DNA of 64,000 nucleotides from assembly GCA_019637995.1 (NCBI GenBank), contig JAHBUQ010000001.1, positions 744,001-808,000 of the forward strand, in the 5' to 3' direction. The stretch comes from Ignavibacteriota bacterium. Its GTDB lineage: Bacteria; Bacteroidota; Ignavibacteria; Kapaibacteriales; UBA2268. Positions 1-64,000 of this stretch are shown one piece after another. The notes under the pieces are model-generated. The model had not been told where the DNA came from. It saw only the letters and a list, made by a program, of their open reading frames with translations, and ran no database searches. A program made the position numbers and the translations under genes. Within the stretch, counting starts at the first letter, position 1, and every line of letters starts with the position of its first letter.

Positions 1-226
1 TTATATTGTATTTACCTTCCGGCAAATTTTTAATTTTAAAATCACCTTTAACATCTGAAAAACCGCCTAATTTAGTTCCAATAACAGTTACTGTAGCGCG
101 ACGTAAAGGTTCTCCGGTTTCTTCATCAATGATTTGACCGGTAATTTCACCATTTGATTGTGAAAAGGATGTACTAAATAGTACCAACATTAATAGTAAG
201 CCTAAGGCATATACCTTACTTTTCAA
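1..226 (-). CDS. Secreted protein with CarboxypepD_reg-like domain, N-terminal part only
   Basis: Only the first 75 codons lie in the window; the rest runs off the left edge. The start is a TTG at 226-224, preceded by a GGAGGA ribosome binding site seven bases away; no ATG fits as well. The product opens with a signal peptide (KSKVYALGLLLMLVLFSTSF, then SQ) followed by the first half of a carboxypeptidase-regulatory-like beta-sandwich (GEITGQIIDEETGEPLRRAT, then GTKLGGFSDVKGDFKIKNLP). In Bacteroidota such domains begin TonB-dependent receptors and other outer-membrane proteins. A TonB receptor is therefore the likeliest identity, but the deciding part is not visible. Confidence 0.75.
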   Translation of the reverse strand, partial: MKSKVYALGLLLMLVLFSTSFSQSNGEITGQIIDEETGEPLRRATVTVIGTKLGGFSDVKGDFKIKNLPEGKYNI

Positions 227-449
227 AATAAATCCTCCGATAATTATATAATATTGCTAAAACCATTCAATACAAAAATGCAACTTTAGTATGAAGTATT
301 AATAAATGATATGTTAAGAATGAGTTAAATTGAATTTTGTTGAAAACTGTAATTTAATTTTTACTGAGAATAATTTATTTCAAAACTAATCTGAATTATA
401 TTCGTATTATATTAAATATTATGTCAAACTAATTCAATCTTCAAAATTT

Positions 450-1328
450 ATGAAAAAACTTATTATACTACTTACTGTTTTGCTGCTTTTAACAGCAGTT
501 GATTCAAATGCTCAGCTTTTGACTAAATTCAAAGCAAAAGCCGGATACGCAAAAGCCATTGATTTTGGTAAGTCAACCTTGAATATGGCTAATCCTAAGA
601 TTCAATTCATGGGTACTTTTAATCAATCAATTGATTTTAATGGGTTCGACGTAACAATCGAAATTGATATGAATAACGGGAGTGCTACCGGTTGGGCTTA
701 TGTTTTAGTTGATGGTGATTCTGAATCTTCATCTGCAGTGTTTATCGTCAAGCCCATAATCGGTGATTTTCTTACATTTGAAATTCCAGGTTTGAGTTTA
801 GATGATTTTGATATTGAGTTGGGTGATGGTGTTACAATTGATGATTACAACTGGATGGATAGCGATGCAATGATGACAAGACTAAATACAAACAGTGATT
901 TCGCTGATTTTTATTCTCAATACCAACCTTTTGAGCAGATTTTTGTCGTTCTTTTTGTAGGACTAAATCCATTAAATATGGAAGTAGAGCCGCTTTGGGC
1001 TATCAGTATGACAAAAGGTGATATTTTTAGAAATTGTGCAGTTCAGGCAGTAACAGGCGATGTTTTTTGCTCAGAGATTCTTACCTCTGTAAAAGATTTA
1101 ATTTCTAATAATATTGAAATTTATCCAAACCCGACAGATGACTTTTTGATTTTTAACAATACAGAATTTGGGGAAAATACGCTTATAACTGTTTTCGATT
1201 TATTTGGGCGGGAATTAATTCGTCATAATGCTATATCCGGTGCTAATTCAGTTGATGTTTCGAAACTCAATCCCGGAGTTTACACAATAAGAGTAAATAA
1301 CTCATTTTCTAAATTTGTAAAGAGATAA
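450..1328 (+). CDS. Secreted protein with T9SS type A sorting domain
   Basis: A 292-residue protein. Residues 1-22 form a signal peptide ending in SNAQ. The C-terminal 70 residues are a type A sorting domain: IEIYPNPTDD, then the strand TVFDLFGRELI, then VDVSKLNPGVYTIRV and a basic end, KFVKR. Such domains are recognised by the type IX system and removed at the cell surface. The middle (about 25-215) is rich in Asp, Phe and Gly and matches no family I recognise; it contains two cysteines near residues 200 and 207. The stop codon is one base from the start of the next gene, so the two are probably co-transcribed although functionally unrelated. Confidence 0.85.
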   Translation: MKKLIILLTVLLLLTAVDSNAQLLTKFKAKAGYAKAIDFGKSTLNMANPKIQFMGTFNQSIDFNGFDVTIEIDMNNGSATGWAYVLVDGDSESSSAVFIVKPIIGDFLTFEIPGLSLDDFDIELGDGVTIDDYNWMDSDAMMTRLNTNSDFADFYSQYQPFEQIFVVLFVGLNPLNMEVEPLWAISMTKGDIFRNCAVQAVTGDVFCSEILTSVKDLISNNIEIYPNPTDDFLIFNNTEFGENTLITVFDLFGRELIRHNAISGANSVDVSKLNPGVYTIRVNNSFSKFVKR

Positions 1329-1329
1329 A

Positions 1330-2493
1330 TTGAAAGAATTTAATGACAGTTTTGGTATGATAGCCAAAACATTTCAAGGTTTTGAAACTATCCTTGCCGA
1401 TGAGATTTCAGCTCTTGGAGGCAGGGATATATTAATTTTAAACCGAGCTGTTAAATTTAATGGTGACCTGAAACTGTTATATAAGGCAAATCATTTGCTA
1501 AGAACAGCTCTGAGAGTAATTATTCCAATTGATGATTTTGAAGTTCGTAACGAAGATGACTTGTATAAAAATGTCAAAAAAGTCAACTGGAATAATTATA
1601 TAACGCCAAATAAAACTCTTGCTGTTGATAGTAGCATAAACTCCTCACCTTTTAATCATACAAATTTTGTTGCCCTTAAAGTAAAAGATGCTATCGTTGA
1701 CAGGATAAGAGAGGAACATGGCTCAAGACCCAGTATAGACACGAAATCACCTGATTTGATGGTTAATGTTCATATTTTTAAAAATGAGTGTACAATTTCA
1801 CTTGATTCTTCAGGAAGCAGTCTGCACAAGCGCGGATACAGACAGTCTCAAACTGATGCACCGCTTAATGAGGTCTTAGCAGCCGGTCTTATACTTTTAA
1901 CAGACTGGAAGGCTGATGTTGATTTCTATGACCCAATGTGCGGCTCGGGAACTTTTACCACAGAAGCATTCAGTATTGCATCCGGCAAACCACCCAGAAC
2001 AGAGTTCAAATATGGCTTCATGAGCTGGTCAAATTATGAACCGGAACTTTGGAAAAAAGTCCTAAGAGAGTCGAAAGAATTAATTAAGCCCGTAAAAATT
2101 AATTTTTATGCTTCAGATATTTCCGGAAAAGCAGTAGCAGTAAGCAAGCTGAATATGAGACATCCTGAAATGAGAAAAACAGTCGTGATTTCTCAGGAAG
2201 ATTTTTTCAATTCCGAACCTAAGGGTGATTCCGGTATCATTATGCTTAACCCACCATATGGTGAAAGACTCAAAAATCAGGATATTGAAAAAGTTTACAG
2301 GGATATTGGGAACAAATTGAAATTTGATTATCATGGATTTAATGCATGGATTTTAATTTCATCAAAACAAGCAGAGAAATCAGTTGGGCTTAAATCAAAC
2401 AAGAAATTTAGCGTTTTGAACGGAGCTATTGAATGTAAGTTTTGCAACTTTAAGTTATATTCAGGCTCGATAAAAGACAGATATGCTGAATAA
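1330..2493 (+). CDS. THUMP-domain class I SAM-dependent RNA methyltransferase (RlmL/YpsC-like)
   Basis: Predicted to methylate the N2 position of a guanine in 23S rRNA, as the N-terminal half of RlmL does. Residues about 10-160 form the ferredoxin-like/THUMP RNA-binding region, and 170-385 the Rossmann methyltransferase. The SAM-binding motif DPMCGSGTFTTEA and the amino-methyltransferase motif NPPYGERL are both intact. At 387 residues it has the single-methyltransferase architecture, without the second domain of proteobacterial RlmL. It begins with TTG one base after the preceding stop; an ATG at 1357 is an alternative start that would lose nine residues. The exact target base is inferred from the family. 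Confidence 0.88.
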   Translation: MKEFNDSFGMIAKTFQGFETILADEISALGGRDILILNRAVKFNGDLKLLYKANHLLRTALRVIIPIDDFEVRNEDDLYKNVKKVNWNNYITPNKTLAVDSSINSSPFNHTNFVALKVKDAIVDRIREEHGSRPSIDTKSPDLMVNVHIFKNECTISLDSSGSSLHKRGYRQSQTDAPLNEVLAAGLILLTDWKADVDFYDPMCGSGTFTTEAFSIASGKPPRTEFKYGFMSWSNYEPELWKKVLRESKELIKPVKINFYASDISGKAVAVSKLNMRHPEMRKTVVISQEDFFNSEPKGDSGIIMLNPPYGERLKNQDIEKVYRDIGNKLKFDYHGFNAWILISSKQAEKSVGLKSNKKFSVLNGAIECKFCNFKLYSGSIKDRYAE

Positions 2494-2509
2494 CCTTAAT
2501 TATATTACA

Positions 2510-2557
2510 AAAGCTGTATCAACAAACTTTATTAAAAAAGTAAACTGATACAGCTTT
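2510..2557. terminator. Bidirectional hairpin between convergent genes
   Basis: A perfect 12-bp inverted repeat, AAAGCTGTATCA (2510-2521) and TGATACAGCTTT (2546-2557), around a 24-base AT-rich loop. It sits between the methyltransferase stop (2493) and the convergent lipoprotein stop (2583). Both outer flanks are A/T rich, so it could terminate either strand, although the loop is long for a classic intrinsic terminator. Confidence 0.6.
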
Positions 2558-2582
2558 ATATATATTACAATAAATAGATATC

Positions 2583-3221
2583 TTACATGTTAGCTAATTT
2601 CTTGATGTCAATTTTATCGGCTATTTTCTTTATGTAATCAATATTATCTGCTTGATTATCTTCAATTGTAAGCATAAATCTGTAACCAATTGCATAGGAG
2701 AGTTTTGCATTTTTACGACTTTTTGAGAATTCTTCAAAACCTGAAACATGGTCAATATCGGTTTTAACAGTTTTTTGAAAGCCATCGCTTGTTTCAGTTG
2801 AAAGTCCCAATGAAGCCCAGTATGCAACACCGGCAAACATAGCATAAGATTCGTTGTAATCCATAAGATTGATTCTAATTGTTCTTCCTGTCTCATCATT
2901 CCTATATGTTCTCTCCACCGTTGACATCGAGAAGCCTGTGATATTAGTAGACTGACCATTAGGTTCATCTGATGTAAATCCATCCAATGACTCAGGCAGG
3001 TATTTTTGTAATTCTGAAAAGTGTAAAGCTAATGTGTCGCCTTTTCGGACTCTTTCTTCTCTTCTTTTCTCAGACATATCAATTGACTTGGACATTTCTT
3101 CGGCTGCCTCAGGTGCATTCTTAATGACTTCAGCAACATTCTTAAGTTCATCAAACTTTTCGCCGCATGACATCAAAATTATTATTGATGCAGTTAATAA
3201 TAATACTAATAAACTCTTCAT
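2583..3221 (-). CDS. Predicted lipoprotein of unknown function
   Basis: A 212-residue protein with a lipoprotein signal peptide (MKSLLVLLLTASIIILMSCG; lipobox LMSC), so probably anchored in the cytoplasmic or outer membrane. The ATG at 3221 is chosen because GGGAG lies eight bases upstream; a TTG five codons earlier would overlap that site. Residues 25-60 form a charged helix. The rest is a mixed alpha/beta domain with one notable stretch, AMFAGVAYWASLG. No family is recognised and no catalytic motif is evident. It is the last gene of its strand before a convergent hairpin. Confidence 0.75.
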   Translation of the reverse strand: MKSLLVLLLTASIIILMSCGEKFDELKNVAEVIKNAPEAAEEMSKSIDMSEKRREERVRKGDTLALHFSELQKYLPESLDGFTSDEPNGQSTNITGFSMSTVERTYRNDETGRTIRINLMDYNESYAMFAGVAYWASLGLSTETSDGFQKTVKTDIDHVSGFEEFSKSRKNAKLSYAIGYRFMLTIEDNQADNIDYIKKIADKIDIKKLANM

Positions 3222-3258
3222 AATAAATACTCCCAATAAAATTTAAAAATTATAAAAA

Positions 3259-4143
3259 CTAAAATAATTGATTTATTTCAGATAGAAAAATTCTTTTGAA
3301 CAAATAGTAAATATCAATTGAAATTCTTTTTTCAGAATAGGCTAATTCCGCAGACGCAAGTCCGAAGAGTACATAACCTTTAAGTTCTAATTCATTGTCT
3401 TTAAGTGATTCAATATGTCTTAATACCGCTTGTGTATCACCTCTTGCGATAGGACCGGTAAGTGGAAGATTTTGAGAAGTGCTTTTTATCTCAGAAATTG
3501 AATTTTGTGTAGTAGTAATTGCAATTTTAGGGATAAATTCTGCAGGGTCGTTTCCACTTAGACGAGCAATATTTTCAGCATATTTTAAATTAACTGTCTG
3601 ATAATTTGATGCAAAAACTGCTGATATATGGTATTTGTCGCTGTGAAAATTTTCAATTTCATCTATAAAAAATACTTTGCCATTTATAGTGGAAACAATC
3701 TCGATTATTTTTGATTTATCATTTTCAAAGCAGTCTGCAGTCCATGCTACGTTTTCAAAAATATTATTATTATAAATGAAAAATGTCTGATAGGGGTGAA
3801 GTCTGGCTATAGATTTAGCTTTATCATCTAATAAGGCTAATTCTTCTTTTGGAAGAAAGCCTGAGCAGTGAATGATAAATGTATTATTTAAATTACCGTT
3901 TTGATATTCTAACAGAGTATCAAGTACATCAGATAATTGATTATCTCGGACAGTTATAAATAATACATCGGGAAATTTGATAATATGGGCAATATTATTA
4001 AAAATTTTTACCTTTGAAGAAAGCTCAAAATCTAAATCAGTATTTTTTGAAACTATAAAATCAAGCATACCCACTTTGTCAAATTCTCTTGTCAAAGCGG
4101 ATCCAAGCTTGCCAATCCCAATAATTCCGATTGAAAACGACAT
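3259..4143 (-). CDS. Rossmann-like and DUF2520 domain protein
   Basis: A 294-residue oxidoreductase-like protein. The N-terminus has a dinucleotide-binding signature (GIIGIGKLGSALTREF), followed by a helical C-terminal DUF2520 domain containing PLTGPIARGDTQAVLRHI, a highly conserved block of the family. The fold resembles the F420-dependent NADP reductase / pyrroline-5-carboxylate reductase group. The substrate is not established for the family. It starts six bases after the cysS stop, so the pair forms one transcription unit. In Bacteroidota it is common as a single-copy gene beside housekeeping genes. Confidence 0.85.
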   Translation of the reverse strand: MSFSIGIIGIGKLGSALTREFDKVGMLDFIVSKNTDLDFELSSKVKIFNNIAHIIKFPDVLFITVRDNQLSDVLDTLLEYQNGNLNNTFIIHCSGFLPKEELALLDDKAKSIARLHPYQTFFIYNNNIFENVAWTADCFENDKSKIIEIVSTINGKVFFIDEIENFHSDKYHISAVFASNYQTVNLKYAENIARLSGNDPAEFIPKIAITTTQNSISEIKSTSQNLPLTGPIARGDTQAVLRHIESLKDNELELKGYVLFGLASAELAYSEKRISIDIYYLFKRIFLSEINQLF

Positions 4144-4149
4144 ATCATT

Positions 4150-5610
4150 TCATTTCTTGATTATTTCATAGCTATCCTTGGCGTCTTTTATAATCCATCC
4201 AAGTTCATCAAGTGATTTACGTACAGTATCGGCAGTTACAAAATCACGGTTTTGTTTAGCATCCCATCGTTCCTGAGCCATTTTGATGATATTGTCAGGA
4301 ATTGATGAATCTTCTTTTGGTTTAGGTTCAAAAGTGAATGCTTCAAAAATATGATTTAATTCATTGATGAATGCAACTAATTCGAGCTTGCTTTCTTCAG
4401 ATAATTCAACTGTAACAGATGAGTTAATAAACGTAAAAATATGTGCTAGAGCTTTAGGAGTATGTAAGTCGTTGGCAAGCTCCGAAAAAACATCATTTCG
4501 GAGTTTATCAGTATCCGCATTTTTAGTACCTGAAATTTGACTGTCATCAATCAATTCCCATATAAATTCTTGAATACGTTTTCTTGCTTTTTTCGTAGAT
4601 TCAACTCCGGAAAAGGTGAAATTATATTTTGTTCTATAATGTGCCGACATCATTGAAAAACGAATATCAATCGGGTCAAGACCTTTATTCAGCAAGTCTT
4701 TGACCGTAAAAAAATTGCAGGCTGATTTGGACATTTTCTCACCTTCGACTTCCAAAAATTCATTATGAAGCCAGAAATTAGTTGGCTCACATCCATAGCC
4801 AGCTTTAGACTGAGCAATTTCATCTTCATGATGGGGAAATTTTAAATCTACACCGCCTGTATGAATATCAAAAGGCAATTCTAAAAGTTCATACTCCATA
4901 GCTGAACATTCAATATGCCATCCCGGACGTCCTTGATAATTTTTACCATCAATAACAAAATCCCAAAATGGCTCGCCATCTTTTTTCTCTTTCCATAGAA
5001 CAAAGTCACTTACACTTTCCCGCTCGTACTCATCTGCATCAATTCTAGCTCCGGCTCTGAAATTATCAAAGTCTATTTTAAATAATTTGCCATAATGGTC
5101 ATCTTTTCGCCATTTATTAACATCAAAGTAAACCGAGCCACCCGAAAGGTAAGCATATCCATTGTTAATAATTCTCAGAATAAGTGTCTGCATTTCATCA
5201 ATAAAATCTGTAGCTGCAGGGAGGGCATAGAAATGCTCAACATCAATTCCAAGTTTTGATATATCTTCCAAGAAAGCATCCTGATAAAATTCAGTAAGCA
5301 TTCTCAGATTTTCTTTAGCGTCTTCAGTTTGCTCACCCATCGCAGGTAACCACGCTCCTGAACCCGGACGGCTATCTCTTATAGTTTTGTCATCAATATC
5401 TGTGATATTCATTACCCATTTGACATCATATTTTCCAACTACACGAAGCACTCTCTGAAGCAAATCAGCAAACAGAAATGCCCTCATATTGCCGATATGA
5501 GCATTGTTATATACAGTCGGACCGCAAGAATACATCCTTACATCATTTTCACGAATCGGCTTGAATATTTCAACATTTTTATTTAATGAATTATATAATT
5601 TAATTTCCAT
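4150..5610 (-). CDS. cysS: Cysteine-tRNA ligase
   Basis: Class I aminoacyl-tRNA synthetase charging tRNA-Cys. Both ATP-binding signatures are present: HIGN in NNAHIGNMRAF, and KMSKS in GEKMSKSACNFF. Zinc ligands typical of the enzyme appear as CGPTVY near residue 29, WHIEC near 245 and the FPHHEDEIAQS block. The C-terminal helical anticodon-binding DALR-like domain covers about 340-486. At 486 residues it is of usual length. It lies 15 bases downstream of ccmB on the same strand and immediately upstream of the DUF2520 gene. Confidence 0.97.
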   Translation of the reverse strand: MEIKLYNSLNKNVEIFKPIRENDVRMYSCGPTVYNNAHIGNMRAFLFADLLQRVLRVVGKYDVKWVMNITDIDDKTIRDSRPGSGAWLPAMGEQTEDAKENLRMLTEFYQDAFLEDISKLGIDVEHFYALPAATDFIDEMQTLILRIINNGYAYLSGGSVYFDVNKWRKDDHYGKLFKIDFDNFRAGARIDADEYERESVSDFVLWKEKKDGEPFWDFVIDGKNYQGRPGWHIECSAMEYELLELPFDIHTGGVDLKFPHHEDEIAQSKAGYGCEPTNFWLHNEFLEVEGEKMSKSACNFFTVKDLLNKGLDPIDIRFSMMSAHYRTKYNFTFSGVESTKKARKRIQEFIWELIDDSQISGTKNADTDKLRNDVFSELANDLHTPKALAHIFTFINSSVTVELSEESKLELVAFINELNHIFEAFTFEPKPKEDSSIPDNIIKMAQERWDAKQNRDFVTADTVRKSLDELGWIIKDAKDSYEIIKK

Positions 5611-5625
5611 ATCAATTAACCTTTA

Positions 5626-6297
5626 TTATTCTTTCCAGACAAAATCAAATAGAAAATATGAAGCAAGTATCATCAGTCCTGAATAGGAGAACAGAAGCTG
5701 AAAATCCTTCCTTGCTTCGCTGAAATCTGCACCTGTAAATGACTGAACAGTAGTTTGAATTCCGAGTATTATTACAGGTAATATAATGGGGAAGGACAGA
5801 ACAGGAAAAAGAGCATTTTTGGAATTTGCTTTAGCTATAAGTGCTGAAATAATTGTTGTCGCTGAAGCTATAGCCAGGCTGCCCATTAAGATTGACAAAA
5901 TAAAAATCCAGGCATTAGTTATTTCAATATTTCCGATAAAAAGAAAAAACAGGAAAACTGCAACAACGTTTAGTGATATACTTAGAATTATATTAAATAT
6001 CAGCTTGCCGAAATATATAGCTGAAGAGCCAGCTACAAGCTTGAGATATAAGGAAGTGCCTCGCTCTTCTTCACTTACAAAGGATTTCGACAGTCCGGTC
6101 ATTGCTCCGAAGAACATAACAATCCAAAGGACACCTGCAGCAACTTCAGAAGACAATACATCGCCTGATGTAGCAAAAACAATCATTGTTATTGTAGTAA
6201 GTACAAAAAGCAATATTGCAGAGATTGCGTATCTTGTACGAAATTCACTAAGCAATTCTTTTTTTAATACTGCGATTGATTTTGCTAACACTGCCAT
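5626..6297 (-). CDS. ccmB: Heme exporter protein B (CcmB)
   Basis: Integral-membrane subunit of the CcmAB transporter of system I cytochrome c maturation. The 223 residues form six predicted membrane helices. They start with the cytoplasmic KKELLSEFRTRYA block and the loop SEEERGTSLYLKLVAG, both highly conserved in CcmB. The protein ends in a hydrophobic helix and FVWKE. Its ATPase partner CcmA and other ccm genes are not in the window. The gene sits between an outer-membrane protein gene and cysS, so it is probably expressed with cysS. Confidence 0.9.
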   Translation of the reverse strand: MAVLAKSIAVLKKELLSEFRTRYAISAILLFVLTTITMIVFATSGDVLSSEVAAGVLWIVMFFGAMTGLSKSFVSEEERGTSLYLKLVAGSSAIYFGKLIFNIILSISLNVVAVFLFFLFIGNIEITNAWIFILSILMGSLAIASATTIISALIAKANSKNALFPVLSFPIILPVIILGIQTTVQSFTGADFSEARKDFQLLFSYSGLMILASYFLFDFVWKE

Positions 6298-6315
6298 AAT
6301 TTTTTCTATAGAAAA

Positions 6316-8745
6316 TCAGAGTTGATATTTCACACCAAGTATAAATGACAAATTATTGATTTTCCAATCACCATCATTAATTATATCCATTGGATAAAAA
6401 TTATAAGTTGTTTCAATAAATCCTGAAAATCTTTGGTACACAGGTATTGATGCACCAAGACCTCCAAATAATCCAAATCTGAATGCGGTAAGTGAAGTCA
6501 TATTATCAAATTCGCTAAGAGTAATTTGATTTTCTCCATTTGCATAAACAAAATTATCAGGAATTGTGATTGCCCGTCTTAGCTCAATAGAGTTATTCAT
6601 TCTAACAGACAGGTTCACTCCGGCTACCCCAGAAATAAACCTTGCAAGCGAATATTCTCCGGCAAGAGAAAGAGTTATGAAACTACTGTTTAACTCAAGA
6701 TAATGCGTTTCCTGAAATGGAAGCAAGCCGCCCGTCTGTGGATCACGTCTGCTGGAAATTATGCTGTCAGGAGCCTCAATAGTCCCGCCAAATTGCTCAA
6801 TTGATAAACGTGCTGACAAATTGAGTTTAGGCATAACTTTTTTGGATAAATATAATCCTGCTATACCGCCGCCACCTGAAGCTGATTCGAAGTTACCGGG
6901 AACGGCAATATTACCTGATTTAGAGAATCCTGTAGAATGTGTCACAATAGAATATCTGCCAAAAGCTCCGATAACAAAGCCCGGTTCGGGCACGCAACTT
7001 TTAATATATCCGGGATTAAGAACAAATTCATATTGTCCGGTGATTTCATCTATTGTCCAGCAGAGTGTATATTCAGCCTTATTGCCGGAGATGTCGCCAA
7101 CTTCAAAATAAAGTTGTCCGGGTGTGTTATAATCTACCGGCTCAATATCAACAGGAAGCTGTAGCATTCCATCCATGATCTTATTGTGATTTATCTTTAT
7201 GCCTGTGCTGTCAATTATATTGAATGATTTAAGCCCCAAGTCATCAGCACGGTCGTCACGCAAAATCATGTTTTGTTTACCTTCAACTTTTTTCAAATCT
7301 ACTGTTGGTGGTATAGTATCGGAAACTTGAACATATTCTAAAAATGACTGTCCGCCCATATTGCCATAAGCGTCATAAGCATCAACATCACCAAAACCAA
7401 AACCATAAGAATACATGCCAAAAGGCTCATTTGCTTTGATAAAATGTGTTCCAAATGGTACTTGAAGATAAGCAATGGAATAACGACTTATTCCGAGTGG
7501 TTCAAAAATTTTAGGGTCAACTTTTTTTCCGTTAAGTTCAAATGTCTGTATTGCTCTTGTAGGAACAACTACATTTACATAGTGATTCCAGCTACCGTTT
7601 ACAGGTGTTGCAAATCTGTATTGAGTCAAAAATTGTTGAGTCGGGCTGATTAAAAGCATCATAGGGTCACCAATTTGGTCGCCGTTTTCATAACCTTGTG
7701 AATATTGTGAAACCAATACCGGTTGGTCAGCAGTAATTTGAATTGCTTCGTTTATATTTTTTTCAACAAAATCGCCTGCTTTCAGTGTAGCAATTAACTT
7801 TGAATTTTCAAACACCCTTGTCCCATCAGTGTGAGCGAGTACTCTATAAGTAAATGTTGACCTGCCTTTCAGTTTGCCTATATAAAAGTGCTTACCCCAA
7901 GAACTAACAGGTGGAAGCTGCTCAACAATATGATTACATGCTTTAATCCGAGGTGGACCGACAGGTACATAAGTACATTCGTGCCCACTGAATACTGCGA
8001 TATTTTTATTTGCTTTGATGTGAGAACCGGTTAAATCAATTTCGCGCTCACTAATTTTAAGTTGTCTTAACTGCATCCTGTTTGTTTCGGAGCGAACTTG
8101 ATAAACATCACCTTTATTTAATGTAATATCAAAAGCTTCATTCTTTTTCTTGCCCTTGAAAGTTAGAGCATTCGGAGTAATTGTAACCAGGGTATTATCT
8201 TCTGTTGCTACGATAGAAAAAAGTGGTGACAACTCTTCAGCAACATGGTAGCACATAACGCGATACTCATCGCCAAGAACCTGAACCGGAAGACCGAGGT
8301 AAGTATCTGTTGTCTGATATCTTCTGTTCAGTCCATAAACAGAAACCGGATTATCTGATGATATCCTAACCGCAAGTTTTCTTTCGATTATCTCAAAGCT
8401 TTTAATCATTACTTTATCAGTTAGCAATATACTTCTTACAGTCCCGCCCGGAACAAAAAGTGTTTCTGTATAATTTATTGCAGGACATTCAATTAATACA
8501 CTTGCATCCTTATCACCGGTGATGAAAAGTTCTAAGTTAAGAGCATTTTTGGGAGAAGATGAATCGTCGCGAAAATTCATCATGAATGTTAGCCAGAATT
8601 CAGTTCCTACAGGTTGTTTGAACTTAAGTTCCATATTTTCTTCCAAAGCTTGCTGAGAATATAAATTTACACTTAAACTCAGGAAAATGGCTGTAATTAT
8701 AAAATGTTTTAGATAAATTTTCAAGTTTTTGAAATTATTTGACAT
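6316..8745 (-). CDS. IgGFc-binding-like N-terminal region fused to an outer-membrane beta-barrel
   Basis: About 809 residues. After a basic N-terminus and signal peptide (KHFIITAIFLSLSVNLYSQQ), residues 35-480 resemble the IgGFc-binding N-terminal domain: GTEFWLTFMMNF, AEELSPLFSIVATEDNTLV, GPPRIKACNHIVEQLPPVSS and WNHYVNVVVP are typical blocks. Residues about 500-590 look like an Ig-like domain. From 610 onward amphipathic strands with aromatic ends (GIAGLYLSKKVMPKLNLSAR to FILGVKYQL) indicate an eight- to ten-strand barrel. The ATG at 8745 overlaps the upstream stop region by 11 bases; a GTG at 8769 is possible. It probably displays the adhesin-like region at the surface. Confidence 0.75.
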   Translation of the reverse strand: MSNNFKNLKIYLKHFIITAIFLSLSVNLYSQQALEENMELKFKQPVGTEFWLTFMMNFRDDSSSPKNALNLELFITGDKDASVLIECPAINYTETLFVPGGTVRSILLTDKVMIKSFEIIERKLAVRISSDNPVSVYGLNRRYQTTDTYLGLPVQVLGDEYRVMCYHVAEELSPLFSIVATEDNTLVTITPNALTFKGKKKNEAFDITLNKGDVYQVRSETNRMQLRQLKISEREIDLTGSHIKANKNIAVFSGHECTYVPVGPPRIKACNHIVEQLPPVSSWGKHFYIGKLKGRSTFTYRVLAHTDGTRVFENSKLIATLKAGDFVEKNINEAIQITADQPVLVSQYSQGYENGDQIGDPMMLLISPTQQFLTQYRFATPVNGSWNHYVNVVVPTRAIQTFELNGKKVDPKIFEPLGISRYSIAYLQVPFGTHFIKANEPFGMYSYGFGFGDVDAYDAYGNMGGQSFLEYVQVSDTIPPTVDLKKVEGKQNMILRDDRADDLGLKSFNIIDSTGIKINHNKIMDGMLQLPVDIEPVDYNTPGQLYFEVGDISGNKAEYTLCWTIDEITGQYEFVLNPGYIKSCVPEPGFVIGAFGRYSIVTHSTGFSKSGNIAVPGNFESASGGGGIAGLYLSKKVMPKLNLSARLSIEQFGGTIEAPDSIISSRRDPQTGGLLPFQETHYLELNSSFITLSLAGEYSLARFISGVAGVNLSVRMNNSIELRRAITIPDNFVYANGENQITLSEFDNMTSLTAFRFGLFGGLGASIPVYQRFSGFIETTYNFYPMDIINDGDWKINNLSFILGVKYQL

Positions 8746-9565
8746 ACATAAAATTGGTTTTAAATACACCGGATTCAGTTTTCATAATTATAAAATAAGC
8801 ACCTGAAGCTAATTCCCATGAAAATGGCTGTAAAGATAATCGGTAATTGCCACGGGAAAATTTTATATTTTCATAATCATTAATAATGCTACCGGACTCA
8901 TCGGTAATCTGAACTTTAAAAATATTATTTATATTACTATTGTCGAGTATTTGCCTGCCTCCAATTGCGTAAACAGCAAAGCTGATTCTGGTTTCTTTGT
9001 TGATACCAAAAGGAAAAGTTGTCCAGTCTGAAAATGGGTTTGGACGATTTTGCCCAAGACCTTCAGTAATTCCGGGTACAACTGATGAACTCCGAACGGT
9101 GATTTTACCTGCTTTGAAATTTGTTTCAAGAATTTCGACGCCATCAATTAATGCTTTAACCGGCGTAAGCATTGTTACTGTATCAGCTCCTGCAAGACCT
9201 TCGACAGGTATTCCCCAATTAATAAATTCAGTAAAAACTTCAGGAAACCAAAAATGTATGATAGCTCTTGCATTATCAAGATTTGTTAAATCAGTTGCTA
9301 TTAAAATTGAATCAATAAATGGATTATCATGCATTTTAATCCAAGGACCTGCTTTGATATCAATGACATTTGCGTCAAAAGTAAATTCGGTAATTATCTC
9401 TTTAATTGAAGTATTGTTAAGTTTAAGTTGGAACAATACACCATTTGTACCACCCCTGTCTATAACAGTATCCTGAACAGAAATTTCTATGTTTTGGGAA
9501 TTTAAATTCCCAAAACATACCAAAATAATGACAAAAATTAATAAGATTGTTTGTATATATTTCAT
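8735..9565 (-). CDS. Secreted protein with divergent T9SS-type C-terminus
   Basis: A 276-residue secreted protein: signal peptide to about residue 23, a beta-sandwich-like region (24-155), then a C-terminal segment opening with GLGQNRPNPFSDWTTFPFGI, the usual start of a sorting domain. It ends SGAYFIIMKTESGVFKTNFM and a basic YVK. An extra stretch of about 30 residues lies between the PNPF block and the final strands, making the domain longer than usual. It overlaps the start of the next gene by 11 bases, so the pair is translationally coupled. The cohesin-like reading of the N-terminal region is inference. Confidence 0.75.
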   Translation of the reverse strand: MKYIQTILLIFVIILVCFGNLNSQNIEISVQDTVIDRGGTNGVLFQLKLNNTSIKEIITEFTFDANVIDIKAGPWIKMHDNPFIDSILIATDLTNLDNARAIIHFWFPEVFTEFINWGIPVEGLAGADTVTMLTPVKALIDGVEILETNFKAGKITVRSSSVVPGITEGLGQNRPNPFSDWTTFPFGINKETRISFAVYAIGGRQILDNSNINNIFKVQITDESGSIINDYENIKFSRGNYRLSLQPFSWELASGAYFIIMKTESGVFKTNFMYVK

Positions 9566-9595
9566 TTATCTAATTATATTTAACTATATATTTCA

Positions 9596-9603
9596 CAAAA
9601 ATA
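9596..9603 (-). promoter_or_regulatory. Possible -7 element for the 8735-9565 gene
   Basis: On the minus strand TATTTTTG matches the Bacteroidota TAnnTTTG -7 element and would give a 5' leader of about 24 bases. No clear TTTG -33 element is visible at the right distance. Confidence 0.35.
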
Positions 9604-9652
9604 ATACTTTTAATATTAAATTGACGAATTATTCTGAAAAAATATGCAATGA

Positions 9653-10921
9653 CTATGTTTTTTGCTTTTTTTTCTTTGCAGCAGGAAATAGTATATTGTT
9701 AAGAATAAGTCTGTAACCGGGAGAATTTTTGAACAAATTTAGGTCAGTCGGCGGGTCACCTATTCTATGGACATAATCCTCAGGGTCATGTCCGCCGTAC
9801 CATGTGAAAGTACCCCGACCAATATTGCCATGCAAATATCTTGCTTCAGGAGTACCATCTTTAATTGCAAGAATTGTAACAGTATTTTTAATAAACTGCT
9901 TGTCAAAAGCAGTTGTCTGACCTAAAAATCCTTTAACAACATTCACGTGATTTTGAGTAAGCATAGTTGGTACAGGGTCATATTTTGCAGAGAATTCAAA
10001 AAGTGTAAACCAGTCTGCATCCGGATTATTAATATTCTGAGCGCCTATATCTATATTCGAAAATTCAACTTCAGTAGGATCCATTATGAGTCTGAAATTT
10101 TCGAAAGCAAATGTATTTTCAAAATTTAGTTTATCATTGGAGTAATAATCAGCAGGAGTACCATCGAACATACTTTCGCAAATATCAATACCTTCTGTTG
10201 CAAGAGCTATATCAAAAGAGTCAGTTGCAGTACACATCGCAAAAATAAATCCACCGGAAGCAACATATTGCCTGATTGTCTGAGCTACTGCTTTTTTAAG
10301 CAGACACACATCACGATATCCCATTTTTTTTGCTACACTTTCATTTAAAGTTACTTGCTGAATATACCAGGGAGCATTACGATAGCTTACCCAGAATTTA
10401 CCGTATTGTCCCGTAAAATCTTCGTGATGAAGATGAAGCCAGTCGTAATCCTTCAATTTACCTGTGAGTACTTCTTCATCCCAGATAATATCATGCTTTA
10501 CTTCAGCATATTCCATAGCCATACGAACGGCATCATCCCATGGCTGAACACCAGGAGGGGCATACACGGCAATTTTAGGGGCTTTTTCCAGCTTCACAGC
10601 TTCCATATTGACACCTTCCTGACGAACTTCTTCAAGAATGGAATTTCCGGCAGCGTCGCTAATTCTCTCAAAAAATACTCCACGGATACGACATTCAGAT
10701 GCAAGATTGTCGTTATAATCGAACATAAATGAGCCACCTCTGTAATTTAGAAGCCATTCAGATGTACCGCCTTCTGTTAAGTGCCAGTAGGTTATTCCAT
10801 AAGCTTTTAAATGGTCTGTTTGGGACAAGTCCATAGGGATTAAAAGCTTCTGGGAATATGAAACATTAACAACTATAAATAATAATGCAGCTATAATTAA
10901 TTTTAAATTCCTCTTTATCAT
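9653..10921 (-). CDS. Secreted protein of the family mislabelled 'asparagine synthetase B'
   Basis: A 422-residue exported protein (signal peptide ending VSYSQ). It matches from memory a conserved Bacteroidota family whose hallmark blocks are visible: LLIPMDLSQTDHLKAYG, WLLNYRGGSF, ECRIRGVFFE, WLHLHHEDFTGQYGKFW and GGFIFAMCTATDSFDIALA. Databases often call it asparagine synthetase B, yet it has no N-terminal Cys nucleophile, no glutaminase domain and no ATP-pyrophosphatase SGGxDS motif, and it is exported. The fold may be glutamine-amidotransferase-like (a flavodoxin-like core with an HHED block). Function unknown. The C-terminus ends in a Lys-rich tail. Confidence 0.8.
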   Translation of the reverse strand: MIKRNLKLIIAALLFIVVNVSYSQKLLIPMDLSQTDHLKAYGITYWHLTEGGTSEWLLNYRGGSFMFDYNDNLASECRIRGVFFERISDAAGNSILEEVRQEGVNMEAVKLEKAPKIAVYAPPGVQPWDDAVRMAMEYAEVKHDIIWDEEVLTGKLKDYDWLHLHHEDFTGQYGKFWVSYRNAPWYIQQVTLNESVAKKMGYRDVCLLKKAVAQTIRQYVASGGFIFAMCTATDSFDIALATEGIDICESMFDGTPADYYSNDKLNFENTFAFENFRLIMDPTEVEFSNIDIGAQNINNPDADWFTLFEFSAKYDPVPTMLTQNHVNVVKGFLGQTTAFDKQFIKNTVTILAIKDGTPEARYLHGNIGRGTFTWYGGHDPEDYVHRIGDPPTDLNLFKNSPGYRLILNNILFPAAKKKKQKT

Positions 10922-11192
10922 AATCGGTAAATTTCAATAAAAATATTTAGACATAAGACTTAAACATACTAACGATTAAATTCATTAAAAATTCTTATTC
11001 TATATTAAATTTAATTATATGATTAGTCATATACAATAAATTCCAAAACAACAATACGGTATAAATAGCAACATTATCAACGATATAATCGTATTAGCTG
11101 ACAAAATTGATTTGAGAATATTGTAAATATTTTATCAATTAATATCGTTTGATACGTCGCTACATCTTTTATTATTATAAAAATTTTCATTT

Positions 11193-14012
11193 ATGAGCCA
11201 AAGCAAACTATATCTAATTGACGGAATGTCATTAGTTTTCAGAGCATATCATGCAATGTCTAATACTGCAATGAGAAATTCCGAAGGAGAGCCAACCGGC
11301 GCAGTCTTTGGATTTACTAATATGATAACTTCTCTTCTTGAGAGATTTAATCCAGAAAAAATAGCAGTGGTTTTTGATAGGGCAGAGCCTACATTCAGGC
11401 ATAATATGTATGAAGCATATAAAGCTAATCGTGATGAATTTCCTGAAGAACTTGTTCCTCAGCTAAAGAGAATTAAAGAATTCTTAGATTTGAGTAAGAT
11501 TCCAAGAATTGAAAAAGCCGGCTTCGAAGCAGATGATATTATCGGTACACTTGCAAAAAAGGCTGCAGCCCAAGGCAATGAAGTTGTATGTCTGACTTCT
11601 GATAAAGATTATTATCAGCTTGTAGAAGGCAATATCTCACTTCTTAAACCGGGTAGAAAAGGGGAGGATTTTGAGAGGATAAATATACCTGAAGTCATTG
11701 AAAAATTTGGTGTTACACCGGATAAAGTTATTGATGTTTTAGCAATAATAGGAGATTCATCAGATAATATTCCAGGAGTAAAAGGTGTTGGTGAAAAAAC
11801 AGCGATTCCACTTGTTCAAAAATACGGCTCACTCGAAAGTATATATGAAAATTTGAATGAAATTGAAAGAACATCTTTAAAGACTAAATTTGAAGAGGCT
11901 AGGGATATGGCATTCCTGTCGAAAATTTTGGTTACGATTGATACAGATGTTCAGCTTGACTTCACTTATGAAGATTGCGTAATCAAGGAAGCAAAATTCA
12001 TTGAGTTGGATAAATTCTTTGAAATTATGAATTTCAATACAATAAGATCTAAATGGCGTAACAAAGCTCCGGCAGGATTTTTCGACAATAATAATGCTCA
12101 AAAGAAAGATAGCGAAATTCAATCTGCTGAAGTTTTAGGTAATATTGAGACCAATTATGAGATGATTACTTCACTTGACAGACTTGATTTAGTGATAAGT
12201 GAATTATCAAAAAGTGAAATATTGTCTTTTGACCTGGAGACAGATTCTCTTGATAAACAGAATTGTGAAATTGTTGGAATTTCTTTATCCGCTAAGGAAG
12301 GCACAGGTTATTATATTCCTGTTGAATATATCGGAAAAGAAATCATAGAAGAAGAAGAATCCTTATTCTCAGAGCCAAAAATTAATAATTCCAAAAAATG
12401 GGATGAATCATTAAACATAGATGATGTTATTTTAAGATTAAAACCGATTCTTGAAGATGAAAAAATAGGCAAATGCGGGCAGAATGTTAAGTTTGACATG
12501 TTTATTTTGAAAAGGCATAATATTGGCGTAACGCCGATCGTTTTTGATTCGATGGTTGCATCCTATATTCTTGACCCTGACCAGAAGCACGGAATGGATG
12601 CACTATCTGAAAAATATCTGAATTATAAACCAATATCAATTTCATCTCTGATTGGAGAAAAAAAAGCAACTCAAAAATCTATGCGTGATCTTCCGCCATC
12701 AGAAATTTCAAATTATGCATGTGAAGATGCAGATGTTGCATTGAAACTTAAAAATGTTCTTGATAAATTGATTATAAAAGAAAATCTCAATAAACTTGCT
12801 TATGATATAGAATTTCCAATAATCGAAGTTTTGAATTTGATGGAGTTTCAGGGGGTGGCAATAAATACAAATGCACTTAAAGATATTTCAAAAATAATCA
12901 AAGTAGAAACTGAAAGATTGCAAAAATTAATTTATAGCGAAGCGGGTCAGGAGTTTAATATTGATTCTCCTAAACAGCTGGGTGAAATTCTATTTGAAAA
13001 AATGATGATTCCTGCACAAAAAAAGAATAAAACCGGCTACAGCACTGATGTACAGGTTCTGACAGAACTTTCAGAATCTTTTCCGATAGCTGAATATGTG
13101 CTGGATTATCGTCAAATAACAAAGTTGCAGTCAACTTATGTCGAAGCATTGCCAAAATTGATAAATAAACATACCGGCAGAATTCACACAACTTATAACC
13201 AAACAGTTGCTTCAACCGGAAGATTATCATCCACCGACCCAAATTTGCAAAATATTCCGATTCGTACTGATTTAGGTAAGGAAATAAGGAAAGCCTTCGT
13301 ACCACAGCATAAAGATTATGTGATTTTGTCGGCAGATTATTCACAAGTTGAGCTAAGAATAATGGCGTATATTTGCGGAGATGAGTATCTAATAAATGCT
13401 TTCAAGGAAAATAATGATATCCACGCTGCAACCGCTGCAATACTCAATGGAATAAGTATCGAAGAAGTAAATCAGGATATGAGACGAATTGCCAAAACCG
13501 TTAATTTTGGCATTATGTACGGATTGGGAAGTTTTGGACTAGCCCAAAGGTTAGGTCTTTCCCGTACTGCTGCAAAGGAAATAATAGATAATTATTTTGA
13601 AAAATATCCCGGCATACGTAAATATATGGATATAACAATAAACTCAGCACGTGAAAAAGGTTATGCAGAAACCCTATGTGGTCGCCGAAGATATTTTGAA
13701 AATATTGACAGTAGAAATGCAAACTTACGCACCGCCGCAGAACGGGGAGCGATAAATATGCCAATACAGGGCACTGCTTCAGATATGATGAAGATAGCAA
13801 TGCTCAATATTCATAAATATATAACTCAGAATAATCTCAAGTCTAAAATGATGCTTCAGGTGCATGACGAACTTGTCTTCGAAGCTCACAATGATGAACT
13901 TAAAGATTTGCGAAATAACGTAATCAGGCTGATGTCCGAATCACTTTCACTTGGCGAAGTACCTGTAATAGTTGATACAGGCACCGGCAGTAACTGGTTT
14001 GAAGCACACTAA
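11193..14012 (+). CDS. polA: DNA polymerase I
   Basis: A full-length 939-residue family A polymerase. Residues 1-290 form the 5'-3' exonuclease (LIDGMSLVFRAYHAM, LTSDKDYYQLV, IGDSSDNIPGVKGVGEKTA). Residues about 325-530 form the 3'-5' proofreading domain, with its acidic residues kept: FDLETDSLD, QNVKFDMFIL and YACEDADVAL. Residues 550-939 form the polymerase, with motif A (SADYSQVELRIMAY), motif B (RRIAKTVNFGIMYGLG) and motif C (QVHDELVFE). Proofreading therefore looks intact, unlike many polA genes that have lost it. Role: Okazaki fragment processing and repair. It has its own 271-bp upstream region, shared divergently with the preceding gene. Confidence 0.98.
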   Translation: MSQSKLYLIDGMSLVFRAYHAMSNTAMRNSEGEPTGAVFGFTNMITSLLERFNPEKIAVVFDRAEPTFRHNMYEAYKANRDEFPEELVPQLKRIKEFLDLSKIPRIEKAGFEADDIIGTLAKKAAAQGNEVVCLTSDKDYYQLVEGNISLLKPGRKGEDFERINIPEVIEKFGVTPDKVIDVLAIIGDSSDNIPGVKGVGEKTAIPLVQKYGSLESIYENLNEIERTSLKTKFEEARDMAFLSKILVTIDTDVQLDFTYEDCVIKEAKFIELDKFFEIMNFNTIRSKWRNKAPAGFFDNNNAQKKDSEIQSAEVLGNIETNYEMITSLDRLDLVISELSKSEILSFDLETDSLDKQNCEIVGISLSAKEGTGYYIPVEYIGKEIIEEEESLFSEPKINNSKKWDESLNIDDVILRLKPILEDEKIGKCGQNVKFDMFILKRHNIGVTPIVFDSMVASYILDPDQKHGMDALSEKYLNYKPISISSLIGEKKATQKSMRDLPPSEISNYACEDADVALKLKNVLDKLIIKENLNKLAYDIEFPIIEVLNLMEFQGVAINTNALKDISKIIKVETERLQKLIYSEAGQEFNIDSPKQLGEILFEKMMIPAQKKNKTGYSTDVQVLTELSESFPIAEYVLDYRQITKLQSTYVEALPKLINKHTGRIHTTYNQTVASTGRLSSTDPNLQNIPIRTDLGKEIRKAFVPQHKDYVILSADYSQVELRIMAYICGDEYLINAFKENNDIHAATAAILNGISIEEVNQDMRRIAKTVNFGIMYGLGSFGLAQRLGLSRTAAKEIIDNYFEKYPGIRKYMDITINSAREKGYAETLCGRRRYFENIDSRNANLRTAAERGAINMPIQGTASDMMKIAMLNIHKYITQNNLKSKMMLQVHDELVFEAHNDELKDLRNNVIRLMSESLSLGEVPVIVDTGTGSNWFEAH

Positions 14013-14027
14013 ATCATCTTAGCTCAA

Positions 14028-14071
14028 TTCAGGGGATAAATCTAATTTTGTATAGATTTATTATCCCTGAA
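14028..14071. terminator. Shared polA / flagellin terminator hairpin
   Basis: A long inverted repeat from TTCAGGGGATAAATCTA to TAGATTTATTATCCCTGAA, with a two-base bulge and an eight-base loop, between two convergent genes. The right arm covers the flagellin stop codon (14061-14063), so the last codons of flagellin are part of the stem. Confidence 0.65.
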
Positions 14072-14999
14072 TAAGCTGTAAGAATGATTGTGGATTTGAA
14101 TTAGCCTGTGCAAGTGAAATCAATGAAGACTGCTGTAAGAACTGCGACTTAATAAGTTCTAACTGCTCTTTTGCAACATCAGCATCTTCGATTCTTGATA
14201 TAGCTGCGTTATAGTTTACAATTTGACTCTTAAGCAAATCTTCCTGCGAATCAAGTCTGTTGACAATACCGCCTACAAAAGCAGCGACTTTGTTCACGTT
14301 ATTGATTGCATCTGATATACTTTTAAGAGTAGCCGTCAAATTATCTCTTGAGAATAAACCAAGATCAGTAGAATTTACATCATTCAATTCTTCAAGGTTC
14401 AATCCATCAATACCTGCGAAATTTCCGCCTGCAAGAGCAACTGTGAATCCATTTGCTGAAGCAACGTTGAAATCAGAAGTATTGGTAGCAGATAAATCTA
14501 CTGAAAGTCTGATTAGATTATTGGTTGCATCTGTACCAATCACGAAATCTGTTGAAAAAGTACCATCAATAAGGTTTCTTCCGCCGAAAACTGTTGACTG
14601 AACTACGGTATCAATTTGTTGAGCTAATCTGTATGCTGACTTTGCAAGCGCAACTTTTTCATCAGTACCGGTTGCACCTGAAGATGCGTTCAAAATTGCT
14701 TCTTTGATTTTCTGAAGCTGGTCACCAATGTTTTCATAAGAATCCATAATGATATTTGCAAGATTCTTAGCATCGCCCACTGTGTTTACAGCCGATTTGA
14801 GTGAAGTATTACGTGCATACAAAGCACGAGAAGTAATATAACCTGCAACATCATCAGCTGCACTGTTAATTCTTTTACCGGTTGATAATCTCAACTGACG
14901 TAATGATATACTGCGATTCGATACCTCAAGAGAATTATAAGCATTCTCCGCTGCAATGTTCGTGCGTATCCTCGCATTTCCGCCTATCGCAAAAGGCAT
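14061..14999 (-). CDS. Flagellin
   Basis: A 312-residue flagellin. The N-terminal D0/D1 helix shows the conserved block RLSTGKRINSAADDVAGYIT, and the C-terminal D1/D0 helix the block QLELIKSQFLQQSSLISLAQ followed by ANSNPQSFLQLIQG. Residues about 135-235 are a short D2-like domain rich in Asn, Thr and Ser. The start is ATG at 14999 with GGGAGG six bases upstream; a TTG two codons earlier falls between that site and the ATG. It stands alone, with no flagellar chaperone, cap or hook genes nearby. A flagellin marks Ignavibacteria/Kapabacteria-like lineages among T9SS-bearing bacteria. Confidence 0.95.
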   Translation of the reverse strand: MPFAIGGNARIRTNIAAENAYNSLEVSNRSISLRQLRLSTGKRINSAADDVAGYITSRALYARNTSLKSAVNTVGDAKNLANIIMDSYENIGDQLQKIKEAILNASSGATGTDEKVALAKSAYRLAQQIDTVVQSTVFGGRNLIDGTFSTDFVIGTDATNNLIRLSVDLSATNTSDFNVASANGFTVALAGGNFAGIDGLNLEELNDVNSTDLGLFSRDNLTATLKSISDAINNVNKVAAFVGGIVNRLDSQEDLLKSQIVNYNAAISRIEDADVAKEQLELIKSQFLQQSSLISLAQANSNPQSFLQLIQG

Positions 15000-15074
15000 A
15001 GTCAACCTCCCTGTGACATTAATTAATATAATTTTCTCTTCAACCGCAAAATTCTTCGCAGTTGTATGAATTAT

Positions 15075-15091
15075 TACAAGTTATATGCCAA
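15075..15091 (-). promoter_or_regulatory. Possible sigma-54-type promoter for flagellin
   Basis: The minus strand reads TTGGCATATAACTTGTA, close to the sigma-54 consensus TTGGCAC-N5-TTGC: the -24 TGGCA is intact and the spacing exact. The -12 element is TTGT rather than TTGC, which weakens it. It would give a leader of about 65 bases. No sigma-28 element (GCCGATAA) is visible upstream. Confidence 0.35.
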
Positions 15092-15244
15092 AATAAAATA
15101 ATTCGACTCTTATGATGATTGAATAATCTATGAGTTTTGTTCATTCAATATTGATATAATCTATGTTTACAGAGATATAAATTATAATTATCTGAGTATT
15201 TTATTAGAATATTGCTAAAATTTTGAAATAATAAAAACTAAAAT

Positions 15245-15278
15245 TTTGGTGAATATTTGGCGAAAAGTTATACTTTTG
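15245..15278 (+). promoter_or_regulatory. Bacteroidota-type promoter for queA
   Basis: TTTG (15245-15248) and TACTTTTG (15271-15278) match the -33 TTTG and -7 TAnnTTTG elements with a 22-base spacer. Transcription would begin near 15285, about 50 bases before the queA ATG. Confidence 0.5.
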
Positions 15279-15337
15279 CACAATATTAGCAGATTACATT
15301 TTAAAATATTTTAATTTCAAGTTTTATATAATATAAA

Positions 15338-16579
15338 ATGAATTATTTACCAAATATCAAACTTTCTGATTTTAACTACGAATTGCCGAAAGCAAAAATT
15401 GCTGATTATCCATTAAAGAATAGAGATTCGAGTAAACTATTATGCTGGAGCAACGGAAAAATTGAAGACAGAATGTTTCGGGATATTATAGACATTATTC
15501 CTGCAAATTCTCATATAATATTCAATAGCACTAAAGTTATTTCAGCCAGATTAAGAATGCTAAAGCCAACAGGTGGGAAATGTGAGCTTTTACTTGTTGA
15601 TGCAATACAACCGTCTTTAGACCCGGCTATAGTTATGCAAACTAAAAACAAATGCTTATGGAATTGTATGATTGGCGGAAGAAATGTAAAAGAAGGAATG
15701 ATAATATTGCCTGAAATTGAAACCGAGACAGGACTTACTGCAAAAGTAATTTCAAGATTAAACAATTATGGTGAAATTGAATTCTCTTGGGATGGAAAAT
15801 TTTCATTTGCGGATATTATTGCAAAAGCAGGGTTGATTCCACTGCCTCCATATATTGAGAGAGAGACCGAAGATAGCGATTCAGAAAGGTATCAGACAGT
15901 TTATGCAAAATCTTCAGGCTCTGTTGCAGCACCTACAGCAGGTTTACATTTTACAGATGAAATTATAAATAAATTGGGTGAAAAAGGAATAAAAAAGTCT
16001 GAAGTTACTCTCCATGTAGGTCCAGGAACATTTTTGCCGGTAAGCTATGATGATGTAAAAACCCACGATATGCACGATGAAATGTTTATTATTTCTAAAA
16101 GTACAATATTAACCATAATCGAAAGCATCAAAATGAATAGAAATATCATTGCAGTTGGCACTACTTCCGTCAGAACTTTGGAATCTCTTTACTGGTTTGG
16201 AGTTAAATTGCTAAAAAAAGAAAATATTGATATGCGAAATATTTTATTACATCAGGATGAACCATACAGATTGATGAAGAGTGGTAATATTTTGTGTAGT
16301 GATTCTTTAGAGACTGTTATAAAATGGATGGAATCTGAAAAATTAAATGTAATAATCGGAAGAACAAAATTATTTATAATGCCGGGTTATGAATTCAAAC
16401 TTTATAACGGTATTATTACAAATTTTCATCTGCCTAAATCAACTTTGATTCTTCTTGTATCTGCATTTACAGGCTCAGATGAATGGAGAAAAGTTTATAA
16501 TTTTGCACTTCAAAATAATTATCGTTTCTTAAGCTATGGTGACTCTTCATTTCTATTTAAACGAAAGTTAGACGTATAA
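15338..16579 (+). CDS. queA: S-adenosylmethionine:tRNA ribosyltransferase-isomerase
   Basis: Transfers and rearranges the ribosyl group of SAM onto preQ1 in tRNA to make epoxyqueuosine. Conserved blocks are present: LSDFNYELPKAKIADYPLKN, RDSSKLL, IFNSTKVISARL, IPLPPYIERETEDSDSERYQ, SVAAPTAGLHFTDEII, TLHVGPGTFLPV and TNFHLPKSTLILLVSAFTG. At 413 residues it is longer than the roughly 345-residue enterobacterial enzyme, mainly from an insertion around 285-345. Long forms are common in Bacteroidota. Two other queuosine genes, queD and queF, lie near 32.3-33.1 kb. Confidence 0.95.
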   Translation: MNYLPNIKLSDFNYELPKAKIADYPLKNRDSSKLLCWSNGKIEDRMFRDIIDIIPANSHIIFNSTKVISARLRMLKPTGGKCELLLVDAIQPSLDPAIVMQTKNKCLWNCMIGGRNVKEGMIILPEIETETGLTAKVISRLNNYGEIEFSWDGKFSFADIIAKAGLIPLPPYIERETEDSDSERYQTVYAKSSGSVAAPTAGLHFTDEIINKLGEKGIKKSEVTLHVGPGTFLPVSYDDVKTHDMHDEMFIISKSTILTIIESIKMNRNIIAVGTTSVRTLESLYWFGVKLLKKENIDMRNILLHQDEPYRLMKSGNILCSDSLETVIKWMESEKLNVIIGRTKLFIMPGYEFKLYNGIITNFHLPKSTLILLVSAFTGSDEWRKVYNFALQNNYRFLSYGDSSFLFKRKLDV

Positions 16580-16625
16580 TCTGTTTTGAACGTTTTATAA
16601 TCAATTCATAATAAAATAATATAAT

Positions 16626-17456
16626 ATGAGTATAGCTAAACAATACGATTACGAAAAAAAGAAAGTAACTACATTAAGACTTAAAGAAATGAAAAAGTCT
16701 GGTGTTAAAATTGTCTGTTTGACAGCTTATGACGCATTGACAGCAAGAGTTTTTTCAGAGTCAGGAGTAGATGTATTACTTGTAGGTGACTCACTTGGAA
16801 ATGTATTTCAGGGACTTGAGACAACTTTGTCAGTTACTTTAGAGCAAACAATATATCATACGAAAGCAGTTGTAAATGGGGCGGAAAGGTCGCTTATTGT
16901 TGCCGACATGCCATTTATGACCTATCAGGTTGCAGCCAATGAAGCATTTACCAATGCCGGAAAAATAATGAAGGAAACCGGTTGTAATGCTGTCAAGCTT
17001 GAGGGCGGCTCTGATGTTGTAATTGAAGCAATATCAAAAATGACAAGTGCCGGTATTCCGGTAATGGGACATCTTGGATTGACACCACAGAGCATTAATC
17101 AATTCGGTTCTTACAGAGCTCGTGGAAAAGATACTGATGAAGCAGAAAAAATTTTTAAAGATGCTCATCTTTTGCAGGAAGCGGGTGCTTTTTCAATAGT
17201 TTTAGAAAAAATTCCAGCTGAACTAGGAAGGAAAATCAGCGAATCTTTGACAATTCCTACGATTGGTATTGGAGCAGGTGCTCATTGTGACGGTCAAATT
17301 CTTGTTTGGACAGATATGCTTGGGCTTACAGTTGATTTTAACCCAAGATTTGTCCGAAGGTATGCTGAGTTATATAATTTAATGCTTAATTCCACTAAAA
17401 AATATGGGGATGATATCAGAAAAGGAGAATTCCCTAACGATAAGGAGTCATACTAA
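16626..17456 (+). CDS. panB: 3-methyl-2-oxobutanoate hydroxymethyltransferase
   Basis: First committed step of pantothenate synthesis, forming ketopantoate with methylene-tetrahydrofolate. The 276 residues carry the family blocks LTAYDALTARVFSESGVDVL, LLVGDSLGNVFQG, ADMPFMTYQ, VKLEGG, PVMGHLGLTPQS and TIGIGAGAHCDGQILVW, including the Mg-binding Asp residues and the catalytic Glu near 190 (VLEKIPAEL). It lies 46 bases after queA on the same strand. Its stop overlaps the next start in TAATG. Confidence 0.97.
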   Translation: MSIAKQYDYEKKKVTTLRLKEMKKSGVKIVCLTAYDALTARVFSESGVDVLLVGDSLGNVFQGLETTLSVTLEQTIYHTKAVVNGAERSLIVADMPFMTYQVAANEAFTNAGKIMKETGCNAVKLEGGSDVVIEAISKMTSAGIPVMGHLGLTPQSINQFGSYRARGKDTDEAEKIFKDAHLLQEAGAFSIVLEKIPAELGRKISESLTIPTIGIGAGAHCDGQILVWTDMLGLTVDFNPRFVRRYAELYNLMLNSTKKYGDDIRKGEFPNDKESY

Positions 17457-17851
17457 TGATTAGAAATTTTGGTTTTATATTGGTTTCTATATTTATTTCT
17501 TCTGCAATACTTGGTTGCGAGAGTTCAATCAGCAGCCCCAAGGATATTATTTTTCCTGAAACAAATGTCAGCTATACTGCCCAAGTAGAGCCTTTTTTGA
17601 ATTTGACCTGCGCTTTTGCCGGATGTCACGGGCATACTTCAGCTGCAGGAATCAGACTTAATGACTATTTTGCTATTATAAATTCCCCCGGTTTGGTAGT
17701 ACCCGGTAATGCAGATGGAAGTTTGCTGAATCAAATACTTGAAGAAAGAAAACCACATTTTACTTATTTCGAGAAGTCGAATATTACTCAAAATCATATA
17801 ACCGGTATGAGGCAATGGGTTTTGGAAGGTGCAAGATTAACTAAAGATTGA
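17456..17851 (+). CDS. Small lipoprotein with a CX4CH heme-like motif
   Basis: A 131-residue protein with a lipoprotein signal (FISSAILGCESS). The mature part resembles small c-type cytochrome modules: VEPFLNLTCAFAGCHGHTSA, then SPGLVVPGNADGSLLNQIL and a terminal HITGMRQWVLEGA. The cysteines are spaced C-AFAG-CH (CX4CH) instead of CXXCH. A Met in ITGM could be the distal ligand. Start and panB stop share a base (TAATG) behind AAGGAG, so translation is coupled to panB, an unexpected partner. Heme attachment is inferred; it could be a degenerate, heme-free domain. Cytochrome c maturation is indicated by ccmB at 5.6 kb. Confidence 0.7.
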   Translation: MIRNFGFILVSIFISSAILGCESSISSPKDIIFPETNVSYTAQVEPFLNLTCAFAGCHGHTSAAGIRLNDYFAIINSPGLVVPGNADGSLLNQILEERKPHFTYFEKSNITQNHITGMRQWVLEGARLTKD

Positions 17852-18092
17852 TTATTAAGGGCTTATAATTTGTCATTTTGTATTGAAAGTATTTCACAAA
17901 AATAAGTTATTTTTTAATATTGTTATAAAATATACATAAAAAATGAATTATTTTGCATAATTTTTCATTTTTAAGTTTTATATTACCAATAAATTCGTTA
18001 ATTTTGAGTTAGTTAATTGACAATTTTTTAAAAAGTATTTCTAAGTTGAAATCTTTGGTAATTTTAAATAACAATAAAAAAGGAAAATAATT

Positions 18093-19379
18093 ATGTCAGA
18101 AGGTTCATTCAATCCGTTCAAGATGGCTCAACAGCAGTTTGATGCAATCGCTGAGCAACTTCAATTAGATGAAGCAACAAAAGATTTGTTAAGAAACCCT
18201 GATAGAGAATACCACTTCAATATTCCAATCCGTATGGATGACGGTTCATACAGAGTATTTCGCGGATACAGATGTCAGCATAATGATGCACGTGGTCCTG
18301 CAAAAGGTGGCATTCGCTTCCATCCTCAGGAAACAGTAGATACAGTACGCGCACTTTCAATGTGGATGACATGGAAAACGGCAGTTGTAGATATTCCTCT
18401 TGGTGGCGGTAAAGGTGGTGTAATTTGTGACCCGCGTAATTTATCACTTCGTGAACAGGAGGCTATATGTCGCGGTTGGATTCGCCAAGTTGCCAAAAAT
18501 ATTGGACCTCTTCAGGATGTTCCGGCACCGGACGTTATGACTAATGGTCAGCACATGCTTTGGATGCTTGATGAATACGAGAGAATCGTTGGATATAAAG
18601 CACCTGGTGTTATTACTGGCAAACCGCTTGGCTCAGGCGGCTCTTTAGGCAGAACTGAAGCAACTGGCTATGGCGTTATCTATACTTTAAGAGAAGCACT
18701 GAAAGAATTAAATATTGATATTAAAAATACTACTGCTTCTTTCCAGGGTTTTGGTAACGTAAGTCAATATGCTATGGATTTATACGCACAATATGGCGGT
18801 AAAGCAATTGCTGTATCAAGCTGGGATAACAAAGAAAAGAAAGCTGTTACTTACAAAAAATTGTCCGGTATTGACTGGAGGGAGTTACTTAGCATAACTA
18901 ATCGTTTTGGCGAAGTTGATCAAGCCAAAGCAGCAGAATTAGGTTATGAAATTCTACATGGCGATGCATGGATTGAGCAGGATGTTGATATTCTTGTTCC
19001 GGCAGCTTTAGAAAATCAAATAAATGCTACAACTGTTAATATGATTAGTAAACAAGTTAAAGTTATTGCAGAGGGTGCTAACGGTCCTACTACTCCGGAA
19101 GCAGACGAAGTATTAAAAGCACGTGGTGTTTGGAATATTCCTGACTTTTTAGCTAATGCCGGTGGCGTTACATGTTCATATTTTGAACAAGTACAGTGCA
19201 ATATGAATTATTTCTGGACTAAAGAAGAAGTTCTTGAAAAATTAGACCAGAAGATGACTCACGCTTACCATGCAGTTAGCGACTTAGCTCGCACAAGAAA
19301 CATATATATGCGCGATGCTGCTTATTTAATTTCAATCTCAAGAGTTGCTGAAGCTTGTAAACTTCGTGGCTGGGTATAA
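18093..19379 (+). CDS. gdhA: Glutamate dehydrogenase (Glu/Leu/Phe/Val dehydrogenase family)
   Basis: Interconverts glutamate and 2-oxoglutarate plus ammonia with NAD(P). The 428-residue length fits the hexameric bacterial/archaeal form. The substrate-binding region GPAKGGIRFHPQETVDTVRA, the catalytic-Lys block DIPLGGGKGGVICDP and the PAPDVMTNGQHMLWMLDEY segment are intact. The Rossmann domain (about 195-350) includes ASFQGFGNVSQYAMDL. NAD versus NADP preference cannot be settled by eye. It is monocistronic, with AAAGGA upstream of the ATG, a 241-bp AT-rich leader region and a strong terminator downstream. Confidence 0.95.
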   Translation: MSEGSFNPFKMAQQQFDAIAEQLQLDEATKDLLRNPDREYHFNIPIRMDDGSYRVFRGYRCQHNDARGPAKGGIRFHPQETVDTVRALSMWMTWKTAVVDIPLGGGKGGVICDPRNLSLREQEAICRGWIRQVAKNIGPLQDVPAPDVMTNGQHMLWMLDEYERIVGYKAPGVITGKPLGSGGSLGRTEATGYGVIYTLREALKELNIDIKNTTASFQGFGNVSQYAMDLYAQYGGKAIAVSSWDNKEKKAVTYKKLSGIDWRELLSITNRFGEVDQAKAAELGYEILHGDAWIEQDVDILVPAALENQINATTVNMISKQVKVIAEGANGPTTPEADEVLKARGVWNIPDFLANAGGVTCSYFEQVQCNMNYFWTKEEVLEKLDQKMTHAYHAVSDLARTRNIYMRDAAYLISISRVAEACKLRGWV

Positions 19380-19410
19380 GATAAGACATTTTATAATCTG
19401 AAATATGTTT

Positions 19411-19440
19411 GGGGCTGACTTGAAAAGGTCAGTCCCTTTT
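19411..19440. terminator. gdhA intrinsic terminator
   Basis: GGGGCTGAC (19411-19419) pairs with GTCAGTCCC (19428-19436) with one G-U pair and an eight-base loop, followed by TTTTATTTATT. It is a classic intrinsic terminator on the plus strand. The convergent gene's TGA stop (19431-19429) lies inside the right arm. Confidence 0.8.
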
Positions 19441-19983
19441 ATTTATTAAATCTTCCGGAATATCATCATCTATTTCAAATATTTTTTTGACTTCATCAAA
19501 TGTATATGTATTTGCTGCTTTTTCCTCATCACTCATATTATCAAATTCATCAATTATGGCTTGAAGCTCACAAGCTTGCTCCTGTATTTTTTCCTGAGTA
19601 AAACCGTAGAATGTCATTTCATTCAGACAATGACAAATTATTTCAGGTTCACTATAATTATTTCTTGTATTTTCATTTATACTCATACAAAGCCATTCAC
19701 CCCATGGAGTAAAGTCCAACCCATATATTTCTGACTCTCCATTTTCTGGATTTAATTTTTTTCCTGAAACACTTTCATATACTATTTTTTCTCCATCGCT
19801 GTTTGTATCAATACAATTTTCGATAATTATTTCAAAATCAGTTTCAATTGTTTCAATACTTATTAATGTTTCAAAAACACTTTTGTATCCTTTCATATTT
19901 CTTTCTTCATCTGGATATAAAACAAGAAGTGATTCGTGTAAATCATTCCAATTATATTTATTTAGCAAATCATAGAAAATCAT
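19429..19983 (-). CDS. Small acidic cytoplasmic protein, possibly DUF6557-like
   Basis: A 184-residue acidic protein without a signal peptide. It begins MIFYDLLNKYNWNDLHESLL, followed by a short YPDEE block, and its middle contains LDFTPWGEWLCMSI, features I associate loosely with a Bacteroidota family (DUF6557) of unknown role. The C-terminal half has ECLNEMTFYG-type helices and a Glu/Asp-rich tail with DEVKKIFEIDDDIPED. It follows the outer-membrane protein gene by four bases and closes the minus-strand run. The family match is from memory and weak; immunity-like or regulatory roles are possible but unsupported. Confidence 0.6.
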   Translation of the reverse strand: MIFYDLLNKYNWNDLHESLLVLYPDEERNMKGYKSVFETLISIETIETDFEIIIENCIDTNSDGEKIVYESVSGKKLNPENGESEIYGLDFTPWGEWLCMSINENTRNNYSEPEIICHCLNEMTFYGFTQEKIQEQACELQAIIDEFDNMSDEEKAANTYTFDEVKKIFEIDDDIPEDLINKRD

Positions 19984-19987
19984 TCTT

Positions 19988-20920
19988 TCACCTGAAATTT
20001 ATACTAAAATTAAATGTTACAATATGTTGTCTCCAGAATTCATCATTGATTACATTAGTAAGTGGATAGCTGTAAGTAATCTCATAACCCAACCCAAAAC
20101 CATCAAACATAAATCTGTATCCAAGTCCCATTTCAGCTCTGAATTTTGTTAGATTTATGTTAGGAAGTTCCAGATTATGAATTAAGTTCAAAGTATCTCT
20201 GCCATTATCATATCTGATTTCATTCTTTACATTCAAAATTTGCAAATATTGGTTAACACGACTTTTTAGAATTTGTGATGTTTTAAGTCCTGTGTAAAGA
20301 TAATAATGTGACTCCATAGTATTTTCATCTGCAGAAGCAAATGCGCCGTAAAAAGGGATTTCCATGCCTAAATTCATATTAATTCCATATTCCCTCAGAT
20401 GAAGTAAATTGGCTTCCTCCAAAATTTTTATATTGCCATCTGTACTAAGGAACCTTTTGGACTTATCAACTGAACCAAGCAAACTGTGTCCAAAAACATA
20501 TGCTAATTGAACCCGTGTGAAAAAATAATCTGTCGTTTTGAATCTTATTCCAAGCCCAATTTCGCCGTATTCTGTTGCCGGTCCGTTATCATCATCCTCT
20601 ATAGAGTATGCTTTTTTGGTTTTCCGTCGGTCAGTGCTAATAGGAATTGAGGCAATTAAGGGCAATCTTGCGTGTGCTATGTGTGGAGTAGTTTTTAATT
20701 GCGCTTCATCCCAAATATCACCACCATTCGCATAAATCAGATAAGATAACTTCGATGTTACTATTTTTGGAAACCAGCCATAACTTGCCTGATAAGAGAA
20801 GTCTTCTTCAAAATTTAATTCATTATAATCCAGTGAATCCAAATCCCATGGCTGAAATTCTTCTTGTGAAAATACGGGAAGAACTGAAATGAGTAATATT
20901 GTAATTATCAAGTATTTCAT
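19988..20920 (-). CDS. Predicted outer-membrane beta-barrel protein
   Basis: A 310-residue exported protein (signal peptide MKYLIITILLISVLPVFSQ). From about residue 115 it shows alternating amphipathic strands with aromatic girdle residues (GEIGLGIRFKTTDYFFTRVQ, GYRFMFDGFGLGYEITYSY), and it ends IVTFNFSINFR with a near-terminal Phe, as barrel proteins recognised by BamA do. A ligand or function cannot be assigned. It overlaps the preceding gene by four bases (ATGA), which places it in the same transcript as the VWA-OmpA lipoprotein and the T9SS cargo. Confidence 0.75.
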   Translation of the reverse strand: MKYLIITILLISVLPVFSQEEFQPWDLDSLDYNELNFEEDFSYQASYGWFPKIVTSKLSYLIYANGGDIWDEAQLKTTPHIAHARLPLIASIPISTDRRKTKKAYSIEDDDNGPATEYGEIGLGIRFKTTDYFFTRVQLAYVFGHSLLGSVDKSKRFLSTDGNIKILEEANLLHLREYGINMNLGMEIPFYGAFASADENTMESHYYLYTGLKTSQILKSRVNQYLQILNVKNEIRYDNGRDTLNLIHNLELPNINLTKFRAEMGLGYRFMFDGFGLGYEITYSYPLTNVINDEFWRQHIVTFNFSINFR

Positions 20921-21633
20921 TTTATAATAATTATTGGGACGAAATTACCTCTGAACTTTGTTCGAACTTCTAAATAATATAAACCAGATAATATATATGG
21001 ATTTATTTCAAGCGATACAGATTGAAATCCGGGAGTATTGTTTTGAACAGTCTTTATCTTTTCGGTTCTGCTTAGATAATCAAACAAGTGAAATTCTACT
21101 TCGCCGATTATATCGTTATAATATTCAATATTCAGCAAACCATTGCCCGAGAATGGATTTGGATAAACATTAGTGATTTTGGTAAATCTCAGGTAGGGGA
21201 GTTCATTATTCAGAGTTTTTACAAAATATGATGCAGATTGGGGGTTGTATTGTGAATCATTAATACTTATGTTAGTCAAACTAATGTCGAAAATTGAATC
21301 ATTTCCGGCTAAAACCTCTGAATTTAATATTATTGCAATCGAATCTGAAGGAGGAATATTTACTTCTAAATTATAATCATAATAATTGACTTTAGATAAT
21401 TCAGCTTCTATTTCACTGTTATTATAAATAATTTTCGCGTTTAATATTCTTACAAGAGTGGGATTGCTGAAGTTAATAACTACTTTCAAATTATTTTCGA
21501 CTAATGAATCAGTATTGAGCCAAAATGTAATTTCAAATGTATCTGAAATATTAACTAAAGTCCGTTCATTTGATAATAAATTGTTGCTAAAACAATTGAA
21601 AATTAAGAATAATATGTATAATTTAAATTTCAT
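20917..21633 (-). CDS. Secreted protein with T9SS type A sorting domain
   Basis: A 238-residue exported protein. After the signal peptide (to about residue 22) residues 25-150 form a beta-sandwich-like domain rich in Asn, Ile and Ser. The C-terminal sorting domain starts ITNVYPNPFSGNGLLNIEYY and runs through LSGLYYLEVRTKFRGN to IIIIK. It is joined by four-base ATGA overlaps to both the upstream VWA-OmpA gene and the downstream barrel gene. Such tight coupling suggests the three products are made in fixed ratio. Confidence 0.82.
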   Translation of the reverse strand: MKFKLYILFLIFNCFSNNLLSNERTLVNISDTFEITFWLNTDSLVENNLKVVINFSNPTLVRILNAKIIYNNSEIEAELSKVNYYDYNLEVNIPPSDSIAIILNSEVLAGNDSIFDISLTNISINDSQYNPQSASYFVKTLNNELPYLRFTKITNVYPNPFSGNGLLNIEYYNDIIGEVEFHLFDYLSRTEKIKTVQNNTPGFQSVSLEINPYILSGLYYLEVRTKFRGNFVPIIIIK

Positions 21634-23144
21634 TTTTCAATTATCTCAAATTCAGTTCGGCGGTTTCTGCGACGATTTTCATCGCCGTCATTCGGAACCA
21701 AAGGTCTTGATTTTCCATATCCGGCATAGCTTAATCGGTTTTTATCAATTCCTGTCTCGATTAGTTCATTCATCACTGAAACAGCTCTGTCAATTGATAG
21801 TTTTTGGTTGAAATCATCATTCCCGATATCATCTGTATGGCCATTAATTTTAATTTTCAATTTTGGATTATTTCTCATAGACTCAGCTATGAGAGCAATA
21901 CTTTTTTTCGACTCAGGTTTTATATCTGATTTTCCCAAGTCAAATTCAATATTCACAAAGTAAATCGTACCTACCGGGTCTAATTCTGAGAATGCTGACT
22001 TGTCATAAACTCCTTTTGCTTGAATGGTAACATTTTTAAGAAAAGGAAATGTTAGTTCTGCACAAACAAAGTGTTTATCGTAACATTCATCAGGTTTGTA
22101 AGTGATTTCATAATAATTATTGAGAATGGTGTAAATATCTCTGAAAACAAAAGGAAATTCCCGTGTTGAAATAATTTGGTAATATCTTCCTCCTGAATAG
22201 CGAGCTAAATCTTCAATATTTTTCCCCGCATAGCCATAAGCGATAGAGTGAACCTCTATTTTTTTTTGTCGTGTCAATCTCATGATTGAATCAATTTTAA
22301 TTTTGGATTGATTATCTCCGCCATCAGAAAATAGAATTATTACTTTTTTAAAATTATCTGGTATTGTATCAAAATTTGAAATCGCAAATTCAATGGCATC
22401 ATACATTGCAGTTCCCTCGCCATGGTTACCGCCTTTATGTTCGTTAATCTGAAAATAATTCCGATAATATTCACGGTCTGAATTATATGGTAATTCAAAA
22501 ACAATTTTGCTTGCAAACCTTATAATGCCTATCATATCATTTTCTTTTGTTGCGAAAAGCACATGTTTTACAGCTTCACGAAGCTTTTCTATTCTTTTAC
22601 TTCCCATAGAACCCGAATGGTCGAGAATAAATGCAATGGAATAAGGTTTCTTTTGGTTATCGCGAATTTCTTTAACTTCAAAATTATTGATCATATTCTG
22701 ATTAATAAGGCATGAATCAGTTAGTAATTTCCAATATTTAAGATAACTGTCATCTCCTGTATAATAGGGTGGTGCAAGTCCAGAGATATACCTGCCGTTT
22801 GTATCGAAAACTACAGTCCGTAGAGAAATCTGATTTGGAAAATTTTCGGATTCGATTTTTGTAATTTCAAATCTTATCGGAAAGCTTTCGGCTTTAATTA
22901 ATGAATCATAGTTTGCATTACTGTCATTAAAATATGTTGATTCAAGCTCTTCACCGCTTGCTAAAGTTCTACTTTGAGTTAGATATACCGGTTTCCTGTT
23001 TTTATATTCCTCCATCTGTTTTTCTTGCTTTTCAAGCATTTTAACCATTTGTTGGGGGCAGGATTGAAGAAGTAAAGCAGATAAAGCAATCATTATTGCT
23101 AATTTTGCTTTTGTGCTAATTCCTGATATTTCAATTTTATACAT
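21630..23144 (-). CDS. VWA and OmpA-domain lipoprotein
   Basis: A 504-residue predicted lipoprotein (lipobox LLQSC, residue about 29). Residues 30-60 are a Gln/Glu/Lys helix. A von Willebrand A domain spans about 165-335 with an intact MIDAS: DHSGSMGSKR, the Thr in GEGTAMYDAI and FSDGGDN. The C-terminal 110 residues are an OmpA-type peptidoglycan-binding domain (INGHTDDIGNDDFNQKLSID, then RAVSVMNEL and GYGKSRPLVPNDGDENRRRN). It probably anchors at the cell wall and binds a partner through the VWA domain. Neighbours are a TPR protein upstream and a T9SS cargo and barrel downstream. Confidence 0.88.
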   Translation of the reverse strand: MYKIEISGISTKAKLAIMIALSALLLQSCPQQMVKMLEKQEKQMEEYKNRKPVYLTQSRTLASGEELESTYFNDSNANYDSLIKAESFPIRFEITKIESENFPNQISLRTVVFDTNGRYISGLAPPYYTGDDSYLKYWKLLTDSCLINQNMINNFEVKEIRDNQKKPYSIAFILDHSGSMGSKRIEKLREAVKHVLFATKENDMIGIIRFASKIVFELPYNSDREYYRNYFQINEHKGGNHGEGTAMYDAIEFAISNFDTIPDNFKKVIILFSDGGDNQSKIKIDSIMRLTRQKKIEVHSIAYGYAGKNIEDLARYSGGRYYQIISTREFPFVFRDIYTILNNYYEITYKPDECYDKHFVCAELTFPFLKNVTIQAKGVYDKSAFSELDPVGTIYFVNIEFDLGKSDIKPESKKSIALIAESMRNNPKLKIKINGHTDDIGNDDFNQKLSIDRAVSVMNELIETGIDKNRLSYAGYGKSRPLVPNDGDENRRRNRRTEFEIIEK

Positions 23145-23151
23145 GGATGAT

Positions 23152-24462
23152 TTAATAAGTCAATTTTAAACTGTCATCAATCAATAATGAATTATATGAC
23201 TTTTCGAATATTTTTTCAAAATAATCAAAATTTGTTTCAGGAGCTTGAAAATATAAATATATCAAATTATCACCCCAGGCAATTACATATTCAAGCATAC
23301 CGAATGCCATGTGATTTTCAGTTGCCTGTATTGTAGTTCTGTTTAGTATTGTTGCATGCCCTTTAAGCTGAAGATGACGTTGCCAGTAAACTTTATATAT
23401 GAGCATATCTTCATTGCTTTGGTCCATGCTGCCCTTCCAGAATTCTAAAATATCAGGTTCAGTTGATACAGGTATTGATTTGCTTAAATTCTTTATAATT
23501 CCGGCAGTAACACCTACAACCATACCTTCAGATTGAGGATTAATATTTTCAGGTGTTAATAAAAATTCAACTCTGTCACTTGATTCAACCGGCATTTGAA
23601 TTAATTTCCAATTATCAGGCAATTCGATAGAAAAGCTGCCATCCGGACTTGCAAACTGTTTAAAATTTAAATTTTCGAGTGGTGTAAATATTGCATTTCT
23701 TAATTCTGAAAGTAACTTTCTGTCTTTATCTGCTTCAGCCTCTTTTCCAATCAAGCTATAAGTATAAGCTCGATTGTTTAGTGCATCAAGTTCATCGGGG
23801 TCAAGTTCGAAAGCAGTAGTATAATCCTTAATGGCTTCATCATATTTTTCCATTTTATAGTAAGTGTTACCTCGATTATAGTAAACTTTTGCACTTGCAA
23901 GTCCGAGAGCAATTGCAGTGCTGTAGTCCTTTGCAGATGAAGCAAAATCCTCTTTTATGTAGTGAAGTCTTGCCCTTTGGAGGTAAATTTCAGGATTTTT
24001 AGCATCAAGTTTGATGGCTTTATCGAAATCTTTAACTGCTTTATCGAATTGCTGAATTGCTATAAAAGCGCTTCCTCTGTTGATATAAGCCTGAGAAAAA
24101 CTTACATCAAGCTTAATAGCTCTGTTAAAATCTTCTATGGCTTTTTCCAAGTCTCCTTTATAGCTAAGAGCCAATCCGCGATTATTAAATGAATCAGGGT
24201 CATCGCCATTGATATCAAGGGCATGATTGAAATCGTTTATAGCTGCATCAAAATTATTAGTGTATAGAAATGCAACACCTCGTTTGTAGAGTGCATAAGC
24301 ATCTTTCGGGTCTTTTTGGAGTATTTTTGTATACTCAGCAATTGCTTTATCATAATTTCTTGCAAAAAATGCAGCGTCGCCACTTTCATAGTCAGCATTT
24401 TGTGAGTATAATTTTATAAATGTCAATGAAATAATCGTTATTACTATCAGAAATCTAAGCAT
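23152..24462 (-). CDS. Exported TPR-repeat protein with C-terminal globular domain
   Basis: A signal peptide (MLRFLIVITIISLTFIKLYS) is followed by about seven tetratricopeptide repeats to residue 250 (for example DPKDAYALYKRGVAFLYTNN, NPEIYLQRARLHYIKEDFAS and DELDALNNRAYTYSLIGKEA). A roughly 170-residue alpha/beta domain follows (SPDGSFSIELPDNWKLIQMP and NLIYLYFQAPETNFDYFEKI), reminiscent of PsbP/DUF1795-type domains. Start: ATG at 24462; an upstream TTG at 24489 would add nine residues ahead of the signal peptide. Likely a periplasmic protein-interaction scaffold for the VWA-OmpA lipoprotein encoded eight bases downstream. Confidence 0.83.
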   Translation of the reverse strand: MLRFLIVITIISLTFIKLYSQNADYESGDAAFFARNYDKAIAEYTKILQKDPKDAYALYKRGVAFLYTNNFDAAINDFNHALDINGDDPDSFNNRGLALSYKGDLEKAIEDFNRAIKLDVSFSQAYINRGSAFIAIQQFDKAVKDFDKAIKLDAKNPEIYLQRARLHYIKEDFASSAKDYSTAIALGLASAKVYYNRGNTYYKMEKYDEAIKDYTTAFELDPDELDALNNRAYTYSLIGKEAEADKDRKLLSELRNAIFTPLENLNFKQFASPDGSFSIELPDNWKLIQMPVESSDRVEFLLTPENINPQSEGMVVGVTAGIIKNLSKSIPVSTEPDILEFWKGSMDQSNEDMLIYKVYWQRHLQLKGHATILNRTTIQATENHMAFGMLEYVIAWGDNLIYLYFQAPETNFDYFEKIFEKSYNSLLIDDSLKLTY

Positions 24463-24490
24463 TAATCTACCATTTAATAAATTTAACAAA

Positions 24491-25438
24491 TCATTTTATT
24501 TTTAGTCTATGACGAAGTACTTCGCTATTCATAACATATTGGTCTTTTTCAACGAGTAAATATTGTACTCCATTTATTTCTGCATCCCTCAAATCTGAAA
24601 AGAATGATGACTCTTCAGTTTTTTGGACACTAAAAATATCATGGATATTTTCACGGGAAAAAATCAAAATATCATTTTTGGATTTATCTTTGCAAAAGTC
24701 AATTATGGAATCAAAATTATCAAAACAAATTATCCTGAATGAGCTGTTTTCAAGTGAACTTTTTTTGTTATCAAATACTGCAATCTGTGTATTTAATGAC
24801 TTAATTTCTCTACCAAGAGCTTCAGAAATAACTTTTTGCGAAATTGCACCCGGTCTGATAAGTTTTGGCTCATCAACAAGGCTAATTACTGTTGATTCAA
24901 TCTGATAGCGACATTTACCGGCATCGAGTATTACAGGGACAAGACCCTGCAAATCATCATAAGCGTGCATTGCAATCACGGGAGACGGTTTGCCGGATTT
25001 ATTGGCTGAAGTGGCTGCAATTGGCTGACCAAATTTTTGTGAAAGTTCTAAAAAAATGTCATTTGCCGGAAACCTGATTGATAATGTATCGCCACCACCT
25101 GTTACCAAATCAGGTACTTCACTCCTTTTGCTCATCACAATTGAAAGTGGTCCGGGAAGGAACTTGTCAGCTAGTATATAAAATTCATCCGGTATATCGC
25201 GGCAAAGCATTTTAGCATCATTGATATTGGAAATATGAGCAGAAAGTGGATTTTTAAAATCACGACCTTTTATTTTATAAACCATTTCTACTGCATTTAA
25301 ATCAAATAATCCTCCGCCAATTCCATAAACAGTTTCAGTTGGAAAAACAACAGGCATACCGGCTCTGAGCCAGCTCAAAGCCTTCTCAATTGATGAATCA
25401 AAGTCGGTTGATATATTTAGTATTTCTGTTATCATCAT
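24491..25438 (-). CDS. L-threonylcarbamoyladenylate synthase (Sua5/YrdC family)
   Basis: Makes threonylcarbamoyl-AMP for the universal t6A37 modification of tRNA. The YrdC domain (about 10-205) shows GMPVVFPTETVYGIGG, the KxR-type IKGRDFKNPLSAHI, LPGPLSIVM, SIRFPAN, PIAATSANKSGKPSP and STVISL. A roughly 110-residue C-terminal extension follows, matching the Sua5-type (long) architecture rather than short TsaC. Start may be either of two adjacent ATG codons. It heads the minus-strand run 25438-19429, with only 28 bases to the TPR gene. Confidence 0.93.
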   Translation of the reverse strand: MMITEILNISTDFDSSIEKALSWLRAGMPVVFPTETVYGIGGGLFDLNAVEMVYKIKGRDFKNPLSAHISNINDAKMLCRDIPDEFYILADKFLPGPLSIVMSKRSEVPDLVTGGGDTLSIRFPANDIFLELSQKFGQPIAATSANKSGKPSPVIAMHAYDDLQGLVPVILDAGKCRYQIESTVISLVDEPKLIRPGAISQKVISEALGREIKSLNTQIAVFDNKKSSLENSSFRIICFDNFDSIIDFCKDKSKNDILIFSRENIHDIFSVQKTEESSFFSDLRDAEINGVQYLLVEKDQYVMNSEVLRHRLKIK

Positions 25439-25509
25439 TAATATTACAATAAAAAAAGTATCAAATTGACTAATAGACTTTATTTTTATTACATTTTATA
25501 TTAGATATT

Positions 25510-27510
25510 ATGCTTAATGACGATAGTAATTACAAAATTCTTCAAGATATAGCGGAAAAAAACCTAATTGCTTTGGACTCTTCATTCGAAGAATTGTTTT
25601 TGGAAATTGATTGTGATTTATGGTATGAGTCAAATTTTAATCCGAAAACTTTTTTAAAGAAACTTCAATCAAAACATAAGAATCATGAAATTGAAATCAA
25701 AATCTATGACAAGTATTGGCAAAGATATGAGAAATTGATTGAAAATTATGATAAAAATCCGACTTATAAAGTAGCATATTTCAGCCCGGAATTTGGATTT
25801 CATGAGACTTTCCCGAATTATGCAGGCGGACTTGGAATTCTTGCAGGTGATATCATTAAATCCTCAATAGCTAATAATCTTGGATTAATCGGAGTCAGTT
25901 TATTTTATACAAATGGTTATTTCAAGCAATACATCAGCAATAACCGTCAAAAACAAACTTATCCAAATGTAAACAAATATGAAACAGGTATAGAAAAATT
26001 TAAGGATAATAATGGTAAGGATATTTTTGTTGACATCAATATTGCCGGATTTGATTTAAAAATTACTGCTTATAAGTACAATATAGCCGGCGGCTTTGTT
26101 GTACTCCTGAGTACTGATTCACTAGAAAATGGTGATTACAGAAAAATAACTAAGCAGCTCTATACAGGCGACCGCACTCTAAGATTATTACAGGAGATCG
26201 TACTTGGTTTTGGAGGAGTAAAAATCTTAAATAAATTAGGTTTAACTGTTGAAAAATATCATATTAACGAAGGCCATGCTTCTTTTGCAATGCTTGAAAG
26301 AGCTATCGTCTATTCAAAAAATAATAGAATTGATTTATTTGAAGCGATTGATAATTTATTAAATGAAAATATTTTTACTACACATACTCCTGTGATTCAC
26401 GGAAATGAGGAGTTCAAAATCTCGGAACTTGAAAAATATTTAGAAAATATAGTACCTGATTTCGAGTCGAATTTTCCAAAATTAATTAAGTTGGGAAAGA
26501 CTTCTTCAATTGATGAAGATATGTTCTCAATGACTTCATTTGGAATTAATCTTGCAAAGAAATCCAATGGAGTTAGCAAACTTCACGGGCAGACAGCAAC
26601 AGTAATGTGGGATGAAATCTATAAAGTTAATAATAAGATTGATTCTATGGATTATGTTACTAATGGAATTCATCTTAATTCATGGATGTCGGGTATTTTT
26701 AGAAATTATGTTGATGATTTCTCAGGAGATGAAGATAAAATTAGAGAAGCAATTCAGAGATTAAAGCCTGAAATACTTCTAAATGATAAATTAGAAGTAA
26801 AGAATCGCAGCTTGGAATTGATATTTCGCCACAAATCAATAAATCAAAATGAAATATTTTTTAAAAACAATGACTTAGCAAGTCTGAAATCATCTTTAGT
26901 AATTGGGTTTGCAAGAAGATTCGCAAGTTACAAGAGAGCAGACCTGATTTTCAGCGATATAGATCGTTTGAAGATAATTTTGGACTCAAGCCCGGTAAAT
27001 ATAATCATAATATTCAGCGGGAAAGCTCATCCTAAAGATAAAGAAGGTAAGAAAACCCTCCAGAAAGTTCTTGATTCAATAAATAATAACAAACTTAATA
27101 AAAATATTATTTTTATTCCGAATTATGATATTAGATTGGGCAGATTATTAGTAAGCAGTACTGATGTCTGGTTAAACACACCAGAAAGACCATTAGAAGC
27201 ATGCGGTACTTCAGGTATGAAAGCGGCTGCAAATTTTGGTATAAATCTTAGTATTAATGACGGTTGGTGGCATGAAGCTTTTAATAAAAAGAATGGATAC
27301 TCAATTGACGGTAATCAATCGGAAAATGAAATTGTTAGTAATATTTATAATATACTTGAATTCGATATTATTCCTAAATATTCAAATGCAATATATGGCA
27401 AATCTTATGAATGGACTGAAATTATGAAAGAGTCTTTTCTTACGTCCATTATTAACTTCAGTTCTGAAAGAATGATGCAGGATTATTTTCGAACGTTATA
27501 CAATGCATGA
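25510..27510 (+). CDS. glgP: Alpha-glucan phosphorylase (GT35)
   Basis: Phosphorolysis of glycogen or maltodextrin to glucose-1-phosphate. A 666-residue short-type phosphorylase: an N-terminal helical (DUF3417-like) segment, then KVAYFSPEFGFHETFPNYAG, GLGILAGD, HINEGHASFAMLERAI, THTPVIHGNEEF and NGIHLNSWM. The pyridoxal-phosphate block near the end is EACGTSGMKAAANFGINLSI followed by NDGWWHEA, and its Lys should carry the cofactor. Arg and Lys phosphate-site residues occur in GFARRFASYKRADLIF. It overlaps the next gene by eight bases. No other glycogen gene is in the window. Confidence 0.94.
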   Translation: MLNDDSNYKILQDIAEKNLIALDSSFEELFLEIDCDLWYESNFNPKTFLKKLQSKHKNHEIEIKIYDKYWQRYEKLIENYDKNPTYKVAYFSPEFGFHETFPNYAGGLGILAGDIIKSSIANNLGLIGVSLFYTNGYFKQYISNNRQKQTYPNVNKYETGIEKFKDNNGKDIFVDINIAGFDLKITAYKYNIAGGFVVLLSTDSLENGDYRKITKQLYTGDRTLRLLQEIVLGFGGVKILNKLGLTVEKYHINEGHASFAMLERAIVYSKNNRIDLFEAIDNLLNENIFTTHTPVIHGNEEFKISELEKYLENIVPDFESNFPKLIKLGKTSSIDEDMFSMTSFGINLAKKSNGVSKLHGQTATVMWDEIYKVNNKIDSMDYVTNGIHLNSWMSGIFRNYVDDFSGDEDKIREAIQRLKPEILLNDKLEVKNRSLELIFRHKSINQNEIFFKNNDLASLKSSLVIGFARRFASYKRADLIFSDIDRLKIILDSSPVNIIIIFSGKAHPKDKEGKKTLQKVLDSINNNKLNKNIIFIPNYDIRLGRLLVSSTDVWLNTPERPLEACGTSGMKAAANFGINLSINDGWWHEAFNKKNGYSIDGNQSENEIVSNIYNILEFDIIPKYSNAIYGKSYEWTEIMKESFLTSIINFSSERMMQDYFRTLYNA

Positions 27511-28258
27511 TTTTTCAAATTTTAAACACGGAAAGATAGTGAATTTTGAATTAAAACCCCTGGGAATTGTTAAATCAGCCTTGATTTTTATATTCTTCAC
27601 GATTATTTTGTATTTTGCTTGTTGGAATTATCTTCCATTTTTGATTCGCAAATTTGGAGCTCACCCTGTTTTAGCATGGCACATAAGTGGCGGTATTGTA
27701 TTTGTAATGCTTTTTTCATCAGCTTTTGCAGCATTCTTAGGTGAGAGGGCTATTGGATTAAGACAGTCATTCTGGGAAAGATTCAGGATTAAAAAGCTTG
27801 ACAAAACAGACTGGAAGTGGTCTTTATGGGGATTGCTTGCATTATATGTTTCAAGTGGCTTAGTGTTTTTTGCAGAAAGTAGTTTGATATCGAACTTCAG
27901 TACAAATCCTGCATTTATGGAGATGCCTCCGATAAAACCTAATGAATGGTGGCTTCTTCTTACTTGGTTAATAATGTTCTTTTTCAATATTGTGGGAGAA
28001 GAAATTTTCTGGCGTGGTTATATGTTCCCCAAACAAAGAATAGTATTGGGCAAATATACATGGATAGTCAATTCAGCTGGTTGGATGCTTTTTCACCTTG
28101 CGTTTGGTTGGCAAATGATGATTATGTTAATTCCAACAATTGTTATTATTCCATATATTATGCAAAAAAGAGATAATACTACTATCGGAATTTTTCTGCA
28201 TGGTGTATTCAATGGTTTAAGTTATCTGGCAATTACATTAAGTAGTTTCTTTTCTTGA
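27503..28258 (+). CDS. CPBP-family intramembrane glutamic endopeptidase
   Basis: A 251-residue membrane protein with about seven hydrophobic helices. The Abi/CPBP motifs are present: EEIFWRGYMFP (EExxxR), a second motif with FHLAFGWQM, and the third motif HGVFNGLSY. These glutamate and histidine residues form the active site in Rce1-type prenyl-protein proteases. The bacterial substrate is unknown. It starts inside the last codons of the phosphorylase gene (eight-base overlap), so it is translationally coupled to it without an obvious metabolic link. Confidence 0.88.
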   Translation: MHDFSNFKHGKIVNFELKPLGIVKSALIFIFFTIILYFACWNYLPFLIRKFGAHPVLAWHISGGIVFVMLFSSAFAAFLGERAIGLRQSFWERFRIKKLDKTDWKWSLWGLLALYVSSGLVFFAESSLISNFSTNPAFMEMPPIKPNEWWLLLTWLIMFFFNIVGEEIFWRGYMFPKQRIVLGKYTWIVNSAGWMLFHLAFGWQMMIMLIPTIVIIPYIMQKRDNTTIGIFLHGVFNGLSYLAITLSSFFS

Positions 28259-28320
28259 CTAACTCTGTTGTAAGGACTTTAAATATTGTTTAGTTGGGTT
28301 AGAATCTTTTTTGTGCCACT

Positions 28321-28350
28321 CTGAGCGAAGTATAAATTGACTTCGCTCAG
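28321..28350. repeat. Palindromic intergenic element
   Basis: CTGAGCGAAGT (28321-28331) and ACTTCGCTCAG (28340-28350) form a perfect 11-bp stem with an eight-base loop. It lacks a following T-run on either strand, so it is not a standard terminator. It resembles the dispersed 'CACTCTGAGCGAAGTCG'-type hairpins I recall from many Bacteroidota genomes. It lies between the CPBP gene and the convergent OmpH gene. Confidence 0.6.
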
Positions 28351-28389
28351 TTGGACATCATTATTATAAATTATACAAAAATCAGAATA

Positions 28390-28932
28390 TTAGTTATTGC
28401 CACCGCGTTTGATACTGTCAATTACTCTGAAAGTAATATCAATCGACTGGTCAGAATAAATTGCAGCCATTTTATCAACAACAAGCATAATTTTTTCTTC
28501 CTTGGCTACTTTCTCAATAGCTTTACGAATCTTGTTTCTGATTGGCTCAAGCAATTCTTCGCGGAATTTATTAAGTTCACCCTGCTGTCCGAACTTTTCT
28601 TCCTGATATTGCATCATAATCATGTTCTGATTTTGTAATGATTCTTCTTCCACTTGCTGTTTATCTTGGGGCATCATAGATTTTTGCTTCTGATACTGCT
28701 CGATTTTTGCAGTCAAATCTGAACGCATTTTCAAAAGTGTATCCTGCCACTTTTGTCCTTTGTCTTTGATAAGCCTGTCTGCATCAATAGCATCAGGAAG
28801 TTCCTTCAAAACTGATTCAACATCAACCACACCAAGTTTATTCCCTGCCTGGCTGTAAGAATTTTCCGATACTGTCAGCATCAAAATTGCTGACATAAAT
28901 ATAATCGGAAGATAAAATTTCAACTTATTCAT
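28390..28932 (-). CDS. OmpH/Skp-family periplasmic chaperone
   Basis: A 180-residue exported protein (signal peptide ending NSYSQA). The mature part begins with the conserved KLGVVDVESVLKELPDAIDA strand, followed by a long charged coiled coil (about 55-140, KIEQYQKQKSMMPQDKQQVE) and a C-terminal strand with IMLVVDKMAAIYSD. This is the jellyfish-like trimer layout that shields unfolded outer-membrane proteins on their way to BamA. The ATG at 28932 is chosen because GGAG lies nine bases upstream. It directly follows bamA, the usual order in Bacteroidota. Confidence 0.9.
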   Translation of the reverse strand: MNKLKFYLPIIFMSAILMLTVSENSYSQAGNKLGVVDVESVLKELPDAIDADRLIKDKGQKWQDTLLKMRSDLTAKIEQYQKQKSMMPQDKQQVEEESLQNQNMIMMQYQEEKFGQQGELNKFREELLEPIRNKIRKAIEKVAKEEKIMLVVDKMAAIYSDQSIDITFRVIDSIKRGGNN

Positions 28933-28972
28933 ACTCAAAATTCTCCAAAAATTAAATTAATATAATATACTG

Positions 28973-31336
28973 TTACTGTCCTAAATGAAATAGAAATCTC
29001 CAACCCGATTGTTCGCCATTTGATAAAGTGTCAAATCCATAACCATAACTAAATCCCATAATGCCAATGGGCATAACCATCATCTGAATACCAAAACCTG
29101 CTGATCTTTTTAAATCAAAGGGATTGGTCGAGCGTAAGTCACCCCAGACATTACCTGCTTCGGCAAAGCCATAGACATAAATTGGCATAGGGTCAAGGGA
29201 TATTGCGAATCTTAATTCTGCAGTGTATTTTGCCATTACTTTACTTCCTGCTCCCGGTCCGATTTGATTATCAGGATAGCCTCGTAAAGGAGTAACACTG
29301 AAACCGCTAAGCCCGTTACCACCCATTCTGTACAATTCAATAGGAGAAATTGTAGTATCAGATTTGAATCCCGCAAGATATCCGAATCTTGTCGAAAGCA
29401 TTGCTACGAGTCTGTCATTGCCTTCAACTTTCGCTAAAGCATTGTACATATCGAAATTTAACTCGTTTTTGAAATAATCAACTTGACCGATACCAATTGC
29501 GCCCATTGCAAAATTTGTGGAATATGAAAATCTTGAGCCTGCTGTTGGGAAAAACATGTGATTGAGCGAAATACGTGATAGTCTTTGTCCGATCGTTACT
29601 TCCGTAAATTTGCCCTGTCTGAAGAAGAAAGACTCAGTTTTGTTGTCGTTAATTTGTAATCGGGTACTCCAGTCGGCTCTCCAGTAATCATCAGGCCATC
29701 TGAAACGACGTCCAATGTTTATACCAATCCCGGTTCTGCTTTGGTCTAAGTCCTGAAAATTAAAATAAGTATCAAAAACATTAAATCCAACAGTTGTCGG
29801 CTCATCAAAAAGCCATGGCTCCGTTACACCAAGAGAGAAGTTTCGGTAGCGGTTAGCTTGTCCAAATTCCCAATTAAAGTTAAAAATTTGTCCGCCACCA
29901 CCTTTCAATGGTTCTGTAATTGAGAAATTATTAAAGGTAAATCCAACTGCACCGGTAAGTCCAAAACTACCTGCAAAACCAATTGAGGCATTAAAAGTAT
30001 CTGTCGAGCGTTCTTCTACTTTATAAACAATATCAACTGCGGTGTTATCATTTTCGGTTGGTTTGATGTCAGGTCTTAAAGTTTCAGGGTTAAAGTACTG
30101 TAGCACCTGAAGTGCTCTTATGCTTCTAATTATTGCTGACCTGTCAAAGAAATCTCCGGGTCTTGTAAAGAGCTCACGTCTAACAACTTTATCTTTAGTT
30201 TTAGTATTGCCGACAATTGTTACTTTACCAATTTTAAATCTTTCATTTTCATATACATTTACAAGAATATCTACCGAATCAGGAGGCAATCTTAGTATTT
30301 CAGGCATCATCCTTGCCTGTAAATATCCATTATCAAGATAGAGAGAAGAGGCGTCAGTTTGATTTTCATTTCCGGTTAAATTCTGTTGAAATCTTTCTAC
30401 ATTATAAACATCACCTGTTTTAAATTCAAGTCGTCTCAATAGCACTTCGTCAGGATAGACTGTATTTCCTTCGAAGCGTATATTTCTGACATAAACCTTT
30501 GGACCTTCATCCACAGTGATGATGATATGAACAGCTTTTTTGTCTGCATCATAAATAACTGAATCTTTAACAATAAAAGCATCAATAAAACCATTCTTTT
30601 GAAAGAATTTTTCAAGAAGTTTTTTATCATCTTCGTATTTTTTCATTTCAAATTTAGCTGACCTCCAAACTTGCCACCAGGATTTGGTTTTAGTTTCTTC
30701 AAATGCACCGGACAATTCACCATCGCTAAAATTCTCACTTCCTTCAAATCTTATGGAGCGAACTTTGAAATTAGTTCCTTCATTGACTTTTACTAAAATT
30801 CTTGTATATGCATTTGTATCGGTATCCTCAAAATTTGCTTTAACTCTTGTAAAAGGAGAACCTTCTTTTTCATATAAAGCTTCAACAGAACGCTCCGCAA
30901 GATATAAATCATATTTTGAAACAATATCACCCCGCATTTTACCAACAGCTTCGATAATATCATTATCGTTTATATCATCATTGTCTTCAATAATTACTGC
31001 GCTTACTCTAGGATTTTCCTTTACAACAATTTCAAGAAATACACCCATATCTGTAATTCTGTCCAGCTTAATATCTACAAACGAAAACTGTTTTCGACCC
31101 CAAAGAGTTTGAATTGCCTTTTGAACTTTTGGGTCATTTACTAACCTGATACTTTCGCCGGGAACAAGTCCTGATAAAGCTATAATGCTCTCAGTATCTG
31201 CGAACTGATTGCCACGAACTGTAACACCGGCTATGGTATATTGTTGAGGTTGTTGCATCTGCATACCACCTTGTGCAGACAATTCGGCTGACAGCGTAAG
31301 GGCGGTAAGCAAAAACAAAACAATTTTTTTAAGCAT
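28973..31336 (-). CDS. bamA: Outer-membrane protein assembly factor BamA
   Basis: Central subunit of the machine that inserts beta-barrel proteins into the outer membrane. After the signal peptide (ending LSAELSAQ) come five POTRA domains from about residue 30 to 425; visible strands include ITVDEGPKVYVRNIRFEGNT and VNVYENERFKIGKVTIVGNT. The 16-strand barrel follows, with the conserved lid-loop residues in GGNGLSGFSVTPLRGYPDNQ. It ends RFLFHLGQ; a terminal Phe is more usual. Start is ATG at 31336; a TTG two codons earlier is possible. Gene order uppS-bamA-skp is conserved in the phylum. Confidence 0.96.
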   Translation of the reverse strand: MLKKIVLFLLTALTLSAELSAQGGMQMQQPQQYTIAGVTVRGNQFADTESIIALSGLVPGESIRLVNDPKVQKAIQTLWGRKQFSFVDIKLDRITDMGVFLEIVVKENPRVSAVIIEDNDDINDNDIIEAVGKMRGDIVSKYDLYLAERSVEALYEKEGSPFTRVKANFEDTDTNAYTRILVKVNEGTNFKVRSIRFEGSENFSDGELSGAFEETKTKSWWQVWRSAKFEMKKYEDDKKLLEKFFQKNGFIDAFIVKDSVIYDADKKAVHIIITVDEGPKVYVRNIRFEGNTVYPDEVLLRRLEFKTGDVYNVERFQQNLTGNENQTDASSLYLDNGYLQARMMPEILRLPPDSVDILVNVYENERFKIGKVTIVGNTKTKDKVVRRELFTRPGDFFDRSAIIRSIRALQVLQYFNPETLRPDIKPTENDNTAVDIVYKVEERSTDTFNASIGFAGSFGLTGAVGFTFNNFSITEPLKGGGGQIFNFNWEFGQANRYRNFSLGVTEPWLFDEPTTVGFNVFDTYFNFQDLDQSRTGIGINIGRRFRWPDDYWRADWSTRLQINDNKTESFFFRQGKFTEVTIGQRLSRISLNHMFFPTAGSRFSYSTNFAMGAIGIGQVDYFKNELNFDMYNALAKVEGNDRLVAMLSTRFGYLAGFKSDTTISPIELYRMGGNGLSGFSVTPLRGYPDNQIGPGAGSKVMAKYTAELRFAISLDPMPIYVYGFAEAGNVWGDLRSTNPFDLKRSAGFGIQMMVMPIGIMGFSYGYGFDTLSNGEQSGWRFLFHLGQ

Positions 31337-31407
31337 ATTCAACTTATTTTCTGAAATCTAAATTTTATTAAAAATACACTGCAAACAATATAATGACGAA
31401 TGAGTTT

Positions 31408-32250
31408 CTATTTCTTTAACACATTCATAACTTTTTGCAGATATGATGTTTCGTTATTCATATCTGCTTCTATCAAAACTTGCGAAGAGGTCTTTCCATA
31501 CCTTCTCTCACGGTTCATATAATTCTCCAAAGCTTCGTATAAATCTTCTCTTCTGAACTCAGGCCAATACTTGTTTGATATATAAATCTCTCCGTAAGCA
31601 ACTTCCCAAAGAAGAAAATTACTCAATCTCATTTCTCCACTTGTGCGAATCATAAAATCTGCTTCCGGAAGGTCAGCTGTCTGAAGATAAGATGTAAATA
31701 AATCTTCAGAAATATCTTCAGGTGATATTTTACCTCTTCTGACATCTAAACCTATCATTTGAACAGCACGGACTATATCCCATCTGCCACTGTAGCTGAG
31801 AGCAAGGGTCAAATTCAGACCCGTATTTTCAGCTGTAAGCTCAATGGACTCCTTAAGAAGTTTCTGAACTACTTTAGGTAGTGAGCTAAGCTTACCTATA
31901 GTTCTGAGCCTTACTCCATTATCATGAAGCTCATTAATCTCAGACCTCAAATACTGCTCTAAAATATTCATCAGACCCATTACTTCAGTAGCAGGTCTTT
32001 TCCAGTTCTCTATCGAAAATGCGTAGAGAGTCAAGTATTTAACACCAAGCTGGGAGGAAGCTTTAACGATATCTCGTACACTTTCCATTCCTGCTTTATG
32101 TCCTGCAATTCTGGGCATTCCTTTTTCAATTGCCCATCTGCCATTGCCGTCCATTATGACGGCTACATGTTTTGGCAGCTTGCCAAGTGCTGTAATACAT
32201 TCTTGTTTTACAACATCTGTATTGCTGCGTTGTTTATTCCAATTCACCAT
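31408..32250 (-). CDS. uppS: Isoprenyl transferase (undecaprenyl diphosphate synthase)
   Basis: cis-prenyltransferase producing the C55 carrier lipid for peptidoglycan and other wall polymers. The catalytic opening HVAVIMDGNGRWA holds the Mg-binding Asp. RIAGHKAGMESVRDIVKAS, LTLYAFSIENWKRP and the C-terminal ADFMIRTSGEMRLSNFLLWE block with AYGEIYISNKYWPEF complete the signature. 280 residues with a roughly 25-residue N-terminal extension. ATG at 32250 has GAGGAA just upstream. It leads the uppS-bamA-skp set. Confidence 0.95.
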   Translation of the reverse strand: MVNWNKQRSNTDVVKQECITALGKLPKHVAVIMDGNGRWAIEKGMPRIAGHKAGMESVRDIVKASSQLGVKYLTLYAFSIENWKRPATEVMGLMNILEQYLRSEINELHDNGVRLRTIGKLSSLPKVVQKLLKESIELTAENTGLNLTLALSYSGRWDIVRAVQMIGLDVRRGKISPEDISEDLFTSYLQTADLPEADFMIRTSGEMRLSNFLLWEVAYGEIYISNKYWPEFRREDLYEALENYMNRERRYGKTSSQVLIEADMNNETSYLQKVMNVLKK

Positions 32251-32334
32251 TTCCTCAAAGAAATCTCAAAATTTGACTTTGAACAATTTCAAATTTACGG
32301 TTATTTTTCGATATATTCAAGAAATTGCTATTTT

Positions 32335-32766
32335 TTATCTGTTTTTAAGTTGAATTGTGCGTTCTGCGTAAGCATCTTCTGTCTCATATAATCGAATTGT
32401 AAGACTGACAAGATTATCAAATTGACTAAAATGCGGCTTTGCAATATCGAGCATATATGTTACCAGATTTTCTGATGTTGTTAAATATGATATTACATGA
32501 TACTTAAATCCGTTATCCCGCAGAAAGTTAATCATTAAATCATCTTTATCATCACAAATAAATGAGTGATCTAACTTGTCAAGCAGTGGTTTGACAAAAC
32601 GGTCAATGTCATAATAATCCAAAACCATTGAATTATTGTCTTGCTCACCTTCTAAAATCACAAACATTTTGTAAGAGTGACCGTGGATATTCTTACATGG
32701 TCCATCATGAAATGGCAGTCTATGGCTCATTTCCCATTTATATTCTTTACCAATTTTGGTCAGCAT
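32335..32766 (-). CDS. queD: 6-carboxy-5,6,7,8-tetrahydropterin synthase
   Basis: Second step of 7-deazaguanine (queuosine) synthesis, from dihydroneopterin triphosphate. The zinc site is visible as H15 in EMSHRLPFH and H28/H30 in CKNIHGH, with C24 the catalytic cysteine of the CxxxHGH motif. The block MVLDYYDIDRFVKPLLDKLD, then HSFI, is the typical DHxxLN-like region, and TSENLVTYMLDIA holds the conserved Glu. 143 residues, single domain. It starts four bases after queF. Confidence 0.94.
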   Translation of the reverse strand: MLTKIGKEYKWEMSHRLPFHDGPCKNIHGHSYKMFVILEGEQDNNSMVLDYYDIDRFVKPLLDKLDHSFICDDKDDLMINFLRDNGFKYHVISYLTTSENLVTYMLDIAKPHFSQFDNLVSLTIRLYETEDAYAERTIQLKNR

Positions 32767-32770
32767 TGCA

Positions 32771-33112
32771 TTAGTCCTGCTTTTTGTAATAAGCCTTGAT
32801 TACAGACGAAATACCGCCTCTAACATCCCACTCGCTAATGATTTCCATCTCTCTTGGTTGGCAAGCCAATACCAAATCATCAAGAATTTGATTAGTTACT
32901 GCTTCATAAAATATTCCTTTGTTTCTGAATTCAAGGAAATAATACTTTAAAGCTTTTAATTCTATGCAAACTTCATCAGGTACGTAGCGGACTGTAATTG
33001 TTCCAAAGTCAGGAAGTCCTGTCTTTGGACAAACAGATGTAAATTCAGGATTTATGTGACTTATCTCATAATCCCGCTGAGGGGCAGGATTTGGGAATGT
33101 TTCGATATTCAA
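32771..33112 (-). CDS. queF: NADPH-dependent 7-cyano-7-deazaguanine reductase
   Basis: Reduces preQ0 to preQ1 in the queuosine pathway. A 113-residue unimodular (YkvM-type) enzyme: the catalytic Cys28 lies in [14 protein letters not shown], and the QueF motif with the substrate-binding Glu is [18 protein letters not shown]. It starts with TTG at 33112; GGAG sits eight bases upstream and no in-frame ATG precedes the catalytic core. It forms a two-gene unit with queD; queA is 17 kb away, and queC, queE and tgt are not in the window. Confidence 0.94.
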
Positions 33113-33229
33113 CTTGATTTCTCCGAATAATTTTGTTAAATGAATTTATAATTATGCAAAAATAATCATTTTTTTAATTGTATTAAAACATTGATGGTAA
33201 TTAATTTAAAAAATATTATATTGTAAGAC

Positions 33230-34063
33230 TTACTGAGAAATCGTAACATCAATTCGAGTACCTTTTCGGTGCATTTCTCCTGCAGGAGGAAACTGAGCAA
33301 TGACTGTATTTAAAGTATAAGTTTCATTTTTTTGAAAAGTTATATTTCCCAGCTCAAATCCGTGTTCGTCCAGCACGAAACTGACTTCCTCCAGCCATAA
33401 TCCTGTAAGCATAGGTACTTCTTCCTGAGCATTTGACCCTTGGCTGACAGTAATGTGTATAACACTGCCATAAGGAACAAATTTATTTCGCTGCTCACTT
33501 TGAGCCATAATCGAATCTCTTCCTACGGTTTCGCTGAAATCATAACTAATCTCACCAAGTTCCAAACCTTTGTTCATTAGTTCTAATCGAGCTTTGCTCA
33601 GTGGTAAGTTGATTAAATAAGGTACTGATACAGTTTCCTTGCCCTTGCTGACTGTCAAATATAATGTTCGTCCCTCTTTTACTTCCATATTATGATATGG
33701 AACTTGTTTTACGATTGTTCTGCTTGGATATTCCTCACTATATATTTCGTGGGAAATTTTGTAAGCCAGTTTTGCACCCGAAATAAGTGCCAAACCTTCG
33801 TTTAATGATTTACCGGTTAAATCAGGTACTTTTACCAATTTTTTATTATGTACCAGAGCTGGCATCAAGACTCCATCAACCAATAAAAATACTAAATATA
33901 ATGATAGGATAAAAATTAGAATTACAATCAAATATGGAAGAGCATGTTTAGGTTTAAAACTTAAGTTCAATCTAAAATTACTCTCAGTATCATTTTGGTT
34001 GCGGTATTTACTGTAAGGTTTATGCCTTTTTTCTTCTTCGATATTTTTTTCTTGTTCTGACAA
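33230..34063 (-). CDS. Membrane-anchored protein with three PASTA domains
   Basis: A 277-residue protein: a charged cytoplasmic N-terminus (1-40), one membrane helix (ALPYLIVILIFILSLYLVFL) and three extracytoplasmic PASTA domains at about 75-140, 142-210 and 213-277 (KVPDLTGKSLNEGLALISGA, VPYLINLPLSKARLELMNKG, VPMLTGLWLEEVSFVLDEHG). PASTA modules bind peptidoglycan fragments or muropeptides. Unlike PknB/PrkC there is no kinase domain, which is usual for Bacteroidota PASTA proteins. The start is TTG; no ATG is nearby. It is monocistronic and separated from queF by 117 AT-rich bases. Confidence 0.88.
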   Translation of the reverse strand: MSEQEKNIEEEKRHKPYSKYRNQNDTESNFRLNLSFKPKHALPYLIVILIFILSLYLVFLLVDGVLMPALVHNKKLVKVPDLTGKSLNEGLALISGAKLAYKISHEIYSEEYPSRTIVKQVPYHNMEVKEGRTLYLTVSKGKETVSVPYLINLPLSKARLELMNKGLELGEISYDFSETVGRDSIMAQSEQRNKFVPYGSVIHITVSQGSNAQEEVPMLTGLWLEEVSFVLDEHGFELGNITFQKNETYTLNTVIAQFPPAGEMHRKGTRIDVTISQ

Positions 34064-34163
34064 TATTCAAATTTTAGTTTCTAAAAAAATTAAAAATAAG
34101 CATTTTATTTGAGAATTAAAAAAACTTTAAGACTTAATCAATATTTTACATCATTTTCCGTTA

Positions 34164-34181
34164 TGTAAATTTATATTTACA
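34164..34181. promoter_or_regulatory. Candidate DtxR-family operator
   Basis: TGTAAAT-TTAT-ATTTACA, a perfect 7-bp inverted repeat with a four-base centre, 47 bases upstream of the regulator ATG. Length and symmetry suit a DtxR/MntR dimer site. It lies just upstream of a TATATTTT stretch (34194-34201) that could be the -7 element, so binding would block transcription. Confidence 0.6.
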
Positions 34182-34227
34182 ATAATGGTAAAATATATTT
34201 TCAATAGAGAAATAATAATATTAAATT

Positions 34228-34887
34228 ATGCTAAACGAAAGTATTGAAAATTACTTGAAAGCAATTTACGGCTTGAGTAATAATGATTATGTTTCTACAA
34301 ATGAAATTGCAGAGAAATTAGCTGCTTCACCATCATCAGTATCAAAAACATTAAAAAAATTATCAGATTCAGGATATGTTTATTATACTTCTCACAAAGG
34401 TGTAAAGCTCACTGAGTCAGGTCTTGCAGAATCTATGAAAATTCTTAGAAGGCATAGACTTCTTGAGTTGTTTCTTCATAATGTGTTAGGATATGATTGG
34501 GATGAAATTCATGATGAGGCTTGTGTTTTGGAGCATCATATAAGTAATAAATTTGAAGATGCTATTGATAAATATCTTGGATATCCAAATAGAGACCCAC
34601 ATGGCGATCCAATTCCAAATAAAAATGGTGAGCTTTCACATTATGAAACCAAACCTGTGTCTGAGCTTGAAGTCGGAAATGAGGGAAAAATATTCAGGAT
34701 TAAAGGGAATGATCCGGAATTGCTTAAATATCTATCAAAAAATAACCTATTACCTGATAAAATTGTAAGAATTATCAGAAAGGAACCTTTTGAAGGCTCA
34801 GTCGTATTAGAGAACGATGGCAAGAATACTGTAATAGGTATGGAAGTTGCCAAATCAATTTTAATTTTAGAAATCAACAATAACTAA
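34228..34887 (+). CDS. DtxR-family metal-dependent transcriptional regulator
   Basis: A 219-residue repressor. The winged helix (about 5-65) contains VSTNEIAEKLAASPSSVSKT. The dimerisation and metal-binding domain has RRHRLLE (H76, E80) and DEACVLEH (C99, E102, H103), matching the iron-type DtxR residues H79, E83, C102, E105 and H106 as I recall them; MntR would have Glu in place of Cys. The N-terminal Met ligand of DtxR is replaced by Asn. A FeoA/SH3-like domain occupies about 145-215. It is followed 17 bases later by a TonB receptor and preceded by a perfect palindrome, suggesting autoregulation of a metal-uptake unit. Confidence 0.92.
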   Translation: MLNESIENYLKAIYGLSNNDYVSTNEIAEKLAASPSSVSKTLKKLSDSGYVYYTSHKGVKLTESGLAESMKILRRHRLLELFLHNVLGYDWDEIHDEACVLEHHISNKFEDAIDKYLGYPNRDPHGDPIPNKNGELSHYETKPVSELEVGNEGKIFRIKGNDPELLKYLSKNNLLPDKIVRIIRKEPFEGSVVLENDGKNTVIGMEVAKSILILEINNN

Positions 34888-34904
34888 ATATAAGGTAAGA
34901 TTTT

Positions 34905-37229
34905 ATGAATTTTTCAAAGTTTTTTATAAGCTTCACAATCATTTTTTTTGGATTTTTAATATCATTATCAGCTCATGACAGAACAATTAGGGGTATTGTT
35001 CATGATAAAAACGACAAACCAATTCCAAGTGCGACTATTCGCCTTGAAAATACAATGCTTGGAACAATAGCAAACAAGCAAGGTGAGTTTATGCTCAGAC
35101 GTATCCCCGACGGGAAGTTCAGATTAGCAATAACTGCTGTGGGTTATGAACCATATTATCATACAATTGAATTCGAGCACGAAGATGGAGATGATATGGA
35201 TTTGAATATTACAATGTTTGAGTCTGTCATATTTTCCGGTAATGTTGTTGTCACAGCAACACGCTCGGACAAAATATATGAGGATGTACCCGTAAAAGTG
35301 TCTGTAATTGATGATAAGATATTTACAACATCTCAATCAGTAGCTCTTCGTGACGGACTTAGATTTCAACCGGGACTCAGAGTAGAGGCGAACTGTCAGA
35401 ACTGCGGTTTTACTCAGGTAAGGCTCAACGGACTTGAGGGCAGATATTCTCAGATTCTAATTGATAGCAGACCTATATTTTCATCATTGAATGGATTATA
35501 CGGCTTAGACCAAATTCCGGCAAATATGATTGACAGAGTTGAGGTCGTAAGAGGTGGCGGCTCTTCACTTTATGGTGGGAATGCTATTGGCGGGATTATA
35601 AATATCATCACAAGGAAGCCTGAAGAAAGCAATTTTGAAGCATCATATCTGCATGGTTTTATAGATGGCAGAATCCCTGACCGTTCTATGCAGTTAAGTG
35701 GTTCAAGTGTAACCCAAAGGCAGGACGCCGGAGTTTATCTTTTCGGAAATTTCCACGAAAGAAATCCATGGGACGCAAATGGTGATGGGTTTACAGAGTC
35801 GTCACTTCTCAAAGAAAATTCATTTGGAGCAAGAGCATTTTATGCTCCAACAGCATACAGCAAATTATCACTTGATTTTCATTCGATTGGCGAGTTCAGA
35901 CGTGGGGGAGACCAGCTCGAACTTCCACCACATGAAGTAATGATGGCTGAAGAACTGACACATGATATTCATGGAGGAGGACTAACTTATGAGCAGTACT
36001 TCAACCGTAATCTATCGAAATTATCTGCATATACTTCTGTGAATTTTACAAACCGCAGAAATTATACCGGTATTGAAATGGACCCTCGTGGCTATGGCAA
36101 AACCAATAACTCTGTATATGTTGGCGGGCTTATGATGTCGCATGCTATTGAAGATGCATGGATAGGAAGCAATGTGCTTACTTTTGGTGCTGAATATCAG
36201 TATGACAATGTAATTAATGAAGCTACAGGTTACAGGACATCACTAAATCAGACTACGAGATTATGGGGATTCTATTTCCAGACAGACTGGCTTATGACTG
36301 ATAAATTCAGCTTACTTACAGGTGCAAGAATTGATAAACATAATTTTGTCGAAAATCCAATGATTAACCCAAGACTTACTGCAATGTATAAAGCTACAAA
36401 AGATTTAACTTTCAGAGGTAATCTTACAACCGGTTACAGAGCGCCACAGGCGTATGATGAAGACCTGCACGAAAGTCTCCGCTCCGGTACAAGAATGATT
36501 ATCCTTCTCGACCCTGATTTGAAAGAGGAACGCTCATTTGGATATTCCTTCAGTGGTGATTACACATATTACATTGATGAATTGCCAATTTCACTTTCGT
36601 TGGAATATTTCAATACAAGGCTATTGGATGTCTTCGTTAATGAAGAAACTGGTATTGATGCCGCAGGGAATATTGTATTTACAAAAAGGAACGGAGATGG
36701 TGCTACGGTTCAGGGAATGACAGCTGAATTCAAAACATTTTTTACTTACGATATTCAGCTACAGACCGGTATTACTTACCAAACAAGTACTTACGATTCG
36801 CCCATTTTATGGTCTGAGGGGGATGAGACTGAAGGAATTCCGGAGCAAACTACAAGCAATATCCTCCGAACACCTAATCTTTATGGCTATCTTACACTGT
36901 TTGCACAAATCACTGATAGCTGGGATGTTAACCTGACAGGCATTTATACTGGCAATATGTATGTACCACATTATGCCGGTGGAATTCGACCGGATGGTTC
37001 TGTACTTGAATTAGACAGAATGACTGAATCGCCTGATTTCTTTGAGCTGAACATTCAATCATCTCTAAAGGTTTTCAAAAATCCTGATATTTCTCTCAGT
37101 TTTGGAATAGTCAATTTGCTGAATCAGTTTCAGAATGATTTCGACAGAGGAGCTTCCCGAGATACAGATTATATATATGGACCTATTCGCCCACGAACAT
37201 ACACCTTTGGAATTAAAGCAGGTATATAG
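34905..37229 (+). CDS. TonB-dependent outer-membrane receptor
   Basis: A 774-residue receptor. Signal peptide to about residue 24, then a CarboxypepD_reg-like domain (RTIRGIVHDKNDKPIPSATI, to about 115), the plug (ETVVVTAT-type box as NVVVTATRSDKIYEDVPVKV, and VEVVRGGGSSLYGGNAIGGI) and the 22-strand barrel ending YTFGIKAGI. The plug carries the paired cysteines NCQNCGFTQVRLNGLEG seen in a widespread Bacteroidota subfamily. The regulator just upstream has DtxR-type ligands, so iron or another transition-metal chelate is the likely substrate; this is inferred from context only. Confidence 0.93.
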   Translation: MNFSKFFISFTIIFFGFLISLSAHDRTIRGIVHDKNDKPIPSATIRLENTMLGTIANKQGEFMLRRIPDGKFRLAITAVGYEPYYHTIEFEHEDGDDMDLNITMFESVIFSGNVVVTATRSDKIYEDVPVKVSVIDDKIFTTSQSVALRDGLRFQPGLRVEANCQNCGFTQVRLNGLEGRYSQILIDSRPIFSSLNGLYGLDQIPANMIDRVEVVRGGGSSLYGGNAIGGIINIITRKPEESNFEASYLHGFIDGRIPDRSMQLSGSSVTQRQDAGVYLFGNFHERNPWDANGDGFTESSLLKENSFGARAFYAPTAYSKLSLDFHSIGEFRRGGDQLELPPHEVMMAEELTHDIHGGGLTYEQYFNRNLSKLSAYTSVNFTNRRNYTGIEMDPRGYGKTNNSVYVGGLMMSHAIEDAWIGSNVLTFGAEYQYDNVINEATGYRTSLNQTTRLWGFYFQTDWLMTDKFSLLTGARIDKHNFVENPMINPRLTAMYKATKDLTFRGNLTTGYRAPQAYDEDLHESLRSGTRMIILLDPDLKEERSFGYSFSGDYTYYIDELPISLSLEYFNTRLLDVFVNEETGIDAAGNIVFTKRNGDGATVQGMTAEFKTFFTYDIQLQTGITYQTSTYDSPILWSEGDETEGIPEQTTSNILRTPNLYGYLTLFAQITDSWDVNLTGIYTGNMYVPHYAGGIRPDGSVLELDRMTESPDFFELNIQSSLKVFKNPDISLSFGIVNLLNQFQNDFDRGASRDTDYIYGPIRPRTYTFGIKAGI

Positions 37230-37431
37230 AAGTTTTAAATTTTATACAATCAAAAAAATGTAAATTAAAAATTATTTTAATTATCATTTTTTTATTATAT
37301 TACAATTGTGATTCTGTCAATTTTGAATTTTGTTCTTTTTATTTAGTGGGTTGAGAGATTAATTGGCGCAAATAATGTGCCACTTTTACTTTATATTAGG
37401 AGTATTTATTATGTATTCTAATTTATTTTTA

Positions 37432-37450
37432 GGCGGCTCGCAGAGCCGCC
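37432..37450. repeat. GC-rich palindrome
   Basis: GGCGGCTC-GCA-GAGCCGCC, a perfect 8-bp stem with a three-base loop, almost entirely G+C in an AT-rich region. It immediately precedes the 8-bp tandem repeat and looks like an inserted REP-type hairpin. Confidence 0.75.
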
Positions 37451-37482
37451 GGACAGCCGGACAGCCGGACAGCCGGACAGCC
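37451..37482 (+). repeat. Octanucleotide tandem repeat (GGACAGCC)4
   Basis: Four exact, adjacent copies of GGACAGCC. Eight is not a multiple of three, so each gain or loss of a unit shifts the reading frame that enters from ATG 37411. The repeat is GC-rich and lies between a strong start site and a hydrophobic segment in another frame. Confidence 0.9.
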
Positions 37483-37544
37483 GTATTAGATTTTTTATTG
37501 CCACAATTATACTTGGTATAATAATAACTTTAGGAGGCAATAAA

Positions 37545-39995
37545 ATGTATTCCGACATACCTGTACCTGAGAAAATGATTGAGATTACAGATTTTCAGGT
37601 GCTTACAGGTGATAGCGTAAGCATTGGTGATACTATTGCTGTATTATTGGATTTCAGAGCTATAATTGATTGTGATGTTATGGTTTCTTTGCCAATATTT
37701 GGTGGAATCAGATTACTTAACGATACTACGAGAAACTTCCAATATTCACAGAACATAAGTGTGGAAAAGGATAGTATCGAAAGCCTTACTTTTTACTTAA
37801 TTGCAAGTGATTCAGGTACTACCTATATTAAAGCTGCTGTAGCTATTATACCCAATGATAGCTATGTAAGATTCCCTCAAAATTTTTCCGGTATGGATGA
37901 ATCACCACATTATGAAATTGATATTGGTACACCCGATATATCGTATTTAATGATTTGTAAGAATTTTATACCAAATCAAGATATTGTATGCCAAAATTTA
38001 TACTTCGGACAGCTTGTTTTAAATGTAGGTACTGAAGAACTTTCACCTGTTAGAAGAAATGTAAATGTTAACGGAAAAATATTATTTCATGATTATTATG
38101 AACCATTCGCTCCAAATGAAGCACGAGAAAAAGGTGCATTAACTAATGTCTGGCTTTTTTTCTACAAGTCAAATTTACATGTTTCATTATATCATCCTGT
38201 GCCTTATCATAATGGAAAACCTATTGAAGGGGTTCATTTTGCAAGATGTAACGAGCAAGGTGGATTCGGATTTGCATTTGACTATCTTTTAGATTCTCTG
38301 ATTTTATCTGACCCTTCAGCAAATTGGAAAATTGGACTTTTTGTAGGCAAGGAAAATGAAGCTGTTTTATTAAATTCTATGAATAAACATCATTTGATAC
38401 ATAATATTGTCAATCCTGACAGAGATTCTGATGAATTAAAAGTATTTCAAATAAGAATAAATCCTGACTTAAATAATCAATTTTCGTCAACTGCAAACTA
38501 CACATGGCATCTTGGAAAAAGATATTTCGGGTCATTTGGTTCGAATGATGAAGAAGGAGCTATTTTCAGACACACGACTTTAGCAAGAAAATTCTTAATT
38601 GAAAGACTGGAAATTGATGAAAACAACTCAATTCAAATGGCTGAAAATATTCCTAATCAAGTTGTTATTAATGAAAAATATCATCCATCTGATAAAAACC
38701 ATTTCAATGGATTTACAAAGTCGATAAATATCGTACATCGTAATAATGTTAGAAGGTCATTACCAACTGCAAACTTGATGGCTCATGAATGGGCTCATTA
38801 TTATCATGACTTTTTAACATTTAGAGGTAGCTCAGAAATTTATGAAGGATGGGCAATGTTTTTCGCTAATGTATTTATTGATTGGCAAGAGAACAAATAT
38901 GGGGACTACCGAAATCATATCGATGATACTGAAATGGGACCGTTTACTTCTCATGAACTTGATGATGATGGCGGGTTAGAAATTTGGGAGCGATTTGGAA
39001 ATTGTAGTCAAGTTACTTTTAATAACTTGAATGCATATAACAGATGTCGATTTGCAGCTTATCTCGGCAATCTTTATGATAGTTTTGATGAAGGGGATTT
39101 TAAAAGTTTTAGATATAGAGGGTATGATAATGATGATGTGCAAGGTTTAGGAAAAACAGTGTTTGATTGTTTTGTACATTACAACCTTAATTACGAGACA
39201 TTAACAGTTTCCGATAAATCAATACCGAAAGGTTTCAATGATTTATTCAAATCATTTGCTGCTGATACCGACAACGAATTACAAGAATCCATTCAAAAAA
39301 TATATGATTTTATGGAGTTTGGTGATAATGTATTACCATTATCTTCTGATATCGCTATAAGATCACCACAGATAAACTTATCGTCTTTTGTGGAGGATAC
39401 AGATTTGGTTTTAGAATTTGAAACCCGTGCTTATCCTGATAATATTGGACTTGGTTCAATAGTGTATTATGAAAATTCAATCAAAGCATTTTCTACTACA
39501 TCATTTGATTTTCGTAATAGAGAAACAGGTGTTAACATCTATGTTTCAGATGGTTTAGACTGGGTGTTGCAAAATTTTGTCAGTTTTACAGAGCAGGATT
39601 ATTCTTATGTTATAGATAATCGAATTCCCAATAACTACAAAATATCAAGTTTCAAGTTACATGGTGGTGATTCATACAATCCCTATATAAGGACGACTCC
39701 AGGTAAGAGAAGTCTATTTGGATTTGAAGAACAAAACACTAAACCTTTGATATACCCGAATCCTAATAACGGATTAATAAACATCAAGTCCTCATTATTT
39801 GGTAGTACAGATTTGACAATCGAACTATTTGACTTATTGTCAAATACAATATTTGTTGTAAATCTTAAAGCAAACAACAATCTTGTTACTTTTTCGATAC
39901 CACAGCATTTAACAAATGGTACTTACTTTATAAAAATTACTGATAAAATTTCAGGCAATAACTTAATGAGCAATTCAGTAATTCTTAAACGTTAA
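37545..39995 (+). CDS. T9SS cargo with a HEWAH putative zinc metallopeptidase motif
   Basis: As assembled, translation would start at ATG 37545 (TAGGAGG seven bases upstream), giving 816 residues with no signal peptide. That is odd, because the C-terminus is a type A sorting domain (PLIYPNPNNGLINIKSS to GNNLMSNSVILKR), and T9SS cargo needs Sec export. Residues 1-110 form a beta-sandwich. A HExxH-type site, LMAHEWAHYYHDF (H414, H418), is followed by Glu434 in EIYEGWAMFF, suggesting a gluzincin-like protease; family and activity are unproven. The in-frame sequence upstream encodes a likely export helix cut off by a frame-shifting repeat. Two further T9SS cargos follow. Confidence 0.8.
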   Translation: MYSDIPVPEKMIEITDFQVLTGDSVSIGDTIAVLLDFRAIIDCDVMVSLPIFGGIRLLNDTTRNFQYSQNISVEKDSIESLTFYLIASDSGTTYIKAAVAIIPNDSYVRFPQNFSGMDESPHYEIDIGTPDISYLMICKNFIPNQDIVCQNLYFGQLVLNVGTEELSPVRRNVNVNGKILFHDYYEPFAPNEAREKGALTNVWLFFYKSNLHVSLYHPVPYHNGKPIEGVHFARCNEQGGFGFAFDYLLDSLILSDPSANWKIGLFVGKENEAVLLNSMNKHHLIHNIVNPDRDSDELKVFQIRINPDLNNQFSSTANYTWHLGKRYFGSFGSNDEEGAIFRHTTLARKFLIERLEIDENNSIQMAENIPNQVVINEKYHPSDKNHFNGFTKSINIVHRNNVRRSLPTANLMAHEWAHYYHDFLTFRGSSEIYEGWAMFFANVFIDWQENKYGDYRNHIDDTEMGPFTSHELDDDGGLEIWERFGNCSQVTFNNLNAYNRCRFAAYLGNLYDSFDEGDFKSFRYRGYDNDDVQGLGKTVFDCFVHYNLNYETLTVSDKSIPKGFNDLFKSFAADTDNELQESIQKIYDFMEFGDNVLPLSSDIAIRSPQINLSSFVEDTDLVLEFETRAYPDNIGLGSIVYYENSIKAFSTTSFDFRNRETGVNIYVSDGLDWVLQNFVSFTEQDYSYVIDNRIPNNYKISSFKLHGGDSYNPYIRTTPGKRSLFGFEEQNTKPLIYPNPNNGLINIKSSLFGSTDLTIELFDLLSNTIFVVNLKANNNLVTFSIPQHLTNGTYFIKITDKISGNNLMSNSVILKR

Positions 39996-40014
39996 TCTAT
40001 AACAGGAGTTTGTT

Positions 40015-41325
40015 ATGAAAATATTTTATTTATTTGTGATCATACTGATGACATCAAAAAGTTTTAGTCAGGATAACTGGCGTATTATTGAACCAAATTG
40101 GGCAGGATTTGATATATCAGTAATTTACCACATTAATTCATTTGATAATGGGCAGCTAATATTACACACAGATGGTAATATATACCACTTATTTCCAGAA
40201 GATTTATCTAATATATCACTCATTAATTTTACTGATTGGAATACTCTCTTAGGGGGTGTATCCGGAAAAAGTCAATCTGAAATTGTATTTTATGGAATTG
40301 ATTTTAACCCTTTTACTTTCCCTAAAGCTGAAAGAAGACGAGTTTATTATAAGTTATTCAAGGACACTACAAAAAATGTTGATGGCAAGAAATTCAAAGC
40401 TTATGCTTATGATGCAATTCCGTATCAGGGATATTCAGATGCTGAAGTTGTTTATTCCAACATCAATACATCAGGTTATGGAATAAGTGTTGCTAAACCT
40501 AAAATGATGACTTTCTCTTATGAAAATTGGGTGGAAACAACAGAAGGATTTAATGATGAATACGAGGCACAATGCGGAGTTTTTCACAACGATAAGAATT
40601 ACATTGTAGCAGTCAACAAACAGAATGAAATTAACATTTTATCTACAATTGATGGCTCTGAATGGGTACTTGAAAGCACTCTAAGTCATTTTAAGTTTGA
40701 TGAAAACGATGGAATTGTTAAGCTTCTGATAAACAACGAAAATGATTATTATATCATTACAAAAAAAGGGATTCATTATTCCTTAGATTTCGGTAAAAAC
40801 TGGAATACTATAGAACTGAGTTCTTATGAAATCAACGATGCGGTTCTTAGAAATCAAAATGAAATTTACTTTTGTGGGAAATTAGGATTGGTTGCAAAAT
40901 TAGATTTACATACATTTGATTATCAAATATTCCAGAATTCAATCGAATTTGATTTAAACACTATTCACTTCACTAATATTGGTGATTGTTGGCTTGGCGG
41001 TAAGAGTACGAAATTGCTTAAGTATCAATTTGGTACAAGTCTAGAAGATGCTACTTACAAGTTAGAAAATTTAACGAGTATTTACCCAAATCCAAGTCAG
41101 AGTTTTATTCGTATCAAAAGTCCAATATTGGAAAATAAATCAGTCATAATAAATATTTATGACATCAATTCTCTAAAGCTACATACTGCTTATTTGGTTG
41201 CTAAAAGTAATGAACTCAACATACAACTTCCTACTTCACTATCAAATGGTGTTTATTTTATCAATATTATTGACAAAAATGAAAACCAACTTTTGTTGAA
41301 TGATTCATTCATTATTAGTAAATAA
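40015..41325 (+). CDS. T9SS cargo with sialidase/Ycf48-like propeller
   Basis: A 436-residue exported protein (signal peptide ending SKSFSQ). The central part shows propeller-type repeats with Asp-box-like turns (STIDGSEWVLES, SLDFGKNWNTIEL), and the C-terminus is a type A sorting domain (LTSIYPNPSQSFIRIKS to LLLNDSFIISK). AGGAG precedes the ATG. It follows the metallopeptidase-like gene by 19 bases, probably in one transcript. No catalytic residues are evident; a binding or surface-structural role is likelier. Confidence 0.8.
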   Translation: MKIFYLFVIILMTSKSFSQDNWRIIEPNWAGFDISVIYHINSFDNGQLILHTDGNIYHLFPEDLSNISLINFTDWNTLLGGVSGKSQSEIVFYGIDFNPFTFPKAERRRVYYKLFKDTTKNVDGKKFKAYAYDAIPYQGYSDAEVVYSNINTSGYGISVAKPKMMTFSYENWVETTEGFNDEYEAQCGVFHNDKNYIVAVNKQNEINILSTIDGSEWVLESTLSHFKFDENDGIVKLLINNENDYYIITKKGIHYSLDFGKNWNTIELSSYEINDAVLRNQNEIYFCGKLGLVAKLDLHTFDYQIFQNSIEFDLNTIHFTNIGDCWLGGKSTKLLKYQFGTSLEDATYKLENLTSIYPNPSQSFIRIKSPILENKSVIINIYDINSLKLHTAYLVAKSNELNIQLPTSLSNGVYFINIIDKNENQLLLNDSFIISK

Positions 41326-41331
41326 TTATCA

Positions 41332-41360
41332 ATAGCCCCACTCCATAAAAGTAGGGCTAT
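41332..41360 (+). terminator. Intercistronic hairpin
   Basis: ATAGCCC (41332-41338) pairs with GGGCTAT (41354-41360), with a partial inner stem. It is followed by AACAGGAG, the ribosome binding site of the next gene, rather than a T-run. It may be a weak terminator, an RNA processing or stability element, or a translational modulator of the downstream propeller gene. Confidence 0.4.
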
Positions 41361-41377
41361 AACAGGAGAAAATTAAG

Positions 41378-42640
41378 ATGAAAAAAATTATATTTTTATT
41401 CATAATGGCCAATGTAACATTAACAATAAAACTTACAGCAGAATGGGAAAGAATACCTTTTGGTGATGATATTTATTCAATAATTATAAAAACAAATGGA
41501 GATATTTTCGTTGGTACAGAAGGTCGTGGAGTCCAATTAAGTACAGATAATGGTAATAAATGGAAAATATTAGATAATGGTTTTCCATTTCCGTTTGTTT
41601 CTTCCTTAAGTGTAAGTGATTCTAATATTTATGCTGGTACATTTGGTGAAGGTGTATTTTTGAGCACTAATTATGGCGTTGAATGGAAATCATTAAATAC
41701 CGGATTGGACTCACTAAATCCAAGTGGTTCGGTTTGGTCAGTCGTTGCTGAAGGTACAAATGTATTTGTCGGTACACCGGGAAGAGGTATATTTGTGAGT
41801 ACAAATTTGGGTCAGTCATGGTATCCAATTAATAATGGATTACCTGAACGAATAATTTTTTCAATTTGTATGAAGGATACCAATATTTTTATTAGTGTAA
41901 CTGGAATTGGTAGTAATAATAGCTTTGGGATTTACCTTAGTACAAATAAAGGAGAAGGTTGGAACGAAGTAAATAGTGGTTTATCAAACCTTTCTATTAG
42001 AACTATAGTTACAAATGGTACAAATCTTTATGCTGGTACACTAGGAGGAGTATTCAAAAGTACAAATAATGGAGAAAGTTGGGAATCTATAAATATTGGT
42101 ATTACAGATTTTCGTATTTTATCATTAGCATTGAATGATAAATATTTATTTGCTGGTACATATGATGGCAAGATTTTTATGAGCACCAATAGCGGTGATA
42201 GTTGGAAAAGAATTGATAATGATATTACAACAAGTCGTATTCAAACATTAGCAATTGGTAATGGATATATTTTTGCCGGTACATCATATGGTTCACCTAA
42301 AGGTATTTTCAGAGCAAAATTAAGCGACATAGAAACAAGCGTAGCGGACATACCTGTAAATAATAATCAAATATCAGTTTATCCGAATCCCGCAAGTGAT
42401 TATATTACAATTTCTATCCCTGAAATCAACCCTACGGTTAACCGCAGGGTTGATGGGTTGGTTGATAAAGTGCAAATATTTGATATGCTTGGGCTGGAAG
42501 TTTTATCTGTAGGGATAGGGCTTGACCTGTCCACACAGAAAATTGACGTATCGCATCTGCCGACGGGAGTGTATTTCATCAGAATTATTTGCAGCAATGG
42601 AGCTTGCTCCATTGTCGAGAAGTTTGTGAAGCAATTGTAG
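41378..42640 (+). CDS. T9SS cargo: Asp-box beta-propeller with palindrome-bearing sorting domain
   Basis: A 420-residue exported protein. Six Asp-box turns are readable (STDNGNKWK, STNYGVEWK, STNLGQSWY, STNKGEGWN, STNNGESWE, STNSGDSWK), each with GT- or VGT-type strands before it, indicating a Ycf48/BNR-like propeller over about 20-310. The sorting domain starts ISVYPNPASDYITISIPEI and ends IVEKFVKQL. Three stretches in it (NPTVNRRVDG, GIGLDLSTQ, CSNGACSI) are encoded by palindromic DNA elements at 42425-42454, 42507-42538 and 42595-42614; see findings. AGGAG precedes the ATG. Confidence 0.85.
   Translation: MKKIIFLFIMANVTLTIKLTAEWERIPFGDDIYSIIIKTNGDIFVGTEGRGVQLSTDNGNKWKILDNGFPFPFVSSLSVSDSNIYAGTFGEGVFLSTNYGVEWKSLNTGLDSLNPSGSVWSVVAEGTNVFVGTPGRGIFVSTNLGQSWYPINNGLPERIIFSICMKDTNIFISVTGIGSNNSFGIYLSTNKGEGWNEVNSGLSNLSIRTIVTNGTNLYAGTLGGVFKSTNNGESWESINIGITDFRILSLALNDKYLFAGTYDGKIFMSTNSGDSWKRIDNDITTSRIQTLAIGNGYIFAGTSYGSPKGIFRAKLSDIETSVADIPVNNNQISVYPNPASDYITISIPEINPTVNRRVDGLVDKVQIFDMLGLEVLSVGIGLDLSTQKIDVSHLPTGVYFIRIICSNGACSIVEKFVKQL
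42425..42454. repeat. In-frame 30-bp palindrome in a sorting domain
   Basis: ATCAACCCTACGGTT-AACCGCAGGGTTGAT: 14 of 15 base pairs match across the dyad. It lies inside the coding sequence of the propeller cargo and keeps the reading frame, encoding INPTVNRRVD. Confidence 0.85.
42507..42538. repeat. Degenerate in-frame palindrome in a sorting domain
   Basis: The arms CTGTAGGGATAGG and CCTGTCCACACAG pair at most positions (two adjacent mismatches, one G-T pair) around a six-base centre. It looks like a decayed copy of a GTAGGGACAGG-type palindrome. It encodes the GIGLDLSTQ loop of the same sorting domain. Confidence 0.65.
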
Positions 42641-42671
42641 CAATGGAGCTTGCTCCATTGTTGAAAAGTGC
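42593..42671. repeat. Duplicated 20-bp hairpin across a stop codon
   Basis: CAATGGAGCTTGCTCCATTG, a perfect hairpin, occurs at 42595-42614 inside the gene (encoding SNGACSI) and again at 42641-42660 immediately after its TAG stop. The flanks are also shared (AG before; TnGAnAAGT after), so each repeated unit spans roughly 33 bases. Confidence 0.88.
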
Positions 42672-42692
42672 CACACTTGCGAAGTGTGGCAC
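42668..42692. repeat. Perfect 25-bp palindrome between convergent genes
   Basis: GTGCCACACTT-GCG-AAGTGTGGCAC, an 11-bp perfect stem with a three-base loop. It sits between the propeller cargo and the convergent choice-of-anchor-D gene. It may act as a terminator for either, but no long T-run follows directly; it resembles the other inserted hairpins here. Confidence 0.75.
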
Positions 42693-42722
42693 AATTGCCT
42701 ATTGTTTTCTTTGATATTTTTC

Positions 42723-45700
42723 CTACTTTACAAGTATCATTTTCTTGGTCTCAGCAAAAATTCCGGCTCTGATTGTATAGAAATAAACCCCTGAATTCAG
42801 ACCATCTGAAGGTAGTCTTACTGAGTATTCTCCTGGCGACATTACTTGAGTTCCATCAAGAAGAGTCATAACTCTTTCGCCCGTTGTGTTGTAAATTTCA
42901 AGATATACAGGCACGCGCTCCATTATTGAGAATCTTATATCGGTATAATCGTTCCAAGGATTTGGGAAATTCTGGTCAAGATTATGATTGTTGTCAGTAA
43001 ACTTAAGATAAGTCAGGTTGCATCTGCCTCCTGAATTGCAATAACCAAAAAGTGGTACAGGAATCAAATCTAAAAACATTATTGAGTCAGTGCTGAAATC
43101 AGCCGGAAAAATATCAAAAGTACTAAAAATACTATCCGGTACTACAGAAAGAAACTTAAGGTCGGCAATTTCACCTCTTTTCAGAGCATTAATACCTATA
43201 AATGATAGTCTTATCAATCCATGTTGATACCCTGTAATCATTTCTCCGCCAATTCGATTGGAAGTCGAAAGTAGTTTGAGTGTCCTTGGATTATATACGA
43301 AGTAAACATCGAAGGATAATCCCATAATATGATATTCAATATTGTTTCTGATGGCTGAAAAATCGTTTTCATTAAAAATTGATACAATAACAGTATCGCC
43401 AAGGAAATAATTCAATGTATCGGGTGTATCAAAATTATAAGATATATCCATTCTTACAGGGAATTCAGGTGCGTAACCAATACCTTCTACAGATACCGTA
43501 TCAGTGACATCACAAGGCTCAAAACTGAGAGCCTTTGCAAGTGAATATCTTTCACCGCTTCTTCTTGGGCAAAACTCAATTTCGATTACTGCCGAGTCAC
43601 CTACTTCTATATAGGTTCCTGCAACAGGTGTCATGTTTACTATTTTCACATCATCGGGAAGGTCAATCAAATCATTTACTTCCAGTGATACATCGCCAAT
43701 ATTAACTATTGATATAAGTCTTGTCACACAATCTAAAACCTGTACACTGTCGAAATCAGCACCTGAAGTAATTTTAATTTCAGGCTGTAAAATTATAACG
43801 GTTCCGTAATCATTGGCAGCTACAATATTGAATAAAATAACTTCTTCAGTATCAAACGATATTGAATCTATTGAAATATTGAAAGTATCACGTAAACCAA
43901 ACTTAGATGTATATTTAGCATACATTATTGGTCTGATTGAATCAACTGAACAGAAATTTTTGAGTAAAAATTCACTTCCGCCATATTGCGACAGCTGATG
44001 ACTGATAGAAGGAATGTGTGGTTTGCAGGTATCTCTTAGATATGGCGATTCGTAGCCAGCAAAATTAAGTTTGGTAGTGTCATATCCTAAACGAAGTTTA
44101 ATATCAACAACATCAGCAGGAAATTTACGAGATGAATAAACCGGTACATAAAGTGTGTCGCAGGAAATAAAACGTAGTGTATCTGGCTCAATTCTCAGAT
44201 TGTCGAAATTGAAAGAAAGACCGAATGCCGGTGCATATCCTGAGCCGTAAACCAAAATGGTAGTATCAGCAGAGTTACATGGTTTACTGTAGTGAATTAC
44301 CATTTTTGCCCTATATTCTCTTACAGCCCGAGGTTTGAAATCAATCTGAATTACTAAAGAATCTTCTCTTTGCAATTCCACAGGAAAATCAGTAAATCCA
44401 TTTATTGAAGCCGAAAATACTCTTTCATTTGGCATAAATGTGATTGAATCAATTACAACTGTTTCCTGATTTTGATTAAACTCTATAGGTGGAATTTTAA
44501 TTTTTGTAAAACGTGGAGAAGCAAAAGTATCAACTCTTGTTGGTGGAAAGTCAAGATAATGATTGTCTGATTCAAATAGAAGTTCCATCTTACCGGCAAG
44601 ATATACGTTATATAATCTGTCCCAACCATTACCATGAGCTTTTATCCAAATTCTTGCTTCATGATTTATACTGTCACGGTCGAAAACACCACCCGGGCAA
44701 TAATTGATTCTTAATGTGTCTCTTGTTGAGGGCGGTATGCTGTAGGGCAAATTGACTGCACTTTTAGTCATAATATCAGAATTCCATGTGTATAGCTCAG
44801 GATAAGCATTTACAATATTGGCACCATCAATATAAATACTGTCTATTATCATATCGAATTTAGCCGATTCATTTATCAATTGAATTCGACGTTCAGAGCA
44901 TCCGCAAGGCTTGATATAACCAAAACTAAGTACTGAAACAGGTATATCGAGCGGAACAATTAATCCTCGTCCTGACATATCTCCGCTGAACTGAACAGGG
45001 CATGGTGATGATGAGTAAACTCTGATTTTTTCATTGTAAAATTTGTCCTGAGTAGGAGCAAATTCAATTGTTACCCGAATTGTATCGCGTGGATTAATTA
45101 TAGCTCCGGTAAAATTCTGAGGGTAAATAATATTAAAATCCTGTCCGGAAATAATGCTGTCAATCTTAATATCAAATAATGAGATATTTTCAATCATAAT
45201 TACTCTGCGACGAGTATCACCAACTTCAAGCTGACCAAAAGCTGACTCTTGAGTAACAAATATTTTTGGAGACTGCGAGGTCCCGATTATCTTTAGGTTC
45301 CATTCAATTCCGTCAGAAGTTTTAAAGTAGATAAATGCTCTGTCAACTCTGTCGCGGGTTACATCATTAGGGCTGTATTCTACTTCAAAATCAAATGTCT
45401 GATCAGGATTTAAAGTCATTGCTGTTGGTAAAGTTGAAGGATTAATAAGTTTAAATCTCCCTGAAGTATCAGCGAAGAAAAATTCATTCATATTCAAAAT
45501 GCCTGAGCTCTCGTTTTTAAATTTAATTGTGCCTCTACCTGTTTGACAACCAATTACGTCGTTAATTCTTAATACATCAGGTTCGTAACTGAATCTTTCA
45601 ATATATGCGTTTCCTTTTACAGGAATACAGCCGGAATTATAGCAACGAGTCTCAAAGAAGCATACTTCATCAAAATATTCTTTTGCCTGCGATGGATTAA

Positions 45701-47744
45701 ATGTCAGTGGAACTTTGCCTACTCCGTTTGGTGGAATATTTATCGTACGTGATCCTGTAAGGAAAAATCCGCTTCCTTCTTTTACATAGAATGAAACCCT
45801 TATCGGGTCACTACTCTTATTTCTTACTTCCACATCAACTGTACGTGATTGCCCTACAGGTATAGAGCCAAAGTCAATCTCCGGAAGTATAAATTCGAGC
45901 TCAGCTTCATAGCCAACTCCTCTTACATAAATAGCTTTATGAATAGTGCATCCCCCAGAGCGAACTACAAATATTATTGAATCATTATAAATACCTTTTC
46001 GAGTGGGATAAAACCTGAAAAAATCCGGAAGATAACCTGTTTCAGGGTCTAAAGTTACAGGATATCTGAATGGAACTCCCGTAAAACCATCAGGAAATAT
46101 TATGGTATCGACAGTAATTTTTTCACCAATCAACAAATTAGCCCACATATACTGAATGGCATCTGAGGCGAAATTAACGCAAACTGTTCCAAAATCCAAG
46201 GGAGGAAGTCTGTCAATCCCATTTGTTTGATAAATTCCAATAACTTCCTGTACTTTTCCAACTAAGTCTATCTCTACTATAGAATTACATTCATCATTCG
46301 ATAAAATTGTTAGTTTACCTTTGTATAATTCAGTTGTATCTTTTGACCTGAACCTGATAGTAACATCACGGCAATCACCTGGTTGAATATCAAAAGGAAC
46401 AGAAGGGGAGATTACTTGAAATATTTCCGGGATTGATGATATTAATGAATTGATTCTTAATGTTTTGTTAGTTGTTGTATTACAAATTGTAATAACTGAG
46501 TCAATAAAAGGAGTTTCGCGGCACATCGCTTTCAGCATATCAAATCCCAGAGAATCTTTGCTGTATGATAGCTCAGATCCTCTTGTCAGACGAACAGGAA
46601 TATTAATTAAATCTCGACAACGATTGAGTGAATAAATCTGAAGAGTTGGAGCTATATTGCCAATTAATTCTCCATCAAAGCTCACTGTAAATTCATATTC
46701 CTGATTTTGGTTCGTATTGTTAAAGCGGTTAGGCGTAACTTTAAAAAATTGATTACCATCTCCGATGACCCGTACAAATAATGTTTTTGAACATGAAGAG
46801 GTATCTCTGACTTTGAACTTCCATTCTTTAGTGTTTTCACATTTTAAAGTATCCCTCAATACGCTAATATCAGGTTCGATTAATACAGTTCTTTTGAATG
46901 ACCTGTTCGACTGTCGACAAGCTGCATTGCTTCTTGCAATACCATTATTACCAAAATCAGTTGCATCGCAGAGATTAAATATTGTTGGGTTTTGATTATA
47001 TCTATGGTATAAGATAAGTCCGGATTCATTTCCTTCAAGCGACATATCTTTACCACAATATATTTCTGCAGCTGTACGTACACGATGCCAGATTCTGAAT
47101 TCATCTATTTGTCCTAAAAAAGTACGGTTATTATTCGGCTCGTTCCAAAGAGCATTAGTCGAGCCTATTTGAAGTGACAAATCAGCTCTTTCAGGCTTTT
47201 TAAGTACACTAAGAGGAAAATTTGTATTTGATGCAGTAGCTGCTGTTGAACCATTTATATATATAGTTGCAGTGTTATTGCTTCCATTGAAAACAAAAGC
47301 ACCGTGTACCCAATTCGAATAAAATGCAGAAATTGGAGTGCCGACTATTGTATTATCACTACTTTTAAAACTGAAATTTGGATGATTGAGTTCAAAAATA
47401 AGGTTATCATCAGGTGATATATATATTGCCCAGACATCATTAGCATCTTCGGCAGGTCCCCAAATACCTGCCACAAACTGTGTTTTTCCTGATTGGCGCT
47501 CAGGTTTGAACCAAAATTCAACGGTTAATTCATTTGTATAGGAAAATAAGGAAACAGATGAATTAACATCTACATACTCTGCTGCGTTTCCGGAAGTGAC
47601 TGATAATGTGAGGGCATTGCCGATACATGCTTTCAGGGAATCACATTGGCTTGCTGAATATGAATTAAAGGATAGAATTACAAATGACAGCAAATAAAAT
47701 CCTACCGTTAACAATATTTTTCTAAGTTTGTAACGAGGTCCCAA
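42723..47744 (-). CDS. Giant LamG / choice-of-anchor-D surface protein with T9SS sorting domain
   Basis: A 1673-residue exported protein. Signal peptide to about 31. A LamG/concanavalin-like jellyroll occupies about 45-235 (ELTVEFWFKPERQSGKTQFV, GQIDEFRIWHRVRTAAEIYC). Roughly eight to ten repeated Ig-like choice-of-anchor-D (ASH-type) modules follow, seen in phrases such as FGSIPVGQSRTVDVEVRN and FGQLEVGDTRRRVIMIEN. A cohesin-like stretch lies near 1460-1585. The C-terminus is a sorting domain (LDQNFPNPWNDYTDIRFSIM to GIFAETKKMILVK). Start is TTG at 47744; no ATG is close. Likely a large adhesin or filament-like surface protein. Confidence 0.87.
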   Translation of the reverse strand: MGPRYKLRKILLTVGFYLLSFVILSFNSYSASQCDSLKACIGNALTLSVTSGNAAEYVDVNSSVSLFSYTNELTVEFWFKPERQSGKTQFVAGIWGPAEDANDVWAIYISPDDNLIFELNHPNFSFKSSDNTIVGTPISAFYSNWVHGAFVFNGSNNTATIYINGSTAATASNTNFPLSVLKKPERADLSLQIGSTNALWNEPNNNRTFLGQIDEFRIWHRVRTAAEIYCGKDMSLEGNESGLILYHRYNQNPTIFNLCDATDFGNNGIARSNAACRQSNRSFKRTVLIEPDISVLRDTLKCENTKEWKFKVRDTSSCSKTLFVRVIGDGNQFFKVTPNRFNNTNQNQEYEFTVSFDGELIGNIAPTLQIYSLNRCRDLINIPVRLTRGSELSYSKDSLGFDMLKAMCRETPFIDSVITICNTTTNKTLRINSLISSIPEIFQVISPSVPFDIQPGDCRDVTIRFRSKDTTELYKGKLTILSNDECNSIVEIDLVGKVQEVIGIYQTNGIDRLPPLDFGTVCVNFASDAIQYMWANLLIGEKITVDTIIFPDGFTGVPFRYPVTLDPETGYLPDFFRFYPTRKGIYNDSIIFVVRSGGCTIHKAIYVRGVGYEAELEFILPEIDFGSIPVGQSRTVDVEVRNKSSDPIRVSFYVKEGSGFFLTGSRTINIPPNGVGKVPLTFNPSQAKEYFDEVCFFETRCYNSGCIPVKGNAYIERFSYEPDVLRINDVIGCQTGRGTIKFKNESSGILNMNEFFFADTSGRFKLINPSTLPTAMTLNPDQTFDFEVEYSPNDVTRDRVDRAFIYFKTSDGIEWNLKIIGTSQSPKIFVTQESAFGQLEVGDTRRRVIMIENISLFDIKIDSIISGQDFNIIYPQNFTGAIINPRDTIRVTIEFAPTQDKFYNEKIRVYSSSPCPVQFSGDMSGRGLIVPLDIPVSVLSFGYIKPCGCSERRIQLINESAKFDMIIDSIYIDGANIVNAYPELYTWNSDIMTKSAVNLPYSIPPSTRDTLRINYCPGGVFDRDSINHEARIWIKAHGNGWDRLYNVYLAGKMELLFESDNHYLDFPPTRVDTFASPRFTKIKIPPIEFNQNQETVVIDSITFMPNERVFSASINGFTDFPVELQREDSLVIQIDFKPRAVREYRAKMVIHYSKPCNSADTTILVYGSGYAPAFGLSFNFDNLRIEPDTLRFISCDTLYVPVYSSRKFPADVVDIKLRLGYDTTKLNFAGYESPYLRDTCKPHIPSISHQLSQYGGSEFLLKNFCSVDSIRPIMYAKYTSKFGLRDTFNISIDSISFDTEEVILFNIVAANDYGTVIILQPEIKITSGADFDSVQVLDCVTRLISIVNIGDVSLEVNDLIDLPDDVKIVNMTPVAGTYIEVGDSAVIEIEFCPRRSGERYSLAKALSFEPCDVTDTVSVEGIGYAPEFPVRMDISYNFDTPDTLNYFLGDTVIVSIFNENDFSAIRNNIEYHIMGLSFDVYFVYNPRTLKLLSTSNRIGGEMITGYQHGLIRLSFIGINALKRGEIADLKFLSVVPDSIFSTFDIFPADFSTDSIMFLDLIPVPLFGYCNSGGRCNLTYLKFTDNNHNLDQNFPNPWNDYTDIRFSIMERVPVYLEIYNTTGERVMTLLDGTQVMSPGEYSVRLPSDGLNSGVYFYTIRAGIFAETKKMILVK

Positions 47745-47891
47745 ATCTCAACTCGCATTGATGAATTTACATAAAACTATGACTTATATTAAATAAATAA
47801 ATTGTAGTCGTGACATTTAAAATAATAATTTTGTATATTCATTTTTTTTGATGATTTTTGTTTACTATTATGATACAATTTTGATTTATCT

Positions 47892-48683
47892 ATGAAAATA
47901 TCTGTAATTCAATTTAAACCAGAGTTTGGAGATTTGGAAGGAAATTTCCATAAGATTGCTTCTTACTCAGAATCTATTGAGAGTGATATTCTGCTATTTC
48001 CGGAACTTGCATTCTCAGGGTATGACTTTTCCGGCAGAGATGAAGCTATGGACTTGTCGGAGGAATATCTGAAAGGATATACAGGCAAATTGCAGGAAAT
48101 TTCAACTAAATTGAACAAAATAATTTGTACAGGCTTTGCAGAAAAGTCGTCTGACAGGTTACATAATTCTTGTTGTTTGTTATTTCCAAATTCAGATTAT
48201 TCAACAACTTATCATAAAGTACATCTCTTTTTTAGAGAAAGATTTGTTTTTGATGAGAGTGAAAAAGGATTTTTTGTTGTTAATTATCCTGATTCCGAAA
48301 TTAACATCGGTCCAATGATTTGCTATGACTGGAGATTCCCGGAGGCATCAAGAACACTTGCTCTAAAGGGAGCTGATTTGATTTTATGTCCTTCAAATTT
48401 AGTTACTAAAGTATGGCATATTTCAACACCATCTAGGGCACTTGAAAATAAAGTTTATCTTGCTGTCGCTAACCGAACAGGAATCGAAAACCGAAATGGT
48501 AACGAACTTGAATTTAACGGTGGTTCTGTTATACACGGTTTTGACGGCAGCACCATTTCTAAAGCCGGATTTGACAGCGAAGAAGTGATTACAGCAGAAA
48601 TATTTCCCGAAATGACAAGGGATAAATCATTCAACGAATATAACGATATTTTTACAGACAGACGTCCAAATTTTTATATATAA
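47892..48683 (+). CDS. Carbon-nitrogen hydrolase (nitrilase superfamily)
   Basis: A 263-residue cytoplasmic amidase-type enzyme. The nitrilase triad is intact: E38 in LLFPELAFSGYD, K109 in TYHKVHLF and C144 in IGPMICYDWRFPEASR. FNGGSVIHGFDGS is the usual C-terminal strand. The substrate cannot be read from sequence; small amides or deaminated glutathione are known for relatives. It leads a co-directional group with an ABC transporter five bases downstream. Confidence 0.9.
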   Translation: MKISVIQFKPEFGDLEGNFHKIASYSESIESDILLFPELAFSGYDFSGRDEAMDLSEEYLKGYTGKLQEISTKLNKIICTGFAEKSSDRLHNSCCLLFPNSDYSTTYHKVHLFFRERFVFDESEKGFFVVNYPDSEINIGPMICYDWRFPEASRTLALKGADLILCPSNLVTKVWHISTPSRALENKVYLAVANRTGIENRNGNELEFNGGSVIHGFDGSTISKAGFDSEEVITAEIFPEMTRDKSFNEYNDIFTDRRPNFYI

Positions 48684-48688
48684 ATTTT

Positions 48689-49420
48689 ATGAAAGAAACA
48701 ATTTTAAGTGTTAACAATCTCACAAAGATTTACTCCAAGGGCACGAAAGGAGAAACCAAAGCACTTGACAATGTATGTTTTGAGTTATCAAACAGTGAAA
48801 TAACAGGACTTATTGGTCCAAATGGTGCAGGCAAGACTACTCTCATTCGCATAATAATGGGATTTGACAAGCCCGACAGCGGCACAGTATCTTTCCTTGG
48901 AAAACCAACTACTGAACTTAGTGTCAGGAATTTGATAGGTTATCAATCTGATTTGCAATTCCGCAGCAAATATATGACTTTATTCAGCTACTTAAAATTT
49001 CATTGCGAAATTCGAGAGCTTTTCAATTTCGACGATAAGATTATGGAACTGCTAAGATATTTTAATCTGCAATCATCCGCTGACAAAAATTTATCGGCTC
49101 TTTCTAAAGGTATGCGACAAAAAGCTGAGCTTGTAGCTGCTTTTGTTGTCAATCCGAAGTTATTAATTTTCGATGAGCCGACAGCGGCACTCGACCCTCC
49201 GTCTGTGTTTGAGTTACGTGATTTTATTATGAATTATAAGAAAACAGGTGCTACTATAATCTTTAGCTCTCATCACCTGACCGAAGTAGAAAAAATTTGT
49301 GACAGAGTTCTGTTTATACAGTCAGGCCAAATTATTTCAGATATTAATACTTCTAAAACTGAGAGCGGGTTTATGGAAGAAGCATTTAGAAAATATGAAA
49401 CTGAAAGGAGGTTCTTATGA
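48689..49420 (+). CDS. ABC transporter ATP-binding protein (ABC-2 type)
   Basis: A 243-residue ATPase with Walker A GPNGAGKTTL, Q-loop near YQSDLQFRS, signature LSKGMRQKAEL, Walker B LLIFDEPTAALDP and switch histidine in SSHHLTEVE. The form is typical of ABC-2 exporters (CcmA/NatA/NosF-like). It overlaps its permease gene by four bases (ATGA). The substrate is unknown; in this lineage such pairs export or reorganise envelope components. Confidence 0.95.
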   Translation: MKETILSVNNLTKIYSKGTKGETKALDNVCFELSNSEITGLIGPNGAGKTTLIRIIMGFDKPDSGTVSFLGKPTTELSVRNLIGYQSDLQFRSKYMTLFSYLKFHCEIRELFNFDDKIMELLRYFNLQSSADKNLSALSKGMRQKAELVAAFVVNPKLLIFDEPTAALDPPSVFELRDFIMNYKKTGATIIFSSHHLTEVEKICDRVLFIQSGQIISDINTSKTESGFMEEAFRKYETERRFL

Positions 49421-50193
49421 TTCTCAAGACCTTAATTTCAATTGAATTAAAGCGTACCTGGACCCTGGGAAAGATTGTAACAGTTTCTGCTTTGACACTG
49501 ATTGCCTGCATAATCACATTAATTCCAATATGGCTCGATATTGCCGATTCATTTCCGGCGATGAAACTTGATTTTTCTGAGATGCTTTTTGGAGTTTTCA
49601 AGATTTTAGTTCCATTTTCAGTATTCTTTTTTGCATCAGGTATAATTTCCAATGACGTAAAAAATCATTGGGCTCGTTCAGTTCTAACTGCTGCAGTAAC
49701 AAGACAGGATTTTTTGCTATCAAAATTATTATCTGCGACAATTTCAGTATTATTCATAATGATTTTGCTTGGAGCTTTACCACTCGCTGTGTTTGATATT
49801 TTCTCTGAAATCAGTTTTGATTACAGCTTTTCAGCAATAATCAGTGTTATATTTTTTCAAATGTTGAACACATTGCTTTATATTACGGTTGCGGCTTGGA
49901 TTTCATGCCTTGTAGGAGGTTTTTTGAATATTTTTCTACTTGCAATATGGATGTTTTTGGATAATGTTGTGGTCAAAGGAATTTTAGCAGGATTTTTTGA
50001 AAATAACATCGTTGGTAGCATGTTTGTGGATTTTTTCTTTCCATCAGGTTTCAGTGATGCAGCTCAGGTTATTGGAAGTAGTGGTTCATTTCCATTTGAA
50101 TTTATATTATGGGGTCTTGCTGCCTTGACTCTTTTTGGTTCTCTTGTTTTTTGGAATGTAAATAAATTATTAATTGATACAAGTTCAGATTAA
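49417..50193 (+). CDS. ABC-2 type permease
   Basis: A 258-residue membrane protein with six predicted helices, in the layout of ABC-2 permeases (NosY-like): an N-terminal LISIELKRTW, an early SGIISNDVKNHWARSVLTAA loop and a C-terminal helix near FILWGLAALTLFGSLVFWNV. It is translated from an ATG overlapping the ATPase stop, so the two are certainly partners. It ends six bases before the next gene. Confidence 0.9.
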   Translation: MILKTLISIELKRTWTLGKIVTVSALTLIACIITLIPIWLDIADSFPAMKLDFSEMLFGVFKILVPFSVFFFASGIISNDVKNHWARSVLTAAVTRQDFLLSKLLSATISVLFIMILLGALPLAVFDIFSEISFDYSFSAIISVIFFQMLNTLLYITVAAWISCLVGGFLNIFLLAIWMFLDNVVVKGILAGFFENNIVGSMFVDFFFPSGFSDAAQVIGSSGSFPFEFILWGLAALTLFGSLVFWNVNKLLIDTSSD

Positions 50194-50199
50194 TTAAAA

Positions 50200-51045
50200 A
50201 TGAAACAAAATTCAAATCAATATTCGAAATATTTAGCTGTAGTGTTTATTTTGGCATTCGTACCTGCATTTGTAATGTATTTTTTTCCGACTTCAGGGAA
50301 AATAAATTGGGTTACCATTGAAGAAGCTACTAAGAATGCAGAGAATAATCAAAAGCCAATATTTTTGTATGTCTCAAATAAATACTCCGGCGTTAATAAA
50401 TTAGCCGGAAAGTCACTATTTTCCAATGATTCAATCGTTTCTTTTATCGAAACCGAATTTAATCCAGCAATTCTTAACCTTCAAAATGATGAAGAGAAAC
50501 TTCTTGCCGAGAATCGTTATCAGGTTACAAATGGAAATTATTCAATCTTGCTTGATAAATACGGACGTGGTGTTTCTTTTTTGGATAACTCATGGACAGC
50601 GTCAAATTTTTTGAGTTTCGCGGCAAAATCAGTTGATTTTCCATATTTTAATTTACCATATATTGATAAAGCACAATTAATTGCCAATGAAAGTGGAAAG
50701 TATATACTTGTAATTCTTACACACGCATATTTTCAGAATATTAGTATGAATGAATGGCTTTTGTCAACTAATATGGAATTACTCGATTCGAACTTCGTTA
50801 TTTGTGCTATGATGGCTTATGAAGAGAAGGATAAAGCTCGTTTAAAGAAATATTATGATGATGATATTTTATTTAATCAACATTTTGATACTAAAATAAG
50901 CACAGGTGGATTGAATTTTGCTAAAACAAATCAAGCATCTTTTTTAATTATCGCACCTCAGGATTCTTTAATAGGTAGGGTAGAGGCTGATCTCTCAAGA
51001 AATATTGTAATTGATTTGCTTGAAACAATAAATGTCGAAAAATAG
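50200..51045 (+). CDS. Membrane-anchored thioredoxin-fold-like protein without CXXC
   Basis: A 281-residue protein with one N-terminal membrane helix (KYLAVVFILAFVPAFVMYFF). The region after it (about 40-140) reads like a thioredoxin/DUF255-type module: VTIEEATKNAENNQKPIFLY, then VSNKYSGVN where a CXXC would be expected, and NYSILLDKYGRGVSFLD, but both active cysteines are absent. A second similar unit may follow (KYILVILTHAYFQNISMNEW). The assignment is by pattern only. It closes the nitrilase/ABC transporter group; a periplasmic non-redox or chaperone-like role is possible. Confidence 0.65.
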   Translation: MKQNSNQYSKYLAVVFILAFVPAFVMYFFPTSGKINWVTIEEATKNAENNQKPIFLYVSNKYSGVNKLAGKSLFSNDSIVSFIETEFNPAILNLQNDEEKLLAENRYQVTNGNYSILLDKYGRGVSFLDNSWTASNFLSFAAKSVDFPYFNLPYIDKAQLIANESGKYILVILTHAYFQNISMNEWLLSTNMELLDSNFVICAMMAYEEKDKARLKKYYDDDILFNQHFDTKISTGGLNFAKTNQASFLIIAPQDSLIGRVEADLSRNIVIDLLETINVEK

Positions 51046-51094
51046 TTATTTATATTCCAGCTATTGAATTAATATACCGATATTTTGTAATTAT

Positions 51095-51811
51095 TTATTC
51101 GGTTTCAAATGCGACTTTTCTTTTCAGTTCAGCTTGACGGCGCTTTCTAAAGGTGATTTTTCCTTTGTGCATTTTTTCGAAAATTGAAATGATGTCAAAA
51201 AAAGTCTTATAATTATAGAATGGGATTCTATTTTTTGTACAATATGCAGCTAAATTTTTCTTCGCAAAAATTATGTCACAATGTTCAGCTACACAAAAAT
51301 CAGAGTATCCGTCACCAATAAATACAGTGATTTCTTCATCTTTTGAATTAGTAAGTACTACATTTCTTTTGCACGATGCTGAGAGACAGTTGCAAGATTC
51401 GCTCGCACCATAAAATTCAGGCTTAGGCTTTTCTAAAAAATTAATTTTGTTACAATATATATCATTACTAGCTAAAGAATATTTCTCAAGTAATGGCTCT
51501 ATATAGATTGAAAAGCCATCGCTTACAATTTTTGCATCATATTTGTATTTTGAACATAGGTTTAAAAATTTTTCAAAATAAGGGTCAACGTCTGATTCTA
51601 AGGCTAGTTTCTTAATATCATCCGGAAAGTTGCCATTCAGAGTAGGTACTATTCTGTGCCAATACTCTTTGATATTAATAACACCGCTAACAAGTTGCGT
51701 ATGATAAGGTTCAAACTCACCGAATACCTTAAAAATCTCATCACCTAAGTCTTTATTTGTGATAGTTCCGTCAAAATCACAAAATATTTTTATCATTTTA
51801 TCATTAATCAT
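51095..51811 (-). CDS. MtnX-like HAD-IB phosphatase
   Basis: A 238-residue haloacid-dehalogenase-family phosphatase. Motif I is FCDFDGTIT, motif II lies near KIVSDGFSIYI, and motif III/IV is FIGDGYSDFCVAEH. A cysteine cluster SCNCLSASCKRN (near 140-150) resembles the cap-region CxxCK seen in MtnX-like enzymes and could bind metal. MtnX acts in methionine salvage, but no other mtn gene is nearby, so the substrate is open. Two ATG codons, at 51811 and 51796, are possible starts. Confidence 0.82.
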   Translation of the reverse strand: MINDKMIKIFCDFDGTITNKDLGDEIFKVFGEFEPYHTQLVSGVINIKEYWHRIVPTLNGNFPDDIKKLALESDVDPYFEKFLNLCSKYKYDAKIVSDGFSIYIEPLLEKYSLASNDIYCNKINFLEKPKPEFYGASESCNCLSASCKRNVVLTNSKDEEITVFIGDGYSDFCVAEHCDIIFAKKNLAAYCTKNRIPFYNYKTFFDIISIFEKMHKGKITFRKRRQAELKRKVAFETE

Positions 51812-51870
51812 TTTTTAGTTATCAAATTATTTCTTATTTTGCATTACTTAACGTTATCAATAATTAAAAA

Positions 51871-52773
51871 TTGGAAAAAACATTGAGCGAATTATCAAAA
51901 AGAATATTGGTTGCAGTAGTGGGAATTCCACTTGCTGTTGGATTAATTCTTTGGGGTGGCATATTTTTTAAAATATTTGTTTTGGTTTTAGTATGGCTGG
52001 GTGCGTCAGAATTTGCATCATTCATCCGTTCAAAGAATCCAAATTATAAAGGATATGTATTAATATTATTTTCCATACTCATCTCAAGTGCACTCATTTT
52101 CAATAAAAAGCCTGAAATAATTTTGGTTTCATTACTAATTTTATTTCTTTTTTTGATAATTGCAGCATTCTCCTTCAATCTGAAAGCAGGTCCTGAATAT
52201 TCCATAGTTTCAATTTCAGGAACATTCGCCGGAGTAATATATGTTGGATTTGGATTCAGTTCTATTGTACTGCTCCGCGAATTCAATCTTCTACTTCTTT
52301 ACTGGAGAGATATATTTAATCAGGAGTCAGTATTTTTCACTATGAATTTTGCTGAATCAATTACTTGGGGCTGGCTGGTATTATTTGTTTTTATATCAAT
52401 TTGGGTTTGCGATTCAGCGGCTTACTTCATTGGTACTAAATTTGGTAAAAACAAACTTTTACCTTCTGTATCACCCAAAAAATCCAAAGAAGGTGCTTAT
52501 GCAGGTCTTGCCGGTGCAATTGTTTCTTTTGTGATACTTGCATTTTTCTTCTTTGATGATATGCCAATATGGGTTGCTTTAGTAACCGGAGGGATTTCCG
52601 GTACAATCGGACAAGCAGGCGACCTTGCTGAATCTCTTCTGAAACGTGACGCAGGACTTAAGGACAGTTCGAGTATACTTCCCGGTCACGGAGGTATATT
52701 AGACCGCTTCGATAGCGTTCTTTTTGTTTTTCCTGCAATATTAATCTTTTATTTGATATTATCGTTTATTTAA
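51871..52773 (+). CDS. cdsA: Phosphatidate cytidylyltransferase
   Basis: Makes CDP-diacylglycerol from phosphatidic acid and CTP, at the branch point of phospholipid synthesis. A 300-residue membrane protein with about eight helices. The signature is intact: CDSAAYFIGTKFGKNKLLPS, SPKKSKEGAYAGL, then GQAGDLAESLLKRDAGLKDS and LPGHGGILDRFDSVLF. The frame opens with TTG at 51871, and another TTG lies four codons later; no ATG precedes the first helix. It diverges from the MtnX-like gene. Confidence 0.94.
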   Translation: MEKTLSELSKRILVAVVGIPLAVGLILWGGIFFKIFVLVLVWLGASEFASFIRSKNPNYKGYVLILFSILISSALIFNKKPEIILVSLLILFLFLIIAAFSFNLKAGPEYSIVSISGTFAGVIYVGFGFSSIVLLREFNLLLLYWRDIFNQESVFFTMNFAESITWGWLVLFVFISIWVCDSAAYFIGTKFGKNKLLPSVSPKKSKEGAYAGLAGAIVSFVILAFFFFDDMPIWVALVTGGISGTIGQAGDLAESLLKRDAGLKDSSSILPGHGGILDRFDSVLFVFPAILIFYLILSFI

Positions 52774-52847
52774 AAAAAGAGAAGAATGAAAAATATAACT
52801 GATATTTAATTTTACGAAAAACCAATTGAATCTGATAAACTAAATAA

Positions 52848-55685
52848 TTATTTCAAAATTTGAATTTGTTTATGAATAATCGAATTATTAGATAGAATTT
52901 TAAGAATATAAATGCCTGAATTTATGTTGCTCAAGTCTAACCCAATACGTTCACCGGGAAAAAATTCTCTTATATTTTCAGGTAGAATTACTTGTCTGCC
53001 TAAGATATCGATCAATGAATATTCAACACTGTATAAATGTTCGCTTGTCTCAAAATAAAGAACTTCACGAGCCGGATTTGGAAAAATAATTACATCATTA
53101 GATTTTACGATCGAATTTTTATTAACAGATGTAACTCCTGTAAGGCACTTTTTAAGCTCACTGCTTAATTCATCTTCATTATCTCCTGCTCCGATGCAAA
53201 TTACACAATTCCGTGTTTCACCTGGCTCCCACGCCCCTGGAAATTTGATTCCTGTTAATCCACCCATATCAGAAACTATCTTAGATTGAATGCTTTTACC
53301 GCTGTTAAGAGCCTGATACCTCTGAGGTCTATCGAAACTACTTATCATCGAGTTATCGAGTCCGGCAGATTGGGCTTCAACATTCGGAAAGTCACTATAT
53401 GCAGCAGAACCAAAATAAGGGAAATTATCATCAACATAAACTGCCTGAGCTGCTACAGAATTAGCTGAAAATTCTTCAGGAATTGCATTTAATAGCAATT
53501 TAGTTCGATTATTTTCGGGATTACTACCAATATCCCAGTCTATATAAAGCCCGAAGGAGGCATCTTCAATGATATTGCCGGATTTATTCTTCAATGAAAA
53601 TTCCATACGAGCAGCTTTTGAATTACTGGTAAGAAATTCGATTTTATGATCCACTTCGACTCCTATTCTATTACTTCCGCCGTTAGCATCTTCATAAACA
53701 GCATTATATCTGTCTGGTGGAACAAACCCTTTAATCGCCGTAAAGTTGTAAATCTTGCCGATATTGGCATTATAGACGACCTTATTTGGAGAAGCTGAAA
53801 GCATCACCGATGAGTTACGATATATTTGGTTTCCTAGATTCCTGTAAGCAAATCCAATGCCTGATACAGTTGCAGTATTTGTACTATATCCAAATTCACC
53901 GATATCACTCATAGAAAATTTTATTTCATCGTTAGCAAATGTGCTGATATCTTTTGCCGGTACAAAGTTGAACTTGAAAAAGTCACTATAGCCGCTATTG
54001 CTTGTAATATTTACTCTTAATATTGTATAACCAGAATAATTCTGGGAGATTCGAAGTTTGAATTTATCTAATATTATATCCTGACCTGAAGATATAGCTT
54101 CAATATTCTGAACACTATCAATAATTACAATGCTTGATGCGGGGTCATAAGCGATTTGCAGAGTAAATCTCAAATTTGAGGTATTACCAAGGATATTTTT
54201 TGCATTAATAACTATACTTATATCATCACCTGCTTTAAATCTGTCAGTTTCTAAGCCTTCTGAATCAAAATAAGAAATTGCGTGGGGAAGTATTGCAGGT
54301 ATTGAGAATGGGTCATTGCTTACAGCTTTTTCGAGATTTAATCTGCCTGGAATAAGAAGTTTATCGTTATTACTAAAATTATCATGCTTGTCAACTGATT
54401 GGCGTACAAATTCCAAAGCTTGCAAAGCATTTAACTGTGGATATTTCGAGCGAGCCAAAGCTACTGCACCTGCTACTACAGGAGCAGCAAAAGATGTACC
54501 GCCATCACAAACTGAATATCCGAAATTAGTTGTTGTAAAATTACCATCTCCCGGTGCCAGGATTCTCGAACCTGCTGAAATTGAACTCGAGCCTACAAGT
54601 CTGTCATTTGAATTAACTTCGCCAACACCTAAAACGCCATAATAACCTGATGGGTAGAATAAATCATATTTGTTTGCTCTAGTTGATGTATTGCCAGCAG
54701 CGGCAACTATTGAGACATCACGGCTTACTGCAAAATCTATGATTGATTGATCTATATCTGAAAAAGGTTTGACAACACCCCAACTGCAATTTATCACCTT
54801 GAATCCTCGTACAGCTGCATAAATTATTGATTCGTAAGCATATTTTAAAGTATTCCCTTCAATTATTTTTAGTGGAAATATTCTTGAATTAAAAGCAATG
54901 CCTGCGATCCCGATTCCATTATCAGTTGTTGCCCCTGCTATACCTGCTACTTGCTGTCCATGCGTATCAGAATTGTTGAAAGTATCTCCCGGGTATGCTG
55001 AACCTGTAGTCTGCCATGCGAAATCATAGCCGGCATAATCATCAATATAACCATTGCCGTCATTATCTATGCCATCATCAGGAATTTCACTTTCGTTTAT
55101 ACCTATATTTCCTGATATATCTTCGTGATCTTGGTTTGTGCCACTGTCACTTATACCAATAATAATGTCAGGACTTCCTTTTTCAATTGCCCAAGCTTCG
55201 TATGCTTTAATCAGCCTGAGATTCGCATCCTGATTTGGTATATGTGTATCATCAGGTAAATAAGACAAAAATTCGGGTACGTAATATGGTTCTGCAATTT
55301 CAACTGCTGGATTTGATAACATCAATTGTTTGCAATAATCTTCTGGGTTGGTTTCACCGTCATAATAGACTATGAATGTTCTGAGAATTTTTTCTTCTGC
55401 TTTGTAAGCTTTTATTGTTTGCAAGTCTGGTGAAAGCTTTTCAAGCATTTTATTATTATAAGTTATACTTGATGAAGGGTGCAAAAGAAAATTTACTCTT
55501 TTAGTATTATTTTTTATCAGAATATCATCTTTTCTAAAAATATCATAACCTGCCTTGAGCCGCACCATTACTTTATTTGCAAATACTGATGATCTACGTC
55601 CTTTCTTAAGGTCTGGAGGAAGAACTTCATCTGCAAAAACATTTGCAAAAATTACAAAACTGAGTATTATAATTAAGTATTTCAT
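52848..55685 (-). CDS. S8 subtilisin-like protease with T9SS sorting domain
   Basis: About 945 residues. Signal peptide ending NVFAD, a propeptide-like region (25-145), then the subtilase domain with an intact triad numbered from this start: Asp180 (GISDSGTNQDHED), His242 (DTHGQQVAGIAG), Ser398 (GGTSFAAPVVAG), and the oxyanion Asn in AAAGNTS. An inserted DNDGNGYIDD loop looks calcium-binding. Beta-rich modules fill 470-860, and a type A sorting domain ends the chain (VIIFPNPAREVLYFETS to IHKQIQILK). The ATG at 55685 is preferred over a TTG at 55697. Secreted or surface-attached endopeptidase. Confidence 0.93.
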   Translation of the reverse strand: MKYLIIILSFVIFANVFADEVLPPDLKKGRRSSVFANKVMVRLKAGYDIFRKDDILIKNNTKRVNFLLHPSSSITYNNKMLEKLSPDLQTIKAYKAEEKILRTFIVYYDGETNPEDYCKQLMLSNPAVEIAEPYYVPEFLSYLPDDTHIPNQDANLRLIKAYEAWAIEKGSPDIIIGISDSGTNQDHEDISGNIGINESEIPDDGIDNDGNGYIDDYAGYDFAWQTTGSAYPGDTFNNSDTHGQQVAGIAGATTDNGIGIAGIAFNSRIFPLKIIEGNTLKYAYESIIYAAVRGFKVINCSWGVVKPFSDIDQSIIDFAVSRDVSIVAAAGNTSTRANKYDLFYPSGYYGVLGVGEVNSNDRLVGSSSISAGSRILAPGDGNFTTTNFGYSVCDGGTSFAAPVVAGAVALARSKYPQLNALQALEFVRQSVDKHDNFSNNDKLLIPGRLNLEKAVSNDPFSIPAILPHAISYFDSEGLETDRFKAGDDISIVINAKNILGNTSNLRFTLQIAYDPASSIVIIDSVQNIEAISSGQDIILDKFKLRISQNYSGYTILRVNITSNSGYSDFFKFNFVPAKDISTFANDEIKFSMSDIGEFGYSTNTATVSGIGFAYRNLGNQIYRNSSVMLSASPNKVVYNANIGKIYNFTAIKGFVPPDRYNAVYEDANGGSNRIGVEVDHKIEFLTSNSKAARMEFSLKNKSGNIIEDASFGLYIDWDIGSNPENNRTKLLLNAIPEEFSANSVAAQAVYVDDNFPYFGSAAYSDFPNVEAQSAGLDNSMISSFDRPQRYQALNSGKSIQSKIVSDMGGLTGIKFPGAWEPGETRNCVICIGAGDNEDELSSELKKCLTGVTSVNKNSIVKSNDVIIFPNPAREVLYFETSEHLYSVEYSLIDILGRQVILPENIREFFPGERIGLDLSNINSGIYILKILSNNSIIHKQIQILK

Positions 55686-55726
55686 AGAATTTCTCAAAAT
55701 TATTTTTTTATATAGACAAATTTAAT

Positions 55727-55734
55727 TAAATTTG
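55727..55734 (+). promoter_or_regulatory. Possible -7 element for the SRAP gene
   Basis: TAAATTTG matches TAnnTTTG and would give a leader of about 30 bases before ATG 55770. The -33 region is only a T-run (55702-55709), so support is partial. Confidence 0.35.
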
Positions 55735-55769
55735 GTTACAATTTCATAAATATTTTTCGATTTTAAATT

Positions 55770-56438
55770 ATGTGTGGAAGATTTGCTCTAAAAGCTACAA
55801 CCAAAGACATAGAGAAGCTAAAACCCGGAATTATTGTAAATTCTGATGTTTTAGCTTCGGATAATATTTCGCCTATGCAAAATATTTCTATCATCACTAA
55901 TGACAATAGCGATTTACTTCTTGAAAGTGCAAACTGGGGTTTTATTCCAAAATGGGCAAAAGACAAATCGATTGGAAGCAAAATGTTCAATGCAAGAGCT
56001 GAAACTATAGATGAAAAGCCATCATTCAGAAGTTCATTCCAAAATAGAAGATGCCTGATTCCGGCTTCTCACTTTTATGAATGGCAAAAAACAGACAGAA
56101 TTAAACAAAAAATTCCTTTTAAAATTGACGTTATAAATCAGAGCTTTTTTTTCTTTGCAGGAATTTGGGATGAATGGAAAGACGAAAATTCAAATATTAT
56201 AAAATCTGCAACTATAATCACTACTGAACCAAATTCATTAATGTCAACAATTCATCATAGAATGCCGGTTATTCTGAATATAAATCATGTAGATTTATGG
56301 TTGAATGTTACATCTAATAGCACAATATTAAAAAAATTTTTGGAGTCTTATTCGTCTGAAAGTATGAGCTTAACTGAATTACCACCAGATTATTTCAAAA
56401 ATAAATACAAAGCAAATGAATCTCAGGAGTTATTTTAA
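55770..56438 (+). CDS. SOS-response-associated peptidase family protein (YedK/HMCES-like)
   Basis: Forms a covalent link with abasic sites in single-stranded DNA to protect them. The start is fixed by the catalytic Cys2: MCGRFALKATT. Other active-site blocks are MFNARAETIDEKPSFRSSF, RRCLIPASHFYEWQK (Glu) and HHRMPVIL (His). 222 residues, the usual length. It is transcribed alone, divergently from the subtilase gene. Confidence 0.95.
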   Translation: MCGRFALKATTKDIEKLKPGIIVNSDVLASDNISPMQNISIITNDNSDLLLESANWGFIPKWAKDKSIGSKMFNARAETIDEKPSFRSSFQNRRCLIPASHFYEWQKTDRIKQKIPFKIDVINQSFFFFAGIWDEWKDENSNIIKSATIITTEPNSLMSTIHHRMPVILNINHVDLWLNVTSNSTILKKFLESYSSESMSLTELPPDYFKNKYKANESQELF

Positions 56439-56441
56439 AAA

Positions 56442-56468
56442 AACAGAGGAGTTTGTGGCTCCCCTGTT
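56442..56468 (-). terminator. Terminator hairpin for the DUF4397 gene
   Basis: AACAGAGGAG and CTCCCCTGTT form a 10-bp stem with one mismatch and a seven-base loop. Read on the minus strand it is followed by a run of seven T, so it fits an intrinsic terminator for the 56595-59702 gene, about 125 bases beyond its stop. Confidence 0.65.
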
Positions 56469-56473
56469 ATGCC

Positions 56474-56491
56474 GCGACTGTTCAAAGTCGC
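56474..56491. repeat. Small GC-rich hairpin
   Basis: GCGACT-GTTCAA-AGTCGC, a 6-bp stem and six-base loop with additional C/G flanks (CC before, CGG after). It lies just upstream (minus-strand sense) of the DUF4397 terminator and resembles the other GC-rich hairpins of the window. Confidence 0.5.
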
Positions 56492-56594
56492 CGGTGAATT
56501 GGAATGTTTAATAATTATTCCGGTATTTTTATTCAAACATATATTAATCTCAACCTAAAAGTAATACCGGAAGATTCATATTCTTAATATTCAA

Positions 56595-59500
56595 TTATTT
56601 AATTACGTTAACTTTTATATTTTCAAATGAATTACCAGCTTTTATTCTGAGCATATAGACACCGTTTGATAAATTACTCAGGTCAAGGGATATTACTTGC
56701 TCTCCGCTGTTTTTATAGCCTATATTGTTTGTTCTGATAGTCTTACCGAATACATCCACAATATCAACAACTACTTCAGCACTTACATTTAGACTGATAT
56801 TAATATTAGCTAAATCATTAGCAGGATTAGGGAATACTGACGCATTCGTAAATTTTGCTTCATTATTTACTGATGTTGGTATTGAAGGAAGCTCAATTAC
56901 AGTACCATCAGCAAGAGCTGCAAATAAACCAAAAGCAGGACCATCAGAGTTATTCGCAGGATTTAGAAATCCACTCGCAAATACTGTAATTGCAGCACCC
57001 TGAGCATTCAAAGTTTTGAGTGGGGCGGCATATGATGCAACAGTTACTTCGCCTGTCTCATCTCTGATTTCTAATACATAATCTGCATTTGGCAATTCTA
57101 AATAATCTGAGAATTCACCGTAAGAAAGGTCATTAATAATTGTACCCGCACCTACTAATGTTTCCACGACATCTACAGTCGGAGCGTCTGTTGACCCGTG
57201 GTAAACCAATACATCAATATTCAATGGGTCGGCTGCAACAATTCTTGAACCTGCAAAAACAGCTAAATTAAATGAAGGAGAAGGTTCGTAACCTTCGCCA
57301 CTTATAATACCTGTTGCAATGATTGTATAAATACCATCAGCTTCGAGATTATAAGTAAATTCAGCCAAAGGATTTTCTGCACTTGTACTGTTTGCAGGCT
57401 GAATAGCAACTGTAAAATCAACTCCGGCGACAAATGGTAAATATTCAGTTGCCTGGCGGAATTCAAAATCATCCAATGCAAGCTGACCATCAACATATAT
57501 ATCTACTTTTGCTGCTGCTGCATCCGCTACATTGTGAATAATTTGTACATAAGCAGTTGGTTCTTCGTTGGCTAGCGGTAATTCAATTACAGTACCATCA
57601 GCAAGAGCTGCAAATAAACCAAAAGCAGGACCATCAGAGTTATTCGCAGGATTTAGAAATCCACTCGCAAATACTGTAATTGCAGCACCCTGAGCATTCA
57701 AAGTTTTGAGTGGGGCGGCATAGGCTGCAACAGTTACTTCGCCTGTCTCATCTCTGATTTCTAATACATAATCTGCGTTTGGTAATTCTAAGTATTCTGA
57801 GAATTCACCGTAAGAAAGGTCATTAATTACTGTTCCTGCACCTACTAAAGTTTCAACAACATCTACAGTCGGAGCGTCTGTTGACCCGTGGTAAACCAAT
57901 ACATCAATATTCAATGGGTCGTCTGCAACAATTCTTGAGCCTGCAAAAACAGCTAAATTAAATGTGGGAGAAGGTTCGTAACCTTCGCCACTTACAATTC
58001 CTGTTGCAATGATTGTATAAATACCATCAGCTTCGAGATTATAAGTAAATTCAGCCAATGGGTTTTCAGCACTTGTACTGTTTGCCGGCTGAATAGCAAC
58101 TGTAAAATCAACACCTGCAACAAATGGTAAATATTCAGTTGCCTGGCGGAATTCAAAATCATCCAATGCAAGCTGACCATCAACATATATATCTACTTTT
58201 GCTGCTGCTGCATCCGCTACATTGTGAATAATTTGTACATAAGCAGTTGGTTCTTCGTTGGCTAGCGGTAATTCAATTACAGTACCATCAGCAAGAGCTG
58301 CAAATAAACCAAAAGCAGGACCATTAGAGTTATTCGCAGGATTTAAAAATCCACTTGCAAATACTGTCATAGCAGCGCCGTCTGCATTTAAAGTCTTAAG
58401 GGGAGCTGAATATGCTGCAACAGTTACTTCGCCTGTCTCATCTCTGACTTCTATTACATAATCTGCAGTGGGTAATTCTAAATAATCTGAGAATTCACCG
58501 TATGACAAATCATCTACGATTGTTCCTGCTCCGGCACCCACTTCTACTACATCTACAGTTGGTGCATCAGACGCTCCATGGAAAACGAGAACGTCAGTAT
58601 TATTTTCACTAATTGCAACATCGCGGCCCATTGAATATACATCTATATCAAACTCTTCTTGTGGGTTATATCCATCAGGGCTTACAATACCATTAAGAAC
58701 GATTACATAAGATTCACCATCTTCTAATAGAATTTCCTTCGACTTGATAGGGTTTTCAGGGCTTGTACTACCGGTAGGTTGTATAGCAATGGTAGCTAAA
58801 CCTGCAGTAACTTCAACAAATGGAATAGCCGTACGGAAAGCAAAGTCTTCTATCCTGATGTCTTCTATCCAAACATCAACTTTGGCAGCGGCGGCATCTG
58901 CGGAATTATGTATGATTTGTAATTTAGCAAATTCATTTTGCTGTGGAACCAATGGTAATTCTATAAGCTCACCGCCTGTTGGTAGGGCAACCCATAAACT
59001 AAGCTCTTCACCATTACTATTATTTTCAGGATTAAAAAATCCGGATGCGACGACTGTTATCGCATCTCCATTTAAACCCAAGGAAGACAAAGGAACTTCA
59101 TATGTTGCAAAAGTTCCGTTCACCGCTTCAAAAAGATTTAAACGGTATCTGTCTGAAGTAGGTAATTCAAAATAGCCTTCAAATTCTCCATAAGAAATGT
59201 TATCAATGATTCTACCATAACCAACACCAGCTTCAACTACTTGAATAGTTGGGGTATCAGTTGAACCATGGTGTACAAGTATATCTGTATTGCTTGAAGT
59301 ACTTGCTTCTTCTCTTCCCATATTGTAAACATAAATGTCAAAGGGTTTTGAAGGTTCGTAACCTGAAGCTCTTACAATACCATTAGCAACAAGAATATAT
59401 GTTTCTCCTTCAGCTAAGGTGTATTTCTCTGACCATATAGGGTTTTCAGGACTTGTACTGCCGGGTGCTTGTATGGAAACAGTAAATTCAACTCCAGCGG

Positions 59501-59702
59501 GTGCATCAATAAAAGGTGTAGCTGTCCTGAATGCAAAATTTTCTAATAGTTTGGTTTCATTTAACCAAACATCAACGTTAGCGGCTGCTGCATCAGCAAC
59601 ATTGTGTATAATTTGTACTCGTGCATTTTCTTGCGAAAAGCTTTTTGTGTTCAACATCGTTATTGCGAACATACCGAAAAATAGAAATTTAAATAAACTC
59701 AT
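56595..59702 (-). CDS. DUF4397 repeat protein with T9SS sorting domain
   Basis: A 1035-residue exported protein. Signal peptide to about 23, then four tandem units of about 230 residues. Each unit is built from two related halves opening VQIIHN-ADAAAAKVDV/I and VLVYHGSTDAPTVDVVE. Units three and four differ at only about six positions. A type A sorting domain follows (ASVFPNPANDLANINIS to NSFENIKVNVIK). DUF4397 modules are common in bacterial surface proteins and their function is unknown. AAGGTG precedes the ATG. The divergent neighbour is a B12-binding MerR regulator, and the shared upstream region is full of GTATAA motifs. Confidence 0.9.
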   Translation of the reverse strand: MSLFKFLFFGMFAITMLNTKSFSQENARVQIIHNVADAAAANVDVWLNETKLLENFAFRTATPFIDAPAGVEFTVSIQAPGSTSPENPIWSEKYTLAEGETYILVANGIVRASGYEPSKPFDIYVYNMGREEASTSSNTDILVHHGSTDTPTIQVVEAGVGYGRIIDNISYGEFEGYFELPTSDRYRLNLFEAVNGTFATYEVPLSSLGLNGDAITVVASGFFNPENNSNGEELSLWVALPTGGELIELPLVPQQNEFAKLQIIHNSADAAAAKVDVWIEDIRIEDFAFRTAIPFVEVTAGLATIAIQPTGSTSPENPIKSKEILLEDGESYVIVLNGIVSPDGYNPQEEFDIDVYSMGRDVAISENNTDVLVFHGASDAPTVDVVEVGAGAGTIVDDLSYGEFSDYLELPTADYVIEVRDETGEVTVAAYSAPLKTLNADGAAMTVFASGFLNPANNSNGPAFGLFAALADGTVIELPLANEEPTAYVQIIHNVADAAAAKVDIYVDGQLALDDFEFRQATEYLPFVAGVDFTVAIQPANSTSAENPLAEFTYNLEADGIYTIIATGIVSGEGYEPSPTFNLAVFAGSRIVADDPLNIDVLVYHGSTDAPTVDVVETLVGAGTVINDLSYGEFSEYLELPNADYVLEIRDETGEVTVAAYAAPLKTLNAQGAAITVFASGFLNPANNSDGPAFGLFAALADGTVIELPLANEEPTAYVQIIHNVADAAAAKVDIYVDGQLALDDFEFRQATEYLPFVAGVDFTVAIQPANSTSAENPLAEFTYNLEADGIYTIIATGIISGEGYEPSPSFNLAVFAGSRIVAADPLNIDVLVYHGSTDAPTVDVVETLVGAGTIINDLSYGEFSDYLELPNADYVLEIRDETGEVTVASYAAPLKTLNAQGAAITVFASGFLNPANNSDGPAFGLFAALADGTVIELPSIPTSVNNEAKFTNASVFPNPANDLANINISLNVSAEVVVDIVDVFGKTIRTNNIGYKNSGEQVISLDLSNLSNGVYMLRIKAGNSFENIKVNVIK
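56888..58267 (-). repeat. Two near-identical 690-bp tandem units
   Basis: The stretch 56888-57577 repeats at 57578-58267 with a period of exactly 690 bases (230 codons) and only scattered, mostly synonymous differences. A third, more diverged unit follows towards 58950. This points to a recent in-frame duplication. Confidence 0.9.
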
Positions 59703-59710
59703 AAATCACC

Positions 59711-59919
59711 TTGTATAATTAATTAAGTAAAATGTATAATATTCGTATAATATTTAAAATAGCAATTAATATTAATATTTTAATATTTTGCTTACTGTTA
59801 CAAAGTATAAAACAATTAAATTGAAATATTATTGTATAAATAATATAAATTTTATATAAAATTTTTATACAGTTAATTTTTTATGTTGAGATATTGTATA
59901 AAATTTGTATTTTTGTATT
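59711..59919. promoter_or_regulatory. GTATAA-motif cluster in a divergent promoter region
   Basis: The 217-bp intergenic region is almost entirely A/T and holds repeated (T)TGTATAA-like motifs: 59711-59718, 59733-59739, 59744-59750 (CGTATAA), 59804-59810 (AGTATAA), 59832-59840 and 59894-59902 on the plus strand. The reverse complement occurs at 59861-59871 (ATTTTTATACA), forming an inverted pair with 59832-59840. CarH/LitR regulators bind TGTATA/TGTACA-type repeats, so these are candidate sites. The AT background makes some chance matches likely. Confidence 0.5.
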
Positions 59920-60822
59920 ATGAAAGATAACATAAAATATAATATTGATATAGCTTCCAAAAAAACAGGCCTCACTAAGAATACAATCAGGGCTTGGGAG
60001 CAACGCTATAGTTTTTTGAATCCTGAAAGAACTGAAACAAAGCGTCGGCTTTATTCAGATGAAGAAATCGAAAAGCTATCGCTTCTTGCGATGGCTACTC
60101 AATCGGGATTTAAGATAGGTAACATATTCAGTTTATCTAAAGATGAACTGATGAAATTGCTTAACCAGTCAATTAATTCTTCTATTGGAGTCTCAAATAG
60201 TACGGGCTTTGATTTCTCAAAAGCAATGGAATGTATCAAAAATTTTGACCATTCAGGTTTCAGGGGTCTTCTTGATGATGCTATGATTGAGTTTAGCAAA
60301 CCTGCATTTCTTCAGAATATCTTAATACCACTTGTAGAACAAATAGGCATAAGATGGAAAGAAGGAAGTTTCAGAATATCTCAGGAGCATTTTGCATCAT
60401 CAATAATAACAGGTGTATTATCAAGGATGAGAGAGACAGAAGTTCCAAACGATAATTCACCCGCAATCATTGTTTGTACACCGGCAGGGCAGAGGCACGA
60501 AATAGGTGCTCTGATAGCTTCGGTGTTGATTGCATCTTCAGGTTGGAAAGTTGTATATCTTGGAATAGACCTTCCTGCAGAAGATATTGCATTTGCAGCG
60601 AAAAAAACTAACGCCAAAGCAATTGCAATGAGTATAGTATTTCCAGTGAATGATTCACAAATTAAGACCGAACTTTTAACTCTTAACGAGTATTTACCAA
60701 CTATAAAAATAATCATCGGTTCCAGATATGTTTCAAAAAGTCTTGTTGATTTCACGAACAATATTACAATTCTTGATGAATTCAGTTCAATATTTGAAAT
60801 TTTAGAAAAAATTAAAAATTAA
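59920..60822 (+). CDS. MerR-family regulator with B12-binding domain (CarH/LitR type)
   Basis: A 301-residue regulator. Residues 1-75 are a MerR winged helix (IASKKTGLTKNTIRAWEQRY). About 100-175 is the helical B12-cap domain, with the Wx9EH signature (W146, E156, H157 in RWKEGSFRISQEHFAS). About 182-300 is the cobalamin-binding Rossmann domain with QRHEIG, whose H193 would ligate cobalt; the usual Asp/Glu two residues before it is Gln. In CarH, as I recall, a His follows the Trp and ligates cobalt after light; here it is Lys. Start ATG 59920 is preferred over a TTG at 59905. Such regulators respond to adenosylcobalamin and light. Confidence 0.9.
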   Translation: MKDNIKYNIDIASKKTGLTKNTIRAWEQRYSFLNPERTETKRRLYSDEEIEKLSLLAMATQSGFKIGNIFSLSKDELMKLLNQSINSSIGVSNSTGFDFSKAMECIKNFDHSGFRGLLDDAMIEFSKPAFLQNILIPLVEQIGIRWKEGSFRISQEHFASSIITGVLSRMRETEVPNDNSPAIIVCTPAGQRHEIGALIASVLIASSGWKVVYLGIDLPAEDIAFAAKKTNAKAIAMSIVFPVNDSQIKTELLTLNEYLPTIKIIIGSRYVSKSLVDFTNNITILDEFSSIFEILEKIKN

Positions 60823-60831
60823 AATAATTCT

Positions 60832-60859
60832 TTTGTCATTCAAAAATTACTTAATTTTG
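60832..60859 (+). promoter_or_regulatory. Bacteroidota-type promoter for the HEFGH lipoprotein gene
   Basis: TTTG (60832-60835) and TAATTTTG (60852-60859) match the -33 and -7 elements with a 16-base spacer, slightly short. The start site would be near 60866, about 30 bases before ATG 60895. Confidence 0.45.
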
Positions 60860-60894
60860 TAGGTATTTTGTTTACAATTTTAGGAAAAAGAAAA

Positions 60895-62952
60895 ATGACT
60901 AAGTATTATTTTTTGTTATTTGCATTATTATTAATTTCATGTGGTATGGAAAAGAAGTTGGCAGAGGAACAGTTGGAAACCAAAGGACATAAGAAGTACG
61001 TGACCGAATTGACAATAGAAAAAACTATCAAAGAAATCCAATTAAATTTTGAAGTACCTGACAATATTAGAATTGAAAAGGGTGTAAGACAGGCAGCAGA
61101 ATTTTGGCGCTTCGAAGATGGTACTGAAAGTGAATTCGCTGAATTCTGCATCCAGAATTTCATCAATTCGCAAGAAGATTTGGAGAAAGCATTTGTGACG
61201 TTGCAGAATAATTTTGAAGTACTGAACGGACACTTTAATAAAATTAGTTTGAGTCTCAAATTTGCTTTGCATATTGATGAAGGAGAAGTTTCACCCTTAG
61301 ATTTAATGTTTGGAGGATACGAACCTTCTTCGAATATGCTGACTGATTTATTCAAAAATAAAATTGCATTTTATATTCTTCTTAACTTCCCTCATTACAG
61401 TCTTGATGAAAAAAATACTATAAGTAAAGATTGGACACCAAAACAGTGGGCTTATGCAAGGATTGGAGATATATTCTCTTCACGTGTTCCTGCTGATTTG
61501 ATGATGCAATTTGCTGAGTTGAACAACCAATGCGACCATTATATTGCAAATTACAACATTTATATGGGAAATATTATTGACCCGGAAGGAAAAGCCGTTT
61601 TCCCTGCAGATATGAAACTTATATCTCATTGGAATTTAAGAGATGAACTTAAATCTAACTATAAATCTGAAAGCGGTCTTGATAAACAAAGAATCATTTT
61701 CAACATTATGAAAAGGATCATTAATCAGGAAATTCCAGAAGATGTTATAAATAACCCTGATATTAGATGGAATCCTGTATCAAATAAAATTGCAGATGGT
61801 GAAATTGAAATTGAATCTGCAAGAGAACCTGATACAAGATATAAATATTTACTGGATAATTTTAAACAGCTCTCAGCAATGGATGCATTTAATCCATTTT
61901 ATCCAACATATATTGACCGCAAATTCAATCAGGATATGGAAATGCCGTTTGAAGATGTAGAGAAATTATTTATTGAGTTGATTTCATCAGAGCAAACCAA
62001 AAAAGTTGGAAATTTGATTAAACAAAGGCTTGGACGCAATCTTGAACCTTTTGATATCTGGTATGATGGATTTAAATCAAGAAACGCCATCCCTGATGAA
62101 GATTTGAGTAAGATTACAATGGCAAAGTATCCTGATAATAAAGCATTTGAAAAGGATTTACCTAATATTTTATTCAAACTTGGTTTTACAAGTGAGCGTT
62201 CAAATTATCTTGCAGATAAAATATTGGTTGATGCTTCTCGTGGTGCCGGTCACGCCTGGGGTGCTCAAATGAAAGGTGAAAAAGCTCGGCTACGTTCTAG
62301 AATTGGTAAATCAGGAATGGATTACAAAGGTTATAATATCGCAATGCACGAATTCGGACATAACGTTGAACAGACATTTTCGCTTTATGATGTACCTGAA
62401 TATATGATTGCTGGTGTTCCAAATACTGCATTCACAGAAGCTATGGCATTTATTTTTCAGCAAAGAGATTTAAATGTTCTTGGAATAAAGAATCCTGACC
62501 CAAATGCTGAATTTCTGCACGCTCTTGATGTTTTTTGGTCTTCTTATGAAATTATGGGTGTTGCCTTAGTTGATATGTATGTTTGGAAATGGCTTTATTC
62601 TAATCCAAAAGCAACTCCTTCTCAGCTTCGGGAAGCAGTTGTTTCAATAGCTAAAGATGTTTGGAATAAATATTATGCCGATGTTTTTGGAATAAGAGAC
62701 CAGGAAATTCTTGCTATTTATTCACATATGATTAGTTATCCGCTTTATTTATCTGCATATCCAATCGGACATTTGATTGAGTTTCAGATAGAACAGAAAA
62801 TCAAAGGCAAACAATTCGGAACAGAAATTGAGAGAATGACTACTATCGGTCGGGTTACACCCAAAGACTGGATGATTAAAGCCGTCTCAGAAGCACTTTC
62901 AGCAAAACCCGTTCTTGCTGCTGTTGATGATGCTATAAATAAACTGAAATAA
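60895..62952 (+). CDS. Lipoprotein zinc metallopeptidase with HEFGH motif
   Basis: A 685-residue predicted lipoprotein (MTKYYFLLFALLLISCG; lipobox LISC). The C-terminal half carries a gluzincin-type zinc site: His485 and His489 in IAMHEFGHNVEQ and Glu515 in AFTEAMAFIF. The long helical N-terminal half (50-400) is rich in Lys, Glu and Asn. The HExxH motif excludes M49 dipeptidyl peptidase III, which has HExxxH. The exact peptidase family is not recognised. Start ATG 60895 has AGGAAAAAG upstream; an earlier in-frame codon would precede the signal peptide by nine residues. Expected at the periplasmic or outer surface. Confidence 0.8.
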   Translation: MTKYYFLLFALLLISCGMEKKLAEEQLETKGHKKYVTELTIEKTIKEIQLNFEVPDNIRIEKGVRQAAEFWRFEDGTESEFAEFCIQNFINSQEDLEKAFVTLQNNFEVLNGHFNKISLSLKFALHIDEGEVSPLDLMFGGYEPSSNMLTDLFKNKIAFYILLNFPHYSLDEKNTISKDWTPKQWAYARIGDIFSSRVPADLMMQFAELNNQCDHYIANYNIYMGNIIDPEGKAVFPADMKLISHWNLRDELKSNYKSESGLDKQRIIFNIMKRIINQEIPEDVINNPDIRWNPVSNKIADGEIEIESAREPDTRYKYLLDNFKQLSAMDAFNPFYPTYIDRKFNQDMEMPFEDVEKLFIELISSEQTKKVGNLIKQRLGRNLEPFDIWYDGFKSRNAIPDEDLSKITMAKYPDNKAFEKDLPNILFKLGFTSERSNYLADKILVDASRGAGHAWGAQMKGEKARLRSRIGKSGMDYKGYNIAMHEFGHNVEQTFSLYDVPEYMIAGVPNTAFTEAMAFIFQQRDLNVLGIKNPDPNAEFLHALDVFWSSYEIMGVALVDMYVWKWLYSNPKATPSQLREAVVSIAKDVWNKYYADVFGIRDQEILAIYSHMISYPLYLSAYPIGHLIEFQIEQKIKGKQFGTEIERMTTIGRVTPKDWMIKAVSEALSAKPVLAAVDDAINKLK

Positions 62953-62973
62953 TATTCGTTCAACTAAAATTTT

Positions 62974-63008
62974 AAAGCCATCCAAAATTATCAATATTGG
63001 ATGGCTTT
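62974..63008. terminator. Bidirectional terminator
   Basis: AAAGCCATCCAA (62974-62985) and TTGGATGGCTTT (62997-63008) form a perfect 12-bp stem with an 11-base loop. A/T-rich tails lie on both sides, between the convergent peptidase genes. Confidence 0.8.
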
Positions 63009-63031
63009 ATTAATTTAATTTTTATATATAA

Positions 63032-64000
63032 TTATCTTACTGCTTTCTTATCAGGGTTATTGTCTTTATCAGAAGTAACATAACCTGACCAATTAATTGC
63101 TCCATTATTAGCCAGTAATATACCTGCTACATGTGGCGCTGCCATTGATGTACCGGATTTGGTTGAATATTTGCCTGATTTTGAAGTAGAATATATACTT
63201 ACTCCTGGTGCAGCAAAATCTATAGGCGGATTGCCATAATTTGAGAAAGTTGCGAATTTCCCTTTTGAATCATAAGCTGAGATTGTAAAAACATTTTCAG
63301 CATTCACTCTTGCCGGGGAGAAATTAGTTGCACTCATTGAAGAATTTCCTGCTGCAATTACAATATAAGCTCCCTTAGAAGCAAGGGATACAACAGCATT
63401 ATCCAATGTTGTTGATGCTGAACCACCAAGACTCATATTCACAACATTGATTCTATCAGACTTTAAATTTTTTCCAATATAGTCAAGCCCTGCAATAATC
63501 TGAGATGCTGTTCCGCTACCTCTTGAGTTGAAAACTTTAATTGCAACAAGTTCAGCGCCTGCACATACTCCAACAACACCAAAATTATTGTTTAAAGCTG
63601 CAATTGTTCCTGCTACATGAGAACCATGACTATTACCATCGTTTGGTGATAAAGCATCAGCACCTGATCTAACAAATGTACGACTTAAATCAGTACTTAC
63701 ATTTAAATCAGGGTGAGTCAAATCTATACCAGTATCAACAACCCAGGCAACTCCTGTTGATGAACCGGAATTGACAAAACTACCTACTGCATTGATTCCC
63801 CATGGAATATTTTGAGTTTGCATTTCGTCACTATCATTTTCTTCTAAATTATTTACTACATTGATTAAAAACTCCAAATCTTCCTCAATATTTGAAATTC
63901 TTTTGTCATTTAGTAAAGAATTTAACTGTTCATTATTAAGTTCTGCTGCAAATCCTAAAATAACAGTATTATATACAAAAAATACTGACGTTGGTTCAAT
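63032..64000 (-). CDS. S8 subtilisin-like protease, 5' end outside the window
   Basis: The frame is open to the right edge of the window, so the N-terminus is missing. The first visible residues are an inhibitor-I9-type propeptide tail (VILGFAAELNNEQLNSLL and KRISNIEEDLEF). The catalytic domain has the triad Asp (WVVDTGIDLTHPDLN), His (SHGSHVAGTIAAL) and Ser (SGTSMAAPHVAGILL), with the oxyanion Asn in IAAGNSS. It ends soon after the catalytic serine (DKDNNPDKKAVR) with no T9SS sorting domain, unlike the subtilase at 52.8-55.7 kb. It is therefore a compact secreted or periplasmic protease. Confidence 0.93.
   Translation of the reverse strand: MEPTSVFFVYNTVILGFAAELNNEQLNSLLNDKRISNIEEDLEFLINVVNNLEENDSDEMQTQNIPWGINAVGSFVNSGSSTGVAWVVDTGIDLTHPDLNVSTDLSRTFVRSGADALSPNDGNSHGSHVAGTIAALNNNFGVVGVCAGAELVAIKVFNSRGSGTASQIIAGLDYIGKNLKSDRINVVNMSLGGSASTTLDNAVVSLASKGAYIVIAAGNSSMSATNFSPARVNAENVFTISAYDSKGKFATFSNYGNPPIDFAAPGVSIYSTSKSGKYSTKSGTSMAAPHVAGILLANNGAINWSGYVTSDKDNNPDKKAVR

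Follow-up and report, generated by a model that had tools for sequence, protein, structure and literature searches.

The window, a 64,000-nucleotide stretch of an Ignavibacteriota genome of 3.92 Mb in 6 contigs, carries a metallopeptidase-like gene behind a compact series of features, all on the forward strand. An AGGAG site (37398-37402) lies ahead of an ATG at 37411 and forms, with the 5' region, the start codon and the sequence coding for MYSNLFL, a leader (37300..37431) of which the genome holds five copies and which is referred to here as the cassette A leader. The leader runs into a perfect hairpin, GGCGGCTC-GCA-GAGCCGCC (37432..37450), predicted to form an RNA stem, and then into four exact units of the octamer GGACAGCC (37451-37482), within a periodic stretch of 4.5 units (37448..37483). 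This array had the best score (72) among the 50 tandem-repeat rows of the window, and no two-unit match to GGACAGCC was found in 100 shuffled versions of the window. Directly downstream, a signal-type segment, IRFFIATIILGIIITLGG (37485..37538; best 11-residue Kyte-Doolittle mean 3.12), shares the reading frame of the long gene, which is open over 836 codons plus a stop (37485..39995) and encodes a protein with a zincin-like HEXXH motif and a C-terminal sorting domain. As assembled, the ATG at 37411 is off by 2 relative to this frame and opens a 36-aa peptide that ends at a TAA at 37519-37521 (37411..37521); the frame of the long gene itself has no ATG, GTG or TTG from the array to the helix. 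The ATG with its AGGAG site, the hairpin and the four exact 8-bp repeats are all present where the initial annotation had placed them. Its reading that the export-type helix shares a frame with the 816-codon call and not with the ATG at 37411 was confirmed by frame computation, and its arithmetic, by which one unit fewer or two more restores the fusion of ATG, helix and gene, is correct. An Rfam search of 37200-37620 returned no match.

The annotated product of the gene is an 816-aa call that lacks the helix and begins at an internal ATG at 37545, which does have the GGAGG motif ascribed to it earlier (37533..37547). A T9SS C-terminal sorting domain was identified at 39750..39947 (PF18962, 35.7 bits; TIGR04183, 30.8 bits, both above cut-off), and the zincin-like residues H414, E415 and H418 (816-aa call numbering), together with E434, are invariant in all four aligned sequences. 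No peptidase family profile matched the window protein above its cut-off. The predicted structure of the 816-aa protein (mean pLDDT 44.6) was too poor for a fold search, and a profile search against solved structures found two weak C-terminal matches (E 0.2 and 0.86). A putative Sec signal of the protein was seen as a hydrophobic helix only, and this helix is out of frame with the ATG at 37411. The stop of the 36-aa frame precedes the internal ATG by 23 nt, a spacing that re-initiation could bridge; a methionine at the equivalent place was absent in the relatives read, so that a non-secreted product from this start would be a guess. The next gene begins 19 nt past the stop of the window gene, a distance short enough that a switch at the array might affect it too. 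At 40015-42640, downstream of the metallopeptidase-like gene, two further genes have C-terminal ends that resemble sorting domains by eye, and both may share the transcript of such a switch.

Octamer loci across the genome and its relatives

At least six octamer loci are present in the genome: three copies of cassette A, two copies of a cassette B and one single array, locus C. The cassette A leader occurs at five sites (100, 95, 94, 90 and 85% identity), three with hairpin and repeats and two with neither. The three are the window locus itself (A1 at C1:781448, 4 units), A2 at C1:1045141 (12 units including two variant ones) and A3 at C2:1441979 (under 2 units). The two bare leader copies lie at C3:101162 (L026) and C2:1165897 (L027), and the latter directly precedes an ordinary signal-peptide gene, forming a natural counterpart with no switch. 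Cassette B occurs as B1 at C2:595867 (8.5 units, in frame) and as B2 at C2:601038 (about 7 units, out of frame). The 292 bp preceding the array are identical in the two, and different genes follow; searching with the B leader brought up no third copy. A second record of B1, P0005, is cut at the array and is uninformative on unit number. Locus C (C2:1290137) is in frame and has GTG and ATG codons just upstream of its helix; at A1, A2, A3, B1 and B2 the gene frame contains no ATG, GTG or TTG between array and helix. The cassette-A hairpin folds stably (z -3.24, the value of the window segment, and -4.98 against shuffles), and inspection by eye showed no hairpin of this type next to the arrays at locus C and in relatives.

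Among ten array loci with intact genes, taken from this genome and three relatives (A1, A2, A3, B1, B2, C, one each in G002 and G001, and C15 and C18 in G019), the sorting domain scored above the curated cut-off at five (A1, B1, B2, G002 and G001), below it at two (A2 and A3), and was unseen by profile search at three (C and both G019 loci). Matches to the sorting-domain family at E 0.001 numbered at least 150 each in this genome (G000), G001 and G002 and 105 in G019, which points to large sets of T9SS cargo in these genomes.

Six homologous loci of the window gene (window included) were read as DNA; in four of them an octamer array separates the start codon from the helix, and the unit differs in each. 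The array of G002 C125 is built of AGCAGCAC and is in frame; those of G019 C15 (AATACTTC) and G019 C18 (TTCAATGG) are out of frame. No array was found at G002 C251 or at G050 C106, the N-terminus of the latter being scanned for arrays only. At the protein level, P0002 has SSRAAEQQ repeats upstream of its helix, and P0004 is without repeats; the loci L066 and L068 also lack them. P0003 is called from an internal methionine. Its 97% identity to the G002 protein (842 residues compared) hints, without proving anything, at a second phase within one species. Two outcomes under which the initial annotation would have been abandoned were a four-unit break fixed in all relatives and orthologues that start at the ATG at 37545 with no helix upstream. 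Relatives lack the former, since their units, copy numbers and phases differ, and the latter was not seen, all six N-termini read (G002 C125 and C251, G019 C15 and C18, P0002 and P0004) having a hydrophobic segment upstream.

Arrays of this kind are sporadic in the family, the AGCARCAS octamer being found in 2 of 54 family genomes. No arrays were detected at the 29 best-match DUF7948 loci of relatives, some of which lie near contig ends and whose N-termini were not individually checked. P0010 matches A2 at 88% identity over the part compared, and its n-region can be read as an octamer repeat. Protein database searches with n-region repeats returned 6 proteins for SSRAAEQQ and 11 for SRTAGQPD; apart from P0002 and the records of the genome itself, P0010 and P0013 (the latter called from an internal methionine) are the only ones that resemble relatives of these genes. 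The remainder match through the DUF7948 part or through nothing but the repeat. The full-length cassette A leader was not found in 39 relatives, four of which gave partial matches of 27-41 bp, and the hairpin with its unit, allowing up to 2 mismatches, was absent from all 59 relatives searched.

Frequency of octamer arrays and expectation by chance

To place these loci in context, tandem arrays were surveyed in a genome sample of 882,543 bp, consisting of the window, two known-cassette loci and forty stretches of 20 kb, most of them selected around sorting-domain hits and one, L197, for an array known there, with 4,000 bp of overlap between L017 and L148 counted twice. Over the survey as a whole, an array was already known in the window, L017, L021, L158, L197 and L245 when they were fetched. 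All five exact period-8 arrays of three or more units in this sample precede a strong helix at the 5' end of a gene, a position that, taken as the first 40 codons of strong-helix genes, comprises about 3% of the bases. None arose in five order-3 Markov simulations of 882,543 bp, against the five observed, and the simulations produced no arrays at any period from 7 to 11. Twenty stretches (400,000 bp) picked regardless of sorting-domain hits held no octamer arrays of three or more units, the best octamer run there being AT-rich and 2.88 units long. In all, roughly one third of the genome was sampled. At other periods from 7 to 24, the 882,543-bp sample contained two arrays of three or more units at period 7 (3.0 and 3.3 units) and six at period 11 (3.9-10.9 units), the latter belonging to an intergenic element.

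Samples from relatives gave two period-8 arrays in G002 (330,568 bp; one before a helix and known beforehand, one intergenic), one in G001 (384,383 bp; before a helix) and three in G019 (345,752 bp; one at a helix and known beforehand, one at a 31-codon stub, one intergenic). When distinct octamers are counted over all four genomes, 6 of 8 lie at signal-type helices, with a chance probability of 2e-8 at about 3% per position; under a stricter helix threshold the count is 5 of 8 (1.4e-6), because the G019 helix scores only 2.06. When only octamers met blind are considered, three of five (B1, C and G001, against L163 and L235) are at helices (chance 2.7e-4). The seven helix octamers have no stop in any frame, for which composition alone gives a probability of 0.006, and they are not independent, as several resemble each other. 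As a control, we examined 69 named genome stretches with three GGACAGCC units, mostly from high-GC genomes: of their 71 GGACAGCC arrays, 34 are near the 5' end of an open frame and one of the 71 is also followed by a strong helix. The exceptions to the pattern are two apparently intergenic arrays, TCGAAGTA in four copies in G002 (L163 11557-11589) and GGCTTTAT in eight copies in G019 (L235 2012-2076).

Other tandem arrays were met during the survey. The 11-mer TCTCAACGAAT or its complement, in 3.9 to 10.9 copies, is a dispersed intergenic element of the same genome, located at L140 7810-7885, L155 17508-17583, L200 5780-5833, L205 6284-6326, L208 1643-1762 and L210 8720-8762, and the L208 copy precedes small signal-peptide genes. 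G002 has an 11-mer array of its own, ATCTCAAAAAT in five copies (L165), with downstream sequence similar to that of the TCTCAACGAAT element. The sole Rfam match of the 11-mer element, to a microRNA family, was below the gathering score and was taken as chance. Single arrays of other kinds were also recorded in the genome (L304 5001-5033, period 9, 3.67 units; L299 7806-7864, period 18, 3.28 units) and in G019 (L247 18326-18411, period 11, 7.82 units).

A candidate phase-variation switch and its alternatives

We consider it probable (about 0.83) that the window array is a slipped-strand phase-variation switch for an exportable T9SS-domain protein. The octamer array separates an ATG bearing a ribosome-binding site from the predicted signal-peptide helix of a sorting-domain protein; polymerase slippage would gain or lose units, and with each such frame change synthesis of the exportable protein would start or cease, presumably often enough to matter within a population. 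An in-frame product would be exported by Sec and then by the T9SS, and the out-of-frame form would yield no exported protein. Five of the six loci in the genome belong to copied 5' cassettes, each made up of the 5' region, ribosome-binding site, start codon, inverted repeat and array. Observed in favour of the switch are the anatomy of the locus, its recurrence at six loci, the other octamers of relatives, the spread over three frames and a length difference of whole units. With an 8-nt unit in 4 copies from start codon to helix, the array also falls within the range published for simple sequence repeats in phase variation, given in the available part of the source as units of 5-9 nt in 3 or more copies (PMC5953494). 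The phase-variable secretion switch put forward by the initial annotation is largely supported, slippage itself being a likely reading. Four units are short for a fast contingency locus, which counts against the switch, as do the shared wrong phase of the cassette-A copies, the sporadic occurrence, the two intergenic arrays, the possible starts upstream of the helix and the lack of a sorting-domain match at locus C, the passing of a curated sorting-domain cut-off at five of the ten loci, and the survey stretches whose arrays were known beforehand.

The ten array loci with intact genes, which are different loci, are distributed over all three phases: three are in frame (B1, C and G002), three are off by 1 and four are off by 2, the last including all three cassette-A copies, which are not independent. 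The seven out-of-frame genes are nonetheless open over 836, 1262, 1130, 552, 299, 827 and 844 codons. The whole-unit length difference comes from duplicated copies within G019, not from strains: their flanks are identical over 256 bp upstream and differ at a single position over the first 72 bp downstream, and their array spacing is 44 against 28 bp, equal to two units, one of them mutated. One of the two copies is a 31-codon stub. Further evidence is provided by A2 and A3, both DUF7948 genes (L017 1355-5140 and L021 5002-8391), which over their first 630 nt have 2, 2 and 17 differences at the first, second and third codon positions, with 16 of the differing codons synonymous and 5 not. The chance of 17 or more third-position differences among 21 is about 1e-5, a bias that fits selection on the protein, though both genes, as assembled, are out of frame.

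These data bear most directly on the explanation that a dispersed element of leader, hairpin and repeats inserted into genes and broke them, leaving loci that are decaying and frames that are incidental. Dispersal of the leader in five copies is what such an element would produce, and the uniformly out-of-frame cassette-A copies and the G019 stub can be read in the same way. However, loci of the same layout are in frame at B1, C and G002, all seven out-of-frame genes have remained intact over hundreds of codons, A2 and A3 have diverged mainly at third positions, and relatives have other octamers at the same place. An insertion of the REP type, which had been named earlier as the main alternative, is thus disfavoured by the in-frame loci, the intact frames and the A2/A3 divergence, and we regard it as unlikely.

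Slightly less probable still is that the array tunes expression, its unit number altering initiation through the hairpin or the length of the n-region, with out-of-frame forms translated by re-initiation or frameshifting. The stable cassette-A hairpin and the ATG at 37545, with its GGAGG and its position 23 nt past the end of the 36-aa frame, would suit this account. Against it, the corresponding segment of cassette B folds no better than shuffles (z +1.21), no such hairpin was seen by eye at locus C or in relatives, and the relatives read lack a methionine at the position of the internal one; moreover, a unit of 8 bases is not divisible into codons, and either wrong frame occurs as often as the right one. 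Neither programmed frameshifting nor an RNA regulator, which were likewise considered and rejected, had support beyond the cassette-A hairpin.

The least likely of the three is that the array serves chiefly as a recombination handle for swapping 5' cassettes among genes for exported proteins, with frame effects secondary: A2 and A3 are 97% identical over the 300 bp that follow the array, 96% over the next 300 bp and 52-61% beyond about 900 bp, so that they are probably mosaic genes produced by copying of the 5' part, and B1 and B2 differ in their genes behind identical upstream sequence, but the G019 copies differ by whole units within flanks matched on both sides.

A broader form of the switch reading is that the copied cassette acts as a portable start-codon module, which would capture T9SS signal-peptide genes devoid of a start and make of each a three-phase random switch. 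A population would in this way shuffle its surface proteome, and octamers would arise or be replaced repeatedly at the same spot in relatives. We offer this extension tentatively, at somewhat less than even odds.

Random switching driven by repeats is best known from pathogens that vary their surface, and in the opa genes of Neisseria the CTTCT repeats are located in the leader peptide. These repeats are reported to govern opa expression (PMC5953494). As at the present loci, a multigene family carries repeats close to the start of its surface proteins, although the opa unit is of five bases and of one sequence and the products are outer-membrane proteins with no T9SS. Neisseria autB, as described in the portion of its report available, has AAGC repeats within the signal-sequence DNA, and resembles the loci described here in that repeats of a length not divisible by three lie in the signal-sequence DNA of an exported protein, and in that the intact gene is often out of frame and in frame only at some unit numbers (PMC5118866). 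The autB unit has four bases and its cargo is an autotransporter, whereas the units here have eight bases and the cargo is of the T9SS type (PMC5118866, same portion); unlike what that portion describes for autB, several loci here share copied cassettes and unit sequences differ between relatives. Octanucleotide repeats have been proposed to mediate phase variation in Haemophilus influenzae, where, in the part of the account available, the eight-base units are intergenic or 200-213 nt upstream of hmw rather than between start codon and signal helix (PMC2651432). Based on these three precedents, the principle of the repeat switch is already known. Our literature search, covering sources available in part, found no report of repeat switching of T9SS-type cargo, of copied start-repeat cassettes or of octamers differing between relatives.

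In the bacterium studied here, this principle would operate at the signal peptide, with copied cassettes as its means of spread and exported proteins of the T9SS type as its targets. If this is true, gene calls that start after the array, as for P0001, P0003, P0011 and P0012, hide the export signal, and single genomes understate the surface repertoire of such bacteria.
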